Origin: Ectothiorhodospira sp. BSL-9
GTDB lineage: Bacteria; Pseudomonadota; Gammaproteobacteria; Ectothiorhodospirales; Ectothiorhodospiraceae
Reading direction: 5' to 3'
Length of the DNA: 64,000 bases
Assembly (NCBI RefSeq): GCF_001632845.1
Contig: NZ_CP011994.1
Location: 3,110,001-3,174,000 of the forward strand
In this document: piece by piece, positions 1 through 64,000 of the stretch
Layout of the letters: every line of letters starts with the position of its first letter
Position numbering within the stretch: position 1 is the first letter of the stretch
Position numbers and translations under genes: made by a program
Notes under the pieces: generated by a model
What the model was told of the DNA's origin: nothing
Database searches by the model: none
What the model saw: only the letters and a program-made list of their open reading frames with translations

Positions 1-1
1 G

Positions 2-874
2 AATGAATTCTACCGGGACTTCCTCCACCACTTGGCCGACAGCGATGACCTGTTCACCCTGGCCCCGGGTACGCCGGGCCTGGTGATGATGGTCTTCACC
101 CTGCCCTCCTACCCGTATGTATTCAAGGTCATCAAGGACCGCTTCCCGCCACAGAAGGATGTCACCCACGAATTGATCGAGCGGCGTTACCTGCAGGTGA
201 AGATGCACGACCGGGTGGGCCGCATGGCCGATACCCTGGAGTTTTCCGAAGTGGCCTTCCCCCTGTCGCGGTTCTCACCGGAACTGCTGGAGGCCCTGCA
301 AAACGAGGTGGGCTCCCAGGTGGAGGAAAGCGACGGCATGCTGGTGATCAAGCACCTGTACATCGAAAAGCGCATGCTGCCGCTGGACGTCTTCCTGCAA
401 AGCGCCAGCGAGGAAGAAGCACGTCATGCCCTGCATGAATGGGGATTGGCGGTGAAGCAGCTGATGGGCGTGAATATCTTCCCCGGCGATCTGCTGTTCA
501 AGAACTTCGGGGTCACCGACAGCGGCAAGGTGGTGTTCTACGATTACGATGAGATCTGCTATCTCACCGAGTGCCATTTCCGCAAGATCCCCGAATCCCC
601 CTTCCCGGAGGACGAACTCAGTTCGGACGCCTGGTATTCAGCCGGCCCCAACGAAGTCTTCCCCGAGGAGTTCCCCACCTTCCTGAGCACCGACCCCAGG
701 GTGCGACGCACCCTGATCAAGCTGCACCCCGACCTGTTCGACTACCGCTACTGGCAGGCGCGACAGGAGGACGTGAAGAAAGGCATCCATGGCGATGTCT
801 TCCCGTATCGCCAGTCGGTACGCTTCGAAAAATCGGCCGCTCAGCGACCCGCGGCCCAGGCCGCCTCCGCCTGA
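2..874 (+). CDS. aceK: AceK, isocitrate dehydrogenase kinase/phosphatase (C-terminal part)
   Basis: The window opens inside this gene; the frame is open from base 2 and the first residues read NEFYRDFLHHLADSDD, which is internal AceK sequence. AceK phosphorylates and dephosphorylates isocitrate dehydrogenase in the cytoplasm and so sets the split between the TCA cycle and the glyoxylate bypass. About 290 residues are present, roughly the C-terminal half of a protein that is usually about 570-600 long. Visible landmarks are VFKVIKDRFPPQK (ATP-site lysine strand), GDLLFKNFGV and VVFYDYDEICYLTE, the kinase catalytic and metal-binding stretch. The tail after FPYRQSVRF is alanine-rich and not conserved. 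It faces pgsA with only 14 bases between the stops. No aceA or aceB is in the window. Confidence 0.95.
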   Translation, partial: NEFYRDFLHHLADSDDLFTLAPGTPGLVMMVFTLPSYPYVFKVIKDRFPPQKDVTHELIERRYLQVKMHDRVGRMADTLEFSEVAFPLSRFSPELLEALQNEVGSQVEESDGMLVIKHLYIEKRMLPLDVFLQSASEEEARHALHEWGLAVKQLMGVNIFPGDLLFKNFGVTDSGKVVFYDYDEICYLTECHFRKIPESPFPEDELSSDAWYSAGPNEVFPEEFPTFLSTDPRVRRTLIKLHPDLFDYRYWQARQEDVKKGIHGDVFPYRQSVRFEKSAAQRPAAQAASA

Positions 875-888
875 ACCGATGGCTCAGG

Positions 889-1440
889 CTACTCGCTGAT
901 GCGCATGGCTGCACGCAGGTAGTGGAACATGGACCACAGGGTGAGGCCAGCAGCCACGTAGAGCAGGACCATGCCAATGCTCATGCTGGGCAGACCGAGG
1001 ATGGGCTGGCCATAGAGCAGCAGGAAGATGGCCACCATCTGCGCGGTGGTCTTGAGCTTGCCGATCCAGGACACCGCCACCGCCCCCGACTGCCCCAGCT
1101 GCGCCATCCACTCCCTCAGGGCGGAGATGGCGATCTCCCTGCCGATGATCACCACGGCCGCCAGGGCGAGCAGGACGCCACCCGGGTTGTCCACCAGCAG
1201 CACCAGGGCCGTGGCCACCATGAGCTTGTCGGCCACCGGGTCGAGAAAGGCACCAAACTGGGATGTCTGCTCCAGGCGCCGCGCCAGGTAGCCATCCAGC
1301 CAGTCCGTCACCCCCGCCAGGGCGAAGATGAGGGCACTCACCGGCCCGGAGAGCGGGTGGGGATAGTAATATGTGACCACGATCAACGGGATCAGGGCGA
1401 TCCGCAGCCAGGTCAGCAGATTGGGGATGGACAATGTCAT
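889..1440 (-). CDS. pgsA: CDP-diacylglycerol--glycerol-3-phosphate 3-phosphatidyltransferase
   Basis: Integral inner-membrane enzyme that makes phosphatidylglycerol phosphate from CDP-diacylglycerol and glycerol 3-phosphate, the committed step to phosphatidylglycerol and cardiolipin. The 183 residues match the family length. The CDP-alcohol phosphotransferase signature is complete near residues 46-72: DWLDGYLARR followed by GAFLDPVADK, with the metal-binding aspartates in place. Four or more hydrophobic segments follow. The start ATG lies 3 bases after the uvrC stop, so the two are probably co-transcribed; uvrC-pgsA adjacency is conserved in gammaproteobacteria. It is the last gene of the minus-strand operon. 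Confidence 0.95.
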   Translation of the reverse strand: MTLSIPNLLTWLRIALIPLIVVTYYYPHPLSGPVSALIFALAGVTDWLDGYLARRLEQTSQFGAFLDPVADKLMVATALVLLVDNPGGVLLALAAVVIIGREIAISALREWMAQLGQSGAVAVSWIGKLKTTAQMVAIFLLLYGQPILGLPSMSIGMVLLYVAAGLTLWSMFHYLRAAMRISE

Positions 1441-1443
1441 GAA

Positions 1444-3279
1444 TCAGTCGTCGTGTAGCGAATCGAATATCTGCTGCGCCAGCTTGCGACTGATGCCGGG
1501 CACCTTGGCGAGCTCTTCCACCCTGGCACTGCTGACGCCCCTCAAGCCACCAAAATGCTTGAGCAGCTGCTGGCGACGCTTGGGCCCCATACCGGGAATC
1601 TGCTCCAGCGGTGAGGTATTGCGTGCCTTGGCACGCTGCTGACGGTGTCCCGTGATGGCAAACCGGTGCGCCTCGTCACGGATCTGCTGAATCAGGTGCA
1701 GTGCCTTTGAGCTGGGCGGCAGTATAGACGGGCCGCGTTCATCGCTCAATATAAGCGTTTCCAGGCCCGGCCGGCGATCCTCGCCCTTGGCCACGCCGAC
1801 CACCATCACACCCTCCACCTGTAACGCCTCCAGCACCTCCAGGGCCTGACGCACCTGACCCTTGCCACCATCGATGAAAAGGATGTCGGGCAGACGCGCC
1901 TCACCCTCCTTGAGACGGGTATAGCGCCGGTGCAAGGCCTGGTGCATGGCCGCGTAATCATCCCCCGGGGTGATGTCGCGGATATTGAAGCGCCGATAAT
2001 CCGACTTGAGCGGGCCCTCGGGATTGAAGACCACACAGGAGGCTACGGCGGCCTCCCCATGGGAGTGGCTGATATCAAAACATTCCATGCGCGTGGGCAC
2101 CTCCTCCAGCTCCAGGGCTTCCCGCAGGGCCTCCAGGCGCTCGCGCATACCCGCCTTGCCGGCCAGACGCGTGGCCAGCGACATCTGGGCGTTGCGCTGA
2201 GCCATCTCCAGCCAGCGCGCCCGCTCGCCGCGCACATTCCAGGCAAGGGTCACCTTGTGGCCCCGTTGCATGGCAAGCATTTCCTCCAGCAGGTCCGGTT
2301 CCTCCGGAGCATGACTGACAATGATCTGGGGCGGCACCTCCCGGGACAGGTAATACTGACCCAGGAAGGCCGTCATCAGTGCCTCGCCACTGGTTTCCTC
2401 CGGCAGACTGGGAAAAAGGGCCCGGTTGCCCAGGTTCAAGCCACCACGAATGGAGAAGACCTGCACACACACCTGCCCCCCCTCCAGGGCCGCGGCGATG
2501 ACATCCACATCCCCCCCCTCACCGCTCACATACTGGCGCTCGGAGATCTGTCGCAGTCGGGTGATCTGGTCACGCACCTGGGCCGCCCGCTCGAACTCCA
2601 GACGGGCCGAGGCTGCTTCCATCTCGGCCACCAGATCCCGCATCACCTGATCGCTGCGACCCTCAAGAAAATCCACTGCATGCTTCACATCACGCTCATA
2701 GGCCAGGGGATCGATCAGCCCCACGCAGGGAGCGGTGCAGCGTTTGATCTGGTATTGCAGGCAGGGGCGCGAGCGATTCTCGAAAAAGCTGTCCTTGCAG
2801 GGGCGTATCAGAAAGAGTTTCTGCAACAGGTTGAGGGTGTCGCGCACCGCCGGAGTGGATGGATACGGCCCAAAGTAGCGGCCCGGCTTCTTGCGGGCGC
2901 CACGATGAAACGTCAAGCGTGGATAAGTGTGCTGGGAGAGGAAGATATAGGGGTAGCTCTTGTCATCCCGCAGCAGCACGTTGTAGCGCGGCCGATGCTG
3001 CTTGATGAGGTTGTTCTCCAGCAGCAGGGCCTCGGCCTCGGTGGTGGTCACCGTGACCTGGACATCCCGTATCTGCGCCACCATGGAACGGATGCGGGGG
3101 CTGGGCAGGTTGCGGCGAAAATAGCTGGACACCCGATTTCTGAGGTTCTTCGCCTTGCCCACGTAAAGCACCACGCCATCCTCATCCAGCATCCGGTAGA
3201 CACCCGGATGGCGGGTCAGCCCGGCCAGGAAGGCCTTGGCATCAAAGCCGGGTTCCGGTGCAGACTCTTCCGTCACCAT
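1444..3279 (-). CDS. uvrC: UvrABC excinuclease subunit C
   Basis: Nuclease subunit that makes both incisions in nucleotide excision repair after UvrA/UvrB find the lesion. The 611-residue length is normal. Domains in order: GIY-YIG nuclease at about residues 24-100 (GVYRMLDEDGVVLYVGKAKN), a cysteine-containing linker (CPCLQYQIKRC-like stretch near residue 165), a UVR/UvrB-binding motif near 210-245, an RNase H-like endonuclease domain (ECFDISHSHGEA, then DYAAMHQAL and LFIDGGKGQ), and a C-terminal helix-hairpin-helix pair (IPGMGPKRRQQLLKHFGG). It lies 4 bases after the uracil-DNA glycosylase stop and 3 bases before pgsA, placing two DNA-repair genes in one operon with a GacA-type regulator. 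Confidence 0.97.
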   Translation of the reverse strand: MVTEESAPEPGFDAKAFLAGLTRHPGVYRMLDEDGVVLYVGKAKNLRNRVSSYFRRNLPSPRIRSMVAQIRDVQVTVTTTEAEALLLENNLIKQHRPRYNVLLRDDKSYPYIFLSQHTYPRLTFHRGARKKPGRYFGPYPSTPAVRDTLNLLQKLFLIRPCKDSFFENRSRPCLQYQIKRCTAPCVGLIDPLAYERDVKHAVDFLEGRSDQVMRDLVAEMEAASARLEFERAAQVRDQITRLRQISERQYVSGEGGDVDVIAAALEGGQVCVQVFSIRGGLNLGNRALFPSLPEETSGEALMTAFLGQYYLSREVPPQIIVSHAPEEPDLLEEMLAMQRGHKVTLAWNVRGERARWLEMAQRNAQMSLATRLAGKAGMRERLEALREALELEEVPTRMECFDISHSHGEAAVASCVVFNPEGPLKSDYRRFNIRDITPGDDYAAMHQALHRRYTRLKEGEARLPDILFIDGGKGQVRQALEVLEALQVEGVMVVGVAKGEDRRPGLETLILSDERGPSILPPSSKALHLIQQIRDEAHRFAITGHRQQRAKARNTSPLEQIPGMGPKRRQQLLKHFGGLRGVSSARVEELAKVPGISRKLAQQIFDSLHDD

Positions 3280-3283
3280 GGGA

Positions 3284-3925
3284 TCAGCGGGGGGGCAGGC
3301 GCTGGCGCAGATCCGCGAAGACGGCCTGGAACATCTCCGGCGTCAAGCGGCGGGTCTGGGTGTTGTAGCGACTGCAGTGGTATGAGTCCACCAGGGTGAG
3401 ACCGCCGGGCAGATCATGGACGCGATGATGACCGAAGGGGTGATCCTTGAGTTTCAGGTTCCGTGCGCGCAGAACGGCCTGATGGGCAATGGACCCCAGG
3501 GCCAGTACCACAGCGGGATTGGGCAGGGTTGCCAGTTCCGCGGCCAGGTAATCATTGCAGGCGCGGATCTCCGCCCCCTGGGGCTTGTTCTGGGGCGGCA
3601 AACACTTTACCGCGTTGGTAATGCGGCAATCCTTCAGGGTGAGTCCATCGTCCCGGGAGCGGGATTCAGGGTGGCTGCCAAAGCCCGTGTCGTACAGGGT
3701 GCGGTATAGCAGGATGCCCGCATGGTCGCCGGTGAAGGGTCGGCCCGAGGCATTGGCGCCGTGCATCCCCGGCGCCAAGCCGACGATCAATAGGCGGGCA
3801 TCGGGGTCTCCGAAGGGAGGCACGGGGGCGGCGTGATAATCCGGATGCGCCGCGCGCACCTGAGATAGGAATCCCACCAGGCGGGGGCACCGGGAACACT
3901 GGGGGTCAAATACGGTTTGGGACAC
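3284..3925 (-). CDS. Uracil-DNA glycosylase, family 5 (UdgB-like)
   Basis: Predicted base-excision repair enzyme that removes uracil and possibly hypoxanthine or other deaminated bases from DNA. The 213 residues start with a cysteine-rich segment (CSRCPRLVGFL) as expected for a 4Fe-4S uracil-DNA glycosylase. The active-site region GLAPGMHGANASGRPFTGD has the family 5 form; it lacks the polar catalytic residue seen in families 1 and 4. A second cysteine pair candidate and the late motif VDSYHCSRYN (around residue 180) fit the cluster and DNA-intercalation loop. It lies in the minus operon 15 bases after gacA and 4 bases before uvrC. Family 5 rather than family 4 is assigned from the GLAPGxHGAN motif alone. 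Confidence 0.85.
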   Translation of the reverse strand: MSQTVFDPQCSRCPRLVGFLSQVRAAHPDYHAAPVPPFGDPDARLLIVGLAPGMHGANASGRPFTGDHAGILLYRTLYDTGFGSHPESRSRDDGLTLKDCRITNAVKCLPPQNKPQGAEIRACNDYLAAELATLPNPAVVLALGSIAHQAVLRARNLKLKDHPFGHHRVHDLPGGLTLVDSYHCSRYNTQTRRLTPEMFQAVFADLRQRLPPR

Positions 3926-3940
3926 GACAGGGCACAGACC

Positions 3941-4645
3941 TCAGGCGTCGTCGGAAGGATCCGGGGCGGTGATGCCGTGATCCATGGCCATGCGCAGCAG
4001 CTCGATATCGCTGGAGCACTCCAGCTTGTCCCGCAGGCGGGCCTTGTAGGTACTAACGGTCTTCACATTCACGCCCAGCTCACTGGCAATCTGCTGTTGT
4101 TTGCATCCCTTCACCAGGAGCACCAGTATCTGTCGCTCCCTGGGAGAAAGACGGGCCAGGGCATCCGTCGTCCCGGCACCCTCGTCGTCCGACAGCTGGT
4201 GGGCGATCTTCGGGCTCACATGCCGGTCACCGCGCATGGCCAACACGATGGCCTCGATCAACTCATCCACCTGACAACCCTTGGTGAGATAACCCGACGC
4301 CCCGCTATCCATCAGCCAGCGGGGGAACGGCCCCTCATCCTGAACGGTGAGCACGATGACCTTGGTCCCCGGGTAATGGGCCAGCACCTGCCGGGTGGTC
4401 TCAAGCCCCCCCATGCCGGGCATGTTCAGGTCCAGCAACACCACATCCGGGCGCAGACGGGGCAATTGCTCCAGGGCCTCCTCACCGGAACCGGCCTCGC
4501 CCACCACATGGATCCCGGTCTGCGCAGAACGGGATTCCAGCAACCCACGAATACCGATGCGCACCAGCTCGTGATCATCCACCAGCAGCACGTCCACCAT
4601 GCGCGGACTCAACCCGCTGCCGTCTCCGTCGTGATCTTCGGACAT
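3941..4645 (-). CDS. uvrY: GacA/UvrY-type response regulator
   Basis: NarL/FixJ-type response regulator of the BarA-UvrY/GacS-GacA family, which in relatives activates the CsrB/C-type small RNAs. The receiver domain shows LLVDDHELVR, the phosphoacceptor in VVLLDLNMPG and the conserved lysine in YLTKGC. The C-terminal LuxR HTH reads LSPRERQILVLLVKG followed by GVNVKTVSTYKARLRDKL. I start it at the ATG at 4645 (234 residues). An in-frame TTG lies at 4657, and a third option is the ATG at 4600, which gives the usual GacA start MVDVLLVDDHE but has no clear ribosome site. Its start lies within a few bases of the CYTH gene stop. Adjacency to uvrC is the classical uvrY arrangement. No sensor kinase is nearby. 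Confidence 0.9.
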   Translation of the reverse strand: MSEDHDGDGSGLSPRMVDVLLVDDHELVRIGIRGLLESRSAQTGIHVVGEAGSGEEALEQLPRLRPDVVLLDLNMPGMGGLETTRQVLAHYPGTKVIVLTVQDEGPFPRWLMDSGASGYLTKGCQVDELIEAIVLAMRGDRHVSPKIAHQLSDDEGAGTTDALARLSPRERQILVLLVKGCKQQQIASELGVNVKTVSTYKARLRDKLECSSDIELLRMAMDHGITAPDPSDDA

Positions 4646-4650
4646 CGTGA

Positions 4651-5118
4651 CTACCAATCCTTGTAGGGGTGTTGCACAAGACTCGTATTGTAATAGCGCG
4701 GGTCATGGGAGACCTCTTCGCCGGCCCAGGCGGGCATGACCGGCTCCTGCTCGGCATGCTCCAGCTCCACCTCGGCCACCACAAGACCGGCATTGTCTCC
4801 CTCAAACACATCCACTTCCCACAGATGAGCGCCCACCGGCACGAAATGACGGGTCTTCTCGATCAGGGGATGATGACAAAGGGATTCCAGCAGCTCATGG
4901 GCATCGGCCGCCGGAATGGGATACTCGAACTCCTGACGCTGGACACCCAGCGTGGCACTCTTGATGTTCAGGTCCGCTTGTTCGTCGGACACGCGCACCC
5001 GCACTGAAGCGCTCTTGTTACCACACAGATAACCCTGCCTAAGCTTCACACTCCTGGTGACGTGTTGCTTCCAGGCATCTGAAACCACGAGGAATTTTTT
5101 TTCGATTTCCTGTCCCAT
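4651..5118 (-). CDS. CYTH-domain protein (class IV adenylate cyclase/triphosphatase fold)
   Basis: A 155-residue single-domain CYTH protein. The diagnostic N-terminal EIEKKFLV sits at residues 4-11, which fixes the start at the ATG at 5118 rather than 39 bases upstream. The following strands carry alternating charged residues (VKLRQGYLC, SVRVRVSDEQADLNIK, EFEYPIP, VEVDVFEGDN, VVAEVELEHAE) typical of the triphosphate tunnel. Members hydrolyse inorganic triphosphate or other triphosphates with metal; a few are adenylate cyclases. The short NE0304/YgiF-like form suggests tripolyphosphatase, but the substrate cannot be read from sequence. It is first in the gacA-udg-uvrC-pgsA run. Confidence 0.85.
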   Translation of the reverse strand: MGQEIEKKFLVVSDAWKQHVTRSVKLRQGYLCGNKSASVRVRVSDEQADLNIKSATLGVQRQEFEYPIPAADAHELLESLCHHPLIEKTRHFVPVGAHLWEVDVFEGDNAGLVVAEVELEHAEQEPVMPAWAGEEVSHDPRYYNTSLVQHPYKDW

Positions 5119-5216
5119 GGCACCACCGAAAAATTCAGACGACCCATACCTTAGCATGATCGCCGGACATTCGGTTCACACCAGTGCAACCGTCAGGCCC
5201 ACCGGCCGGGCAAGGC

Positions 5217-6188
5217 CTAGAAATACACCAGCGCCGAACCCCAGGTGAAACCGCCGCCAAAGGCCTCCATGAGCACCAGTTGACCGGGCTGGATACGCCC
5301 ATCGCGTACCGCCACGTCCAGGGCCATGGGCACCGAGGCCGCGGAGGTATTGCCGTGATGCTCCACGGTAACCACCACTTTTTCCATGGGCAGTTTCAGC
5401 TTGCGCGCCGTGGCCTGAATGATGCGGATGTTGGCCTGATGAGGGATCAGCCAGTCCACCTGGGATTGCTCCAGGCCATGCTTTTCCAGGGTTTCCTCGA
5501 CGATCCGACCCAGGGTGTTGACCGCCCACTTGAAGACCTCGTTGCCCTTCATCTGCAGATAGGCTTCGCCGGCAATCATGTCCTTGTAGCCACGCCCCAC
5601 TCCCCGGGGTACGCTCAGCAGACTCTCGTAACGGCCATCCGCATGCAGGTGGGTGGAGAGCACACCGGGCTTGTCCGATGCCTCCAGAACCACGGCGCCG
5701 GCACCGTCGCCAAAGAGCACGCAAGTGCCCCGGTCGTTCCAGTCCAGGATGCGGGAGATGGTCTCCGCCCCCACCACCAGGGCGCAACGGGCGCTGCCGG
5801 CCCGGATGAACTGGTCGGCCACGCCCAGGGCATAGACAAAGCCCGTGCACACGGCCTGCACATCGAAGGCCGGGGAGCCGTTGTGAACACCCAGACGCTG
5901 CTGCAACAGGCAGGCCGTACTGGGGAAGACCTGGTCCGGCGTGGTGGTGCCCACAATGATCAGGTCAATGTCCTCGGGGCGACGCCCGGCCATCTCCATG
6001 GCCCGACGGGCCGCCTGCTCCGCCAGATCGCAGGTGCTCTCGTCATCCGCCACCACATGACGCTGAGCAATGCCGGTGCGCTCGCGGATCCACTCGTCCG
6101 AGGTCTCCACGATCTTTTCCAGATCGCGGTTGGTCAGAACCTTCTCCGGAAGATAGCTCCCGGTCCCTGTAATGCGGGAATAGATCAC
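5217..6188 (-). CDS. fabH: 3-oxoacyl-[acyl-carrier-protein] synthase III
   Basis: Condenses acetyl-CoA with malonyl-ACP to start type II fatty-acid synthesis in the cytoplasm. The 323 residues match FabH. The catalytic triad is visible: Cys114 in [11 protein letters not shown], His in [11 protein letters not shown], and Asn in [10 protein letters not shown]. The N-terminal [13 protein letters not shown] is characteristic. It overlaps plsX by four bases (ATGA), so translation is probably coupled. In many relatives fabD, fabG, acpP and fabF follow, but here the next gene on the strand is the CYTH gene about 100 bases away, so the rest of the fab set must lie elsewhere. Confidence 0.97.
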
Positions 6189-7213
6189 GATGCCGACTCC
6201 TCATTCAGCAGCTCTCCCAGCCGCTTGTCGATGCGCTGCGGTACCCGCTTGCGAGCCTCGATACGGGCAATGCGGATGGCATTCTCGAAAGCCACCGCGT
6301 CGGCCCCACCATGGCTCTTGATCACCACCCCCTGCAGCCCCAGCAGGCTGGCCCCATTGTAGGCCCGGGGATCAATGCGGCTGCGGAATTTGCGCAATAC
6401 GGGCATGGCCACCAGGGCGGCCAGGCGACTGAACAGGCCACGCTTGAATTCGGCCCGCATGTAGTGCGAGACCATCCTCGCCACGCCCTCGCTGGTCTTG
6501 AGCGCCACGTTGCCCACAAAACCGTCGCAGACCACCACATCCACATCGCCGCAATAGATGTCGTTGCCTTCCACGAAACCGATGTAGTTCAGGTGGCTGT
6601 GCTCCAGCATGTGAGCCGCCTCCTTCACCTGGTCATTGCCCTTGATATCCTCCTCACCAATGTTCAACAAACCCACCCGGGGGTTGGCGACATTATCCAC
6701 GGCACTGGCCAGCTCCGAACCCATCACCGCAAACTGGTACAGATGACTGGCCGAGCAGTCCACGTTGGCACCCAGATCCAGCATGTGGGTGTGGCCCTTG
6801 ATGGCGGGGATGGCGGTAATGATGGCGGGGCGATCGATCCCCGGGAGGGTCTTGAGCACGTAGCGGGCAGTGGCCATCAGGGCACCGGTATTGCCAGCGC
6901 TGACGCAGGCATCCGCCTGCTGGTGCTTGACCAGGTTGATGGCCACCCGCATGGAGGAGTCTTTCTTGTTACGCAGGGCCTGTGTCGGGGGCTCGTCCAT
7001 ACCCACCACCTGGGCGGCATGGTGGATACGCAGCCGATCCGAGGGCGCCTTGCCGACGGCGGCCAGTTCCTTCTCCAGCCGTGCCTTGTCGCCCACCAGG
7101 ATGAGGTGGATATCTGAAAACTCGGCCAGTGCCTTGAGTGCCGCCGGAACAACCACATGGGGGCCGTGATCACCCCCCATGGCATCCAGTGCGATGGTAA
7201 AGAGACCGCTCAT
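6185..7213 (-). CDS. plsX: Phosphate acyltransferase PlsX
   Basis: Converts acyl-ACP to acyl-phosphate, the acyl donor used by PlsY in phospholipid synthesis; peripheral membrane enzyme. The start is taken at the ATG at 7213, giving [18 protein letters not shown] and 342 residues. The in-frame extension upstream to 7372 is not PlsX-like. Motifs include [37 protein letters not shown] and [14 protein letters not shown] purine-rich AAAAAAGAG precedes the start. It overlaps fabH by four bases and lies 199 bases after rpmF in the conserved yceD-rpmF-plsX-fabH order, which links ribosome and membrane-lipid supply. Confidence 0.96.
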
Positions 7214-7412
7214 GGACAAACTCTTTTTTGATCTGCACAGGAAAGCCTCGCGGGATACATCACCCCACGAGGTCGAGAGCGGAGGGCCAAGCGGCCCACC
7301 GGCAATGGCCTCATCGGTTGCCCAGCAGTCTGTCGACTCATACCCCTGACCGGCGTGATACCGGTGTTCCAAGGGTCATGCATCAACATCACCGGCAGCC
7401 CGGGACCGGATC

Positions 7413-7607
7413 TTACTCTTCGTCTTCTTCCAGATCCTTGGCCTTGATCACCTGACGACCACGGTAGAAGCCGTCGGCGCTGATGTGGTGACGACGGTGC
7501 AACTCACCGGTGGTGGGCTCAACGGACAGGGTGGGACCGGTGAGGGCGTCGTGGGAACGACGCATGCCGCGACGGGAGCGGGTGGTACGACCTTGTGCAA
7601 CAGCCAT
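7413..7607 (-). CDS. rpmF: 50S ribosomal protein L32
   Basis: A 64-residue basic ribosomal protein of the large subunit. The N-terminus [20 protein letters not shown] is the typical L32 start (family: MAVQ-x-KxxxSRRGxRRSHD), followed by [12 protein letters not shown]-like sequence near residue 40-50 and an acidic tail. It has no CxxC zinc motif, as in many gammaproteobacteria. It sits 62 bases after yceD and 199 bases before plsX in the same direction. The rpmF-plsX gap holds no gene that I can support. Confidence 0.95.
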
Positions 7608-7669
7608 GATGTCTCTCCAATGATAAAGCGTTCAATGCCGCCGGGGTTTCCCACCGGCGGCCGTGTTAA

Positions 7670-8209
7670 TCAACCGTCGTCGTCCAGGCGCCCCTTCAGG
7701 GCACCCAGGGCGGCGAACGGGTTGTCTTCCTGCTTGCGGAGGGTATCCACCTCCGCCTGCGAAAATTCTTTCAATGACTGATCAGGGCAGCGGTCATCCG
7801 CATGCATGGGGACCGTCGGCAACGCCAGCAGCAACTCGTCCTCCACCAGCGCCCAGACAGAAATCCGCCCGTCTTCCAGCATGACCGGCTCGATCTCTAC
7901 CGGCAGCTCCTCGATGGAGCGCCCTTCATCGAGCACCACGCCCTCGAAGGTGGTATCCACCGGCCAGGTCATGGGTCCCAGGCAGCGCTGGCATTGCAAG
8001 GACAGCTCAGCCTGGGCGCTGCCAGACACCTTGACCAGCCCGCCACGCTCCCGCCCGAATCGCAGCGACACCCGTGCGGGCGCGGCCAGCGCGATACCCG
8101 CCGCACCAAGGCGCGGCAGGCTCGATGCCTCCAGCAGGCCCTCCAGAGGGCGCGTGTTACCGGCGAGGCGAAACGGGTCGACCCGCTCGGGAAGGGTGGT
8201 CTCGGACAT
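7670..8209 (-). CDS. yceD: YceD family protein (DUF177), 23S rRNA accumulation factor
   Basis: First gene of the yceD-rpmF-plsX-fabH operon. YceD in E. coli affects 23S rRNA accumulation; the molecular role is not settled. The 179-residue protein begins LPERVDPFRLA, as family members do, and has the conserved central strand LSLQCQRCLGPM with a CxxC pair (about residues 85-88) and an acidic C-terminal half ending LKEFSQAEVDTLRKQEDNPFAAL. The start ATG at 8209 has no Shine-Dalgarno sequence and lies only nine bases downstream of a promoter -10 element (see separate entry), so the mRNA may be leaderless. Confidence 0.9.
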   Translation of the reverse strand: MSETTLPERVDPFRLAGNTRPLEGLLEASSLPRLGAAGIALAAPARVSLRFGRERGGLVKVSGSAQAELSLQCQRCLGPMTWPVDTTFEGVVLDEGRSIEELPVEIEPVMLEDGRISVWALVEDELLLALPTVPMHADDRCPDQSLKEFSQAEVDTLRKQEDNPFAALGALKGRLDDDG

Positions 8210-8218
8210 AAGCGCGCA

Positions 8219-8248
8219 ATTCTAAAGGGCTTATCGCGGGACTGTCAA
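8219..8248 (-). promoter_or_regulatory. Strong sigma70-type promoter for yceD operon
   Basis: Read on the minus strand: a perfect -35 TTGACA (8248-8243), an 18-base spacer, and -10 TAGAAT (8224-8219). The yceD ATG begins nine bases after the -10. A start of transcription at the usual distance would give a leader of only about one to three bases. Motif match is direct; activity is inference. Confidence 0.65.
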
Positions 8249-8474
8249 AACGAATTCGCGCCCCCGACTTGAAAAACCGTGCTTCGTTCACGGATACTGG
8301 CGGTTTGATGACAATCTGCGGGCTGCACGCGGCTCGCCCCTCTCTCTCATGCTTGGGTCGAGGGTCGGCTATTTCAAGGCGCACGGGCCAGGCCCCGGGC
8401 AGCGAATCCTGTCCCGACCCGGCCAAGCACCAACCCATGAATCAATCGCCTCAGCGCAGGCGCGGGACCTGTTC

Positions 8475-9893
8475 GTGATAAAGAAGCTTCTGATCGCCAA
8501 CCGCGGTGAGATCGCCGTTCGTATCATCCGCGCCTGCGCGGAGATGGGCATCACCTCCGTGGCCGTGTACACCGATGCGGACCGCCACGGACTGCATGTG
8601 AAAAAGGCCGACGAGTCCTATTCCATCGGCCCCGACTCCCTCTCCGGCTACCTGAACGTGCACCGCATGGTGAACATGGCGCGCACGGCCGGCTGCGATG
8701 CCATCCACCCGGGTTACGGATTTCTCTCGGAAAACCCCGAATTTGCCCGGGTTTGCGCCCAGCGCGGCATCCAGTTCGTGGGGCCCGACAGCAATGTCAT
8801 CAGTCGCATGGGCGACAAGGTCGCCGCCCGCGAGGCCATGATCGAAGCCGGCGTGCCCGTCATCCCGGGCAGCGAGGGTAACCTCTCCGATGTGGAGGAG
8901 GCTGCCAGCCTGGCCCGCGACATCGGCTACCCGGTCATGCTCAAGGCCACCAACGGGGGCGGCGGCCGTGGCATCCGCCGCTGCGATGACGAGGCCGGCC
9001 TGCGCCGCAACTATGACCGTGTGCGCTCCGAGGCCACCAAGGCCTTTGGCAGCACCGAGATCTTCATGGAAAAGGCCATCGTCAACCCGCGCCACATCGA
9101 GGCACAGATCCTGGCCGACCGCCACGGCAACGTGATCCACCTCTACGAGCGGGACTGTTCCATCCAGCGGCGCCATCAAAAACTGGTGGAGATCGCCCCC
9201 TCGCCCCAGCTCACCCCCGAGCAGCGTGAATACGTGGGCGAACTGGCCGTACGCGCCGCCCGGGCCGTGGGTTACGAGAACGCCGGCACCGTGGAATTCC
9301 TCATGGATGCCGACGACAGCTTCTACTTCATGGAGATGAACACCCGCCTGCAGGTGGAGCACCCGGTCACCGAGATGATCACGGGTGTCGACATCGTCCA
9401 GGAGCAGATCCGTATCGCCGCCGGCGAGCCGTTGCGCTACAGCCAGGATCAGATCAGTTGCCGCGGCTTCGCGATAGAATTTCGTGTCAACGCCGAAGAC
9501 CCGAAAAACGATTTCCTGCCCAGCTTTGGTCGCATCACCCGCTATTTCGCCCCCGGCGGCCCGGGGGTGCGCACCGACGGCGCCATCTACACCGGCTACC
9601 ACATCCCGCCCCACTACGACTCCATGTGCGCCAAGCTCATTGTCTGGGCGCTGGACTGGGAGTCCCTGATCCCTCGGGCCCGCCGCGCCCTGAACGACAT
9701 GGGCGTGTACGGCGTGAAGACCACCATCCCGTATCATCTGGAGATCCTGGACAGCGAGGCCTTCCGCAAGGGCAGCTTCGACACGGGTTACGTGGATGCC
9801 CACCCGGAACTCACCCAATATTCCGTTCGTCGCCCCACCCGGGAACTGGCGGCCGTGATCGCCGCTGCGATTTCCGCTCACAAGGGTCTCTGA
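8475..9893 (+). CDS. pycA: Biotin carboxylase subunit of two-subunit pyruvate carboxylase
   Basis: ATP-dependent carboxylation of biotin on its partner subunit; with PycB it would convert pyruvate to oxaloacetate. The start is a GTG at 8475, giving VIKKLLIANRGEIAVRII, the canonical biotin carboxylase N-terminus, and 472 residues. Upstream codons in frame to 8349 are not family-like. The ATP-grasp region shows HPGYGFLSENPEFARVC, KATNGGGGRGIRR and FMEMNTRLQVEHPVTEM. It is followed 18 bases later by the carboxyltransferase/biotin subunit, so it is not an AccC, which would pair with accB. Acetyl- or propionyl-CoA carboxylase is unlikely because the partner has a pyruvate-type domain. Confidence 0.88.
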   Translation: MIKKLLIANRGEIAVRIIRACAEMGITSVAVYTDADRHGLHVKKADESYSIGPDSLSGYLNVHRMVNMARTAGCDAIHPGYGFLSENPEFARVCAQRGIQFVGPDSNVISRMGDKVAAREAMIEAGVPVIPGSEGNLSDVEEAASLARDIGYPVMLKATNGGGGRGIRRCDDEAGLRRNYDRVRSEATKAFGSTEIFMEKAIVNPRHIEAQILADRHGNVIHLYERDCSIQRRHQKLVEIAPSPQLTPEQREYVGELAVRAARAVGYENAGTVEFLMDADDSFYFMEMNTRLQVEHPVTEMITGVDIVQEQIRIAAGEPLRYSQDQISCRGFAIEFRVNAEDPKNDFLPSFGRITRYFAPGGPGVRTDGAIYTGYHIPPHYDSMCAKLIVWALDWESLIPRARRALNDMGVYGVKTTIPYHLEILDSEAFRKGSFDTGYVDAHPELTQYSVRRPTRELAAVIAAAISAHKGL

Positions 9894-9911
9894 CCAGAAG
9901 GTAATGCACTG

Positions 9912-11735
9912 ATGTCCAAGGTAACGATCACCGACCTGACCCTGCGAGACGGCCACCAGAGCCTGATCGCCACGCGCATGCGCACGGAGGACATGCTCCC
10001 CATCTGCGAGAAGATGGATGCGGTGGGCTTCTGGTCCCTGGAAGTCTGGGGCGGCGCCACCTTCGATGCCTGCCTGCGCTTTTTGAAGGAAGACCCATGG
10101 GAGCGCCTGCGCCAATTGCGCGAGGCCCTGCCCAACACCCGTCTGCAGATGCTGCTGCGTGGCCAGAACCTGCTGGGCTACCGCCATTATGCCGACGACG
10201 TGGTGCGCGGCTTCGTCGCCAAAAGTGCCGATAACGGCATGGATGTGTTCCGCATCTTCGACGCCATGAACGACACCCGCAACGTGCGCGTGGCCATCGA
10301 GGCGGTCAAGAAGGAAGGCAAGCACGCCCAGGGTGCCATCAGCTACACCACAAGCCCGGTGCATACCCCGGAGCAGTTCGTGACCATGGCCCGTGAGATG
10401 GTGGACATGGGCTGTGACAGCATCGCCATCAAGGACATGGCCGGCCTGCTCACGCCCTATGCCACGGGCGAGTTGGTCTCCGCCCTCACCGATGCGGTGT
10501 CCGTGCCCATCCACCTGCACACCCATGCCACGGCGGGCCTCTCCGAGATGTGCCACCTCAAGGCCGTGGAGAACGGTGCGGCCAACATCAACACCGCCAT
10601 GTCGGCCTTTGCCGGCGGTACCAGCCACGCCCCCACGGAGAGCATGGTGGCGGCCCTGCATGACAGCCAGTACACCACCGGTCTGGATCTGGCCGCGCTC
10701 CAGGAGATCGGCTTTTACTTCCGCGAGATCCGCAAGAAGTATCACCAGTTCGAGAGTGAATTCACCGGCGTGGACACCCGGGTACAGACCACCCAGGTAC
10801 CCGGCGGCATGATTTCCAACCTGGTCAGCCAGCTCAAGGCCCAGGGGGCCCTGGACAAGGTGAACCAGGTGATGACCGAGATCCCCCGGGTCCGCGAGGA
10901 TCTGGGCTATCCGCCGCTGGTCACCCCCACTTCCCAGATCGTGGGCACCCAGGCGGTGATGAATGTGCTCACCGAAGAGCGCTACCAGACCATCACCAAC
11001 GAGGTGAAGAGCTACCTGCAGGGTCGCTACGGCCGCACCCCAGGCCAGGTGAACGCCGTGGTGCGCCGCAAGGCCATCGGTGATGCCGAGGTGATCGAAT
11101 GCCGACCTGCCGACCTGCTGCAGGATGAGATGGACGCCCTGCGCAAGCAGGTGGGCGACCTGGCCCAGTCTGAAGAAGACGTGATGATCTACGCCATGTT
11201 CCCGGACCTGGGCCGCGAGTACCTGGAGCATCGCCGCGATGGCAAGCTGGTGCCCGAACCCCTGGAGCCTGTGGGCGCCAAGGCCGAGGAGAAGAACGCC
11301 CCGGTGGAATTCAAGGCCACCCTCCATGGCGAGACCTACCACATCAAGGTCACCGGCACCGGCCACAAGCGGGATCACGAGCGCCCCTTCTATGTGACCG
11401 TGGACGGCATGCCGGAAGAGATTGTCGTCGAGACCCTGGACGAACTGGCCCTGGATGGCGACGGCGGTGCCCGGCGCGATGGCCCGCGGGGCAGCGGTCG
11501 CCCCCGTGCCACCAAGCCCGGCCACGTGAGCACTTCCATGCCCGGCACCATCATCGATGTGCTGGTCAAGGAAGGCGACGAGGTCAAGGCCGGTGACGGG
11601 GTGCTGATCCTGGAAGCCATGAAGATGGAAACCGAAGTCCAGGCACCCGTGGGTGGTGTGGTCAAGGCCATCCATGTGAGCAAGGGCGACAGCGTCAATC
11701 CCGATGATGCCCTGGTGGAGATCGAGGGCAGCTGA
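9912..11735 (+). CDS. pycB: Pyruvate carboxylase subunit B / oxaloacetate decarboxylase alpha-like, biotinylated
   Basis: Carboxyltransferase plus biotin carrier in one 607-residue chain. The N-terminal HMGL-like TIM barrel starts [13 protein letters not shown] and contains [13 protein letters not shown] and the metal ligands in [17 protein letters not shown] domain follows to about residue 450. A charged, glycine-rich linker leads to a C-terminal biotinyl domain with biotin acceptor Lys571 in EAMKMETEV, 36 residues from the end as usual. The same domain set occurs in sodium-pumping oxaloacetate decarboxylase, but no beta or gamma subunit is nearby and the biotin carboxylase is directly upstream, so anaplerotic pyruvate carboxylase is the better call. 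Confidence 0.88.
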
Positions 11736-12316
11736 TGAACCCCGGACTCGTCCTGGCCTCCACCTCGCCGTTCCGCCGCGAACTGCTGCAGCGCCTTGCC
11801 CTGCCCTTCGATACCTGCTCACCCCAGGTGGATGAGACCCCGAAGGCGGGAGAGGCCCCGGGCGCCATGGTGGCCCGCCTGGCCGAGGCCAAGGCCCGGG
11901 CGGGTGCCGAGCAAAAACCCGACAGCCTCATCATCGGCTCCGACCAGTGCGCCGAGCTGGATGGCCGGATACTGGGCAAGCCCGGCGACCACCAACGGGC
12001 CGTGGAACAGCTGGGGGCCGCTTCGGGCCGCACGGTGGTCTTCCACACCGGCCTGTGCCTGTTGAATGCCGTCACCGGAGAGGCGCAGGTGGACGTGGTG
12101 CCCTTCAAGGTACGGTTTCGCTCACTGAGCGCCGAGCAGATCGAGAACTACCTGCGCAAGGAAGAGCCCTACCAGTGTGCCGGCAGTATCAAGTCGGAAG
12201 GCTTGGGTATCGCGCTGTTCGAGGTAATGGAGGGAGACGACCCCACAGCGCTGGTGGGGCTCCCGCTCATCCGCCTGTGTACCATGATGGAGCGGGCAGG
12301 CCTCAATGTCGTGTAG
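11735..12316 (+). CDS. yceF: Maf-like nucleotide pyrophosphatase YceF
   Basis: A 193-residue Maf/HAM1-fold protein. The N-terminal [17 protein letters not shown] and the central [16 protein letters not shown] are Maf signatures; the YceF branch hydrolyses 7-methyl-GTP and acts as a house-cleaning enzyme against modified nucleotides. The SIKSEGLG and [10 protein letters not shown] stretches near the C-terminus are also family hallmarks. The ATG overlaps the pycB stop by one base (TGATG), so translation is likely coupled. In enterobacteria yceF lies directly beside yceD-rpmF; here the pyruvate carboxylase genes lie between. A hairpin follows the stop. Confidence 0.92.
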
Positions 12317-12322
12317 GCTCAG

Positions 12323-12346
12323 GCGGGCGCCGGTCCCGGCGCCCGC
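12323..12346. terminator. GC-rich hairpin between convergent genes
   Basis: An 11-base perfect inverted repeat (GCGGGCGCCGG / CCGGCGCCCGC) with a two-base centre fills the 30-base gap between the yceF stop and the FHA gene stop. It has no T run on either side. It could end transcription from both directions or protect the 3' ends. Confidence 0.5.
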
Positions 12347-12763
12347 TCAGTGGGGCACGGTAAAGCTCACCAGGTGCGTGTCGTCCTCGGCTACCGGGCG
12401 TCCCAGACTGATCAACCCCTCCCCCACCAACGGCAATTCCTCGCCGTTGAGCAGGCAGATTTCATCATTGCCCTGCAAACGCACATAGGTTCCATTCGTA
12501 CTCTGATCGATCAGCACGAACTTGCCCTTGCGGTAGATCACCCGGGCATGATGCCTTGAGGCCACAGGCACCGACACCATCAGGTCGCAGTCATGGCTGC
12601 GCCCCAGCACGAACACGCGGGCACCTGCGGTGAACCAGTGTTCCGCCCCGTGCAAACCGAACACCATACGGGCATTGAGATCATAGAGTGCATGCATCCT
12701 CTCCGCACTGATCCGCTGCGTGGGGGAGCGTTCCTCGTGATCGTCGCCTGAATTAGCTGTCAT
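12347..12763 (-). CDS. FHA-domain protein
   Basis: A 138-residue cytoplasmic protein made almost entirely of one forkhead-associated (phosphothreonine-binding) domain. The phosphopeptide-contact residues are visible: FVLGRSHDCDLMV, SRHHARVIYRKGKF and STNGTYV. The start is set at the ATG at 12763, which has AAGAGG nine bases upstream; in-frame codons continue to 12889 but overlap the divergent ldh promoter region. No kinase, type VI or type III secretion gene is nearby to name a partner. The shared upstream region with ldh is about 180 bases. Confidence 0.8.
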   Translation of the reverse strand: MTANSGDDHEERSPTQRISAERMHALYDLNARMVFGLHGAEHWFTAGARVFVLGRSHDCDLMVSVPVASRHHARVIYRKGKFVLIDQSTNGTYVRLQGNDEICLLNGEELPLVGEGLISLGRPVAEDDTHLVSFTVPH

Positions 12764-12945
12764 ATGCCGCGTATCCTCTTGAAAGGCCTGAAGAGACACA
12801 GGCCCTGACCAGTCCATGATTATGCCGTTAAACCTGCGGACTTTGTGTGATGTTTTACCAAAATCAGTCATCATGACAAGCGTTGCCATACCACAGCAGA
12901 TACATTGCCCCTTTTGACGGGGCCCCAGCCCAGGAGAGTTCTGCC

Positions 12946-13887
12946 ATGGCCAAGAATAGTGTAGGCATCATCGGCACCGGCAACGTAGGGGTTGCCGCGG
13001 CCTATTCCATCTTTCAACGACAGATCGCAGGCGATCTGATCCTGGTGGACCGGGATCATCAGCGTGCCGAAGGCGAGGCCATGGACCTGATGCACGGCCA
13101 GTCCCTGGTGGGACGGGTCATGGTCCGCGCCGGCGACTATGCCGACCTGGCCGACTGTAGCGTGATCGTCATCACCGCCGGCGTCAACCAGAAGCCTGGC
13201 GAGTCGCGCCTGGAACTGCTCAACCGCAACGCCGCCGTGTTCCGCGAGATCGCCGGTCATCTGGACCGCCACGCGCCCGACGCCGTGCTGGTGATTGCCA
13301 CCAATCCAGTGGACATCCTCACCTACGTGATGCAGCGCCTCACGCAACGACCGGCCCAACGCGTGATCGGCACCGGAACCATGCTGGACACCTCCAGGTT
13401 CCGCGCCGCGCTGGGTGAATACTATGGCGTGAACCCCCGCTCGGTGCATGCCTACATCATGGGCGAGCACGGTGATTCCGAGGTCCCCATCTGGAGCAGC
13501 GCCAAGGTGGGTGGGCTGAACCTGTTCGAGCAGACAGTCAACGGCCGGCACTTCGATGCCCGGGCCATGGAGAGATTATTTCAGCAGGTAAAGACCGCCG
13601 CCTTTGATATCATCTCGCGCAAGGGCTACACCAACACCGCCATTGGCCTGGTGATTGCCTACCTGGTGCGCGTGATCCTGGAGGATCAGAAGAGCGTTCT
13701 GGCGGTGAGTGTGGACCCGCAAGGAGACTATGGCCTGCAGGATGTCTGCCTGAGCATTCCCTGCATCGTTGGCCGGGACGGCATTGAATCCCGCGTGGCG
13801 CCATTGATCAACGATGCGGAGCTCAAGGGCATGCAGGCCTCGGCACAGGTCCTGAGGGACAACCTCAAGGGCATGTCCATCGATTGA
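12946..13887 (+). CDS. ldh: L-lactate dehydrogenase
   Basis: NAD-dependent interconversion of L-lactate and pyruvate. The 313-residue protein has the Rossmann start VGIIGTGNVGVAAAYS and the aspartate that selects NAD (LILVDRD). The substrate loop reads NQKPGESR; Gln82 at the position that is arginine in malate dehydrogenase marks a lactate enzyme. Arg151 (DTSRFR) and catalytic His175 (MGEHGDSE) are present. The start ATG at 12946 follows AGGAGAG; the frame is open further upstream but does not look coded. No lactate permease is linked. Specificity from one residue is strong but not proof. Confidence 0.85.
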   Translation: MAKNSVGIIGTGNVGVAAAYSIFQRQIAGDLILVDRDHQRAEGEAMDLMHGQSLVGRVMVRAGDYADLADCSVIVITAGVNQKPGESRLELLNRNAAVFREIAGHLDRHAPDAVLVIATNPVDILTYVMQRLTQRPAQRVIGTGTMLDTSRFRAALGEYYGVNPRSVHAYIMGEHGDSEVPIWSSAKVGGLNLFEQTVNGRHFDARAMERLFQQVKTAAFDIISRKGYTNTAIGLVIAYLVRVILEDQKSVLAVSVDPQGDYGLQDVCLSIPCIVGRDGIESRVAPLINDAELKGMQASAQVLRDNLKGMSID

Positions 13888-13896
13888 CAAAATAAC

Positions 13897-13914
13897 GGCC
13901 CGCGTCAACGGGCC
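13897..13914 (+). terminator. Possible weak terminator after ldh
   Basis: A six-base stem GGCCCG/CGGGCC with a six-base loop starts nine bases after the ldh stop. There is no T tract, so it may only be a stabilising hairpin. Confidence 0.3.
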
Positions 13915-13980
13915 TGGACCCCCTTCTCACCCATCCGGCAGAAGGGCTTTAATGGCTTGAACTACCCAAGGAATCCTCAA

Positions 13981-14817
13981 ATGCACGCCGTGGCCGGTCC
14001 ACGCGCCCGTGTGGGCGCCTTTATCGAATCCGACCGCATTCAGCGCTGGATCATCGCGCTGATCCTCATCAATGCAGCGGTGCTGGGCCTGGAGACCTCG
14101 CCGACCGTCATGGAGCACACGGTGGGGCCGTGGCTGCTGGTGGCAGACAAGATCATTCTGGGCATCTTTGTGGTGGAAATCCTGCTCAAGCTATTCGCCC
14201 AGGGCTGGGGCTTTTTCCGACGCCCCTGGAACGTGTTCGACTTCCTGGTGGTGGGCATCGCCCTGGTCCCGGCCTCCGGGCCCATGGCCGTGCTACGGGT
14301 GCTGCGTCTGTTGCGCCTCGTGTCCATGATGCCCAAACTCCGCTTCATCGTGGAGGCCCTGCTCAAGGCCATACCGGGCATCCTGTCCATCCTCGGCCTG
14401 CTGGTCCTGTTGTTCTACGTGTTTGCGGTGATCGCCACAGGCCTGTTCGGCAAGAGCTTCCCGGAATGGTTTGGCAACCTGGGGCAATCCATGTACACCC
14501 TCTTCCAGGTCATGACCCTGGAGAGCTGGTCCATGGGCATCGCCCGACCGGTGATGGAGGAATACAACTGGGCCTGGGTGTTCTTCGTGCCCTTCATCCT
14601 GATTGCCACCTTCACCATCCTGAACCTGTTCATCGCCATCATCGTCAACACCATGCAGTCGATGCAGGAGGATCAGCAGCAGTTCGAGCATGACACCATC
14701 GAAGAAGTGGTCCACGCCGAGAACACGCAGTTGCACGAGGACCTCAAGGCACTGCGCCAGGAGATCCGGGAACTGCGCAAGGAGATCTCCAGCGACCGCC
14801 CATCCGGCCCGGGTTAA
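13981..14817 (+). CDS. Voltage-gated sodium channel, BacNav/NaChBac family
   Basis: A 278-residue single-domain, six-helix ion channel that would form a tetramer in the inner membrane. The S4 voltage sensor carries arginines every third residue (Arg106, Arg109, Arg112 in VLRVLRLLRLV). The pore has the sodium filter TLESWS at residues 179-184. S6 (ILNLFIAIIVNTMQSM) runs into an acidic neck and a C-terminal coiled coil (LHEDLKALRQEIRELRKEI), the tetramerisation module of this family. The ATG at 13981 follows AAGGAA. Such channels are frequent in alkaliphilic and marine bacteria and serve pH homeostasis or motility. The motifs resemble NavAe1 of Alkalilimnicola, from memory. Confidence 0.92.
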   Translation: MHAVAGPRARVGAFIESDRIQRWIIALILINAAVLGLETSPTVMEHTVGPWLLVADKIILGIFVVEILLKLFAQGWGFFRRPWNVFDFLVVGIALVPASGPMAVLRVLRLLRLVSMMPKLRFIVEALLKAIPGILSILGLLVLLFYVFAVIATGLFGKSFPEWFGNLGQSMYTLFQVMTLESWSMGIARPVMEEYNWAWVFFVPFILIATFTILNLFIAIIVNTMQSMQEDQQQFEHDTIEEVVHAENTQLHEDLKALRQEIRELRKEISSDRPSGPG

Positions 14818-14857
14818 CCCGCCACTCGATCACACATTTATTGCAAAGGACTCCGGC

Positions 14858-15052
14858 ATGAGCGAAGACGACCCAAAGACCGAAGCCCCGTCCCAGCCCT
14901 ACATCGGCCCTGAGCGCCGCAAGGGCGAGCGCCGCAAGAGCCAGCAAGACCGCCGGGAAATGTTCCGCTTCGAGCCGGAAAAGGACCCACGCCGTTCCGG
15001 CAAGGATCGCCGCAAGGCCAATCAGGATATCTGGAAGCAACGGGAGATTTGA
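14858..15052 (+). CDS. Small charged protein with RR-x-G-x-RR repeats
   Basis: A 64-residue soluble protein of unknown function with a good ribosome site (AAAGGA, seven bases before the ATG). It has an acidic, proline-containing start and then two or three arginine-rich repeats: GPERRKGERRK, QQDRRE and RRSGKDRRK. There is no membrane segment or cysteine. It lies 40 bases after the sodium channel stop in the same direction and may be co-transcribed. Similar short basic proteins with ERR/DRR motifs occur in proteobacteria, some fused to PilZ-like regions, but I cannot assign a role. Confidence 0.65.
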   Translation: MSEDDPKTEAPSQPYIGPERRKGERRKSQQDRREMFRFEPEKDPRRSGKDRRKANQDIWKQREI

Positions 15053-15130
15053 TGGGCGAACCGGGTTGCAATCCATCGGCCCATCATCGTAAATCACGGA
15101 CTCGATGGTTCGCCCGTTGGAGTCGTCGCC

Positions 15131-17332
15131 TCAGTCGATCAGATCAAAGCGCAGCCTGCCCTCGCTCTCCCATTGCCGCAGGCGCACTCGGGCCTCATCC
15201 GGGCCCAGCCCGCCCTGTTCGCTCAGGATGTCACACAGGGCTTCCCGCACGCCCTCACCCAGGGTCTGGGCATTACCGCAGACATAGAGCACAGCCTGCT
15301 TGTCTTGCAGCCATTCCCACAAGGATCGGGCCTCGGCACGCATGCAATCCTGCACATACCCGCCCCCATCAGGGTCACGGGAGAACACCGCATCCAGGCG
15401 GGTGAGCACCCCGTCGGCGCGCCAGTGCTCCAGTCTTTCACCGTGGAAATAATCGCCGGCACGCTTGCGGTTGCCGAAGATCAGCCAGGCGGGACCCATG
15501 CGCAGCCCATGGGCCTGCTCCTCCACAAAACCCACGAAGGGGGCAACGCCACAGCCAGCGGCGATCATGATCATGGGGCGGCTGGGATCTTCAGGCGGGT
15601 TGAAGTCCGGATGGGGACGCAGTGTGGCCTCCAGGGTATCGCCCTCCTTGAAGCCACGGCACAGCAGGCCCGAGGCCTTGCCCCAGCAGCTGTTGCCCTC
15701 GGCATCCTGGCGCCGGGTCAGGGCCACCGTGAGCAACAACCGATGTGGATCCACTTCGCTGCTGCTGCCAATGGAATAGGGGCGTCCCGGCTCCCCTGCC
15801 CCGGGGGCAACCAGAAGCAGGTCGCCGGGCCGGAAGGCCAGGGGTTCAGCGCTTTGCCATTGAAGGCTCCAGACCTCGTGGGTGACGGGATCGGCCGGGT
15901 CGTTGAGTTGCGTTCGCCGCTCCAGCGTGAGCGTGACGGACTGATCGCCTCTTGGCGCCTCCACGGCACCCGGGGTCACGCCCACATCCTGGCCCACGTC
16001 CCGCAGCCACTGCGCCCAGGGTTCGGTCGGGTCGCAGTCCACCTTGACCAGTGGCAGGCATTCCTCGGCGCCAGCCCGTTTCAGGGCATCATGCAGGACA
16101 AGGCCACCAGCGCAGAAGTGGGTGTAACTGGAATCCCCCAAGGCCAGTACGGCGAAGCGACAGCCCTTCAGGTTCGCTCCCTCCAGCGCCTTGAGAAACC
16201 CTCGAGCCGGTTCGGGCACCTGGCCATCACCGGCGGTGGAGGCAATCAGGAATACGCGCCGAAACGCCTTGAGCTCGGACGGACTCAGGCCCGCCAGAGA
16301 GGCCCCCATGACCCGGGCACCGCCCTGGCGCAAGGCCTCGGTGGTGGCCTGCGCCAGGCGTGCTGCCGTGCCCGTCTGGCTGGCCCAGGCCACCAGGATG
16401 TCGGCATCCGCATCGCCGGTGCGTCGTCGGGACTGCAGTCCGCGCCGGCCCCAGGAGACCAGCCCGGTCACCATCAATGCCATCAGCAGCATTGAGGCCA
16501 GAAGATTCAGGGCACCCGACCAGCCACCGGCCCAGGTCCCCTCGTGCAGCTCCGCCACCAGCCCAGGATAACTGCCCACCCGGGTGACATCATCGCGGGT
16601 CACCACAAAGGCAGCAGATGCCTCTCCTGCGCGGCCATTGATGGCCACTGCCGCGGTCTGCATGCGTCGGGCATCCCAAACATGGGTGAGACCTCCCTCC
16701 TCCACCGCCCGCTCGATGGCCTGAGCCATGGGCATGTGCCCCTGATCGCGATCCACCTCGGGGAACTGCGGTGTACCCAGAGAGAGGGCCATCATCACGC
16801 CGGTGGCCGACACCATGAGCACCAGGGGAAATCCCGCCCAGCCCAGCAGCGTATGCCAACCCACCAGGGTGTGGCGTAGCCGAGGCCAGGCCAGCAAGGG
16901 GCCCACGATGATCACCAGCACCATCAGGTAGGTGGCGATGTCCACCACGATGTCCAGGTCCAGCAACAGGTGCTTATGAAGGTGCTGCACGGTATGGAAA
17001 AAATCAGCCCCGATGGCCCGTTGCTCCAGCAACTGCCCGGACCCCAAATCGAAGGCCTGCCATTCCCGCTGCCCCTGGCGACTGAATTCCACCACGGCGA
17101 TGCCCGGCTCCTCGAACTCCACCGCTCGGGAGCGGGCCTGGGGATCGACCCGGGCAAGGACCTGCAGTAATCGATCCACCGGAACGGGTTCCTGAGCCGC
17201 CGGGCCTGAGGCCAAGTCCTTGATGATGGGCGCAAAAGAGAGGATGGCACCGGTGATGATGATCAGCCCGAACAGCGGCAGCAACAGCAGCGTCAACCAG
17301 CGATGCAGCAAGACCAGGATCTTCATGACCAT
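15131..17332 (-). CDS. PepSY-membrane/flavodoxin/ferredoxin-reductase fusion (putative ferric or sulfite reductase-like flavoprotein)
   Basis: A 733-residue fusion. Residues 1-300 form a PepSY_TM region with four hydrophobic helices (starting LHRWLTLLLLPLFGLIIITG) flanking a periplasmic PepSY domain. Residues about 308-450 are a flavodoxin-like FMN domain (VAWASQTGTAARLA, ASTAGDGQVPEPA). The rest is a CysJ-type FAD/NAD(P)H reductase: RPYSIGSSS binds FAD, MIAAGCGVAPFVGF and LYVCGNAQTLGEGV bind the nicotinamide nucleotide. Such proteins are thought to pass electrons across the membrane, often for reduction of ferric siderophores. The ferritin gene next door supports an iron role, but the substrate is inferred. 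An alternative start is the ATG at 17326. Confidence 0.8.
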   Translation of the reverse strand: MVMKILVLLHRWLTLLLLPLFGLIIITGAILSFAPIIKDLASGPAAQEPVPVDRLLQVLARVDPQARSRAVEFEEPGIAVVEFSRQGQREWQAFDLGSGQLLEQRAIGADFFHTVQHLHKHLLLDLDIVVDIATYLMVLVIIVGPLLAWPRLRHTLVGWHTLLGWAGFPLVLMVSATGVMMALSLGTPQFPEVDRDQGHMPMAQAIERAVEEGGLTHVWDARRMQTAAVAINGRAGEASAAFVVTRDDVTRVGSYPGLVAELHEGTWAGGWSGALNLLASMLLMALMVTGLVSWGRRGLQSRRRTGDADADILVAWASQTGTAARLAQATTEALRQGGARVMGASLAGLSPSELKAFRRVFLIASTAGDGQVPEPARGFLKALEGANLKGCRFAVLALGDSSYTHFCAGGLVLHDALKRAGAEECLPLVKVDCDPTEPWAQWLRDVGQDVGVTPGAVEAPRGDQSVTLTLERRTQLNDPADPVTHEVWSLQWQSAEPLAFRPGDLLLVAPGAGEPGRPYSIGSSSEVDPHRLLLTVALTRRQDAEGNSCWGKASGLLCRGFKEGDTLEATLRPHPDFNPPEDPSRPMIMIAAGCGVAPFVGFVEEQAHGLRMGPAWLIFGNRKRAGDYFHGERLEHWRADGVLTRLDAVFSRDPDGGGYVQDCMRAEARSLWEWLQDKQAVLYVCGNAQTLGEGVREALCDILSEQGGLGPDEARVRLRQWESEGRLRFDLID

Positions 17333-17638
17333 CTCACACCGTTGGCAGTGAGGAAGTTACAGGGCAAACCTAATGTGGATCCCAAGGTAACGCCAAGCCC
17401 ATGACCCGATGACCACTCGCAACGAGCAGTGATACGGCGGCTGTCCTTTCCATGCTGTTCATGGGGGAGGGTGATACGCATGAACATTCAGACTAACATG
17501 TCACCAAGGCAAGCTCATCGATAGGGTCTGAGCTGGAGAGCATCCGCCAGGCCTCCATGCCCACCAGTCTCGGCATGTTCATTGCAGGAAAATGACTGGT
17601 GTCAGGCTCTTCCACTTCACAACCCCGAGGTTTCCATC
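17333..17638. other. Intergenic region between divergent reductase and ferritin genes
   Basis: About 306 bases separating the divergent starts. I see no credible coding frame, RNA gene or strong Fur box here. It presumably holds both promoters. Confidence 0.5.
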
Positions 17639-18157
17639 ATGATTTCCACCGCCATGGCCGACAAGATCAGCGATCAGATCAACCGCGAATTCTACTCAGC
17701 ATACCTGTACCTCGCCCTCTCCACCGAGGCCGACAACGCCAATCTGCGCGGCACCGCGGCCTGGTTCCTGGCGAAGTACCACGAGGAGTCGGCGCACGGA
17801 TTGAAGATGGTTCGCTATCTGCTTGATCAGGGCGCCAAGGTCACCCACGGCGCAATCGCCGCACCAGCGTCACAGACCGGCTCAGTGCTGGCCATGTTCG
17901 AGCGCACCCTGGAGCACGAACAGCAGGTCACCGCAGCCATCCACGACATCGTTGACCAGGCGCTCAGCGAAAAGGACCATGCCACCAACATCTTCATGCA
18001 CTGGTTTGTCACTGAGCAGATCGAAGAGGAAGCCACCGTCAACGACATCCTCGGCCGGCTGCGCCTGTTCGGCGACCGCAGCGAAGGGTTGCTGATGATC
18101 GACAACGAGCTGGCCGCCGCCGCAAAGAGCATGGAACAGGAAGAGCCGGTCGCCTGA
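17639..18157 (+). CDS. ftnA: Ferritin (FtnA-type)
   Basis: Iron-storage protein expected to form a 24-subunit shell in the cytoplasm and oxidise Fe(II). The 172 residues include helix A with QINREFYSAYLYLALS (ferroxidase Glu and Tyr), helix B with KYHEESAHGLKMV, and helix D EQIEEEATVNDILGRL. The pattern is that of non-heme bacterial ferritin rather than bacterioferritin, as the heme-binding Met is not obvious. The start ATG at 17639 follows CGAGG. It is followed by a hairpin overlapping its stop codon and by a Cys/Lys-rich microprotein gene. The position next to a membrane flavoprotein reductase suggests linked iron handling. Confidence 0.92.
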   Translation: MISTAMADKISDQINREFYSAYLYLALSTEADNANLRGTAAWFLAKYHEESAHGLKMVRYLLDQGAKVTHGAIAAPASQTGSVLAMFERTLEHEQQVTAAIHDIVDQALSEKDHATNIFMHWFVTEQIEEEATVNDILGRLRLFGDRSEGLLMIDNELAAAAKSMEQEEPVA

Positions 18158-18167
18158 CCGGCTCTTT
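18142..18167 (+). terminator. Hairpin overlapping the end of the ferritin gene
   Basis: A ten-base perfect stem AGAGCCGGTC/GACCGGCTCT with a GCCT loop, followed by TTACC. The stem includes the stop codon. It is a plausible terminator with a short U run or an mRNA-stabilising 3' hairpin. Confidence 0.5.
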
Positions 18168-18233
18168 ACCTGATGACCTCACAGTCAGGATGACCGACAT
18201 CCACCACAGTCCAACCGCGCGAAAAGCCCCCTG

Positions 18234-18317
18234 ATGTCAAAAAAGAAGAAGGACAAATGTTGCAAGAAGTACAAAGAGGGCAAACGCTGTAAGGATTGCC
18301 CCAAGCGCAAGGACTGA
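18234..18317 (+). CDS. 27-residue lysine/cysteine-rich microprotein
   Basis: ATG at 18234 to TGA at 18317 encodes 27 residues with 12 lysines and four cysteines in a CC and C-x2-C arrangement: it starts MSKKKKDKCCKKYKEGKR and ends CKDCPKRKD. No strong ribosome site is visible. The composition is far from random for this GC-rich DNA because AAG/AAA and TGC/TGT codons dominate. Cysteine spacing suggests metal binding or disulfides, and the flanking ferritin and ArsR genes fit a metal context. I recall similar short CCKKY-type proteins annotated as hypothetical in proteobacteria but cannot verify this here. Confidence 0.55.
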   Translation: MSKKKKDKCCKKYKEGKRCKDCPKRKD

Positions 18318-18382
18318 TGTGCCCACACACGAGCCCCCAGCGTCAGTCGACCCGATGGTGTGTTAAAGAGACTCCCTGCCCC

Positions 18383-18736
18383 TCACACCACACACGTGGC
18401 TCCGGGCCTGTCGGCCATGGTGGCCAGGCGTTCATGGTCGCGGACGAAGGGCTCGGTGGGGGCAATCTCCTGGGCGGTGCGTTCAAGGATGTCGCGCACC
18501 CAGGCCGGGAGATTGGGATTGATCCGGTAAAAGATCCACTGACCGCGTCGATGATCGGCGACGAGACCGCTCTCGCGCAGCAGGGCCAGGTGGCGGGACA
18601 CCTTGGGCTGGGGCATCTGGATGGCATGAGTGAGCTCGCACACACAGAGCTCACCCTCCTGACTGAGCAGGGTGAGGCACCGCAGGCGTGTGGAATCCGA
18701 CAGGGCCTTGAAAACGGTTTCCGGTAACTTGTTCAT
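18383..18736 (-). CDS. ArsR/SmtB-family transcriptional repressor
   Basis: A 117-residue winged-helix repressor. The metal site typical of arsenic/antimony sensors is present in ELCVCELTHA (Cys31 and Cys33), with a further cysteine at position 115 in the tail ATCVV. The recognition helix is QPKVSRHLALLRESGLV, followed by the wing RGQWIFYRIN. Arsenite or another thiophilic metal would release it from DNA. No arsenic efflux or reductase gene lies in the window; its own target may be its operon with the DCC gene six bases downstream... on the other side it faces the microprotein gene. Target assignment is open. Confidence 0.88.
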   Translation of the reverse strand: MNKLPETVFKALSDSTRLRCLTLLSQEGELCVCELTHAIQMPQPKVSRHLALLRESGLVADHRRGQWIFYRINPNLPAWVRDILERTAQEIAPTEPFVRDHERLATMADRPGATCVV

Positions 18737-18741
18737 GGAAA

Positions 18742-19176
18742 TCAGGAGTCCTTGGGCAACTCACAGGTCGCGGGTTGCCGACGACGATAGCGGGCGAAGA
18801 TGCCGTAACCAAAGTCCATCACCGGCAGCACGCCGGGGATCGCCGATACCACCCTGGCCAGCCAGCGATAGCCTGGCAGGGCGCTCCAGACGGTGACAAA
18901 GGCATACGCACCGGTGGTCAGCCGACCCTCGGCGTCGCAGGCATGCATCCGCTTCATGGCCTGCTCCCAGGTCACCCCCAGACGATCCAGCTCCTCGGGA
19001 TGACTGTGCAGATCAAGCCAGTTGACCCGTCCAGCCTTGTCCAGGCGCCGATAGTGGCCGATCTCACGTCGACACAGGGGGCAGCCACCATCGTAGAAGA
19101 CCATGGGCCTGCCGTCGAAGCCATCGTTTTGCGACGGGCTGGAAGAGACGGAACTGTTTTCGGCGGTATTCATCAA
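18742..19176 (-). CDS. DCC-family thiol-disulfide oxidoreductase-like protein (DUF393)
   Basis: A 144-residue protein with the family signature VFYDGGCPLCRREIGHYR near residues 26-43; the DxxCxxC pair gives the family its name. Members have a thioredoxin-like fold and a presumed redox role that is not well defined. The rest shows HSHPEELDRLGVTWEQAMKR and ends in a basic tail. It lies seven bases after ubiG and five before the arsR start on the same strand, so the three may be one transcript. In other proteobacteria DCC proteins often neighbour ubiquinone or respiratory genes, consistent with ubiG here. Confidence 0.85.
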   Translation of the reverse strand: MMNTAENSSVSSSPSQNDGFDGRPMVFYDGGCPLCRREIGHYRRLDKAGRVNWLDLHSHPEELDRLGVTWEQAMKRMHACDAEGRLTTGAYAFVTVWSALPGYRWLARVVSAIPGVLPVMDFGYGIFARYRRRQPATCELPKDS

Positions 19177-19183
19177 TTTTGCC

Positions 19184-19945
19184 TCAAGATAGACGGGGGC
19201 CGGGCTTGTGCGTCATGAGCATGTAGTTCACCCCCATGTACCCGGCCAGACTCATGCGGCGGTTGAACGGATTGCCCCGTACACCCGTGCGTTCGATCAC
19301 CTCCAGACCATCCGGCGTGAGCAGGGCCTCGAGTTCGTCCGGCGTGGGGAAGCGCTTCCACTGATGGGTGCCCCGGGGCAGCCAGCGCAGGATGTACTCC
19401 GCACCAATGATGGCGGCCACAAAGGAAGCCGCCGTGCGGTTGATGGTGGCAATAAAGCCATAGCCCCCGGGACGCAGCAGGCGGTTGCAGGCCTGCATGA
19501 AACCGGGCAGATCCGCCACATGCTCCACCACCTCCATGTTGAGCACCACATCGTAATGGGTGTCACGGCCCGCCAGTGTCTCCACGGAGACCTCCTCATA
19601 GGTGACCGGCAACCCGGCGTGTTCCCCATGCATCCGCGCCACGACGATATTGCGGCCGGTCACGTCCACCCCGTGCACGCGAGCACCCAGCCTTGCCATG
19701 GACTCACTGAGAATCCCTCCTCCGCAGCCGATATCCAGCATGGTGAGACCGTCCAGTGGGCGATCGGCATTCGGGTCGCGCCCCAGATAATGGCAAAGCC
19801 GCTCCAGGATATAGCGGGTGCGTACCCGGTTCAGGGTGTGCAGGGCCCAGAAAGGCCCCTGATCGTCCCACCACAAATCGGCCAGAGCCGTGTAGCGGGC
19901 CACCTCTTCCGGGTCGATGGAAGACTCTGGGGCCGGGGTCGTCAT
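19184..19945 (-). CDS. ubiG: Ubiquinone biosynthesis O-methyltransferase
   Basis: SAM-dependent enzyme that carries out both O-methylations in ubiquinone synthesis. The 253-residue protein starts SIDPEEVARYTALADLWWD, as UbiG proteins do, and has the SAM motif MLDIGCGGGILSESMARLG, then VHGVDVT and the NMEVVEHVADLPGF stretch. C-terminal NPFNRRMSLAGYMGVNYMLM also fits. The start overlaps the end of the upstream dehydrogenase by one base (TGATG-type junction at 19945), suggesting translational coupling. Confidence 0.95.
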   Translation of the reverse strand: MTTPAPESSIDPEEVARYTALADLWWDDQGPFWALHTLNRVRTRYILERLCHYLGRDPNADRPLDGLTMLDIGCGGGILSESMARLGARVHGVDVTGRNIVVARMHGEHAGLPVTYEEVSVETLAGRDTHYDVVLNMEVVEHVADLPGFMQACNRLLRPGGYGFIATINRTAASFVAAIIGAEYILRWLPRGTHQWKRFPTPDELEALLTPDGLEVIERTGVRGNPFNRRMSLAGYMGVNYMLMTHKPGPRLS

Positions 19946-20844
19946 CAGTGGTCTCCTGTCTCTTTGGGTGGCGGCGTCAAGCGGCGCAATACCTCGGCGA
20001 TCACCGCGGAATCATCTTCACCATATCCCTGTCCCACGGCCGCGTTGATCCACTGGGCAGCCTGAGCCGTACCCGGCAGCGGCAACCCCAGATCGGCGGC
20101 GGTCTGCAGCACGATCCCCATATCCTTGGCGTGCAGCCGGGTCTTGAAACCAGGCGGGTAGGAGCGATTGATCATGCGCTGGCCATGCACCTCCAGCACC
20201 CGGGAGTAACCCAACCCGCCCAGCAGTGCCTCGCGCATGGCCTTCGGGTCCACTCCCGCAGCCTCGGCCAGGCGGATGGCCTCGGAGACCGCGGTCATGG
20301 TCTGGGCCACAATCAGCTGATTGCAGGCCTTGGTGATCTGACCGGCCCCGTGGTCGCCCACATGGGTGATGGACTTGCCCACCACCTCCAGCACCGGACG
20401 CACCCGCTCCAGCACCTGCGCCTTGCCGCCCACCATGATGGTCAGGCTGCCCTCCTTCGCCCCCTGCTGACCTCCCGAGACCGGCGCGTCCAGCATGTCC
20501 ACGTCCCGATCTGACAGGGCCGTGGCCAGTTTGCGGCTGGCCGTGGGGGAGATGGTGCTGTGATCCACCACCACCAGGCCCGGCTGGGCGCCTTCGATCA
20601 CGCCGTTATTGCCCACGAGCACCTGCTCCACATCCCGGGTGTCGGAGACGTTGGTGAGCACCACATCCACCTGGCGGGCCAGCTTGGCCGGACTGGTATC
20701 CACCTGGGCACCCGCGTCCTTGAAGGCCTCCGTGGCCTCGGGACGCCGCGCCCATACGTGAACTTCATAGCCGGCCTTGAGCAGATTCAGGGCCATGGGG
20801 CCACCCATGATGCCCAAACCGATACAACCCACCTTCAACGTCAT
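19945..20844 (-). CDS. NAD(P)-dependent beta-hydroxyacid dehydrogenase (3-hydroxyisobutyrate dehydrogenase/GarR family)
   Basis: A 299-residue enzyme. The N-terminal VGCIGLGIMGGPMALNL is the Rossmann motif, and DAPVSGGQQGAKEGSL is the substrate-binding motif. The catalytic lysine is in GAGQITKACNQLIVAQ. Members reduce tartronate semialdehyde, succinic semialdehyde or oxidise 3-hydroxyisobutyrate; the sequence alone does not choose. The start at 20844 is the second of two adjacent ATGs, at better distance from GGAG. Coupling to ubiG is by overlap only and does not imply a shared pathway. Confidence 0.85.
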   Translation of the reverse strand: MTLKVGCIGLGIMGGPMALNLLKAGYEVHVWARRPEATEAFKDAGAQVDTSPAKLARQVDVVLTNVSDTRDVEQVLVGNNGVIEGAQPGLVVVDHSTISPTASRKLATALSDRDVDMLDAPVSGGQQGAKEGSLTIMVGGKAQVLERVRPVLEVVGKSITHVGDHGAGQITKACNQLIVAQTMTAVSEAIRLAEAAGVDPKAMREALLGGLGYSRVLEVHGQRMINRSYPPGFKTRLHAKDMGIVLQTAADLGLPLPGTAQAAQWINAAVGQGYGEDDSAVIAEVLRRLTPPPKETGDH

Positions 20845-20911
20845 CATCGACTCCAGCAATTCATTGAATGAGATCCCATTCAGCCCGGTCAGGTTCAACC
20901 CGCGCACGGGC

Positions 20912-21691
20912 TCAGCACATCAAACGACGACGCAGCAGCCACGTGGACAGGCTCAACGCCACCAACCCATAAGCGGCCACCACACTCAGATGCAGCAGCA
21001 CATTCACCGGCCATTCGCCGATCATCAGCGGCCGAACCACCTCCACCACATGCACCAGCGGCAGCAGATGGGCCAGCATCACGATCACGTCCGGCAACTG
21101 ATCCAGCGGGAAAAACACCCCCGAGAGCAGCAACATGGGCGTGATCGCCAGGGTGAAGTAGTACAGGAAGAAATCGTAACTGCGTGATAGGGCCGTGACG
21201 ATCATGGCGCAGGCCGCAAAGGCAAACCCCGCCAGCAGGATCACCGGCAGCGCCAGCAGTGCCCGCAGGTCGCTGACCAGCCCCAGCAGAGCCGCCACCA
21301 CCAGGATGGCCGTGGCGCTCATCAGGGCCTTGGTGGCGGCCCACATGATCTCACCCAGGACAATGTCGTCCAGGTTCAATGGCGCCCCCAGCAGGCCGTC
21401 CCAGGTCTTCTGTTCAGACATGCGGGTGTACGCAGAATACATGCCCTCGAAACTGGCCGTGTACATGGCGCTGGAACAGATAATGCCCGAGGCCAGGAAG
21501 ACCATGTAGGGCAGGTCACCCAGATCCCCCACCAGTTGGCCAAATCCATAGCCGAAGGCCAGCAGATACAGCACAGGCTCGCCGAAGTTACCCAGCACGG
21601 ACGGCACCATGATCTTGCGCCATACCAGCAGATTGCGGCGCCACACGGGAATGAACCGCAGGCTCAGCTGCGGAATCAGGGAAGTGGTCAT
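20912..21691 (-). CDS. ABC-2 type exporter, permease subunit (NodJ/DrrB-like)
   Basis: A 259-residue inner-membrane protein with about six hydrophobic helices, including FLYYFTLAITPMLLLSGVFFPLDQLP, split here for reading as FYFTLAITPMLLLSG and VFFPLDQLPDVI, the usual ABC-2 motif before the last helices. The N-terminal half carries NFGEPVLYLLAFGYGFG. It starts 3 bases after the ATPase gene stop. Together they would form a homodimeric-type exporter for a lipid, polysaccharide or drug. The substrate is not evident. Confidence 0.88.
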   Translation of the reverse strand: MTTSLIPQLSLRFIPVWRRNLLVWRKIMVPSVLGNFGEPVLYLLAFGYGFGQLVGDLGDLPYMVFLASGIICSSAMYTASFEGMYSAYTRMSEQKTWDGLLGAPLNLDDIVLGEIMWAATKALMSATAILVVAALLGLVSDLRALLALPVILLAGFAFAACAMIVTALSRSYDFFLYYFTLAITPMLLLSGVFFPLDQLPDVIVMLAHLLPLVHVVEVVRPLMIGEWPVNVLLHLSVVAAYGLVALSLSTWLLRRRLMC

Positions 21692-21694
21692 GGT

Positions 21695-22657
21695 TCAGTC
21701 CCTCAACTCGTGTCCGGTGAGTTTCATGAAGACATCTTCCAGATTGGCCGGGCGATGCAGGTAGCGCAGCCCGGCCCGCTCCAGGCGCTCCAGCACGGGG
21801 GCAGCCTCACGACAGTACAGCAGGGCCATGTCCCCCACCCGATGGGCCCGCGCTGGCAGGTCGTCCGTCTGACCGTCCAGCCAGCGCATGGCCGCGTTGC
21901 CATTGATCTCCAGCACATGAGGGTCGATGTGCTCTGCAATCAGGGCATTGGGGCTGTCCTGGGCAACGATCCGGCCCCGGTCCATGATGGCCAACCGATC
22001 ACAAAGACGTTCGGCCTCTTCCATGTAATGGGTGGTGAGGATCAGGGTTGTACCCTGCTGCTTCAGGCCCCGCAGGCACTGCCAGATATGATGACGGGCC
22101 TGGGGATCCAGCCCGGTGGTGGGCTCATCCAGCACCACCAGTTCCGGACGATTGATCAGCGCCCGCGCCAGGGTGAGGCGACGCTTCATCCCTCCGGAGA
22201 GGGAATCAATGCCCATTTTTTCCCGTTGCCCCAGGTTGGCAAAGGCAATGAGTTCGTCCACGCGCTGGCGACGCGCATCGCCCTTGAGGCCAAAGTACCC
22301 GGCATAGGTCGTCAGGTTCTCCCGTACGGTAAAATCCGGGTCCAGATTATCGAACTGGGGCACGATACCCAGCCGTACCCGAGCCTCACGCGCCCTGGCG
22401 GGAATGGGCTCGCCCAGCACATGCAAGGTGCCGCCATCAGGGGGTGTCAGCCCCAGCATCATGCGCAGGGTGGTGGTCTTGCCTGCCCCGTTGGGCCCAA
22501 GCAACCCGAAACATTCCCCCGGGCGCACCTCCAGATCGATGTGGTCCACCACCGTCTGGCCATCGTAGCGCTTGAGCAGACGGCAGGCCCGGGCAATGTG
22601 TGGTCCATCAGCGGTCTGGGCAGTGGTGAAATCGTCGGTTAAAGCAACTGTATCCAT
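21695..22657 (-). CDS. ABC-2 type exporter, ATP-binding subunit (NodI/DrrA-like)
   Basis: A 320-residue ATPase. Walker A is GPNGAGKTTTLRMMLG, the signature is LSGGMKRRLTLARALIN, Walker B is LVVLDEPTTGLDP, and the switch histidine is in LTTHYMEEAERLC. The extra C-terminal 90 residues resemble NodI/DrrA proteins. The start is taken at the ATG at 22657 after AAGGGA. It is followed three bases later by the permease. It diverges from lexA across about 140 bases containing the SOS box, but LexA control of this operon is not implied. Confidence 0.92.
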   Translation of the reverse strand: MDTVALTDDFTTAQTADGPHIARACRLLKRYDGQTVVDHIDLEVRPGECFGLLGPNGAGKTTTLRMMLGLTPPDGGTLHVLGEPIPARAREARVRLGIVPQFDNLDPDFTVRENLTTYAGYFGLKGDARRQRVDELIAFANLGQREKMGIDSLSGGMKRRLTLARALINRPELVVLDEPTTGLDPQARHHIWQCLRGLKQQGTTLILTTHYMEEAERLCDRLAIMDRGRIVAQDSPNALIAEHIDPHVLEINGNAAMRWLDGQTDDLPARAHRVGDMALLYCREAAPVLERLERAGLRYLHRPANLEDVFMKLTGHELRD

Positions 22658-22767
22658 GCAGCGTCCCTTGAGTTGACCCATCATGTTACTAAGTGGCGGG
22701 CCGGCGACGCCAGCAACCCGATCTTTTGCCGGGTGTTGCCCCTTGCCAAACGCGCCGCCTTGAAATA

Positions 22768-22783
22768 CTGTCCATAGATATAG
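22768..22783 (+). promoter_or_regulatory. Probable LexA (SOS) box upstream of lexA
   Basis: CTGTCCATAGATATAG matches the CTGT-N8-ACAG consensus with one mismatch in the right half. It ends 14 bases before the lexA start codon, the expected place for autoregulation. A second ACAG follows at 22785-22788. Confidence 0.65.
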
Positions 22784-22797
22784 AACAGAGGACCGGT

Positions 22798-23397
22798 ATG
22801 GAAAAGCTCACCCCCAGGCAGGCGGAAATCCTGGCATTCATCCGCGACTACATGCAGACCAGCGGCATGCCGCCCACCCGGGAGGAAATCATGCGTGCCT
22901 TTGGTTTCAAGTCCCCCAACGCGGCGGAGTGCCATCTACGCACCCTGGCCCGCAAGGGGGCCATCGATATCCTGGCGGGCACTTCCCGCGGGATTCGTCT
23001 GCGCGAACCCCTGGGGCTGCCCCTGGTGGGCCGTGTGGCCGCCGGGGCCCCCATCCTGGCCGAGGAGCATATTGAAGATCGCTACCGGCTGGACCCACGC
23101 CTGTTCAATCCACAGCCGGATTACCTGCTGCGGGTCCAGGGGCTCAGCATGATCGGTGCCGGCATCTTGGACGGAGATCTGCTGGCCGTCCATCGCACCC
23201 CCGAGGTACGCAACGGCCAGATCGCCGTCTTCCGCCTGGAGGACGAGGTCACCGTGAAGCGTTTCCAGCAGGAGGGGCACACTGCCCGCCTGTTGCCGGA
23301 AAACCCGGACTTTGAACCCATTGTCGTGGATTTGCGCCAGGAGGCACTGAACGTGGAGGGCGTCAGCGTGGGCATCATCCGTAATCAGGATGCCTGA
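22798..23397 (+). CDS. lexA: LexA repressor
   Basis: SOS-response repressor with RecA-stimulated self-cleavage. The 199-residue protein has the N-terminal winged helix ([36 protein letters not shown]), cleavage site Ala82-Gly83 in [14 protein letters not shown], catalytic Ser117 in [17 protein letters not shown] and Lys154 in EVTVKRFQ. The loop has GLSMIGAG rather than the usual GDSMIDAG, a mild departure. An SOS box lies just upstream and imuA overlaps its 3' end, so both form an autoregulated damage-inducible operon. Confidence 0.97.
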
Positions 23398-24073
23398 GCC
23401 GCAGGCCACCAGCGACGCCACTCCAACCCTGGAGAGCCTGCTGCAACGCGCGGACATCTGGCGTGGCAGCGGCCATGATGGCCATCACAGGCCGACCCTG
23501 TCCAGCGGTGATACGGCCCTGGATCAACGTCTGGGCGGCGGCTGGCCACAGGGGGCCCTGGTGGAGCTGCTGCTGGACCAGCACGGCATCGGCGAGATCT
23601 CCCTGCTGCTCCCGGCCCTGGCAGCCCTCACCCAGGGCGAGCGCGCCGTGGCCCTGGTGGCCCCGCCCTATCTGCCCTACGCACCGGCCCTTCGGCAGGC
23701 CGGCATTCACCTTCGACACCTGCTGTGGATCACCCCCCAGGATGACACGGAGATCCTCTGGGCCATGGAGCAGATCCTGCGTGCCGGCCCGGTGGGTGCG
23801 GCACTGGCCTGGCCACAACGATTGACCTCCCAGCAGTTGCGCCGACTGCAACTGGCGGCGGAGCAGGGGCGCGCCACCGGCTTCATCTATCGCCCCACGC
23901 TACATGCCCGGGAGCCCTCCCCGGCCGCACTCAGGCTGCGCCTGCACGCTGACAGGGAGGGGTCGCCACGGGTGGAGATCATCAAGCGGCGGGGGCCTAA
24001 AACCACTCCACAACCGCTTCCAGTACAGCGCCGGGACATTCCTCCTGGGGCACGTGACCGCACCCGGGAATAG
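23390..24073 (+). CDS. imuA: ImuA (SulA/RecA-like SOS mutagenesis protein)
   Basis: A 227-residue RecA-like protein of the ImuA family, which works with ImuB and DnaE2 in error-prone lesion bypass. The diagnostic start of the core is [20 protein letters not shown] followed by [21 protein letters not shown]; a degenerate Walker A lies in this stretch. Its ATG lies eight bases inside lexA. The conserved part ends at VEIIKRRG, and about 28 extra residues run on into the 3' end of the convergent hydrolase gene, overlapping it by 77 bases. No imuB or dnaE2 follows. SulA is an alternative family label. Confidence 0.82.
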
Positions 24074-24980
24074 TTGCCACCGTGGCATTGGGCAGTTCCT
24101 GCGCCGCGCGCCTGGAATCCTCGGGGGGTACAACCCGATCCTCATCCCCGATGATCACCAGGCTGCGCTGCGTAAGATCCCCCAGGTGAGCACTCACATC
24201 CACCGGGCTGGCCATGGCGCGCACAAAAAGCTCACCCCAGGCCAGATCCCAGTTTTCCACACGGGTGTGAATCATGGTGAGCGCGCGCCGCTCATCGCTG
24301 ATGGCCTCCGGATCATGATAGGACAGATCCAGCAGGGTTCCACGGGAGCCCAGCTGTCTGGCCAGCAACAGGTTCAGACGTCGGATCTGGGGCAATTGGG
24401 TCACTGCATCCGGGAAGGTGGGCCGATCCACATACACCCATGGATTGATCAGGACCAGGCCGCTGACCCGCTCCGGTGCCTCCAGAGCGGCCTCCATGGC
24501 CAGGGTGGCCCCGGAGGAGTTGCCCACCAGGATGGCCTGATCGATTTCCCTGGCATCCAGGAAGGCCAGCAGATGCGTCAAGGCCGCCTCCTTGGTGAAG
24601 GGATTGGGCCCCGACCAGTCATCACGGGTGGGCTTGGCACTCAGCCCATAGGGCACCTGATCATGAGCCACCACCCGTCCGTGCTTCGCCAGGCCAGGCA
24701 GGAGCTCATTCCAGGTATAGGCATTGAAGGTGAAGCCATGGAGCAGAACAAAGGTAGGCGCATCCGCCTCGCTGCCACCGTCGGCCTCCAGGTAATGCAG
24801 CTTCAATCCATCGGTCCCTGCAAAGGGGATGGTGACGAACCGACTGTCCTCGGTGGCTACCGCCTGGGCCGATTCCAGCCCTTTCAGGGGCTGACTGGAG
24901 ATCAAAAATGGGCCCAGCAGCAGGACCAGGAGTCCCAGCGTGAACAGACTACCGAGGATGATCAAGAGCCATCTAAGCAT
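23997..24980 (-). CDS. Alpha/beta hydrolase, membrane-anchored
   Basis: A 327-residue alpha/beta hydrolase with an N-terminal membrane anchor (WLLIILGSLFTLGLLVLLLG). The catalytic nucleophile is in VGNSSGAT, the acid in IIGDEDRVVP and the histidine in [10 protein letters not shown]. The oxyanion region is LLHGFTFNAYTWN. The AAGGAATCTC before the ATG is a good ribosome site. The substrate (ester, epoxide, haloalkane or C-C bond) cannot be read. It converges on imuA with a 77-base overlap of coding ends. Confidence 0.85.
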   Translation of the reverse strand: MLRWLLIILGSLFTLGLLVLLLGPFLISSQPLKGLESAQAVATEDSRFVTIPFAGTDGLKLHYLEADGGSEADAPTFVLLHGFTFNAYTWNELLPGLAKHGRVVAHDQVPYGLSAKPTRDDWSGPNPFTKEAALTHLLAFLDAREIDQAILVGNSSGATLAMEAALEAPERVSGLVLINPWVYVDRPTFPDAVTQLPQIRRLNLLLARQLGSRGTLLDLSYHDPEAISDERRALTMIHTRVENWDLAWGELFVRAMASPVDVSAHLGDLTQRSLVIIGDEDRVVPPEDSRRAAQELPNATVATIPGCGHVPQEECPGAVLEAVVEWF

Positions 24981-25184
24981 GAGATTCCTTACAAGGTTTA
25001 CTTTATAATCGCGCGTTTTTCATGCGCTTTACAGGCATGAACACACGCCCTGCTCGCCTCTGGCGCCATCCACTTTACCGTCTCGCCCGAGCACCAGCCA
25101 GTGTGCCAGGCCGCCTGACCGGCCCAAGGCCCCTGGGCTCGCCCGGTTGGCGCAGACCAGCACGCGCCTTATAGTGACCACGCC

Positions 25185-26276
25185 ATGGACAAGCCAACCC
25201 AGACCCAGCCAGACGTGCCCCGCCAGCCCCTTTTTCGACAGCGCCTCGTCGCCGAGGCGGTGCGCATCCACGAGGATCGCGAGGGCCGTGTCATTGATGA
25301 CGCCATGGCCTGGAAGGTGGGTCGCGAGACCTCTGGTGATCTGGAGGCCCGGGTGCTGGCCCGGGCCGCTGCCACCCGCCTGGGAGAACAGGTCAAGGAT
25401 GCCCTGCAGGGGGTGAGCCGCCTGGGCACATGGATGGGCATACTGGCATTGCTGCTGGCCGGCCTGCTGGGCGTGGGCGCTGCCGGTGCTTCTCTGGGCG
25501 CGCCACTGATGGACGATGCCTCGCGTATCAACATCTTCTGGACCCTGGGCAGCCTTCTGGGCGTACAAACCCTGATGCTGCTGCTGTGGCTGCTGGTCAT
25601 GCTGCTGATGCCCCGAGCCGGCGGCGGACTCCTGGGGTATGGGGTGCTGGGGGCGGGTGGCGGCCTGGCTCGGTGGCTGTCCCGCGCCCGGGCCCATGAA
25701 CTGGCGGTGCGCGCCCTGCTCAACCTGCTGGGCCGGGGCGGACTGGCCCGCTGGTCGGCGGGTGCCGTGACCCATCTGCTATGGGCCGCCTTCGGCGCCG
25801 GCGCCCTGCTCATGTGCATCTGGAGCCTGAGCGTGCGCCAGTATGATTTCGCCTGGGGAACCACCCTGCTCAGCGAAGCCCATTTCATCACCCTGATCCA
25901 TACCCTGGGCACCCTGCCCGCCTGGGTGGGCATCCCGGTACCCGACGAGGAATTGATCCGCGCCAGCCGCCTGGGCGTCGGTGAGGGTGCCGACGGCCGC
26001 ATTGCCTGGTCGGGCTTTTTGCTGGGCAGCCTGCTTTTTTACGGGCTGTTACCCCGTGTGCTGCTCGGCCTGCTCTGCCTTGGCCTGGCGCGCCGTTCCG
26101 CGGCCCGCACCCACGTGGATCTCACGGCTCCGGGATATGCACGCCTGGCCCCACGCCTGCAACCTGACCACCATCGCCTCGGAGTGATCGATCCACCACC
26201 CGCCCCACTCCCCCCAGGGCACGCCCCCAGGCGCGTCGGGACACGCAAGACACCAGCACCCCCATGGCCCTGGTAG
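25185..26276 (+). CDS. DUF2868 membrane protein, N-terminal part (frameshifted gene)
   Basis: 363 residues, of which the first about 340 match a DUF2868-type membrane protein: a soluble start (FRQRLVAEAVRIHEDREG), several membrane helices, the motif SVRQYDFAWGTTLLSEA, and LLFYGLLPRVLLGLLCL. The last about 25 residues are proline-rich and unlike the family, while the family's C-terminal part continues in the -1 frame from about base 26211. A CTCCCCCCA run at 26208-26216 is the likely slip point. DUF2868 genes are normally about 450-500 codons and sit directly before a DUF3482 GTPase gene, as here. This may be a real mutation, a sequencing error or programmed frameshifting. Confidence 0.7.
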   Translation: MDKPTQTQPDVPRQPLFRQRLVAEAVRIHEDREGRVIDDAMAWKVGRETSGDLEARVLARAAATRLGEQVKDALQGVSRLGTWMGILALLLAGLLGVGAAGASLGAPLMDDASRINIFWTLGSLLGVQTLMLLLWLLVMLLMPRAGGGLLGYGVLGAGGGLARWLSRARAHELAVRALLNLLGRGGLARWSAGAVTHLLWAAFGAGALLMCIWSLSVRQYDFAWGTTLLSEAHFITLIHTLGTLPAWVGIPVPDEELIRASRLGVGEGADGRIAWSGFLLGSLLFYGLLPRVLLGLLCLGLARRSAARTHVDLTAPGYARLAPRLQPDHHRLGVIDPPPAPLPPGHAPRRVGTRKTPAPPWPW

Positions 26277-26704
26277 GCTTCGAACTGGAGCACGCCCGGG
26301 ATCACTGGATCCAGAACACGCGCCATCCCCGGTGCATCCCCCTGGGCCAGGTGGACGATCGCCATACCCGCCGCGACATCCTGGCGGCGCTGGCGGCGCA
26401 GGATCCCATACCCTCGGTGGTGGTGGTGGTCTGCTCCCTGGCCCGCACCCCGGATCGCAGTACCGAAGGCTTCCTGGCAGATCTGCGTTCCCGCACCACC
26501 GCCCCCGTCTGGCTGCTGCTGGACGAGGCCAGTATCGCCCGGGGCCGGGAGATCGACCTGGAGGCCCGGTATCGCGCCTGGCAAGCATTGTCGGAAAGGG
26601 CCTGTCTGGATCGCCTGTTGCCCGATGACCCGGCCCAGGCCGATCATCGGGATGCCCAAATCCTGCTGGATGCCTTCGACCATACCAAGGATCACGCGTC
26701 ATGA
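26264..26704 (+). CDS. DUF2868 protein, C-terminal part in the next frame
   Basis: 147 codons from an ATG at 26264 that overlaps the preceding stop by 13 bases; the same frame is open back to 26166. The sequence (ALVGFELEHARDHWIQNTR, SVVVVVCSLARTPDRSTEG, PVWLLLDEASIARG) looks like the cytoplasmic C-terminal domain expected of DUF2868 proteins. Its stop overlaps the GTPase start by four bases (ATGA). It could be translated on its own by reinitiation at the 26264 ATG, or only as a fusion after frameshifting. Confidence 0.6.
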   Translation: MALVGFELEHARDHWIQNTRHPRCIPLGQVDDRHTRRDILAALAAQDPIPSVVVVVCSLARTPDRSTEGFLADLRSRTTAPVWLLLDEASIARGREIDLEARYRAWQALSERACLDRLLPDDPAQADHRDAQILLDAFDHTKDHAS

Positions 26705-28083
26705 GCCCGCTATTGCAGGTGGCCGTGGTCGGCCACACCAACACCGGCAAGACCTCCCTGCTGCGCACCCTATCCCGAGACACGGATTTTGGCGAGGTGT
26801 GCGACGCTCCGGCCACCACACGACACGTGGAGGGCACGGAGATTCTGGTGGACGGCGGGCCGGTCATGGCCCTGTTCGATACCCCCGGCCTTGAGGATGC
26901 CTCCGGCATCCTGGACTGGCTGGAGACCGGCCCACAGGATCGCCACGCCGGGGCCGAAGCGCTGGAGCGGTTTTTGCAGGCCCCCGAGGCCAATGGCCGC
27001 TTTGAGCAGGAGAGCAAGGTACTGCGCCAACTGCGCAGCAGCGATGTGGGCCTGTATGTCATTGATGCTCGTGAACCGGTACTGGGCAAATACCGGGACG
27101 AACTGGCCGTGCTGGGCCTGTGCGCAAGACCGCTGATCCCCGTGCTGAACTTCGTCGCGTCCCAGGACAACCGTGAGCCACAGTGGCGGGAGACCCTGGC
27201 CAACCTGGGCCTGCATGCCGTGATCACCTTCGACTCGGTGGTCTATGACCTGCAGGGGGAACTGCGCCTGCACGAAAAGCTGCGCAGCCTGCTGGACGCC
27301 TACAGGGAACCGCTGGGCCGCCTCATGGAGGCCCGTACCCGGGAGGCTCAATGGCTGGAGCGGGCCGCGGCAGAGAGTGTCGCCGACATGCTGCTGGACA
27401 TTGCCGCCTGTACCTTGCTGGTGTCGCTCGAACCCAAGGACACGGAGGCCGGCATGGAAGAACTGCAGCGTCTCATCCGCAGACGGGAGCAGGATTGTGT
27501 GGATGCCCTGCTCAGCCTGTATCGCTTTCGCGCCAGCGATTATCTGGCCACCCAGCTACCGCTGGAGGATGGTCAGTGGGGCATGGATCTGTTCACCACC
27601 GAGGCCTTGCGTCATTACGGGCTGCGTAGCAGTGAGGGGGCAGCGGTCGGCGGAGCCATCGGGCTGGCCATCGACGTGATGGCCCTGGGCACTACCCTGG
27701 GTGCGGGCACCGCTGTGGGCGCCACCGCCGGTGCGCTCATGGGCAACGGCGTCGGCCTGGGTCGGCGCCTGGGTCAGCGCATGCGGGGGCAACGGGAACT
27801 GAGGGTCAATGACGCCACGCTGCGCCTGCTGGCCCTGCGCCAACGGCAGCTGGCCCGGGCCCTGTCGCGTCGTGGCCATGGTGCCGAAAAGGCCCTGGAA
27901 CTCAACACCCCCACGGATAACACCTGGCGCCGGGGCAAGTTGCCTGCCCCGGTGCGCAAGGCGCGGCTCTATCCCCGCTGGTCACGGTTGAATGAGCGGG
28001 CTGATGGCGTGGAGTCGAAGCCACGCGCTCAGGCGTTGGAGACGTTAACCGAGCAGTTGCTGGACGAAGGGGACCGTGGGTAA
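26701..28083 (+). CDS. GTPase with DUF3482 domain
   Basis: A 460-residue Era/TrmE-like GTPase. G1 is VVGHTNTGKTSLLRTL, G2 threonines are in PATTRHVEG, and G3 is LFDTPGLEDASG. G4 is unusual: PVLNFVASQDN instead of NKxD. The C-terminal DUF3482 region has a glycine/alanine-rich segment (GGAIGLAIDVMALGTTLG and GAGTAVGATAGALMG) that may insert in or contact the membrane. The gene is coupled by ATGA overlap to the DUF2868 gene, and the two are a conserved pair in gammaproteobacteria with no known function. Confidence 0.8.
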   Translation: MSPLLQVAVVGHTNTGKTSLLRTLSRDTDFGEVCDAPATTRHVEGTEILVDGGPVMALFDTPGLEDASGILDWLETGPQDRHAGAEALERFLQAPEANGRFEQESKVLRQLRSSDVGLYVIDAREPVLGKYRDELAVLGLCARPLIPVLNFVASQDNREPQWRETLANLGLHAVITFDSVVYDLQGELRLHEKLRSLLDAYREPLGRLMEARTREAQWLERAAAESVADMLLDIAACTLLVSLEPKDTEAGMEELQRLIRRREQDCVDALLSLYRFRASDYLATQLPLEDGQWGMDLFTTEALRHYGLRSSEGAAVGGAIGLAIDVMALGTTLGAGTAVGATAGALMGNGVGLGRRLGQRMRGQRELRVNDATLRLLALRQRQLARALSRRGHGAEKALELNTPTDNTWRRGKLPAPVRKARLYPRWSRLNERADGVESKPRAQALETLTEQLLDEGDRG

Positions 28084-28095
28084 GTCCCCGCAATC

Positions 28096-29751
28096 CTACA
28101 CCTGATAACCCGACACCCGATTCTGCAAATCCGCTGCCAGTCGCGCCAGTTGCTCGCTGGCGGCAGCGATTTCCTGGGCGCCATTGGAAGTCTGATCCAC
28201 CGAGTGACTAATGGTACTGATGTTGCGGTTGATCTCCTCGGCCACGGCTGACTGCTCCTCGGCGGCGCTGGCGATCTGCGCATTCATGTCGTTGATGCTG
28301 ACGATGGAATGATTGATGGAGTCCAGTGACTGACCGGCCTTGGCGGCCTTGGACACACTGTCCTTGGCCTTGGTGCGACCCTGTTCCATCACGCGCACTG
28401 CCCCGCTGGCGCCACTTTGCAACCGCTCGATCATGTCCTGGATCTCGGTGGTGGAACTCTGGGTACGGCTGGCGAGTGTACGCACTTCATCGGCTACCAC
28501 CGCGAAGCCGCGGCCCTGTTCACCGGCACGGGCCGCCTCGATGGCGGCATTCAGGGCCAGCAGGTTGGTCTGCTCGGCAATGCCACGGATCACATCCAGC
28601 ACCTTGCCGATCTCGTCGCTGTCGGCGGACAGACGGGTAATCACCTCAGAGGCGTTCTCCACCTCATGAGCCAACTCCTCGATGGAGGCAATGGTCTCCC
28701 TCACCACCTGACTCCCCGTGGTGGTTTCCTGCTGGGTCTCCTGGGCGGACTGGGCCGCGTGGGAGGCATTGCGGGCCACCTCCTGCACCGTTGCCGTCAT
28801 CTCGTTCATGGCCGTGGCCACCTGATCCGTCTCCGAGTGCTGCCGCTTCACCTGCTCGCGAGTTTCCTCCGAGGTAGTGGAGAGCTGTTCTGCCGCCGAG
28901 GAAAGCTGCGCCGTGGCCGAACCCACCTGGCGCACCAGCTCATGTACCCGGTCGGCAAAGCGGTTGAAACCCTCTGCCAGGTCGGCCACCTCGTTTCTGC
29001 CCTTCACCACGAGTCGCTGCGTCAGGTCCCCGCCGCCATCGGCGATGTCACGCAGGGTATGTGCCGCCTCGCGGATGGGCCCCACGATCATGCGGGAAAA
29101 GAACACCGCACCCACGACACCCACAACCAGGACCATCATCAGAGCAACCAGCATCCCGCCCACCAGCTCGGTGACACCCCGGGCCACGATGGTATCGGCC
29201 TGTTCCTTGGGGATACCCAGTCCCATGATGCCGATAACCTGATTGCGTTCGTTGAACAGGGGTTCATAGGATGTCAGATGGGGTACCCCCACGATCTCGG
29301 AAACACCGGTGTAGCGTTCACCCTGAATCACCGATGCGTAGGCGGGCGTGTCGCGGCCCAAGGGTGTGCCCACCGCACGCCTGCCATCGGGACGGGTCAC
29401 GCTGGTGATCACCCGGGGAAACTGGTTGCCATCGCGACCAAAGATGGTGAACACGATCCCCAGATCCCGGCTGATGGCATCGGCCATCTCGTGACGCCCT
29501 TCCAGGGGTTCGCCACCCGCATCCACCAGTCGCCCATTGGAGACCCCAACGCTGCCGTAATACTGCGCCAGATACACCCGGGCGGCCCGTAGGTCCCCCT
29601 CCGCCTTCACCAGCAGGCTGTGATCCACCAACTGACGGGAGGTATTGGACATGCTGTGATAGGACACCAGCAGGAATACCAGCCCCACGGCCGTCAGCCC
29701 CACCACCGCGAACAGAATCAGCCTTGCCTGGATCGTTATATTATTCAGCAT
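28096..29751 (-). CDS. Methyl-accepting chemotaxis protein with Cache sensor
   Basis: A 551-residue chemoreceptor. One membrane helix ([20 protein letters not shown]) is followed by a periplasmic single-Cache-like domain (res about 35-190, ending [15 protein letters not shown]), a second helix ([19 protein letters not shown]), HAMP, and a long cytoplasmic signalling domain. The hairpin tip reads [19 protein letters not shown], which binds CheA/CheW. No CheB/CheR tethering pentapeptide is visible at the end. The periplasmic ligand is unknown. It converges with the DUF3482 gene (12-base gap). Confidence 0.92.
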
Positions 29752-29865
29752 TTTGACGTCTCTTGTTGAAGCCCTGGGTCATCCGGTATCGGCCAGCGGT
29801 TATCCATCTTATCGGCCGCCAGCGGGCATTCCTTAATGCCCCGCCCTTAATCCCCCGCGCCGTGA

Positions 29866-31254
29866 TCACCCCGCGGGTCCACGCAACAGGCTCATCATGG
29901 CGCTGGCCTTGTGCAGGGTCTCCTGGTACTCATCCTCGCCATCGGAGCCTGAGGTGATGCCCCCGCCGGCCCAGAACCGGACCTGCCCATGGCTGTTCAC
30001 CAGGGTGCGGATGGCAATACTGGTGTCCATGTCGCCATCAAACCCCACATAACCGATGGCCCCGCAGTACACCCCACGCCGATGCGGCTCCAGGGCCTCG
30101 ATGATCTCCATGGCTCGAAGCTTGGGCGCCCCGGTGATGGACCCTCCGGGAAAACATCCCCGCAACAGATCCAGCGCATCACGCCCCGCCGCCAGGCGGC
30201 CGCTCACCGCACTCACCAGGTGATGCACCGTGGCATAGGTTTCCACACTGAAGAGTTCCGGCACAGTCACGCTGCCAATGGCGCAGCTCTTGCCCAGGTC
30301 GTTGCGCAGCAGATCCACGATCATCACATTCTCGGCCCGATCCTTGGAACTGGAGGCCAGTTGCGCCCGCTGCGTCTGGTCGGCGATACGGTTGGCGCCC
30401 CGGGGGCGGGTCCCCTTGATGGGACGGGTGCTCACCTCGCCGGCGCGCACCTCCAGAAATCGCTCTGGCGAATTACTCAGGATGCTGGCCTCGGGCAATT
30501 TGAGAAAGGCCCCGAAGGGCGCCGGGCTGATGTCCCTGAGGCGCTGGTAGCTACTCCAGGCATCCCCCTGAGCCAGGGCACTGAAGCGTTGCGCCAGGTT
30601 CACCTGATAACAGTCTCCATCGCGGATGAAGGCCTGCACCCGGGCGAAGCGGGCCTGATAATCCTGCCGTGACATATTGGACTGCAACTCGCCACGCAGC
30701 CTGAATCCCGACCGCATCCGTCCCCGGCCGGCCTTGGATAGCATACGCAGCAACTCCGGCCAGATTCGGGCCGTATGGGGATCCAGTCCGCGCCCCACCA
30801 GCCAGGCGGTTTGTTCCTGATGATCCACCACCACCGCCCAGTCATGGATGCCCACCGCCATCTCCGGCAGGTTCTCGCCATCCTGGGCCAGCGATGGCAG
30901 GTGTTCAAACCGACGCGCCAGGTCATAGGCAAAATAACCCAGGGCGCCCCCTGCGAAGGGCAGACCACTCACCGGCGGCAATCGCGGCCCCAGGCAGTCC
31001 GCCACCAGGCGCAGCGGATCGTCCCCGCTTTCGCGCACGCCACTGCGTTCCTGGATTCGCGTCACGCCGCCCCGGGTGACCACTGTGACGAAGGGGTCGG
31101 CGGCCAGGATATCGTAGCGCCCGCGCTGACCGGCGGTGCCACCGCTGTCCAGAAATACCGCCCAGGGTCGATCCGCCAACACCTGAAACAGCCGCGCCCC
31201 ATCCCCCGGGTAGGGCAGACGCTCAAGCCGGAAACCGGTGGAACGGGCGGTCAT
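29866..31254 (-). CDS. pabB: Aminodeoxychorismate synthase component I
   Basis: Makes 4-amino-4-deoxychorismate from chorismate with ammonia from PabA, for folate synthesis. The 462-residue form begins at the ATG at 31254 (MTARSTGFRLERLPYPGD); the frame upstream to 31389 is not family-like. The chorismate-binding region shows RPIKGTRPRG, where the lysine in PIKGT separates aminodeoxychorismate synthase from anthranilate synthase (PIAGT), then SSKDRAENVMIVDLLRNDLG and GSITGAPKLRAMEIIE. No pabA or pabC is adjacent. Confidence 0.9.
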   Translation of the reverse strand: MTARSTGFRLERLPYPGDGARLFQVLADRPWAVFLDSGGTAGQRGRYDILAADPFVTVVTRGGVTRIQERSGVRESGDDPLRLVADCLGPRLPPVSGLPFAGGALGYFAYDLARRFEHLPSLAQDGENLPEMAVGIHDWAVVVDHQEQTAWLVGRGLDPHTARIWPELLRMLSKAGRGRMRSGFRLRGELQSNMSRQDYQARFARVQAFIRDGDCYQVNLAQRFSALAQGDAWSSYQRLRDISPAPFGAFLKLPEASILSNSPERFLEVRAGEVSTRPIKGTRPRGANRIADQTQRAQLASSSKDRAENVMIVDLLRNDLGKSCAIGSVTVPELFSVETYATVHHLVSAVSGRLAAGRDALDLLRGCFPGGSITGAPKLRAMEIIEALEPHRRGVYCGAIGYVGFDGDMDTSIAIRTLVNSHGQVRFWAGGGITSGSDGEDEYQETLHKASAMMSLLRGPAG

Positions 31255-31622
31255 GGTGGCGGGGGGACCCTCGTGGATGACGTGGAAACAGGCAGCGGGA
31301 GCGCGGATTCTACTATGATGCCGGTCGCAATGGGGGCCGGGCCGGATGGCGTCTGCCGGTCTGGACTGAGTATACTGCGCCCGCTGCATGACAAACGTCG
31401 CCCGCGTGGCCGGTGCATGAAACCCGCGCCCACCGATGGTGTCTATCCGCAGGGCAGATCACTGCACACCCTGTCGGCGAATTCGCTGTCAACGAATGGC
31501 AGCGTCATGCGTTTACCCCTTTCGAGGCCTTTGTGGCTGCCACCCGGCGTGGCATCCATGGCCTGGATCAGCCACCGTTCAAGCCCACACGACCCCGCCC
31601 TTCCGGCCATGGACAAGACCCG
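31255..31622. other. Intergenic region between pabB and the efflux operon
   Basis: About 368 bases between divergent genes. A TATACT at 31371-31376 could be a -10 element for the plus strand, but no good -35 lies 16-18 bases upstream. An open frame continues upstream of the adaptor gene but has no family support. No regulator gene or clear operator is visible. Confidence 0.35.
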
Positions 31623-32810
31623 ATGAAACGACTCCCGATCCTGATCGCCCCGGCATTGATCCTGGTGGCGGTGCTCATCTGGTGGGGAACCGGATCCGAT
31701 TCCGACACCGGGCCTGGCCCGGGCGCCGGCCAGGGGGCTGTGGCCGTGAGCGTGGATACCGTCACGCGCGCTGATCTGACGGACCGTGCGTTCTTCACCG
31801 GCTCCCTGGTGGCGGCTCACCGGGTGGAGGTGGCTACGCGCGTGGCCGGGCGTCTGGAGCGTCTGCATGTGGACATTGGCGATCGGGTGGAGCCGGGACA
31901 GTTGCTGGCAGAACTGGACGATGACGCGTTCCAGCAGGAAATGGAGCAGGCCCGCGCCGAACTGGCGGTGGCCAATGCCAATCTACTCGAAGCCCAGGCG
32001 GCACTGACCTCGGCACAGCGCGCCCTGGATCGCACCCGGGATCTACGGGAACAGCGGGTGGCCTCTCAGTCCGAACTGGATTCGGCGGAAACCGACGTGG
32101 AGGCCCGGCAAGCGGGCGTCACCCTGGCCCGATCCCAGATCGCCCAGCGCCAGGCGGCCCTGCGCAATGCCCAGATCCGTCTGGAGTACACCCGCATCCA
32201 GGCCGGACTGGAGAACGGTGAAGGCCAGTGGCTGGTGGCCGATCGCATGGTGGATCAGGGCAGCATCCTGCAGGCCAACACCCCCATCCTGGCGCTGGTG
32301 AATCTGCAACCCCTGCGTGCCCGGGTGTTCGTCACCGAACGGGATTACGCCCGTCTGGCGCCCGGCCAGTCGGCTCAGCTTTCCACCGTTGCCCATCCCG
32401 GCGAGACCTTTGAAGGTCAGGTGACCCGCGTCGCCCCCGAGTTCCGTGAGGCTTCCCGTCAGGCCCGGGTGGAAATCCAGGTGCCCAACCTCGACCAACG
32501 CCTGCGGCCCGGCATGTTCGTGGAGGCCAGGATCAGCACCCGCACTGTGGAAGACGTGACTGTGGTGCCCATTGATGCGGTGCTCGAACGGGACGGCCAG
32601 CGCGGCGTCTTCCAGGTGGAAGAAGCAGACAATGGCCCCATTGCCCGGTTCGTGGCCGTCAGCACCGGCATTGAGGAAGCCGGTAAGGTGCAAATCACCG
32701 ATCCCGAGATCAGTGGTCGGGTGGTTACCCTGGGACAGCATCTGCTCAGTGATGGTGTGCGGCTGCGTATCGCCGATGAAGGCGAGGCACGTGCCGAGGG
32801 CGCACGCTGA
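31623..32810 (+). CDS. RND efflux periplasmic adaptor (membrane fusion protein)
   Basis: A 395-residue adaptor linking the inner-membrane RND pump to the outer-membrane channel. An N-terminal hydrophobic anchor (LPILIAPALILVAVLIWWG) is followed by the lipoyl half-motif RVEVATRVAGRLERLHVDIG and DRVEPGQLLAELDDD, a helical hairpin (about residues 105-175, rich in QAELAVANANLLEAQ-type heptads), a second lipoyl half and a beta-barrel (FVTERDYARLAPGQSAQL). The end overlaps the pump gene by one base. It is the first gene of a three-gene operon. Confidence 0.92.
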   Translation: MKRLPILIAPALILVAVLIWWGTGSDSDTGPGPGAGQGAVAVSVDTVTRADLTDRAFFTGSLVAAHRVEVATRVAGRLERLHVDIGDRVEPGQLLAELDDDAFQQEMEQARAELAVANANLLEAQAALTSAQRALDRTRDLREQRVASQSELDSAETDVEARQAGVTLARSQIAQRQAALRNAQIRLEYTRIQAGLENGEGQWLVADRMVDQGSILQANTPILALVNLQPLRARVFVTERDYARLAPGQSAQLSTVAHPGETFEGQVTRVAPEFREASRQARVEIQVPNLDQRLRPGMFVEARISTRTVEDVTVVPIDAVLERDGQRGVFQVEEADNGPIARFVAVSTGIEEAGKVQITDPEISGRVVTLGQHLLSDGVRLRIADEGEARAEGAR

Positions 32811-35800
32811 TGAATCCCGCTAGCTTTACCGTCCCTCGCCCCATATTCACCTCCATGGTGACAGCCATTGTGGTCACCCTGGGGCTCATGTCCCTGTTCC
32901 GCCTGCCCATCGATCTGATGCCGGACATCACCTTTCCCACCATTTCGGTGATGACCACCTATGAAAATGCCGGCCCGGAGGAAATTGAACAACTGATCAC
33001 CCGGCCCGTGGAGGAAGCCGTTTCGGCCGTCCCGGGCGTGGAGGAAGTCACGTCCACCTCATCCGAGGGTTCCAGCACCGTTCGGATTTCCTTTACCTGG
33101 GGCACCAACCTGGACGACGCCACCAACGAGGTGCGCGACCGTCTCGATCGTATCGTCAATGCCCTTCCCGAGGAGGCCGACCGCCCCAGGGTGCGTCGCT
33201 TCGACAGTTCGGACCTGCCGGTGATGCTCATCGGCGTGGCCGCCGAGCTGGACCCCATCGAACTGCGTCAACTCATTGATGACCGTATCCGCACCCGCCT
33301 GGAGCGGGTGCCCGGCGTGGCGGCCGTGGACGTCTGGGGCGGCCTGGAACGGGAGATCCGGGTGGAAGTGGACCAGGACAGGCTGCAGTCCCTGAAGCTG
33401 GATCTGGAGGACATCCGTCAGGCACTGCGTGAGGCCAACGTGACGGTGCCGGCCGGCGAGATTGTGCGGGGCCGCATGGATCTGCGCCTGCAGACCCCGG
33501 GGGAGTTCGAAAATCTGGACCAGATCCGTGGCACTGTCGTCGCCACCCGGGATGGTTCTCCGATCTACCTGCATCAGGTAGCTCAGGTGCGCGACACCCA
33601 CCAGCGCATCACCCGCCTGATCCGTATCAACGATACTCCCGGGGTGCGTCTGGCCGTGCGCAAGCAGGCCGATGCCAATACCGTGCAGGTGGCCGAAGCG
33701 GTGCGCGCAGAGATCGCGCGCCTCAACCGGGAGAATCCGCAGCTGGATATCGTGGCGGCCATCGACAGCTCCCGCTTCATTGAACGCTCCATTGCCAATG
33801 TGGGCCGCTCCATCCTCTATGGCGGCAGCCTGGCCGTTCTGGTGCTGCTGTTCTTCCTGCGCCATCTGCGTTTCACCCTGGTGGCTGCCACGGCCATCCC
33901 GGTCTCGGTGATCGCCACCTTCGGCCTGATCTACTTCGGCGGCTTCACCCTCAACCTGATGACCCTCGGCGGCCTGGCCCTGGGGGTGGGCCTGATGGTG
34001 GACAATGCCATCGTGGTGATCGAAAACATCGCCCGACGCCGCACCGAGGACGGACTGCCCGCTGCACAGGCCGCCACCGAAGGTACATCCGATGTGGCCG
34101 CGGCCATCACCGCCAGCACCCTGACCACGCTGGCCATCTTCCTGCCCATGTTCTTTGCCCAGGAGATGGCTGGCGTGCTGTTCAAGCAGCTGGCCTTCGT
34201 GGTGGCCTTCGCCCTGTTCTGCTCCCTGCTGGTGGCCCTGACCCTGGTGCCCATGCTCATGGGGCGCAAGGGCACCGTGAGCGAACGCCCGGGCAACCCG
34301 CTGACCCAACGCGCCGCAGCCGTGGCCGGCGGCATCGTCCAGCGCATTGAAACGGGTTATCTGCGACTGCTGGATGCCGTGCTGGCCCATCGCTGGACGG
34401 TGATCGTGCTGGCACTGAGCCTGTTCGTGCTGGCATTGGCCCTCATCCCGCGCCTGGGCACCGAATTCATGCCCGCCACCGATGAGGGGGAACTGCGGGT
34501 CAGCATCGAGATGGAGCCCGGCACCCGTCTGGAGATCCTGGACCAGGCCGTACGCCGCATGGAAGATGTGCTGAAGGCGCATGTTCCCGAGGTGGACAAC
34601 CTGGTCACCAGCGTGGGTGGGTCCACGTTCCGTTCCACCTCGCCTTCCACTGCCTCGCTGCGTATCTCCCTGGTATCCCAGGATCAACGCAGCCGCAGCA
34701 CCGACCAGATCGCGGCCGATCTGCGCCGCCAACTGGGCGACATGCCCGGCGCCACCATTCGGGTGCGCCCCAGCCGCGGCATGATGATGGGCCGTATCGG
34801 CGGTGGGGGTAACGATGAGAGCCTGAGCCTGGAGGTACGCGGATTCGACCTGGAAACCATCGACCAGGTGGCTGCCGAGCTGGAGAGACGACTGGAGCGG
34901 ATCGAAGGCATCACCGACGTGCGCCTGGCTCGCGAGGAGGGTCGCGAACAACAGTTGGTGCGCATCAATCGCACCCGCGCCGCCGACCTGGGCGTGAGCG
35001 TTGCCCAGGTGGCACGCACCCTGGAAACCGCCCTGAGCGGCGGTAGTGCCGGTCAGTTCCGGGATCGCAGCACGGAAACCCGCATCTGGGTACAACTGCG
35101 GGATGCCGAGCACATGACCATTGAGGAGGTGCTCAATATCACCGTGCCTGGCCGCGACGGAGAGCCGGTGAGCCTGCGCCACCTGGTGGACCTGGAGCCG
35201 TCGATCGCTCCCTTGCAGATCGAACGCAAGGAACAGCAGCGCATCAACGAGGTGTTTGCCAACACCGCCGACCGGGACCTGGGTTCCATCGTGGCCGACG
35301 TGCGGGCGGAACTGGCGGATATGCCCCTGCCCCGCAATGTGGACATCACCTTCGGCGGGGACGTGGAGGAACAGCAACGGGCGTTCGCGGAACTGGGCCT
35401 GGCCCTGCTCATGGCCGTGGCCCTGGTGTACATGGTGATGGCCAGTCTGTATGAATCCCTGCGGGATCCTTTCATCGTGATGTTCTCCGTGCCCCTGGCC
35501 CTGATCGGCGTGGTGGCGATGCTGCTGGCCACGGGCACCACCCTGAACGCCCAGTCCCTGATTGGTATCATCATGCTGGTGGGCATCTCGGTGAATAACG
35601 CCATCCTGCTGGTGGATCAAAGTGCAAGGCTGCACCGCAGCCAGGGCATGACGCCCCATGCTGCCGTGCGCGAGGCGGCCCGGCGGCGCCTGCGGCCCAT
35701 CCTGATGACCTCGCTGACCACCATCCTGGCCCTGATCCCGCTGGCCATCGGCATCGGTGAGGGCGGCGAGGCCCAGGCACCCATGGCCCGGGCGGTGATC

Positions 35801-35914
35801 GGCGGGTTGTTCAGTTCCACGCTGATCACGCTGCTGCTGATGCCGGTACTCTATACGCTGTTCCACCGAGAAGAGGCGGGCGCTCCCGCTGCCAACCCGA
35901 TCAGGTCGACATGA
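32810..35914 (+). CDS. RND multidrug efflux pump (HAE-type inner-membrane transporter)
   Basis: A 1034-residue proton-driven exporter with the twelve-helix, two-repeat RND layout. TM1 is followed by [18 protein letters not shown], the HAE start. The proton-relay aspartate is in [17 protein letters not shown] of TM4. The second half carries [16 protein letters not shown] and [23 protein letters not shown] rather than heavy-metal type is favoured because only one relay aspartate and no methionine relay are seen. The start overlaps the adaptor stop (TGATG) and the end overlaps the TolC-like gene (ATGA). The substrate is unknown. Confidence 0.93.
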
Positions 35915-37563
35915 TGTCCCCAACCACAGTCCCGCGCCGCGCCCTCCTGGCCCTGGCCCTCTCCGGTCTGATGCTGTTGCCTGCCACCCAGGCTCAGGCT
36001 GATGACCTGCCCACCCCGCCCTGGCTGGAAGAGCGTCTGGATGCCTGGGGTCCGGCACCCGACACCCTGCCCGAGGGTGCTCCTCAGCCACACGCACCTC
36101 AGGCCTGGTCACCCGGCCCTGGACAGGTGGCATCCGGGCAGTTGGAGTTGTCGGTGGAGAACGCTGTCTTCATGGCCCTGCAGAACAACCGTTCCCTCAC
36201 CATGGAGCAGTTGCAGCCATTGATCACCGGTACCTTCGAGGCGGTGGAACGCGCGGTGTTCGATCCCGTGGTGTTTGGGGAGGTACGGCTTTCCGAGGAC
36301 GAGACGGTAAGGCAGTTCACCGAAGTGGTAGAGCGACCGGATGAGGTCACCCGCTCTCAGCGGGATCGTGCCGAGGCCGGTCTGCGCCAGAGTCTGCCCA
36401 CCGGTACCGACATCGAACTGTCACTGCGCACCGTGCGCGCCGACTCAGACCGGACCGAGGAACAGTTCACCTCCCGTGCCGGCCTCACCCTCACCCAGGC
36501 CCTGCTACGCGGTGCCCGCATCGATTCCAACCTGGCCAGTCTGCGTCAGGCTCGGGTGGACACACAAAGCTCCCTGTACGAGTTCCGGGGATTCACCGAG
36601 TCCCTGGTGGCCGACGTGGAAACCGCCTACTGGGACTACGTCCTGGCCAGTCGCCGCACCCAGATCTTCGAGGAATCCCTGGCGGTGGCGGGTCAGCAGC
36701 TGGAAGAGACCCGTCAGCGCATCCGCGTGGGTGACCGGCCCGAGAGCGAGGAAATCTCCGCCCGTGCCGAGGAAGCCCTGCGCCGTCAGGGCCTGATCGA
36801 TGCCCGCTCGCAGCGGGCCCAGACACGCATTCGTCTGCTGCAGCTCATCAACCCGCCCGTGGCCCACTGGGGCACACAGGTCACCCCCCTGGACGAACCT
36901 GATCCACAGGTACCCGCCCTGGAACCGGTGGGCGACCATATGGAACTGGCCAGGGAACTGCGCCCTGCCCTCAACGAGGCGCGCCTGCGGGTACAGCGGG
37001 GTGAGCTGGAAGTGATCCGCACCCGCCAGGGCCTGCTGCCCCGCCTGGATCTGTTCGTCACCCTGGGTCAGAGCGGCTATGCCTCTGCCTTTGGCGATGC
37101 CTGGCGGGAAGTGGATGGCCCGGGTTATGACTACAGCGTAGGTCTGCAACTGGAATATCCCATCGGTAATCGGGCAGCCCGGGCCGACGCCCAACGGGCG
37201 GGCCTGAGTCGTCAGCAGGCCCTGGAGGCCCTGGGCAACCTGCAGCAACTCACTGCCCTGGATGTACAAAATGCCTGGTTCGAGGCCAGCCGCACCCGCG
37301 AACAGATTCAGGCAACGCAGCTCACCCGCGAGCTTCAGGAGGAGGTCTTGCGGGGCGAGCAGGCCCGTTTCCGCGTGGGCACCGGCACCGCCCTGGCCCT
37401 GTCCCAGGCCCAGCGGGATCTGCTGGAGAGCCAGCTGGACGAGGCTGAAGCGATCATCCGTCATCGCCAGGCCCTGACCGAACTCTATCGCCAGAGTGGC
37501 ACGCTGCTGCTGCGCCGTGGCATCGAGGCCCCGGGAGATCAGGCGGTTGAAGTGAGCTTCTAA
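35911..37563 (+). CDS. TolC-family outer-membrane efflux channel
   Basis: A 550-residue outer-membrane factor for the upstream pump. The signal peptide is RALLALALSGLMLLPATQAQA followed by DD (written here in parts: RALLALALSGLM, LLPATQAQA). A proline-rich linker of about 70 residues precedes two repeated OEP domains; coiled-coil stretches include SLAVAGQQLEETRQRI and LSQAQRDLLESQLDEAEAI. The end is followed by a REP-like palindrome. Translation can begin at 35911 or at the next ATG, 35914. Confidence 0.9.
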   Translation: MMSPTTVPRRALLALALSGLMLLPATQAQADDLPTPPWLEERLDAWGPAPDTLPEGAPQPHAPQAWSPGPGQVASGQLELSVENAVFMALQNNRSLTMEQLQPLITGTFEAVERAVFDPVVFGEVRLSEDETVRQFTEVVERPDEVTRSQRDRAEAGLRQSLPTGTDIELSLRTVRADSDRTEEQFTSRAGLTLTQALLRGARIDSNLASLRQARVDTQSSLYEFRGFTESLVADVETAYWDYVLASRRTQIFEESLAVAGQQLEETRQRIRVGDRPESEEISARAEEALRRQGLIDARSQRAQTRIRLLQLINPPVAHWGTQVTPLDEPDPQVPALEPVGDHMELARELRPALNEARLRVQRGELEVIRTRQGLLPRLDLFVTLGQSGYASAFGDAWREVDGPGYDYSVGLQLEYPIGNRAARADAQRAGLSRQQALEALGNLQQLTALDVQNAWFEASRTREQIQATQLTRELQEEVLRGEQARFRVGTGTALALSQAQRDLLESQLDEAEAIIRHRQALTELYRQSGTLLLRRGIEAPGDQAVEVSF

Positions 37564-37572
37564 GACCTGTTC

Positions 37573-37604
37573 AAGGCCTTCGCGGCCTGGCGCCGCTCCC
37601 ACAT
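37573..37604. repeat. REP-like GC-rich palindrome
   Basis: AAGGCCTTCGCGGCCTGGCG followed by CCGCTCCCACA resembles the widespread gammaproteobacterial REP unit (GTGGGAGCGGC...GCCGCGAAGG on the other strand). It lies just after the TolC-like gene. A single copy is seen in the window, so the call rests on resemblance. Confidence 0.35.
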
Positions 37605-37694
37605 GACAGGCCCTGACCGGCCCTGCCAGCCCCCGTCATCGGGGGCGATCCATGCCGCTGACCCGTGGCGGCACATTGCCGATATCCTTGCCTC

Positions 37695-38588
37695 ATGACC
37701 ACACTGCAGATCCTCATCCCCACCTTTGCCCTGATCGTTCTGGGCTTCCTGCTGAAACGACATGCCGGCTTCAACCAGGGCTTCTGGTCCGACCTGGAAT
37801 GGCTGATCTACTACATCCTCTTCCCGGCGTTGCTGTTTGGCTCCCTGGCCCGGCACCCGCTGGAGCTCCAGAGCGCCGCCGGGATGATCTACACCGGGTT
37901 CATCTTCATGCTGGCCGGCATGGCACTGGGCTATCTGGGGCAGCGATGGATGCGCCTTGGCCAGCGGGAATTTGCCTCCGCATTCCAGTGCGGCTTCCGT
38001 TTCAACTCGTATATCGGCTTTGCCATTCTCGGCGGACTGCATGGGGCCGAGGGCGTGGCCGTGTTCGCCATCCTGACCGGCTTCATGGTGCCCCTGGCCA
38101 ATGTAGGTGCCGTGTGGGCCCTGGCCCGGCATGGCAATCACGGCCTGCTGCGGGAACTGGCCCGCAACCCCCTGGTGCTCTCCACCTTTGCCGGCCTGGC
38201 CTGGTCCATCACTGGCTGGCCTCTGCCCACGATGATCGACACCACCCTGGGCTTTCTGGGTGAGGCCGCCCTGCCCCTGGGGCTGATTGCCGTGGGGGCC
38301 GGTCTGCGGCTGGCGGGTGTGGGCCGGCATGCCCCGGCCATTGTCTATCTCACCGTGGTCAAGCTGATCGCCGTACCTGCCATCGCCGTGGGCGCCGCCA
38401 TGTTCTTCGGTGTCAGCGGTGTCTATCTGGCCGCTGCCCTGGTCCTGGCCGCCCTGCCCACCGCGTCCTCGGCCTATATCCTCGCGGTACGCATGGGGGG
38501 TGACGGGCAGATCGTGGCCGCCCTGATCGCCACGCACACCCTGGTAGCGGCCATCACCTTGCCCTTGTGGCTATTGTTGATTCAGTAA
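37695..38588 (+). CDS. AEC-family transporter (auxin efflux carrier type)
   Basis: A 297-residue inner-membrane carrier with about ten helices. The start MTTLQILIPTFALIVLGFLL at 37695 is the usual N-terminus. Family features are the central break IGFAILGGLHGAEGVAVFAI and the final LPTASSAYILAVRMGGD. Bacterial members include malate, malonate and putative organic-acid or amino-acid exporters; the substrate is unknown here. It is flanked by REP-like sequences and appears to be its own transcription unit. Confidence 0.88.
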   Translation: MTTLQILIPTFALIVLGFLLKRHAGFNQGFWSDLEWLIYYILFPALLFGSLARHPLELQSAAGMIYTGFIFMLAGMALGYLGQRWMRLGQREFASAFQCGFRFNSYIGFAILGGLHGAEGVAVFAILTGFMVPLANVGAVWALARHGNHGLLRELARNPLVLSTFAGLAWSITGWPLPTMIDTTLGFLGEAALPLGLIAVGAGLRLAGVGRHAPAIVYLTVVKLIAVPAIAVGAAMFFGVSGVYLAAALVLAALPTASSAYILAVRMGGDGQIVAALIATHTLVAAITLPLWLLLIQ

Positions 38589-38610
38589 AAGGCGGGCTCA
38601 GCATCAAACT

Positions 38611-38651
38611 CCCTTCTCCCCGCCGGGGAGAAGGGCCGGGGATGAGGGGGC
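38611..38651. repeat. Dispersed intergenic repeat, copy 1
   Basis: CCCTTCTCCCCGCCGGGGAG followed by AAGGGCCGGGGATGAGGGGGC: an 11-base inverted repeat (CCCTTCTCCCC/GGGGAGAAGGG) with a G-rich tail. A near-identical copy lies at 41721-41761 and a partial one at 43221-43243. Such units are typical REP-type repeats after genes in GC-rich gammaproteobacteria. Confidence 0.75.
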
Positions 38652-38726
38652 GCGGAGGGCACTCACTCCATTCAAAGTTGCGGTTACTCAACTCCGCCCG
38701 ATCGGGTTACACTCCGATATAACCTT

Positions 38727-39392
38727 ATGACCCCACTCGCGCCCACAGCCCCAGACCCAGCCTCCGTCACCGGCGTCATCCTGGCCGGTGGCCGGGGCGC
38801 GCGCATGGGCGGACGCGACAAGGGCCTTGTGGATCTCGCCGGACAACCCATGGTGCGTTGGGTCATGGACAGGCTCTCGCCTCAGGTGGACACGCTCATC
38901 ATCAGCGCCAATCGCCATGCAGATGCCTACGCAAGCTTCGGTGCCCCCGTCGTGGCCGACACCCAACCCGGCTTTGCCGGCCCCCTGGCGGGCATCGCCG
39001 CGGCGCTGGGTGCCGCCGCCACACCCTGGATACTCACCGCCCCCTGCGATTGCCCACAGCTTCCCAACGACCTGCTGCAACGACTGTCTCAGGCGCTCCA
39101 GGCTCAGGGTGGAAGGCTGGCCATCGCCCATGACGGTGAACGCCCGCAGCCCGTCTTTGCCCTGGTGCACCAGTCGCTGCTGCCGGACCTTGAGGGCTTT
39201 CTGAGCGCCGGCGAACGCAAGGCCCGGATCTGGTGCCAGCGCCATCACGCGGCCCTGGCCGACTTCTCTCACTGCGCCCGGGCCTTCACCAACATCAATA
39301 CACCTCAAGAGCATCGTTCGTTGGCTGCCACGCTCCCCGCCGCCGCGCACTCACCCAGGATGCCCACCCCGCTGGAGGACCGCGCCTCATGA
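38727..39392 (+). CDS. mobA: Molybdenum cofactor guanylyltransferase
   Basis: Transfers GMP from GTP to molybdopterin to make the guanine dinucleotide cofactor used by DMSO-reductase-family enzymes. The 221-residue protein has the nucleotide motif [30 protein letters not shown], and [14 protein letters not shown] with the metal aspartate. A proline/alanine-rich tail of about 20 residues is not conserved. It overlaps moaA by four bases (ATGA) as first of three cofactor genes. Confidence 0.93.
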
Positions 39393-40393
39393 GTCCAACA
39401 CCCTCACCTGCCCTCGTCGACCGGTTTGGACGCCGCGTGAACTACCTGCGGATTTCCATTACCGATCGCTGCGATTTTCGCTGCGTGTACTGCATGAGCG
39501 AAGACATGCAGTTCCTGCCCCGAACCCAGGTACTCACGCTGGAAGAGATCCAGCAGATCGCCCAGGCCTTTGTGGCACTGGGCGTGGACAAGATCCGCAT
39601 CACCGGTGGCGAACCCCTGATACGGCGGGGTGTCACCAGTCTGTTCCGGGGGCTGGGCAACCTCCCCGGCCTTGAGGAACTCACCCTGACCACCAATGGC
39701 TCCCAGCTCGCCCGTCACGCCCCGGCGCTGCGGGCCGCAGGCGTCCGACGCATCAATATCAGCCTGGATAGCCTGCGGCCGGAGCGCTTTCGGCGCATCA
39801 CCCGGGTGGGCGACCTGCAAAGGGTGCTGGATGGCATTGATGCAGCCCGCGAGGCGGGCATGGAGCGGGTGAAGATCAACAGTGTGATCCTCAAGGGGCG
39901 TAATGAGGATGAGATCATCGATCTGGTGGACTTCTGTCGTGACCGGGGCATGGATATCAGCTTTATCGAGGAAATGCCCCTGGGCATGAATCCGGATCAC
40001 GACCGGGCCGAAGTGTTCTATTCCAGCGATCGGGTACGAGCCGATATCGAGGCGCACTACCCGCTGATCCCCACCACCGAGTCCACGGGCGGCCCGTCCC
40101 GCTATTTCCGTCTGGGCGATGGCCCCACCCGGGTGGGTTTCATCTCACCCCACAGTCACAATTTCTGCGGGGACTGCAATCGGGTGCGGCTGACCGCCGA
40201 GGGACGCCTGCTGCTGTGCCTGGGCCAGGAGCACTCGGTGGATCTGCGCCGTGTGGTGCGTGAGCACCCCGGGGATTCACGGGCGCTGACCCAGGCCATC
40301 ATCGACGCGATGCAGATCAAGCCACAGGGACATACCTTCGATCTGAGCGTCAAGCCGGTGATCCTCAGACACATGAGCGTGACCGGCGGATGA
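39389..40393 (+). CDS. moaA: GTP 3',8-cyclase
   Basis: Radical SAM enzyme for the first step of molybdopterin synthesis. The 334-residue protein carries the SAM cluster CDFRCVYC near residues 28-35 and the C-terminal cluster in [20 protein letters not shown]. It ends in [14 protein letters not shown]; the C-terminal GG tail needed for catalysis is present exactly at the end. The start at 39389 overlaps mobA, and the stop overlaps moeA, both by ATGA. Confidence 0.96.
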
Positions 40394-41709
40394 CCGAACA
40401 CCTCCTTGAACTCAACACGACTGCGACGCCTGCCATGACCCAAGCCCATACGCCTGCCCCCGCTCATTGTCACGATGACCATGACCCGGACTCCATGACG
40501 CTGGACCAGGCCCGGCAACGGATGCTCGACTCCGTGGCCCCGGTGGCCGGTCACGAACGGCTTGGGTTGCGCACCGCCCTGCAGCGGGTGCTGGCCGAAC
40601 CGGTCCTGGCCCCCATTGCCGTACCCGGCCATGACAACGCCGCCATGGACGGCTACGCCCTTCGCGGTGCAGACCTGCCCGGGCAGGGATCAGTACGACT
40701 GGAACTGATGGGCACCGCCTGGGCCGGCAAGCCTTACACCGGCTCAGTGGGACCAGGCGAATGCGTGCGCATCATGACCGGTGCCATGATGCCGAAAGAC
40801 TGCGACACCGTGATCATGCAGGAGAAGGTCACGCGCGAAAGCGATCAGATCATCATCCCCGCCGGGCCGCGTGCCGGCGAGAATATCCGCCGTGCCGGCG
40901 AGGATGTCCAACAGGGTGAGACGGTGCTGGACGCCGGAGCGGCGATCACCCCGGCGCGCCTGGGCCTTCTGGCCTCCCTGGGGCTGGTGGAAGTCACCGT
41001 GCGCCGTCGCCCGAGGGTGGCCTTTTTCTCCACGGGCGACGAACTCACACCCCTGGGTCAGCCCCTGCCACCGGGAGGCATCTACGACAGCAATCGCCAC
41101 ACCCTCTTTGGCATGCTCACCGCACTGGGTGTGGAAGTGCTGGACATGGGGGTGATCCCCGACGCCCGCGAGAGCCTGAAGGCGGCCTTCGAGGATGCGT
41201 CGGCCTGTGCCGATGTGGTGATCAGCACCGGTGGTGTCTCGGTGGGGGAAGCGGACTATATCCGCGACATCCTGGGTCAGGTAGGCCAGGTGGACTTCTG
41301 GAAAGTGGCCATCAAGCCCGGGCGTCCGCTGGCCTTTGGTCGCGTGGGGGAGGCCGTCTTCGTGGGCCTGCCGGGCAACCCGGTCTCGGCGGTGGTCACC
41401 TTTTATCAACTGGTGCAGCCCATGCTGCAACGGATGATGGGGATTGCCGAACCAGGGCTGCCCCCCCTGTTCCCGGCGATCTGCCAGAGCCCGCTGAAGA
41501 AGCGTCCGGGGCGGATCGAGTTTCAGCGAGGGGTGCTGGAGTTGGATGACGTGGGTGGGATGCAGGTCCGGGCGACCCCATCCCAGAGTTCCGGTGTGCT
41601 CAGTTCCATGAGCGAGGCCAATTGCTTCATTGTGCTGGAGATGGAGCAGAACCAGGTGGCGCCGGGCGAAACGGTGCAGGTGCAACCGTTCTGGGGCGTG
41701 CTGCCCTGA
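40390..41709 (+). CDS. moeA: Molybdopterin molybdotransferase
   Basis: Inserts molybdate into adenylylated molybdopterin. The 439-residue protein has the MoeA signature [16 protein letters not shown], the [12 protein letters not shown] strand, [14 protein letters not shown] and [17 protein letters not shown]. The first about 35 residues form a poorly conserved His/Asp-rich extension ([15 protein letters not shown]-like), so a later start (ATG at 40498, [11 protein letters not shown]) is possible. It is the third gene of mobA-moaA-moeA. moaB, moaC, moaD, moaE and mogA are not in the window. Confidence 0.95.
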
Positions 41710-41720
41710 GGGACGGGTTT

Positions 41721-41761
41721 CCCTTCTCCCCTGTGGGGAGAAGGGCCAGGGATGAGGGGGG
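41721..41761. repeat. Dispersed intergenic repeat, copy 2
   Basis: CCCTTCTCCCCTGTGGGGAG followed by AAGGGCCAGGGATGAGGGGGG, differing from the copy at 38611 at only a few bases. The inverted repeat lies between the convergent moeA and MTIP genes and may also act as a terminator. Confidence 0.75.
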
Positions 41762-41792
41762 CGGCGGGCACAACCCTCATCACCCACCGGAC

Positions 41793-42545
41793 CTACATGG
41801 TCGGAATCACCGCCTCCAACAGACGACGCACGTTCACCATGGCTTCACTGACATTCTTCTCCACATCCTCCATGGAGATCTCCCCGGCGCCTTCGCCGCG
41901 ACCAGCGGCCCAGTTGGCCACCACGGCGCAGGTGGCGTAACCCAAACCCAGTTCCCGGGCCAGGCCCGCCTCGGGCATGCCGGTCATGCCCACCAGATCA
42001 CAGCCATCCCGCTCCAGGCGGTCCACCTCGGCCCGGGTTTCCAGGCGCGGACCCTGGGTGGCGGCGTAGGTGCCACCATCATACGCATCCAGACCGATGG
42101 ACTTGGCGCCAGCGAGCAGACACTGGCGTAACTCCGAACAATAGGGCTCGGTGAAATCCACATGGGTCACGTGGCTCAGGTCTTCCTCGAACAGGGTATG
42201 CCCGCGGGACCAGGTGTAGTCGATGATCTGGTCGGGGAAGACGATCCGGGGCGGATACATCTCGGGGGTGATGCCACCCACGGCGGCCACCGCCACCACG
42301 CGGCTGATGCCGGCGTTCTTCAATGCCCAGAGGTTGGCCCGGTAGTTGATGCGATGCGGCGGGATGGTATGCCCGTAACCATGGCGTGCCAGGAACATCA
42401 CTTCCCGTCCGGCCAGTACACCATGGGTAATGGGTCCGGAGGGCTCACCATAGGGTGTGTGCATCATCTCGCGACGGGTGATTTCAAGGCCATTGAGGGA
42501 GGTCAGGCCGGTGCCACCGATGATGGCAATGGTACTGTCAGTCAT
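41793..42545 (-). CDS. S-methyl-5'-thioinosine (or thioadenosine) phosphorylase
   Basis: A 250-residue purine nucleoside phosphorylase family II enzyme in methylthio-purine salvage. Motifs: IAIIGGTGL, FLARHGYGHTIPPHRINYRANLW split as FLARHGYGHTIPPHR and INYRANLWALK, and TQGPRLETRAEVDRLE. The HRINYRANL form and the DLVGMTGMPEAGLARELGL stretch resemble the Pseudomonas methylthioinosine enzyme next to nagZ, which uses S-methyl-5'-thioinosine. Substrate choice between thioinosine and thioadenosine is inferred. It lies about 70 bases after the phosphoribosyltransferase gene in the same direction. Confidence 0.85.
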   Translation of the reverse strand: MTDSTIAIIGGTGLTSLNGLEITRREMMHTPYGEPSGPITHGVLAGREVMFLARHGYGHTIPPHRINYRANLWALKNAGISRVVAVAAVGGITPEMYPPRIVFPDQIIDYTWSRGHTLFEEDLSHVTHVDFTEPYCSELRQCLLAGAKSIGLDAYDGGTYAATQGPRLETRAEVDRLERDGCDLVGMTGMPEAGLARELGLGYATCAVVANWAAGRGEGAGEISMEDVEKNVSEAMVNVRRLLEAVIPTM

Positions 42546-42615
42546 GGATATCTCGTACTTTGGGGAACATTCAGGCCGCCCGATGGCGGCACGGATACGG
42601 TCAGGACACGGCGAT

Positions 42616-43173
42616 TCAACAGCCCTTCACGGCGTAGATACCGTTGGCGTTGCGCAGGTACTCCTTGTAGTCCATGCCATAACCGAAGACATAGCGATCT
42701 TCCACTTCCACCCCCACGTAGTCGGCTTCCAGGCCGGGCACGCGGCGATCGTGATGCTTGAGAACCAGGGCCGCGCTGCGAACCACGCTGGCTCCCTGCC
42801 GACGGCAATACTCCAGGAGGCCGGCCAGGGTGTGGCCTTCATCCAGGATGTCGTCCAGAACCAGGACGGTGCGGTCCTTGAGTTCAATCTGGGGTTCCAT
42901 GATCCAGTGCAGGGTGTCGCCTCCCTTGAGTTCGCCTCGGTAACGGGTGGCATGCACATAATCCACCTGCAGCGGAAAATGCAGGCGGGTGAGCAGATGG
43001 CCGGTGAAGACCACGCCACCGGTCATCACGCAGAGCAGCAAGGGGTTCTGATCCTTCATATCCCGGGTGATCGCTTCGGCCATGCGGTCGATTGCCGCCT
43101 CCACTTGTTGTTTCGAGACCAGACAATCGGCTTCGGCGTAGACCTGTGCGACATGCTCCGGGGTAACAGACAT
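42616..43173 (-). CDS. hpt: Hypoxanthine-guanine phosphoribosyltransferase
   Basis: A 185-residue type I phosphoribosyltransferase that recycles hypoxanthine or guanine to nucleotides. The PRPP motif is VLVLDDILDEGHTLAGLL, and DYVHATRYRGELKGGD is the flexible loop. The start is the ATG at 43173; the frame upstream overlaps a REP fragment. Placed upstream of the methylthiopurine phosphorylase, it would use the hypoxanthine that the latter releases, a coherent two-step salvage. Confidence 0.88.
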   Translation of the reverse strand: MSVTPEHVAQVYAEADCLVSKQQVEAAIDRMAEAITRDMKDQNPLLLCVMTGGVVFTGHLLTRLHFPLQVDYVHATRYRGELKGGDTLHWIMEPQIELKDRTVLVLDDILDEGHTLAGLLEYCRRQGASVVRSAALVLKHHDRRVPGLEADYVGVEVEDRYVFGYGMDYKEYLRNANGIYAVKGC

Positions 43174-43220
43174 GACAACCCTTTGTGTTTGGTGAATGAA
43201 GTGAGCCACTGAAGGCCTCG

Positions 43221-43243
43221 CCCCCTCTCCCACCGGGGAGAGG
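43221..43243. repeat. Dispersed intergenic repeat, partial copy
   Basis: CCCCCTCTCCCACCGGGGAG followed by AGG is a shortened version of the inverted-repeat unit at 38611 and 41721, between hpt and the DsrE gene. Confidence 0.45.
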
Positions 43244-43259
43244 AGACAAGCGAAACCGC

Positions 43260-43628
43260 TCAGTAGGTGAACGTCACCGTATCATCATCCATGGCTTCGC
43301 CAATCACATAGGCGCCACCCACGGTCTCGTCCACCTCCGGGATCATATCATCCCCCCAAAGATCCAGCGTAGGCGTACATACCTTGAACTTGACGCCCGC
43401 CTCGTGGGCATCCTTGATGAAGTCGTACACGGACTTGGGGCTGCCTTCCTGAACGAACAGGTTCTCGGCCACGCCCTTTTTGGCGAGTTCTCCGGCACGG
43501 CCGGTCATGACCACTTCCACGTCATATTCCATGGCTGCGGCCACGGTGGCCTGAAAGAACGGGGCCCCCAGTTCGGAAGGGTTCTTGGGATCGGTATTGA
43601 CCATAATAATGAGTAATTTGTCGGCCAT
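43260..43628 (-). CDS. DsrE-family protein
   Basis: A 122-residue DsrE/TusD-like fold protein starting KLLIIMVNTDPKNPSELGAP. One conserved cysteine is in FKVCTPTLDLWG (about residue 84), the usual position of the sulfur-carrying cysteine in active DsrE proteins. AAAGGAG precedes the ATG. No DsrF/H, TusE or sulfur oxidation gene is adjacent, so a sulfurtransferase role is possible but unproved. Confidence 0.8.
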   Translation of the reverse strand: MADKLLIIMVNTDPKNPSELGAPFFQATVAAAMEYDVEVVMTGRAGELAKKGVAENLFVQEGSPKSVYDFIKDAHEAGVKFKVCTPTLDLWGDDMIPEVDETVGGAYVIGEAMDDDTVTFTY

Positions 43629-43727
43629 TTTCTAACTCCTTTGGTGGTTCAGGCGGCATTATAGGCAGGCTATTCCACTCCCGCCAATGTATAAGGCCGG
43701 CTTATCCCAGGATCAGCCAAACCCTTG

Positions 43728-44774
43728 TCACACCGGCAATTCCATGTTCGAGGAATCATCCATCGCCCCCGCCAGGGCCACGGCCGCCTCCCACTCCGGA
43801 TCGCTGCGAAGTGCCTTCCAGTCCGGTGCCCGTCGACCGTGCATCCTTGCCAGCCTGGCCATGGCCACGGGCGCCTCGTGCCCTGCCAGGGCATCCAGCG
43901 CCTGGGCCGCGCCCTCGGGATGATTGCATACCAGCATCATGTCGCAACCGGCAGCCTGGGCCTTGAGCGCCCGCTCGCCGTAATCCCCGAAGGTCTCGGT
44001 GGCCGCCATGCTCAGGTCATCACTGAAGATGGCCCCCTGGAAGCGCAACTGTCCGCGCAGCATGTCCTTTAACCAATAACGCGAGAAACCCGCCGGAAGC
44101 CCATCGGCCCCGGAGTACACCACATGGGCGGGCATGAGCCCGGCGATGCCCTGCTCGACCAGGCGCTCAAAGGGCAGCATGTCGTCGGTCAGGATATCCC
44201 GCTGCGGTCGCTCGTCTACCGGCAATTCCAGGTGGGAATCGGCGCGCACGCCGCCATGGCCAGGGAAGTGCTTGCCCACCGCCTCCATCCCCGCCGAGCG
44301 CATCCCCCGCATCCACTGCACAGCCAGATCGGCCACCACATGGGGCGAGCGATGAAAGGCGCGATCACCAATCACACCGCTGCAGCCGTGGGCCAGATCC
44401 AGCACTGGCGCAAAGCTGAAATCCACTCCCGTGGCACGCAACTCCGCCGCCATCAGCCAGCCCAGCAGGCGGGACCTGCGACGTGCCTCGGTGGGGTTCC
44501 TGTCGTACACTTTGCCCAGGCGGGCCATGGGAGGCAGCTTCGTGAAACCTTCGCGAAAACGCTGTACCCTGCCCCCCTCATGATCCACGGCCACCAGCAG
44601 GTGTGGATCCCTGAGGGCGTGGATCCGGGTCACCAGGTTGGTCAGTTGTTCCACTGACTGGAAATTACGGGTGAACAGGATCACCCCGCCCGCCATGGGA
44701 TGGCACAGCAGGCGTTTCTCAGCGGCGGTGAGGGTGGTCCCCTCCAGATCCAGCATGACGGGGCCCAGGGGCAT
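43728..44774 (-). CDS. nagZ: Beta-N-acetylhexosaminidase NagZ
   Basis: Cytoplasmic glycoside hydrolase family 3 enzyme that removes N-acetylglucosamine from recycled peptidoglycan fragments. The 348-residue protein starts PLGPVMLDLEGTTLTAAEKR and has VAVDHEGGRVQRF, the catalytic loop KHFPGHGGVRADSHLELP (His/Asp pair) and the nucleophile region AIFSDDLSM. In pseudomonads nagZ also neighbours the methylthioinosine phosphorylase gene, and lexA is close by, as in this window. Confidence 0.95.
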   Translation of the reverse strand: MPLGPVMLDLEGTTLTAAEKRLLCHPMAGGVILFTRNFQSVEQLTNLVTRIHALRDPHLLVAVDHEGGRVQRFREGFTKLPPMARLGKVYDRNPTEARRRSRLLGWLMAAELRATGVDFSFAPVLDLAHGCSGVIGDRAFHRSPHVVADLAVQWMRGMRSAGMEAVGKHFPGHGGVRADSHLELPVDERPQRDILTDDMLPFERLVEQGIAGLMPAHVVYSGADGLPAGFSRYWLKDMLRGQLRFQGAIFSDDLSMAATETFGDYGERALKAQAAGCDMMLVCNHPEGAAQALDALAGHEAPVAMARLARMHGRRAPDWKALRSDPEWEAAVALAGAMDDSSNMELPV

Positions 44775-44859
44775 GGCAGCTCACTCTTGCACTCAGGATT
44801 GAGACCCGCGATTGTAACGGATGCGGCCTATTGGGCCACATGCAACCCAGAAGGATCGG

Positions 44860-45702
44860 ATGCCGATGGCAGATCAAAGCAACACACCCGCAAACCCGGT
44901 TCACGATCTGGGGCCCGCCGACCGACGACCCCGAGTCGCTCTGGTCAACCCTGGGGGCGAGGCCAACGTCAATGGCCAATTCGTCCTGGGCCGCCTCAGT
45001 GCCTTCCTCAAAAGCCTTGAAGCGGGCGAATCCGCACGGGGCCGCCTGCGCAAGAGGATCCTCATCGCCCCCTGTCCGCATGCCGATCAGGCCGACTCCG
45101 TGGCCGAACAGACCCGGCAGGCCTTCTACCGGGTGGAGGTCGGTCATGGGACGGACGGCATGGATGCCCTGCCGCAGGTATCCCTCATGGATCCCAGCGA
45201 CGACGAACGCGCCTCTGCCTGCCTGTTCGGCCTGGCCGCAGTGATTGAGCACTCAGGGCGCATGAATGACGACTCCCCCTGGCTGCCCGCCTGGCAGGAG
45301 GCCGGCGGAGAAAACCTCTACCTCAAGGCCGGACGCGTCGGTGAACTACAGCCCGCCCTGTGTGAGCGCCTGTTCCGCGCCCTGGTCAACTTCCTCACCC
45401 ATGCTGAAGTGATCCAGGAGATCAGCCTCGCAGAAGAAGAAGATGATCTGCACTACTTTTGCCAGAACCAGATCTTTGAACTGACCAGCGACGCCCGAGG
45501 CCTGTTCGTCTTCCGGCAGGACCCCGGGCGCTGGCTCCATGGCGGGGACCTCATCGGCTACCTCTATGACCGGGACACGGGAGCCCTCATCAAGGAGTTC
45601 AAGACCCCGGTGAGCGGCCTGCTCACCTCCATTCGCCGCAACCCGCTGGTGGAAACCGGCTCGCCGGTGGCAACCGTCAGCCGTCTGGAACGCGAGGGCT
45701 GA
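44860..45702 (+). CDS. Succinylglutamate desuccinylase/aspartoacylase-like protein lacking active-site residues
   Basis: A 280-residue protein whose C-terminal 80 residues match the beta-barrel of the AstE/AspA (M14-like) family: ARGLFVFRQDPGRWLHGGD, LIGYLYDRDTG, FKTPVSGLLTSIRRNP, VETGSPVATV. The N-terminal half follows the family pattern loosely, but the zinc motif GxHGxE is replaced by NPGGEANVNG, the second zinc histidine region is not recognisable, and the catalytic glutamate position reads LYLKAGRVGEL. It is thus probably a non-catalytic relative. The ATG at 44860 follows GAAGGATC. Function unknown. Confidence 0.65.
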   Translation: MPMADQSNTPANPVHDLGPADRRPRVALVNPGGEANVNGQFVLGRLSAFLKSLEAGESARGRLRKRILIAPCPHADQADSVAEQTRQAFYRVEVGHGTDGMDALPQVSLMDPSDDERASACLFGLAAVIEHSGRMNDDSPWLPAWQEAGGENLYLKAGRVGELQPALCERLFRALVNFLTHAEVIQEISLAEEEDDLHYFCQNQIFELTSDARGLFVFRQDPGRWLHGGDLIGYLYDRDTGALIKEFKTPVSGLLTSIRRNPLVETGSPVATVSRLEREG

Positions 45703-45718
45703 AGCAGCCCAAAAACCC

Positions 45719-45748
45719 AAAAAAAACGGGGTACCCTGAGATACCCCG
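45719..45748 (-). terminator. Hairpin with A/T run, best read as a minus-strand terminator
   Basis: CGGGGTA/TACCCCG (45727-45733 and 45742-45748) with an eight-base loop; eight A residues directly before it give a U run if read on the minus strand. The plus-strand gene upstream ends at 45702, so it may act for both directions. No minus-strand gene is known between it and 46466. Confidence 0.5.
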
Positions 45749-45769
45749 CAAGCAGGAGGAGTGAACGAG

Positions 45770-45853
45770 ATGACCGACAAGGCGGTGATGCAAGACTTGC
45801 CAGACAACCATGAATTTGCAAACCGCATGCCACATCATAAGTCACTGATTTAA
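45770..45853 (+). CDS. Candidate 27-residue microprotein with strong ribosome site
   Basis: ATG at 45770 to TAA at 45853 encodes 27 residues starting MTDKAVMQDLPDNHEFANRM and ending in PHHKSLI. The upstream AGGAGGAG at about ten bases is one of the best Shine-Dalgarno sequences in the window. The peptide is polar and lacks a membrane segment. The 430-base region holds no other gene. It may be a real small protein or an accident in an untranslated leader. Confidence 0.35.
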   Translation: MTDKAVMQDLPDNHEFANRMPHHKSLI

Positions 45854-45950
45854 AATGACTTATCAATCGACCCTCTCCGCTGACCCGCACCACAAGGGTG
45901 CACCTGCTGACGATGCCGCGCACTGATGATGCACTGCGGAATATCGCGTT

Positions 45951-45967
45951 TTGTGAACGGGTCACAA
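45951..45967. promoter_or_regulatory. Palindrome TTGTGA-N5-TCACAA
   Basis: Perfect six-base half sites with a five-base spacer. It resembles a CRP/FNR-family operator but with a spacing one base short of the CRP site. It lies about 165 bases upstream of the Lpp-like lipoprotein gene. Confidence 0.35.
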
Positions 45968-46132
45968 GACTGGCAATCGGGCTGTACTGATATGCCACTT
46001 GACCTGTTACACTCAAACCGCTCGAATCCTTGCAGAATTCAGCCGTTGGGGTGATGGCAGAAATGCCTTGGGGCACCCCATGCTCAAGCGATCCCCCCCA
46101 AAAAACAACGACTCTATGTAATGGAGGTTACG

Positions 46133-46426
46133 ATGCGTAAAGGTATGATCAGATTTGCCGTGGTTCCCGCTGCCGCTTTCGCACTGGTGCTGGGCACCGG
46201 CTGTGCTACCACCCAGAATATGGAAGAACAACGCCAGAAGATCGACGATGCCAGCGTGACGGCCGATCAGGCCCTGCGCACCGCCGAGCAGGCCCAGTCC
46301 TCCGCTGACAGCGCCAACCGCACCGCCAACGAAGCCAACCAGAAGGCCGACCGTGCGCTGGAAGAAAATGCCCGCCTGCGTGAAATGATGCAGCGCATGG
46401 AGCGCACGATGGAGCGTGGTAAGTAA
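46133..46426 (+). CDS. Lpp/OprI-like alanine-zipper outer-membrane lipoprotein
   Basis: A 97-residue lipoprotein. The signal peptide ends in the lipobox LGTGC, with Cys23 the lipidated residue, followed by ATTQNMEEQRQKIDDAS and a heptad region rich in alanine (ADQALRTAEQAQSSADSAN), typical of the trimeric Lpp coiled coil. Unlike E. coli Lpp it ends RTMERGK; the terminal lysine could be the peptidoglycan attachment point. GGAGG precedes the ATG at 46133. Two hairpins follow, the second a strong terminator. Confidence 0.85.
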   Translation: MRKGMIRFAVVPAAAFALVLGTGCATTQNMEEQRQKIDDASVTADQALRTAEQAQSSADSANRTANEANQKADRALEENARLREMMQRMERTMERGK

Positions 46427-46437
46427 GCAGGCTCCAT

Positions 46438-46506
46438 GCGTGTCATGCCTGACTGACACGCAATAAAAACCGGGCCCGCCAAGTGAATGGCGGGCCCGGT
46501 TTTTTT
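46438..46506. terminator. Tandem hairpins; second is a strong bidirectional terminator
   Basis: First hairpin GCGTGTCA/TGACACGC (46438-46461). Second is a 12-base perfect stem ACCGGGCCCGCC/GGCGGGCCCGGT (46469-46500) flanked by AAAAA and TTTTTTT, so it can end transcription of the lipoprotein gene and of the facing receptor gene. Confidence 0.9.
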
Positions 46507-46555
46507 ATGCCCAAGACCCATCCGGGTCAACGGGCTCGGCTTTGCCAGGCCGCCA

Positions 46556-48817
46556 TCAGAAGTCGGCGTTCACCGATACGAACAGCGCACGGCGGGGCAG
46601 GATGGTGTTGTAGCGATTGCTCAAGCCACCATCTTCAACAACCGTGCAACCCCCGCCCTGACAACGGTCATACGTCTTGTAGTCCTTGAAGTCCTTGTCG
46701 AGCAGATTGGCAATCACGCCATTGACACGAACATTGTCGTTGACGCGATAGTTGGCGCCCAGGTTCCACAGCGTGTAGCCAGAGAAATCCCCGATCACCT
46801 TGTTACTGTCACGCCAGCCTTCCTCCACAGCCCCCTGCGAACTGCCACCAGTCATGGGCTCATGATAATTGCGCGGGCGGAATGCGCTGCTGCGATATTC
46901 TGCAGACAGGAAGGTTTCAAGTTGTGGGGTCGCCTGCCAAGCCAGAGTGGCGTTGAGCATATGATCAGGCACACTCGTCAGGGGGTCACCTTCCTTGCTG
47001 GCAATTCTTTGTGACCGTTCCCCGGTATCCAGCTGGGTCTTGGTCACCTCACTATCGGTATAGGTGTAGTTAGCGGAAAGAGTCCAGGCAGGATTGAAGC
47101 GGTAGGAACCTTCCAGCTCAAGACCCTGGATCACCGCTTCACCAATGTTCAGCGATCGGCCTTCATTTGCACCGGTACCCCGCTCCACCAGATCCTTGAC
47201 CTCAGTGCGGAACACCGTAGCCTGGGCTCTGAATCCCTGTTGATTATCGTAAAGTGCGGAGGCCTCCACGTTGGTGGCAATCTCTGGCTCCAGTTCGGGA
47301 TTACCCCGGATCGGAGTGCTACCCCGATCACCAAAACCAATGACTCCATCGGTCAAATCCTGGATTTGCGGAGCACGGAATCCACGGCCCACACCACCTT
47401 TGAATGTCCACTCATCCGTTGCACTCCAAACCGCATAAGCACGGGGATTGAAGCGGCCGCTGAAAGCGTCGTTATTATCGTAACGCAATCCTCCTGTGAG
47501 AGTCAGGTCAGGCCTTACAGACCACTCGTCCTCCACAAACAGACTGTACTGGGACACGTTCACGGATCCACCACCGAACACGCCATCAGTCAGTTCCGGA
47601 TCAATATACTGGCCGCCTACTGTTAGCACATGATCGCCTAAAAAGCTCACTAGGCGGGTATCCAGAATATAGGTTTCCAGTTCCAGTTTGCGGGGTCCCC
47701 CTTCCTGCTCCAGCGGTAAGCCGCTACCGGCCGCGATGGTGCGCCCCCTCGTCTCCAGGAAATCCCGGGTCAACTGGGTTTCGAGAAATCCGTAATCCAG
47801 TTCCCAAAGATGCCCAAGGGTAAACTGGGAGCGGTTGAACTGCAGTTCCCGCTCATAGCCACGACAGAAATTCGGGTCATTCACACTTCCCGAGGCGCAA
47901 GGACCCTCATCACCTTGCAGTCTATGCAAACCACCAATCTGCCCACGGTCATTATTATACTCCTGCTCGGAGTAATTGAATGTGGCAGTCAGCTCATGTC
48001 GCTGGTTCGGCGTAAACAGCAATTGGCCACCCACAGTGGAGACATTCGCACCCACAGGGTTTTGGCCCATGGTGGCGCTCTCCACAAGTCGCTGATCATC
48101 AAATGGATCCACACCGGGAATCCGGAGTTGTGATTCGCCGCGCTCAAACAGACGCCCGTAAACCTGCAAAGATAAACGATCCTCAATCAGCGGACCCGCC
48201 GCATAACCCTCCAGCGTGGATTCTCCGCCAAAGCGGGAATCACTCTGGAAGGTATTGCTTACCGAAACCGAACGATTCCACTCGGTTCCCGGACGGCGGG
48301 TGATGATATTGACCACACCGCCCATGGCATCAGAGCCATACAAGGTGGACATGGGGCCACGAATGACCTCAATGCGCTCGATGGCGGCTACCGGCGGAAT
48401 GAACACGGATTGAGTGTCATCGAAGGAGTTGGGGGTCACCAGACCACGCGGATTCTGTCGTACACCATCGATCAGGATCAGCGTGTATTCCCGCGGCAGG
48501 CCGCGCAGACTGATGGACTGGTTGCCGGTCTTGCCATCCCGGGCATCCAGGGAGCGGACGTTGACGCCTTCGATTCCCTCAAGGGCCTCGGCGAGGCTGC
48601 TTACCTGCCGGCGTTGCAACTCCTCACGGGTGATCACGGAGATACTCGCCGGGGTCTCGGTGATCAGCTGTTCAAAACCAGCACCTGTCACGGCGATCGG
48701 TGCCAGTTCGACACTCTGATTGGCCGACGCGGCCAGCGGCGCCAGAGCAAAGGACCCCAGGGCAATACTGACGGCAAGGGTGCATCGGTGGATGCGGGGT
48801 GGTTTGGCTTCAATCAT
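46556..48817 (-). CDS. TonB-dependent outer-membrane receptor, catecholate-siderophore/CirA-like
   Basis: A 753-residue receptor. Signal peptide (LAVSIALGSFALAPLAASAN), TonB box near PIAVTGAGFEQLI, plug domain (SLAEALEGIEGVNVRS, GVRQNPRGL, RIEVIRGPMSTLYGSDAMGG) and a barrel ending in RRALFVSVNADF with the terminal phenylalanine. FRAPQIQDL and GNPELEPE are present, but no histidine lies between them, unlike heme receptors. It follows hemP, so heme import is possible by context while sequence favours a ferric siderophore. The gene is visibly richer in A and T than its neighbours, which hints at transfer. Start chosen at 48817 for the signal peptide. Confidence 0.88.
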   Translation of the reverse strand: MIEAKPPRIHRCTLAVSIALGSFALAPLAASANQSVELAPIAVTGAGFEQLITETPASISVITREELQRRQVSSLAEALEGIEGVNVRSLDARDGKTGNQSISLRGLPREYTLILIDGVRQNPRGLVTPNSFDDTQSVFIPPVAAIERIEVIRGPMSTLYGSDAMGGVVNIITRRPGTEWNRSVSVSNTFQSDSRFGGESTLEGYAAGPLIEDRLSLQVYGRLFERGESQLRIPGVDPFDDQRLVESATMGQNPVGANVSTVGGQLLFTPNQRHELTATFNYSEQEYNNDRGQIGGLHRLQGDEGPCASGSVNDPNFCRGYERELQFNRSQFTLGHLWELDYGFLETQLTRDFLETRGRTIAAGSGLPLEQEGGPRKLELETYILDTRLVSFLGDHVLTVGGQYIDPELTDGVFGGGSVNVSQYSLFVEDEWSVRPDLTLTGGLRYDNNDAFSGRFNPRAYAVWSATDEWTFKGGVGRGFRAPQIQDLTDGVIGFGDRGSTPIRGNPELEPEIATNVEASALYDNQQGFRAQATVFRTEVKDLVERGTGANEGRSLNIGEAVIQGLELEGSYRFNPAWTLSANYTYTDSEVTKTQLDTGERSQRIASKEGDPLTSVPDHMLNATLAWQATPQLETFLSAEYRSSAFRPRNYHEPMTGGSSQGAVEEGWRDSNKVIGDFSGYTLWNLGANYRVNDNVRVNGVIANLLDKDFKDYKTYDRCQGGGCTVVEDGGLSNRYNTILPRRALFVSVNADF

Positions 48818-48937
48818 TGGCACAACGGGACTCCTATGGACTCGACCTGTTTTGACTGGCTGGCTTGAAGCCCTGGGACTTCTGGCTGGCTGGCGGATAA
48901 CGACCCGAGAGACGATGCCCATCCCCCGGGCAGTGGA

Positions 48938-49147
48938 TCATTTCGTCAGGATCAGTTTTCCCTTACTGGTCAGACGCAGGGTGTAGATCTCCCCCAAGTG
49001 CTCGATCTGCAACTGGCGACGGCCTTTCAGCAGGCATCGGCTGGACAGCGGGTCCTTACCACCCGGGGAGAGGCCGGCATTTGCCGTTCCCTCCTGTGCT
49101 CGAACGGCATCGGGCGTGGCCGGATGCCTGGGTTTGTGCTCGTTCAT
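48938..49147 (-). CDS. hemP: HemP/HmuP family hemin uptake protein
   Basis: A 69-residue protein whose last 30 residues match HemP: GRRQLQIEHLGEIYTLRLTS and KGKLILTK at the end. HmuP activates heme-receptor genes in rhizobia and related proteins are co-regulated with iron uptake. The first 35 residues are unstructured and proline-rich. It lies 120 bases upstream of the TonB receptor on the same strand, with a Fur-like AT-rich sequence about 90 bases upstream of its start. Confidence 0.88.
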   Translation of the reverse strand: MNEHKPRHPATPDAVRAQEGTANAGLSPGGKDPLSSRCLLKGRRQLQIEHLGEIYTLRLTSKGKLILTK

Positions 49148-49233
49148 GTGGAGACTCTCGCAGACGTCTTGACAACGCTTGGAGCCCGGCAGCGCCCGCT
49201 GTCGCCAAACACCACCAAGGCAGTGGCGTCATT

Positions 49234-49258
49234 GTTGTTGATAATCAATCTTATTGTC
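49234..49258 (-). promoter_or_regulatory. Fur-box-like sequence upstream of hemP
   Basis: GTTGTTGATAATCAATCTTA with TTGTC following contains GATAATCA and an overlapping second match; each alignment to the 19-base GATAATGATAATCATTATC consensus gives 13 matches by eye. It is the AT-richest stretch of the intergenic region, as expected for an iron-regulated hemP promoter. Confidence 0.5.
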
Positions 49259-49343
49259 AAACGTAATCAGGCAGGATCCGGGAACTTTTTGCGGATATAT
49301 TGATGTAGAGCGACTTGCGGGAGCGGGATGAGGTTCTCCCGGC

Positions 49344-49967
49344 TCAGTTCCGCCGGCGGGGCACCGCACTGGCAGGGTGCAGGTCGCACCGCAGCTGCCC
49401 CCGCAGGAATCGATGACCATCCACCTGCTCGCGCAGCCCGCGACGATAGTCATTGGTGGTACCCACCAGTTGGGCACAGGCGGACGCCTGGTTCTGGTAT
49501 TGCCCTGAGCGGGGGCACAGGGTCAGGCGCGTGCCGTCGAAATAGGCATGCCCCGTGCCACGTCGACGCACACGGCCATCTTCCACGGCCTGCATCTCGA
49601 AGCCCAGTTCCATGCCCTGCACCAGATCCAGTGCCAGGGGCTGCACGCTCCGCCAACTGCCGCCCAGATAAGCCTCAGCATCGCTGAGCACGCACTGAAT
49701 CCGCTCGCCGAATCCCGCTTCCTGACGTCGAACCTCCAGTTCCGCCCGTTGCCGGGCGGCCTCCTCCTCACGGGCCCGGGCCTGGGCGGCCCGTTGCTCG
49801 GCACGGGCCTGATCCAGAGCCGCCTGTTGCTGGCGGGCCTGCAGACGTTGTTCCGACGTCATGGTCTCCCATTGTTCTTCCGGGATGTCCAGGGGATAGC
49901 GGGTGGCACATCCCATCATGAGAGCCGCAATCGACAGGGTTGTTATCAGGGCAGGTATGAATTTCAT
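49344..49967 (-). CDS. Lipoprotein with helical, glutamine/arginine-rich region
   Basis: A 207-residue protein starting MKFIPALITTLSIAALMMGC; Cys20 is the predicted lipidated residue. Residues 40-95 form a long charged helix (TSEQRLQARQQQAALDQARA and following). The C-terminal half (IQCVLSDAEAYLGGSWRSVQ, YFDGTRLTLCPRSGQY, ACAQLVGTTNDYRRGLREQV) has three or more cysteines and looks like a small beta domain. The family is not recognised. It lies between two iron receptors, divergent from the second, and could be an accessory cell-envelope protein. Confidence 0.7.
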   Translation of the reverse strand: MKFIPALITTLSIAALMMGCATRYPLDIPEEQWETMTSEQRLQARQQQAALDQARAEQRAAQARAREEEAARQRAELEVRRQEAGFGERIQCVLSDAEAYLGGSWRSVQPLALDLVQGMELGFEMQAVEDGRVRRRGTGHAYFDGTRLTLCPRSGQYQNQASACAQLVGTTNDYRRGLREQVDGHRFLRGQLRCDLHPASAVPRRRN

Positions 49968-50196
49968 GGGTCTTGCGGTCCTCGTGGTGGGGGTTCCCAT
50001 GCCATGTGACATGTTCGCTCCTCATCACCGGCTCGACGCTCTATTCCCGGCGAGAGAAGGACGGGATAACCCTACGGATCAACTCGTGTAATCTCCATGA
50101 TAAATGCATATGATTCCGACTCATAAGCCCGCCTGGCTGCCCGTTGGCGCCGAAGAAGCGGGTCATGAAGACAAACCACCATGAGGAAGAGAATCC

Positions 50197-52308
50197 ATGC
50201 GTCTGCGTGCCCTCACTGCCCTGATCACCACTTCTGCCCTCCCCGTTACACTCCTGGCGGACACGTCGGTCGCCCTCCCCCCCATGACCGTGACGGCCAA
50301 GGGCTATGAAGCCGCCATCACGGAAACCGCTGCCGCGGTGAACGTGATCGAGGGAGATGCCGTGCGCTGGCGCCAGGGTCGCACTTTGGGAGATGTACTC
50401 AGGGGTGAGCCGGGCGTGTCGGTGGCTGTGGACGGCTCGGTGGGGGTGGACCCCATCATCCGGGGGCTCAAGCGTGATCAGGTACTGGTGCTGGTGGATG
50501 GGGTTCGCATCAATGCCATGCAGCCGCCGGCCCGGGGGTCACTGGCCTCGTATGTGAACATGGATCTGGTGGAGCGCATCGAGGTGATCCGTGGCCCCAG
50601 TTCGGTGCTCTACGGGGCGGGCGCCATGGGAGGGGTGATCAACATCATCACCCGCGGTGGCGGCATGACCGCCGAGCCCGAGACCCGGGGCTGGACGAGC
50701 CTGGGTTACTCGTCCGTGGACACCGGGATTCGCGGCTCCCTGGGGGCGTCGGTCTCGGGACCGCGCAGCGTGCTGGATGTGTCGGCCGCCTATCTGGATA
50801 CAGACGACTATCGCACCGGGGAGGGGGAAAGGCTCAAGGACAGCGGCACGGAGCAACAGGCGCTGCACCTGCGTTACCGAATGCAGGTGGCGGACGGCCA
50901 CGAACTGCAGTTCCGGGCACAGCGGGATCGACGGGAGGATGTGTGGTATCTGGCGTCGCGGCGTTTTCTTACTGCTGCTGATCCGGAGGTCCAGGGCGGA
51001 GCAGCACCCGCCGGCCTGAACACCCACTACACACCCACACAGACACGCGACCTGCTGGAACTCACCTATGACTGGGACGTGGGCGATGCCTGGGAAAGCT
51101 TGCTTTCCGCATCGGTTTACCGCCAAAAGCTGGAGCGCGGCAATTACGACTGGAGCCGGGAACTGAGAAGTGATTATCGCACCTCCGATACGGATTTCGT
51201 GACAGATGGGCTGCGTATTCAATGGGAAACGTCCCCTTTTCCCAATCACGTGCTCGTGGCGGGTATCGAGGGCTGGCAACTCCGGGCCAGCCCAGTGTCC
51301 TATCTGGGATCCGCTAATAATGATTTCCATCCCGAATCACGCACACCCTTGATCGAGCGCGGAAGACTCGAGTCTCGCAGCCTATTCATTCAGGATGATA
51401 TCCATCTGGATAACGTGACCCTGTCGTTGGGTGCGCGATACGACGAGGTGCATGGCCGCGCCCGCGAAGCCTTGAGGGTTGGGGGGCCGCTCGAGAGCAC
51501 CGACTACAACCTGTCCTGGTCCACGGGTGCCATCTGGCACGCTGATCCCGCCTTTAACCCCTACGCCAGCCTGTCTGAAGGCTTTCGTTCCGCCGGACTG
51601 CTCGAACGCTACCTGACCTATGCATACAGCGACGGCTTCCGCTGGCAAAGTGATCCCCAACTGAACCCCGAACGCAACCGCACCCTGGAGATCGGCGCCC
51701 GCGGCGAGTTGGGCAGTACCCGTTACACCGTGGCGATCTATGAGAGCCGCATCAAGGATTATATTGGAGGAGAGGTCCTTCTCGGTGCACAGGCCCCGAC
51801 CAAGCAAACCGTCAACCTGAGTGAAGCCCGTATCCGTGGCGCCGAGTTCAGCCTGGAACACGACCTCACGGACCGGCTCACGGCACTGGCCAGCGGCACC
51901 TGGTTGCGCGGGGATAATCGGGATTCACGCTTTGATGAACCCCTGTACCAGATGCCCCCGTCGGAACTCAGCCTGGGACTGCTCAGTGGTGCACCCCGAG
52001 GCTGGCAATGGGAGGCGCGGGTCCGAGCGGTCGCCTCACAGGACCGCGTGGCGGAACGCTTCAGCAATTCAAGTGAACGCGAAACCGGCGGCTTCACCAC
52101 TGCCGATGTCCGGGTGGGCTACCGCTTCGGCCCTGGCGGCGGCTTCCGCGAACAGGAACTCACCCTGGCTGTGACCAACCTGGCGGACCGGGATTACCGG
52201 GAGCACGTCAACGAAATGACCAGCGAACGCCTGGCCAGTGGTCCGGGAGTGCAGGAATTGCGGGCACCGGGCCGTAGCCTGGGTGTGACCTGGGTGGGGG
52301 AATTCTGA
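50197..52308 (+). CDS. TonB-dependent outer-membrane receptor
   Basis: A 703-residue receptor. Signal peptide LRALTALITTSALPVTLLA, TonB box PPMTVTAKG, plug domain (VLRGEPGVSVAVDGSVGVD, IRGLKRDQVLVLVDGVRIN, GPSSVLYGAGAMGGVINII), and a barrel that ends WVGEF with the terminal phenylalanine. The loop motifs SEGFRSAG and DPQLNPERNRTLE stand where FRAP and NPNL boxes occur, so the hemoglobin/heme-siderophore receptor group fits best. A possible degenerate Fur site lies near 50098-50122 (GATAAATGCATATGATT). GAAGAGAA is near the start. Substrate unknown. Confidence 0.88.
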   Translation: MRLRALTALITTSALPVTLLADTSVALPPMTVTAKGYEAAITETAAAVNVIEGDAVRWRQGRTLGDVLRGEPGVSVAVDGSVGVDPIIRGLKRDQVLVLVDGVRINAMQPPARGSLASYVNMDLVERIEVIRGPSSVLYGAGAMGGVINIITRGGGMTAEPETRGWTSLGYSSVDTGIRGSLGASVSGPRSVLDVSAAYLDTDDYRTGEGERLKDSGTEQQALHLRYRMQVADGHELQFRAQRDRREDVWYLASRRFLTAADPEVQGGAAPAGLNTHYTPTQTRDLLELTYDWDVGDAWESLLSASVYRQKLERGNYDWSRELRSDYRTSDTDFVTDGLRIQWETSPFPNHVLVAGIEGWQLRASPVSYLGSANNDFHPESRTPLIERGRLESRSLFIQDDIHLDNVTLSLGARYDEVHGRAREALRVGGPLESTDYNLSWSTGAIWHADPAFNPYASLSEGFRSAGLLERYLTYAYSDGFRWQSDPQLNPERNRTLEIGARGELGSTRYTVAIYESRIKDYIGGEVLLGAQAPTKQTVNLSEARIRGAEFSLEHDLTDRLTALASGTWLRGDNRDSRFDEPLYQMPPSELSLGLLSGAPRGWQWEARVRAVASQDRVAERFSNSSERETGGFTTADVRVGYRFGPGGGFREQELTLAVTNLADRDYREHVNEMTSERLASGPGVQELRAPGRSLGVTWVGEF

Positions 52309-52314
52309 TCGACC

Positions 52315-53622
52315 TCAGGTGCGGTCCTGTGCCCCTGAGTCCGTGACCGGGGTGGCCACCACCCTGTTGCGACCGGATTCCTTGGCCTGATACAGGGCGT
52401 TGTCCGCGTCGTGGAGCATCTGTTCCAGGCTGCTTCCCAGGCGGGTGGTCACCCCTACACTCAAGGTGAGCTTGACGCACTCGCTGTCCAGACAGAACTC
52501 CATGCTGGCCACCGCCTGGCGCAGGCTATCGGCCAGCGCGATGGCAGCCTTCTGATCAACGTCCTGCGCCACCAGACAGAACTCCTCACCGCCGTAGCGT
52601 ACCAGGATATCCGAGGCACGCGCCCGGGCCTTGAGCGCCTTGGCCACCTGGGTGAGCACCTCGTCCCCCCCGAAGTGACCGAAACGATCATTGATATGCT
52701 TGAAGAAATCCAGATCCATCAGGATCACACCCAGGCCACGCCCACCCCTGCGTGCTGCCTCGTGCAGCATCTGTCCGGCATCGGCCAGGTATCGGCGGTT
52801 GAACAGGCTGGTCAGCGGATCATGGTTGGCGGCGCTTTCCATCTCCTGGATCAGTTCGATCAGGGCCACGTTCTGGTTTACCCGCACGAAGAACTCCTCT
52901 TCCAGGAAGGGCCGTGTAATGAAATCGTTGGCCCCGGCCTTGAGCTGACGGGCTGAGAGGATGCCCGAGCCATGATTGGACATGCCGATGATGCACAGCC
53001 GGGTGCGGCAATAACGTTGGCGAACACGGGTGATCAGGGTGATGCCATCCATGCCGGGCATGTGCTGATCACACAGCATCAGGTGAATCTGATCGCCCCG
53101 CTCTTCCAGCAGCTTCAGTGCGCTCTGCCCGTCCTTTGCCTCCAGCAGCCGGTAGCCATAGCGATGCAGCAGAGCCATGAGGTAGGCCCGAGCAGAGGTG
53201 GAATCATCCACCACCAGCACGCCAATGTTGCGATTACGATGGATACGCCCGACCGAACGCACCACATGGTCGATCTCGGAGAGATTGTCCTTATTGATGT
53301 AGTCGATAATGCCCAGATCGATGAGCCTGTCCCGCTCATCGTCGCTCACGCCCGCGGTGAGGACCAGAACCGGAATGCCCTGATCAAGCACCCAGGGAAC
53401 CACCTCCCCGTCCGGCGCATCCGGCAGGTTCAGGTCCAGCACGGCCAGGAAAAACTGCTCGGCGCCCTCCTCAAGTGCAGCCTTGGCCTCGCCCAGGGAG
53501 CCGGCCACTCTCACCTGAAGATCCGGCAACTCAGCGATCTTGTTGGCCAGCAGCCCGGCCACCGACCGGCTGTCCTCTACTACAAGGACGTGGTGGCCGG
53601 TTTCTCTGTAGGTCTGGGGCAT
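52315..53622 (-). CDS. Diguanylate cyclase with two receiver domains (PleD-like)
   Basis: A 435-residue cytoplasmic signalling protein. Receiver 1 (res 10-125) has VVEDSRS, phosphoacceptor AVLDLNLPD and the lysine in YINKDNL. Receiver 2 (res 132-255) has VVDDSTS and LCDQHMPGMDG, but the conserved lysine is arginine in ITRPFLEEE. The GGDEF domain starts DPLTSLFNRRYLAD and has active-site RYGGEEF; the inhibitory RxxD site (RASD) is five residues before it, so product feedback is expected. It would make cyclic di-GMP when phosphorylated. Start set at 53622 (MPQTYRETGHHVLVVED). It is back to back with the disrupted second cyclase. Confidence 0.9.
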   Translation of the reverse strand: MPQTYRETGHHVLVVEDSRSVAGLLANKIAELPDLQVRVAGSLGEAKAALEEGAEQFFLAVLDLNLPDAPDGEVVPWVLDQGIPVLVLTAGVSDDERDRLIDLGIIDYINKDNLSEIDHVVRSVGRIHRNRNIGVLVVDDSTSARAYLMALLHRYGYRLLEAKDGQSALKLLEERGDQIHLMLCDQHMPGMDGITLITRVRQRYCRTRLCIIGMSNHGSGILSARQLKAGANDFITRPFLEEEFFVRVNQNVALIELIQEMESAANHDPLTSLFNRRYLADAGQMLHEAARRGGRGLGVILMDLDFFKHINDRFGHFGGDEVLTQVAKALKARARASDILVRYGGEEFCLVAQDVDQKAAIALADSLRQAVASMEFCLDSECVKLTLSVGVTTRLGSSLEQMLHDADNALYQAKESGRNRVVATPVTDSGAQDRT

Positions 53623-53804
53623 AGCGAGGGGCCCGCGTCTGGGCGATAGGCTGGTATCATGGAAAAGACTTGCAGTGAATATAACACCCCGGCCAAATCG
53701 GATCACGGGGAATGCCGGTCGACTGCCTCTGACAAAAACGACGTTCTCACTTTGATTTCCGCCAGGGAAGCAGCCCCGGCGTGGGGATGCACTGACACCT
53801 ATCC

Positions 53805-54848
53805 GTGATTCACACCGTCAAGCCGAACATACTCATGGTCTACCTGGTGGCGGGCCTCAGTTGCCTGCTGCTCACGACCACCTTCTATCTGGGCGGCTTC
53901 AAGCCCCTGGCGGATCGCCTGCGGTCGGGACATGAATCAGAGATCGATTTCTCCATGCGAGCGTCCCAGTGGCTGGTACAGGGGGTTCTCGACCGACACT
54001 TTGCCCTGGCACGCCAGACCGCCAGCCGGACCGCGATCCGCCAGCAGCAGGTGGATCACCTGCAAGGACGCCTCTCCCTGGCAGCACTGCGTGGTTTCAG
54101 CAACCCGAAGCTGGCCGACGCCCTCATTGCCAATGATGAGTTACTGGGCATCGAGCGCCTTGGCCCGTCGGGGGAACGGTTTCTGCAGGTCGGCCTCTTG
54201 CCAGACGAAAGCCCCGCCGAAGCCTGTCTGGCACGGAAGGATTCAGGTATCCACTTGCTTGAGCCCATGCCGCTGGGTGAATACCCGGTGCTGGTCTACT
54301 GCTCCCCCATCATCGACCCTGCCGCCGGCTGGGTGGGCTCGGACCTGCTCTACGTGAACGCCAGCGCCCTGAAAGCAGTCATCGAGAGACCCCAGGAACG
54401 CGACCTGCGCACCATGACCTTTGGCCTGGCCGGCCCAGCCGGGGACATTCTCTTCTGGCCACGAACCCAGGCACCGATGGACTCATTGGAGGCGTTGGAG
54501 CGCTTTCGACAGGGGCAAGAACAGGCATCCGGCCATCTCGTCCGCGTCCTGGACCTTGAGGGCACGGACTGGCAATTGTTCGCCGTGGTGAACGAGCAGC
54601 GCTTCTTCGCGGAGACCAACGAACAGTTGGGTCGCCTCACCCTGATACTCGGGCTCCTGGTGCTGGTGATCTTCGCCCTGACCGTCGCGACCCTGCGCCC
54701 CATTATCCGAACACTGGTCGAGGCCCACGGCCTGGCGGAACGGGCGCAGCGGGATGGCATGACGGGTCTGTTCAACCATGCCCATATGCAGGAACTGGTG
54801 GAAAGGGAGATTCAGCGCAGCCGCCGCTATCGCAACGCCTTCTCCTGA
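53805..54848 (+). pseudogene. Membrane diguanylate cyclase, 5' part (disrupted by transposon)
   Basis: 347 codons encoding an N-terminal membrane helix (ILMVYLVAGLSCLLLTTTFYL), a periplasmic Cache-like sensor of about 250 residues, a second helix (LTLILGLLVLVIFALTVATL) and the first 35 residues of a GGDEF domain (DGMTGLFNHAHMQELVEREI, ending RNAFS). The transposon begins with TGA at 54846, which directly supplies a stop codon. The sequence continues in frame at 58305. The truncated product would be a membrane sensor without a catalytic domain. Confidence 0.92.
54840..54845. repeat. 6-bp target-site duplication, left copy
   Basis: TTCTCC directly before the transposon left end; repeated at 58299-58304. 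Confidence 0.88.
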
Positions 54849-54860
54849 GTGTGATCACCC
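54846..54860 (+). repeat. Transposon terminal inverted repeat, left
   Basis: TGAGTGTGATCACCC. Further TGATCA-containing motifs follow inside at 54876-54883 (TGATCACG) and 54898-54904 (TGATCAG), possible extra transposase sites. Confidence 0.88.
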
Positions 54861-54905
54861 GAATTGATGTCCTCCTGATCACGTTCGTTAAGGGGCCTGA
54901 TCAGC

Positions 54906-54946
54906 AAGACGCCGCCGGCGCCCGGGAGGGAGTTCGGCGGCGTCTT
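54906..54946 (-). terminator. Hairpin at the 3' end of the transposon operon
   Basis: AAGACGCCGCCG/CGGCGGCGTCTT, a 12-base perfect stem with a 17-base loop, 22 bases after the last transposon gene stop. It has no T tract but would stop or protect the minus-strand transcript. Confidence 0.5.
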
Positions 54947-54968
54947 GGGCGTAGGTCTTGGGAGGACG

Positions 54969-55196
54969 TCAGAACGGAGGGTTGTCTGGGTCCTCGGTCG
55001 GGAGGGGGACGTCGGACAGTAAGCTGAGCTGGGTCATATTTTCCTGCGAGCGTTCGTCGTGGTAGCGGTGGATCTGCCCCAGGTAGTGGGATTCGAACAA
55101 GATCAGGAAGTCGTGGAGCAGGGCCTGCAACTCGACGACAGCGTCGTCGCTGAGTTCGGGCCAGGGCAGGGATTGCGGATGGAGGGTTGCGGGCAT
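54969..55196 (-). CDS. Transposon small accessory protein (75 residues)
   Basis: Starts at the ATG at 55196 (GGAG eight bases upstream), 16 bases after the ATPase gene stop. The peptide begins MPATLHPQSLPWPELSDDAV, has a helical middle (VELQALLHDFLILFESHYLG), a charged IHRYHDERSQENM segment and a proline/acid tail. A longer in-frame start at 55376 would overlap the ATPase gene and is low-complexity, so it is rejected. Function unknown; it may bind the ATPase or transposase, as small partner proteins do in related elements. Confidence 0.6.
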   Translation of the reverse strand: MPATLHPQSLPWPELSDDAVVELQALLHDFLILFESHYLGQIHRYHDERSQENMTQLSLLSDVPLPTEDPDNPPF

Positions 55197-55212
55197 GAGG
55201 GTCTCCAGGGGT

Positions 55213-56058
55213 TCAACGGCTTGCGGCGGCACGGCGCGGAGTGGGTTTTTCTGCGGGGGCGAACACGTCGAGGTAGAGTTTCTCGTCGAGCTGCGGCAGA
55301 TCGCGCTGGGCGGCCACGGCGAGCAGTTCGGCGGCCAGGGTGGTGAGCAGGCGGTAGTTGCCGATGGCGTGGTCACACAGGGTGTGCTGGAGCGTGGGCG
55401 TCATCAGGCTGGCGTTGCCGGCGGTGTTGAGCAGATGCTGCAGGCAAGCCAGGAGTTCCTCGCGGCTGGCCGCTTCGGTGACCAGACGGGTGCGGATGCG
55501 GGAGCCGAGCGGGATCAGTTCCTCGCGGCGCAGCTTCTCGGGCAGGCGGGCATCGCCGGCAAGGATCACGCACAAGAGCGTCTGTGAGTCGAAGCGGGCG
55601 CTGGCCATCAGGCGCAGTTCGGACAGGACCGCGGGACTCATTTCCTGGGCTTCGTCGATCAGGAGCACTGCGCGCCGGCGGGTGGTGTCCAGATGCGCGA
55701 ACCAGTTCTCGCGCAAGGCCTTGAAGCCGCCCCAGCGGTTGTGTGGGCGCAGGGGGACGCCGAAGAGATCGCCCATCTCGCGGTAGAAGTCGGCCAACTG
55801 GCTCTGCGGATGATGGATGGCGACGACGGTGAGATCGGGCAGCCGTGCCAGGCGTTCCGCGATCAGGCGCAGAACCACGCTCTTGCCGGTGCCGGGGTCG
55901 CCGTTGATCATGGCGAAGCCGCCTTCGCGGACCAGGCCCTGTTCGATGCGCCAGTAGAAGTCCTCGACGCGTGCGGGCACATAGAGCGCCTCGACCGGGA
56001 TTTCGGTGGCGAATGGGTTCCACTTCAGCCCATAGAGGGCCAGTAATTTCGAGTTCAT
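55213..56058 (-). CDS. Transposon AAA+ ATPase (ExeA/TniB-like)
   Basis: 281 residues starting MNSKLLALYGLKWNPF, a typical ExeA-type start. Walker A is GDPGTGKS at residues 53-60, Walker B is AVLLIDEAQE at about 130-139, and the sensor region is LLCVILAGDARLPEKLRREE. Such ATPases in Tn7/Mu/Tn552-type systems bind DNA, select or protect target sites and activate the transposase. Its ATG overlaps the transposase stop by four bases, so the two are coupled. ExeA of type II secretion is an alternative family hit but the context decides for transposition. Confidence 0.9.
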   Translation of the reverse strand: MNSKLLALYGLKWNPFATEIPVEALYVPARVEDFYWRIEQGLVREGGFAMINGDPGTGKSVVLRLIAERLARLPDLTVVAIHHPQSQLADFYREMGDLFGVPLRPHNRWGGFKALRENWFAHLDTTRRRAVLLIDEAQEMSPAVLSELRLMASARFDSQTLLCVILAGDARLPEKLRREELIPLGSRIRTRLVTEAASREELLACLQHLLNTAGNASLMTPTLQHTLCDHAIGNYRLLTTLAAELLAVAAQRDLPQLDEKLYLDVFAPAEKPTPRRAAASR

Positions 56059-57500
56059 GCGGAGTCCTCTTCGGGGTCTGGGGTGGGCAGGTAGGCGGGC
56101 GGCAGGCCGGTGGCGGCATAGTCGGCCAGCAACTGGCGCAACAGCGGCGCCATCCCCGAGGGTGGCAGTGGCGTGAGCGCGCGTGCCGCAGGTGGCCGGA
56201 CGCGTCGTTGTGCGTTGGCGTTGGCGGATTTGTCGAGCGGCAGCACCGGGCACAGGACGGTGCCGGTGCGGGGATCGACCAAGTCGACGCGGGTGCGATC
56301 CCACCGCGCGTAGCGCAGCGACACCCGGTCGAGGTGCTGGTAGCGGGCGGGGATCTCGAAGCGCTGCCCCTCCAGAGACACCGTGCCATCGGAGCGTCGC
56401 TGGCGGCGGGTGACCTCAACACGGAAAGCATCGGCCAGTGCCGCGACCGGCGGGCAGTCCCGGCTGACGTTCGGCCCGGCCAGATAGCGTTTCAGCGGGG
56501 TGGTGTCGAGTTCACTGTGGCGGGTGCGGTGATACTCCTGCTCGGCCCAAGCCTGCGTGGTCTGGTTGAGCACATCGAGGGTGAGTGGGGTTTGTCCCTC
56601 CAGCATCGGCATCAGGCGACCTTCGATACGCCCCCAAAGGGACTCTTGCTTCCCGTTCTGGTAGGGAGAATACGGTAGCGTCGTCTGGTGCAGCACACCC
56701 AGGCGCTGCAATCCGGCAACGGTTTCCTCGGCGATCATCGCTGCACCGTTGTCCGTCATCAGGGCACGCGGCAACCCGCGCTTCATGAGTGCCTGGGACA
56801 GGCCGTGGACGAGGCTCTGCGCCGTCTCGTCCAGGTACCACTGCAGGTGGCAGATCAAGCGCGAGCGGTCATCCAGGATGCCGAGCAGGTACGGTTTGAC
56901 CCAGGCGCCCTCTCGGGTCAGTACCTTGCGCGAACCGTGGTGGAAGTCCAGGTGCCAGAGCGCACAGACATGGTCCAGCTCGTAGCTGCGCACCTCCAGC
57001 GCTGCGAATCGGTCGCGGGCGAGGATCGCGCCGTCGGTTGCACACTTCGGCCGCGCCTGGCGGAACATCCCGTGCGCCTTCAGATAGCGCCGCACCGTGG
57101 GATACGAGGGCATGCAGACCTCGCTGTCGGCCAGGTCCACGCACAGGTTGTCGAAGTGCAACTGCACCGTCCAGCCCGGATGTTCCCGGTATTGCTGCAC
57201 CAGGGCGGCGATCACGGCCGGCGTCATGGCGGTGAAGTGGCCATGCGGGCGGCGCTGGTTGCGCAGTGCCGCCACCGGGTCGGGGGCCGACCGTGCCGCG
57301 TAATACCAGCGCTCCAGTGTGGACACCCCGAAGCGCACCTCGGTGCCGGTGACGGGATGGCGCCAGACGCGCTCGGCCAACGCCGCCAGTGCCGCCCGCA
57401 ATGCTCCCGGTTCCGGCGGTGCGGCGAACAAGGGACCAATGATCGAGAAGCGCAAGCGCGCCCATCGATCACGCAACAGAGGATCGTTCGGTGGATGCAC
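56055..57500 (-). CDS. DDE transposase (rve integrase-core)
   Basis: 481 residues from a GTG at 57500 with GGGAGA just upstream; in-frame upstream codons to 57797 do not look coded. The N-terminal 130 residues contain HTH-type segments (GVSTLERWYYAAR, MPSYPTVRRYLKAHG). Catalytic residues are Asp185 (LWHLDFHHG), Asp250 (LMTDNGAAM) and Glu286 (NGKQESLWGRIE), with 35 residues between the last two. A C-terminal beta domain (LEGQRFEIPARYQHLDRVSL) resembles the Mu transposase C-terminal domain. It is coupled to the AAA+ gene. Confidence 0.92.
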   Translation of the reverse strand: MHPPNDPLLRDRWARLRFSIIGPLFAAPPEPGALRAALAALAERVWRHPVTGTEVRFGVSTLERWYYAARSAPDPVAALRNQRRPHGHFTAMTPAVIAALVQQYREHPGWTVQLHFDNLCVDLADSEVCMPSYPTVRRYLKAHGMFRQARPKCATDGAILARDRFAALEVRSYELDHVCALWHLDFHHGSRKVLTREGAWVKPYLLGILDDRSRLICHLQWYLDETAQSLVHGLSQALMKRGLPRALMTDNGAAMIAEETVAGLQRLGVLHQTTLPYSPYQNGKQESLWGRIEGRLMPMLEGQTPLTLDVLNQTTQAWAEQEYHRTRHSELDTTPLKRYLAGPNVSRDCPPVAALADAFRVEVTRRQRRSDGTVSLEGQRFEIPARYQHLDRVSLRYARWDRTRVDLVDPRTGTVLCPVLPLDKSANANAQRRVRPPAARALTPLPPSGMAPLLRQLLADYAATGLPPAYLPTPDPEEDSA

Positions 57501-57598
57501 GTTCGTCTCCCAATATGCGCGGTGCCGGCGGCACCACGACCGGGAGAGAAGGCTACGCAGCGGGAATCGGTTCGACCATTGGCATCCTCTGCGGGAAC

Positions 57599-58156
57599 TC
57601 AGCGCCCCTCGGGCGCCGTGATCGTGAGTGGGGTGAGCAAGGCCAGCAGGCACCGCAGCGGTTCGTGTTCCTGGCCGGGCAACTGCTCCAGGAGACCGTT
57701 CGGCAACCGTGCCGCAGCCACCGGCAGCAGGAACCGCGCACCCAGCACCCGCCACAGCGAGGTCCGCACAAAGTCTTCGCGCCACCACCGCCGCCACCGT
57801 GCCAGGGTGCGCCAGGGAATCGATAACGCTTCACACAACGCAGCCGCCGCCGTGCCGTGCCCGGCCGGCCGGGTTGACCCCAGCACCACCACCCAGCTCA
57901 GCCATACGCGCCGCCCCAGAAAACGCACCGACTGGCTGGTCGTCCGACGTCGGCACTGGCTGCAGCAGAAACTCAGCCGCGTCGCGTATTCAGCGCGGAA
58001 CGCAGGCGGGCAGCCGCGCGGCTTGCGTGGATAGTTGGCGCGGTGTAGCACGCCGCCACACGGGCACCCGGCCGCCTGCGCCTCGGCCGCCAATGCCTCA
58101 TCGATGTGGATTAGAAACCGGAAAAACTGGGGATCGGACAACGGAACATGGCACAC
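57599..58156 (-). CDS. Transposon Zn-ribbon/HTH protein
   Basis: 185 residues if started at the GTG at 58156; the start is uncertain and the frame is open to 58246. Cysteines at 31, 33, 49, 64, 65 and 68 (GCPCGGVLHRAN, RGCPPAF, LSFCCSQCRRR) suggest a zinc ribbon. A following helix-turn-helix candidate is CEALSIPWRTLARWRRWW. It is the first gene of the element, about 100 bases before the transposase. It may bind transposon ends or a target as TniQ-type proteins do, or regulate the operon; this is inference. Confidence 0.65.
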   Translation of the reverse strand: MCHVPLSDPQFFRFLIHIDEALAAEAQAAGCPCGGVLHRANYPRKPRGCPPAFRAEYATRLSFCCSQCRRRTTSQSVRFLGRRVWLSWVVVLGSTRPAGHGTAAAALCEALSIPWRTLARWRRWWREDFVRTSLWRVLGARFLLPVAAARLPNGLLEQLPGQEHEPLRCLLALLTPLTITAPEGR

Positions 58157-58283
58157 TGTGAGTGTCTCTTGGCTTGGTAACCAGAGACTCCCCCAAAGGG
58201 CGCGTTCGTTCAAGCTCCCCGAGGGGGATCCCCCCTCAAACCTCACCCTGCGTGATCATTCCACCCGCAAACACCCTCAGTAA

Positions 58284-58298
58284 GGGTGATCGTACTCA
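58284..58298 (-). repeat. Transposon terminal inverted repeat, right
   Basis: GGGTGATCGTACTCA on the plus strand, the inverse of TGAGTACGATCACCC. An inner TGATCACG motif lies at 58258-58251 on the minus strand. A near-palindrome GAGGGGGATCCCCCCTC lies at 58221-58237. Confidence 0.88.
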
Positions 58299-58304
58299 TT
58301 CTCC
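58299..58304. repeat. 6-bp target-site duplication, right copy
   Basis: TTCTCC directly after the right end, matching 54840-54845. Confidence 0.88.
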
Positions 58305-58739
58305 CTGCTCATGCTGGACATCGATCATTTCAAGCAGGTGAACGACACCCATGGGCATCCGGTGGGTGACGAGGTGCTGAGCCATATCGCGCAGATCCTC
58401 ACCGACCTGGCCCGACAACCGGACCTGGCCGCCCGCTACGGAGGCGAGGAATTCCTGCTCGTCATGCCGGAAACGGGCCCGGAAGGGGCGCTGATGGTGG
58501 CCGAGCGGCTGCGTCAGGAGATCAAGGATAATCCGGTGGAGGTTGGCGGCACACACATCCCGGTCACTGTGAGCATCGGGATCGCCAGTTGCCCCGCGCA
58601 CACCCCGCCCCCGCCGCGCCAGGCCATGATCCGCATCGCCGACGAGGCCCTGTATGCCAGCAAGCGCAGCGGAAGGGATCGGGTGACTCAGCAGGTGATC
58701 GATGCCAAGGCCTCACGTTCCTTGTCCGCACAGACCTAA
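58305..58739 (+). pseudogene. Membrane diguanylate cyclase, 3' part (GGDEF remainder)
   Basis: Continues the reading frame of the 53805 gene: joining base 54845 to 58305 gives RNAF-SLLMLDIDHFKQVND without a gap and an uninterrupted 491-residue protein. The remainder has ARYGGEEFLLVMPETG with the inhibitory RQPD site five residues before the active-site GGEEF, and VTVSIGIASCP. An ATG at 58311 could start a fragment, but it would lack the first part of the catalytic fold and is not expected to be active. Confidence 0.92.
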
Positions 58740-58847
58740 GGGGTATTCTTCAGCGGGCGCTTGGGGCAAAATATTGCCCTATCGTACCGCCCTGCCCTTG
58801 ACAATCCGCCCAATAGCCTGGGCCGACAACATCATTTGAGAGAGACC

Positions 58848-59198
58848 ATGCCCGCAAGAACACGCATCATCCTGCTCAGCATCGCCGCCTTGATCACCAT
58901 CGTCTTTCTGCAACCGCTGCTCACGTTGCTTGGCGGCCTGATGGTGCTCGCCCTGGTCGGTACCCTGATCTTCCGGGACCTGCCGCTGGACACCCAGGAT
59001 GCCATCGAAGAATACGTGAACGCCTGGCTGCAGCGTGCCCGGGATGGCTTCTGGCCCAGCAGCCAGTCACGGCGGGACGAGGATGACCCGGTTTTGATGA
59101 TGGAAGAGGAATACGAGGAGAAGCCCGCACCCAAGCCCCGCGCACGTCGCAGCCGGGCCCGGAGCAAGAGCACCTCCGGGGGCAGCAGCACTTCCTGA
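58848..59198 (+). CDS. Small inner-membrane protein with acidic/basic tail
   Basis: 116 residues starting at the ATG at 58848 after GAGAGA. Two adjacent hydrophobic segments (IILLSIAALITIVFLQPLL and LGGLMVLALVGTLIF) are followed by a cytoplasmic region with an amphipathic helix (AIEEYVNAWLQRARDGF), an acidic stretch (DEDDPVLMMEEEYEEK) and an Arg/Ser-rich end. The family is not recognised. It converges on putA. Confidence 0.65.
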   Translation: MPARTRIILLSIAALITIVFLQPLLTLLGGLMVLALVGTLIFRDLPLDTQDAIEEYVNAWLQRARDGFWPSSQSRRDEDDPVLMMEEEYEEKPAPKPRARRSRARSKSTSGGSSTS

Positions 59199-59246
59199 AG
59201 CATGGGGCGCCCGCCCCTCATCCCCAGGAGCAGGTAGTTGACGCAT

Positions 59247-62200
59247 TCATGATCGCCGGCGCCCTGCCGACTGCGGCGCCGGCAGTCGCTTCTGCCCATT
59301 GCCCCCATCATGGCCACTGGCACCACCGCCACCATCCCCCTCTGCCATGGCAAACAGACTGGCATTACCACCTACTGCGGCGGTATTCACCGTCACCACC
59401 CGCTCGGTGGCAAACTTCAACAGGTAATGGGGGCCGCCGGCCTTGAAGCCCGTTCCTGACAACCCTTCACCACCGAAGGGTTGCGTACCAACCACCGCCC
59501 CCACCATATCCCGGTTCACATAGGCATTGCCCACCCGCGCCCGGCGGGTCACGGCCTCGGCATGGGCATCGATCCGGCTGTGGATACCCAGGGTCAGACC
59601 AAACCCCAGGTCGTTGATCCGATCCACCAGGGAATCCAGTTCCCGGGCACGCCAGGTCACCACATGCAACATGGGGCCGAACACCTCGGCCATCAGCTCC
59701 TCAATGCTCTCCAGGCGGTACAGGGAGGGTGCCATGAAGAAGCCCTGCTCACAGTCCCCACCCAGTGGTGCACGGTGCAGGACGCGGCCGTGCTCCTCCA
59801 TGGTCTGATGATGGGCCTCGAGCCGCTCCAGGGCCTCGGCATCAATCACCGGGCCCACGTCCGTCACCAGCCAGCGGGGATCTCCCACCACCAGGGAATC
59901 CATGGCCCCCTTGAGCATCTTCAAAAGCGGCTTGACGATATCTGCCTGCACGCATAGCAGCCGCAGGGCCGAGCAACGCTGACCGGCGCTGAGGAAGGCC
60001 GAGCGCACGATGTCCATCACCACCTGCTCATGCAGGGCAGTGGAATCCACGATCATGGCATTGATGCCGCCGGTCTCCGCAATCAAGGGAACGATGGGAC
60101 CCTCGCGCTCCGCCAACCCCTGGTTGATCAGCCGCGCCGTCTCATTCGAGCCGGTAAAGGCCACGCCACTGATGCGAGGATCGCTCACCAGCAACGGCCC
60201 GATCTCCGCACCAGGCCCGGGGAGGCAGTGCAGCACGTTGACGGGGATGCCGGCCTGATGCATCAGGGTCACGGCCCGGGTGGCCACCAGGCTGGTCTGC
60301 TCCGCGGGCTTGGCCACCACGGCATTACCGGCTGCCAGCGCGGCGGTGACCTGCCCGGTAAAGATGGCCAGGGGGAAATTCCAGGGGCTGATGCACAGGA
60401 AGGTGCCTCGCCCACGCAGACTCAACTCGTTCCGCTCTCCGGTGGGCCCCGGCAATACGGCAGACCGCGAGAACAGGCGACGGGCCTGGGCGGCATAATA
60501 GCGGCAGAAATCCACCGCCTCGCGCACCTCGGCATGGGCATCGCGCAGGCTCTTGCCAGCCTCCTCCACACACAGGCTCATGAGTTCGGCCTGGTGCTTT
60601 TCATAAAGATCAGCCACCTTTTCCAGGATGTCGGCTCGATCCTTCGCAGGTGTGGCCTCCCAATCCGGCCAGGCGGCATCCGCCGCTTCCAGGGCCGCCT
60701 GCACATCCCGCTCACCGGCCCAGGTGATCTTGCCCGGTTGGCGCTGGGCATCCGCTGGAGACATCACGGCCTGGGCCTGGTCCGTACGCATGACTCCGGC
60801 CACCAGCGGTCCACCACGCCAGCCCTTCCCGGCGAGCTGCGTCATCTGAGCAGACAGTTTCAGCAGCAAGGAGCGATCCGAAAAGTCCAGCCCCGCACTG
60901 TTACGCCGTGCCTTGCCATAGATATCCCTGGGGAGGGCAATACGCGGGTTGCGCAGCGGCTCGCAAATGCGCAACTGCGCTGCGGGATCGGCGATCAGAT
61001 GATCCAGATCATCCTCGTGGATGCGATGCACGAACGAGGAGTTGGCGCCGTTCTCCAGCAAACGGCGCACCAGGTAGGCCAGCAGGTGTTCATGGCTGCC
61101 CACTGGCGCATAGATGCGACAGGCCACCTTGGGGGTGTCACGCCCCACCAGCTGATCAAAAAGCGCCTCACCCATGCCATGGAGGCGCTGCAGTTCGAAC
61201 TCCTTGCCCTGAGCCATTTCCATGACAGCGGCCACCGTATGGGCATTATGGGTGGCGAACTGGGGATAAAGGTGCGGACAGTCGTGAAGCAGGTGGCGGG
61301 CGCAGGCCAGGTAGGAAACGTCCGTGGCCGCCTTGCGGGTGAACACCGGATAGTCGGCCAGGCCCTGGACCTGTGAGTCCTTGATCTCCGTGTCCCAATA
61401 GGCCCCCTTGACCAGGCGCACCATGAGTTGACGACGCTTCAGGGCCGCCTTGTTCTCCAGCCAGCCCAGCACCTCCCAGGCCCTTTTCTGATAGGCCTGC
61501 ACGGCGAACCCCAGACCCTCCCAGTTCTCCAGGCTGGACTCATCCAGCAGGCGTTCCACCACATCCAGCGACAGGTCCAGGCGCCAGGACTCCTCGGCAT
61601 CGATGCACAGGGGGATGTAATAGTCCCGGGCCAGTTGGCACAGTTCCAGGATGCGCGGCATCAGCCGGCGATGCACCCGCTCCTCATGCCCGGGCTCGTA
61701 ACGGTTGTCCAGGGCCGAGAGCTTCACCGAGATGCCCGGGCGCTCCCGCATGGCAATGCGCGGGTCCACGGATTTGCCAATGCGCACGATGGCATCCTTG
61801 TAGGCCTGAAAATAGACCTGGGCATCCTCCTCGGTGCGGGCCGCCTCGCCCAGCATGTCGTAGGAATACAGATAGCCACGCTTTTCGTTGCGACGCGCCC
61901 GCTTCATGGCCTCGTCGATCGTTCGACCCAGAACGAAGCCGTCCCCCAGCATGCCCATGGTGCGGCGCACGGCCGTACGGATCACCGGGCTGCCAATACG
62001 GGCCAGCATGCGATGCACCACCCTGGACAACCAACGTCGGCGATCATCCGTATCGATGATGCGCTCGCTGAGCCACAGGCTCCAGGTGGCGGCATTCACG
62101 AAGAATGGCCGATCACGCCCCAGGTGGGCATCCCAATGGGAGGCGGTGAGCTTGTCGTGGATCAGTCGGTCCGCCGTGGCTTTGTCCGGCACCCTGAGCA

Positions 62201-62480
62201 GGGCCTCGGCCAGGCACATGAGGGCAATGCCCTCATCGCTGGAGAGATCATATTCCTGCATCAGCGCCGCCATGCCGGACTGGCGCTTCTGGGCGAGGAT
62301 CATCCCCTTGACCAGACCACGGGCCAGGTACCGGGTACGGGTGCCGCTCTCCTCATCCTGGGGCAGACGTTCGAGCAGCATCCTCGCCGCCACGGCCTCA
62401 TCGGCCCGATACAGCTTGCTGATGGATTGTCGATCGCGGTGCGGCAGAGAGTCGGGGTCGGCGTAGACAAATCGGCTCAT
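59247..62480 (-). CDS. putA: Bifunctional proline dehydrogenase / L-glutamate gamma-semialdehyde dehydrogenase
   Basis: Oxidises proline to glutamate with FAD then NAD, channelling the intermediate. The 1077-residue protein starts at 62480 (MSRFVYADPDSLPHRDRQ) and lacks the ribbon-helix-helix DNA-binding domain found in longer PutA proteins, so it should not repress its own gene. The proline dehydrogenase barrel covers about residues 100-480 (GISVKLSALDNRYEPGH, RLVKGAYWDTEIK). The aldehyde dehydrogenase follows (LCISPWNFPLAIFTGQ, catalytic Glu in IAETGGINAM, Cys in SAGQRCSALR). The C-terminal 30 residues are glycine-rich and unusual. No putP is adjacent. Confidence 0.95.
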   Translation of the reverse strand: MSRFVYADPDSLPHRDRQSISKLYRADEAVAARMLLERLPQDEESGTRTRYLARGLVKGMILAQKRQSGMAALMQEYDLSSDEGIALMCLAEALLRVPDKATADRLIHDKLTASHWDAHLGRDRPFFVNAATWSLWLSERIIDTDDRRRWLSRVVHRMLARIGSPVIRTAVRRTMGMLGDGFVLGRTIDEAMKRARRNEKRGYLYSYDMLGEAARTEEDAQVYFQAYKDAIVRIGKSVDPRIAMRERPGISVKLSALDNRYEPGHEERVHRRLMPRILELCQLARDYYIPLCIDAEESWRLDLSLDVVERLLDESSLENWEGLGFAVQAYQKRAWEVLGWLENKAALKRRQLMVRLVKGAYWDTEIKDSQVQGLADYPVFTRKAATDVSYLACARHLLHDCPHLYPQFATHNAHTVAAVMEMAQGKEFELQRLHGMGEALFDQLVGRDTPKVACRIYAPVGSHEHLLAYLVRRLLENGANSSFVHRIHEDDLDHLIADPAAQLRICEPLRNPRIALPRDIYGKARRNSAGLDFSDRSLLLKLSAQMTQLAGKGWRGGPLVAGVMRTDQAQAVMSPADAQRQPGKITWAGERDVQAALEAADAAWPDWEATPAKDRADILEKVADLYEKHQAELMSLCVEEAGKSLRDAHAEVREAVDFCRYYAAQARRLFSRSAVLPGPTGERNELSLRGRGTFLCISPWNFPLAIFTGQVTAALAAGNAVVAKPAEQTSLVATRAVTLMHQAGIPVNVLHCLPGPGAEIGPLLVSDPRISGVAFTGSNETARLINQGLAEREGPIVPLIAETGGINAMIVDSTALHEQVVMDIVRSAFLSAGQRCSALRLLCVQADIVKPLLKMLKGAMDSLVVGDPRWLVTDVGPVIDAEALERLEAHHQTMEEHGRVLHRAPLGGDCEQGFFMAPSLYRLESIEELMAEVFGPMLHVVTWRARELDSLVDRINDLGFGLTLGIHSRIDAHAEAVTRRARVGNAYVNRDMVGAVVGTQPFGGEGLSGTGFKAGGPHYLLKFATERVVTVNTAAVGGNASLFAMAEGDGGGGASGHDGGNGQKRLPAPQSAGRRRS

Positions 62481-62665
62481 GCTGTTGTCCTGTCTTCCTG
62501 GCAATCGCATGAGGATAGCGCCAACACCCTTGGGGAATCCATGGATGTGCGGACGGGCGCAGGGCTATGGGCGTTGATTCATGGGTTGGGCGCAGGCGAT
62601 GGGGGAGCAAACTGCCGGGCCCCACCCCTGCCGGGAGTTGCAGGGGCAAGGTAACAACTCAGTAT

Positions 62666-63040
62666 TCAGCGAGCGATCTTGTTGGCCACATCCAGATACT
62701 TGCGGCCTTCTTCGCGGATTCTTTCCACATCGTTGACTTCCGATGCCAGGTGCACCTCTTCCAGGGTATCGGCCAGTTCGGCCAGATCCTGTTTCATGCG
62801 CTCCAGCGCGTTTTCCAGGGTGTAGGTGAGTTCGTGGATGTGAGCCACGGCCTCCGGGGTCAATTCATCCCCGGCCAGCGCCGCTTCCAGTTTGCGGTTG
62901 TATTCCACGAAGTTTTCCAGCGCCTGCTCCAGGGTATCGGCGGACTTGCCTTTGAAATGATCAACCCGATCCGCCAACGCTGCGGTGGAGGACATGGCCA
63001 TTCCGGCCGTGAGAGCAGCGATCATCAAGTATTTCTTCAC
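62666..63040 (-). CDS. Periplasmic helical protein (DUF6746-like)
   Basis: 124 residues from a GTG at 63040 with AAAGGAG seven bases upstream. Signal peptide KKYLMIAALTAGMAMSSTAALA is cleaved before DRVDHFKGK (written in part: YLMIAALTAGMAM, SSTAALA). The mature protein is a run of charged helices (TLEQALENFVEYNRKLEAAL, VAHIHELTYTLENALERMKQ) ending NKIAR. It resembles small periplasmic proteins of Ectothiorhodospiraceae and Halomonadaceae that I recall as DUF6746, but the match is from memory. Function unknown. An FNR-like palindrome lies about 150 bases upstream. Confidence 0.75.
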   Translation of the reverse strand: MKKYLMIAALTAGMAMSSTAALADRVDHFKGKSADTLEQALENFVEYNRKLEAALAGDELTPEAVAHIHELTYTLENALERMKQDLAELADTLEEVHLASEVNDVERIREEGRKYLDVANKIAR

Positions 63041-63352
63041 AGGAGACTCCTTTGGGGATACAGGATGGAAAAGGGTCCGGGGCGAAATCTCCCGGGGGCC
63101 GTGTTCGGGCCCAATTCTACCGTAACTGAACCTTAATGCATTCAATAATAATTCTTATTGGCTTTCCATGGCGAGGTCATTTCAGCGCATTGACCCGGGT
63201 CAAGTTCAAGGGATTCTGTTCTGCCGCTATTGACCATGCCGCACCTGCGATGATCGATATAAGGCTTTGATTTATTTGATCTGCGCCAGCGTATCGCCCA
63301 TTTTCTATCACCCGGCTATTGCCGATAGGGCGCGCTTTGTCCGATAGCCCAC
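63041..63352. other. Intergenic region with palindromes
   Basis: 312 bases without a gene. It contains an AT-rich inverted repeat CAATAA-N6-TTATTG at 63143-63160, the perfect palindrome at 63190-63203, and two direct CCGATAG repeats near 63323 and 63342. The first two probably serve the promoter of the periplasmic protein gene. Confidence 0.4.
63190..63203. promoter_or_regulatory. Perfect palindrome TTGACCCGGGTCAA, FNR/ANR-like
   Basis: The 14-base palindrome has the TTGAY-N4-RTCAA layout of FNR-family sites, with C/G where the consensus has T/A. It is centred about 156 bases upstream of the periplasmic protein start codon. Confidence 0.45.
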
Positions 63353-63851
63353 TCATGACACCGCCCAGTAGCGCCGCCAGCGCTTGTCACCCGCAAAGCG
63401 CACCTCGCCCTTCTCGATCAGACCATCCAGCGTACGCTTGACCTGCCTTGGGTGGATTTCGCTGCCGATGCGCTGGCGGATATCGCCGATCGCGGATTCG
63501 GGGTAGCGCTTGAGGTCTTCCAGAATCAGGGCCGCGAGGCGGTGCGGTTCGATCCGCTTCAGGGTCGTTTCTCCGGCAAAATCGAGATGGCGTAGCAACC
63601 CCGGATCGACGAAATAGCGCGTAGCTTGCGTGCGCCCCGCGCTCTGGATCAGATCCCACTCCAGCAGCCGTTTGATCCAAGGTTGCAGCGTTTCGACGGA
63701 AGGCAGTTCCAGTACGTTGGCCAGTTCGCGGGCGGTCCATGGCGTCGTGCTGCGCCAATAGGCCCAGGGCGATGCGTTCGCGCTGGGTGAGCTGGTAGGT
63801 CTGGTCCGCCTTGGCAATGAAGTCGGCCGGTTTTGGTCGGGCGGATACCAA
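63353..63851 (-). pseudogene. Decayed C-terminal HTH fragment (frameshifted)
   Basis: The frame from 63851 reads KPADFIAKADQTYQLTQRER and IALGLLAQHDAM, then breaks near 63745; the next frame continues TARELANVLELPSVETLQPW, KRLLEWDLIQSAGRTQATRY and ends KRWRRYWAVS at 63353. Joined, they form about 165 residues of tandem winged-helix sequence like the C-terminal part of AlbA_2/ATP-binding RecG-like regulators. The N-terminal part is missing: upstream bases to the window end show no matching frame. I read it as a remnant with one frameshift. Confidence 0.6.
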
Positions 63852-64000
63852 TCACTGTGCGCATGCTTCGATTTCCCCGATGTGGCTTCGGGATGCTATC
63901 AGATGGGGATACTATCTGTCGGTGGCAGTGATCTTCTGGGCACACGGGAAATGGGGCTCGAGCGACTGTCATTCCTCATTGTTCTCAGGATTACCCTGCG

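Follow-up and report, generated by a model that had tools for sequence, protein, structure and literature searches.

An unannotated open reading frame of 27 residues in Ectothiorhodospira sp. BSL-9 is strongly supported as a real gene by its conservation, by in-frame insertions and deletions in its relatives and by synonymous change. The sequence of the microprotein looks like the metal-cluster tip of FhuF-type reductases, standing as a separate tiny protein. That likeness, together with the recurrence of ferritin as a neighbor in different families, is a concrete functional lead, new relative to an earlier note on this DNA. The reading that I tentatively favor is that the four cysteines of the microprotein form a single FhuF-tip-like metal site, most likely Fe-S or iron, and that the peptide acts, where it is linked to FtnA, as a partner of that ferritin in the manner of Bfd.

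The features discussed below, all within the window (the whole 64,000-nt stretch of DNA that was analyzed), are as follows:

17639..18157, + strand: FtnA-type (non-heme) ferritin gene, 172 aa; Pfam Ferritin at 4.5e-35
18144..18168, + strand: hairpin across the ferritin stop codon, GAGCCGGTC-GCCT-GACCGGCTC; a stable fold
18190..18233, + strand: leader of about 45 nt (gaccgacatccaccac... up to the ATG), with identity to locus L003 and no clear Shine-Dalgarno sequence
18234..18317, + strand: microprotein gene, 27 aa, CC-x8-CxxCP, with ATG start and TGA stop
18255..18302, + strand: codons of the conserved core, the 16 residues KCCKKYKEGKRCKDCP (residues 8-23), nine columns of which are invariant in 19/19 aligned members
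18383..18736, - strand: ArsR/SmtB gene, convergent to the microprotein gene

The microprotein gene and its relatives

The frame translates to MSKKKKDKCCKKYKEGKRCKDCPKRKD followed by the stop, with 12 lysines and four cysteines, the latter disposed as CC and CxxC. The earlier note had drawn attention to this Cys/Lys peptide, had placed it between the ferritin and ArsR genes, had found its codon usage unlike that of neighboring DNA, and had judged it hard to explain by chance, all of which holds up. Lysine and cysteine make up a fraction of 0.59 of its residues, the highest amongst the 543 open reading frames of 20-60 aa in the window (the next has 0.22). Its G+C content is 0.44, as compared to 0.61 for ferritin, 0.63 for ArsR and 0.635 for the window overall, a low value mostly because the peptide is so rich in lysine. 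The codon AAA is used for 4 of the 12 lysines, as compared to 0 of 6 in ferritin, 0 of 3 in ArsR, 1 of 12 in the PepSY reductase and 0 of 2 in the methyltransferase (both described below). There is a single copy of the gene in its own genome.

The family conforms to the pattern K-C-C-K-K-Y-[KR]-x(n)-C-x2-C-P. The core KCCKKY-x-CxxCP is invariant across all 19 aligned members, the nine unchanging columns being K, C, C, K, K, Y, C, C and P. Both CC and CxxC are kept in every member, with eight residues between them in 18 members and ten in one (L005). Most of the nine invariant positions are encoded by two or more synonymous codons. Within the 16-codon core of the 16 gammaproteobacterial copies, dN is less than dS in all 36 of the 120 pairs with a usable dS, a result to be read with the fact that the core was picked for its conservation, which favors such an outcome (the other 84 pairs gave no usable dS). 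The relatives in Ectothiorhodospira carry in-frame indels, e.g., KKNKKT and KDKDRKH. The earlier note had pointed to stops and frameshifts in close relatives as evidence against a gene and to synonymous change as evidence for one: the indels proved to be all multiples of three and the frame intact, and change amongst the relatives is mostly synonymous.

It is very improbable indeed that the frame arose by chance or is a relic without translation. The window copy does have a low G+C content and no Shine-Dalgarno sequence, as might be expected of such a frame, but the core is near identical across phyla, with the synonymous change and in-frame indels just noted, three genomes contain in-frame fusions, and L016 has a strong Shine-Dalgarno sequence (AAGGAGG). 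The microprotein is probably translated in the cell.

The gene is uncommon. Counting its own genome, it is present in 5 of 10 Ectothiorhodospira genomes, and its prevalence is 3/369 at the level of the class (profile A1), 5/47 at that of the order and 1/398 at that of the phylum. When a single genome of each species was scanned, at least 16 loci came to light: one in E. haloalkaliphila, at least eight in Chromatiaceae (Halochromatium, Lamprobacter, Lamprocystis and metagenome-assembled genomes, or MAGs), one in a gammaproteobacterial MAG, and at least six in Bacteroidota, those among the matches listed coming from Pedobacter, Edaphocola, Taibaiella (twice), Sphingobacterium and a Bacteroidetes MAG. 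A class-level search added two more (L016 and L017). BLAST at E ≤ 1 gave matches in 13 of 58 genomes, the true relatives being only the five rows from Ectothiorhodospira. Ten rows from eight genomes (L006-L015; E from 0.098 to 0.92) were dropped as chance matches; their frames are Arg-rich, or long and GC-rich, and lack KCCKKY, as judged from a six-frame motif view of all of them and translation of three. A viral source was rejected as well: 61 stretches in viral contigs fit the pattern, none of them a relative. A search of plasmids gave no DNA match and no protein match at E 10, where a query so rich in lysine may be masked by the low-complexity filter. The string CCKKYK was not found in the literature searched, and titles and the beginnings of abstracts on small Fe-S or ferritin microproteins in bacteria, or on the ferritin of Ectothiorhodospira, contained nothing on the microprotein gene.

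Some of the DNA upstream is conserved with the gene. Positions -45 to -1 are 75-80% identical in L003, with flanks further out at 28-42%; the leader is 48-65% identical in L004, and L005 keeps none of it. This suggests that the leader travels with the gene in Ectothiorhodospira and that the two make a compact, self-contained unit. Further upstream, the region 18135-18240, including the hairpin across the ferritin stop codon, folds at -36.5 kcal/mol (z -4.4), and none of 200 shuffles was as stable. A terminator scan found no site meeting its U-run rule, and Rfam offered no known RNA element (best chance match E 0.97). The hairpin may separate two transcripts or attenuate readthrough in the window. 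By eye, its pairing is largely kept in E. haloalkaliphila by means of G-U pairs.

Likeness to the tip of FhuF

The 19 members touch only three NCBIfam families, all siderophore-iron reductases of FhuF type: TIGR03950 is touched by 15 of them (best E 9.1e-4), TIGR03951 by one (0.21) and PRK10647 by one (0.86). FhuF is described, in an excerpt of PMC11965169, as having the motif C-C-x10-C-x2-C with a 2Fe-2S cluster. The window peptide aligns to positions 201-223 of the 223 in TIGR03950, with an E of 0.29 and a score of 10.9 bits, where the cut-off is 137.9. The likeness is weak for single sequences, and the microprotein falls under the curated cut-offs of FhuF_C and TIGR03950 alike.

Other searches gave little. 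None of the 19 members matches Pfam FhuF_C (PF11575) or any of the Pfam metal families, the sole match being to a TNF-receptor-like model (E 0.03). There was no match for family members in PHROGs nor, by profile, in PDB, and NCBIfam gave nothing at E ≤ 0.1 for four longer natural forms. In short, this is a conserved gene, found in several phototrophs, that meets no model in Pfam, NCBIfam or PHROGs above its curated cut-off.

The contribution of the cysteines to the FhuF signal may be seen from shuffled sequences. With the cysteines held fixed, 2 of 38 shuffles touched TIGR03951 (best 0.074), 1 of 38 TIGR03950 (0.29) and 1 of 38 PRK10647. With all residues shuffled, 0 of 38 touched the FhuF families, and one match each was found to anti-TRAP and CopL models. 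Since the Cys-fixed shuffles mostly lose the match, the signal comes in part from the spacing of the cysteines and for the remainder from other residues. A comparison of profiles, the family against six FhuF-type tips, gave a probability of 74% and E 2.8e-5, as compared to 2.1% and 0.023 for Cys-fixed shuffles. The six tips were those of E. coli FhuF, three class loci, and two plasmid FhuFs with the motif; five plasmid FhuFs had been fetched, and three without CC...CxxC in the stretch were left out. The one member with the x10 spacing of FhuF (L005) reads CCKKYKDKDRKHCKDC, to be compared with CCQRYRLPDVQQCGDC in E. coli FhuF, a protein whose C-terminal end is ...RRTCCQRYRLPDVQQCGDCTLK and whose structure has been solved (7qp5). 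An AlphaFold model of the 32-aa member L024 is of low confidence (pLDDT 58, pTM 0.16) and so lends no structural support.

The earlier note had proposed a metal-binding or redox peptide. This is plausible, given that Cys, Tyr and Pro are invariant and that the only families to resemble the microprotein are FhuF-type with [2Fe-2S], and the site is a predicted one. I take an Fe-S or iron site to be likelier than a zinc site.

In three of the Chromatiaceae (L019-L021), the microprotein and a secreted or membrane protein share one continuous frame, the microprotein being joined to the N-terminus of the latter; three other loci (L022-L024) encode that second protein in a separate gene. Because the fused motif stands before the signal or transmembrane segment, it would lie on the cytosolic side. 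The family of the secreted or membrane protein, which has no match in Pfam or NCBIfam, is found behind the ferritin-microprotein pair in all six of these loci (for example, at 4100-4933 in L020 and 5184-5990 in L024). In four Bacteroidota loci (L028, L029, L032 and L033), the motif occupies the C-terminus of frames of 50-80 aa, with a further C-x(3)-C ahead of it.

Ferritin, Bfd and other neighbors

The window ferritin, whose best NCBIfam match is the non-heme ferritin PRK10304 (1e-29, under its curated cut-off), ends 76 nt upstream of the microprotein gene. As found by tblastn with this ferritin, a same-strand ferritin gene lies directly upstream of the microprotein in at least 11 genomes, with gaps of 16-157 nt (L001, which is the window; L002/L018, from the single genome of E. 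haloalkaliphila; L017; L019-L025; and L027). No ferritin was found within the approximately 1.5 kb fetched on each side of L003-L005 and L016, nor in flanks of up to 5 kb around L030 and the six Bacteroidota loci listed. Three of the five Ectothiorhodospira copies (L003, L004 and L005) adjoin genes without an iron link. The neighbors of these and of the Bacteroidota loci, where named, are unrelated genes: DUF533, GGDEF, LysR and 5'-nucleotidase; DNA polymerase I, ribosomal S2, SHMT and GSDH. Since the three Ectothiorhodospira copies and the six listed from Bacteroidota are not beside ferritin, a ferritin role is not universal, and a function confined to ferritin throughout the family is ruled out.

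The flanking metal genes had been taken in the earlier note to point to a metal role. The argument stands for ferritin, whose linkage recurs. ArsR, however, adjoins the microprotein gene in just two cases, the window and the closely related E. haloalkaliphila, so its adjacency counts for little. Two further genes follow ArsR on the same strand (18742-19945, -), encoding a DCC1-like thiol oxidoreductase and a class I methyltransferase, and these too are kept in E. haloalkaliphila. On the other side, upstream of ferritin and read away from it (15131-17332, -), is a gene encoding a 733-aa fusion of PepSY_TM, flavodoxin and a CysJ-like flavoreductase. The fusion could serve as a local NADPH electron source.

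Bacterioferritin requires Bfd in order to release its iron, according to an excerpt of PMC12363616, and an excerpt of PMC7762939 names no dedicated partner protein for heme-free bacterial ferritins. Of the ten genomes of the genus, only G000 and G007 have an FtnA-type ferritin like that of the window (L061 and L062 are its only strong matches among the ferritin loci). These same two have no free-standing Bfd (defined as an open frame of up to 126 aa), and for Fer2_BFD they have just one match, to a protein of about 232 aa that appears from its sequence to be NifU-like. A short Bfd frame lies beside bacterioferritin in G001, G002, G003, G005, G008 and G009 (the pair in G009 by coordinates only). 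Both the microprotein and a short Bfd frame are absent from G004 and G006. Among the matches listed, free-standing Bfd is absent from all 11 ferritin-linked genomes and present in all five proteobacterial genomes in which the microprotein is unlinked (G002, G003, G005, G376 and G799); it was not found in the six Bacteroidota genomes among the matches listed. The pattern is confounded by ancestry, because 8 of the 11 ferritin-linked genomes are Chromatiaceae, and ancestry alone could give rise to it. Strict substitution for Bfd is ruled out as a general rule by G002, G003 and G005, which carry both Bfd and the microprotein.

Possible functions and known counterparts

According to the reading I favor, the microprotein would be cytosolic, its four cysteines holding one small metal site of the kind found in the C-terminal tip of FhuF (CC-x10-CxxC, [2Fe-2S]). 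In the ferritin-linked lineages, the very basic peptide would dock on the acidic shell of FtnA. The microprotein has 14 K+R and 4 D+E, the ferritin subunit 13 K+R and 27 D+E, a match of charge that would favor docking. Once docked, the peptide might pass electrons to the ferritin core or handle iron leaving the core, thereby working as Bfd does for bacterioferritin without being a Bfd. The identity of the metal, the docking, and the transfer of electrons are each putative. A conserved gene directly behind FtnA nonetheless provides a testable candidate for a partner of heme-free ferritin, and should the microprotein hold an Fe-S cluster, it would rank as an extremely small protein of that kind and would show that the cluster tip of FhuF can stand as a module of its own. 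A more specific claim may be framed, that in purple sulfur bacteria a single-cluster Fe-S peptide of 25-30 aa, built from a four-Cys tip of the FhuF kind, has replaced Bfd and is dedicated to heme-free ferritin, either as its electron shuttle or as its partner in iron release. I consider this unlikely, but if true, the peptide would be a candidate for the smallest natural ferredoxin.

The main rival, a serious possibility though I would not wager on it, is that the microprotein is a structural zinc knuckle that binds nucleic acid or the ribosome: CC-x8-CxxC would bind Zn(II), the Lys/Arg surface would bind RNA, DNA or the ribosome, and the ferritin neighbor would be incidental or reflect metal-responsive expression. 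The SEC-C motif and other small zinc sites resemble it in size and in their Lys/Tyr make-up. A very basic peptide with four conserved cysteines would suit such a role, no redox-reductase partner was seen, and the unlinked copies (L003-L005 and those in Bacteroidota beside DNA polymerase I, ribosomal S2, SHMT and others) show no iron theme. The proposal nevertheless leaves the repeated adjacency to ferritin unexplained, and the 19 members match no zinc-finger family in Pfam, NCBIfam or PHROGs, FhuF-type reductases being all they touch in NCBIfam.

It is quite improbable that the microprotein is a thiol buffer or a metallothionein-like chelator, produced along with ferritin, that keeps Fe(II) or soft metals bound with no transfer of electrons. 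Four cysteines in 27 residues next to ferritin might be read in this way, as might the nearby ArsR/SmtB regulator and DCC1-like thiol oxidoreductase in the window, but ArsR is not a neighbor in other lineages, and the constancy of the spacing and of Lys, Tyr and Pro goes beyond the demands of a flexible chelator.

The favored reading, a FhuF-like metal site, can be set against three kinds of known system. Metallothioneins and small zinc-knuckle peptides are, like the microprotein, short, Cys-rich and basic, but the microprotein has only four cysteines, one fixed pattern, an invariant Tyr and Pro, and no family match in Pfam or NCBIfam. Bfd (PF04324) would be the functional parallel: it too is small and has four cysteines, and its gene adjoins that of an iron-storage protein, as the microprotein gene does in the ferritin-linked genomes. 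Bfd itself, however, is about 65-75 aa in length, has the pattern C-x-C ... C-x2-C (CxC-x(about 32)-CxxC) and partners the heme-bearing Bfr, whereas the microprotein has a different Cys pattern and no sequence likeness to Bfd (Fer2_BFD is matched by 0 of 19 members), and the ferritin to which it is linked is FtnA-type rather than Bfr. With the FhuF-type tip (PF11575, TIGR03950, TIGR03951), the microprotein has in common CC-x-[KR]-Y-[KR]-...-C-x-x-C-P. It differs from FhuF in having 27 residues instead of about 250, with no N-terminal reductase domain (about 200 residues), in its usual spacing of x8 rather than x10, in its richness in lysine, and in its linkage to ferritin rather than to siderophore receptors.
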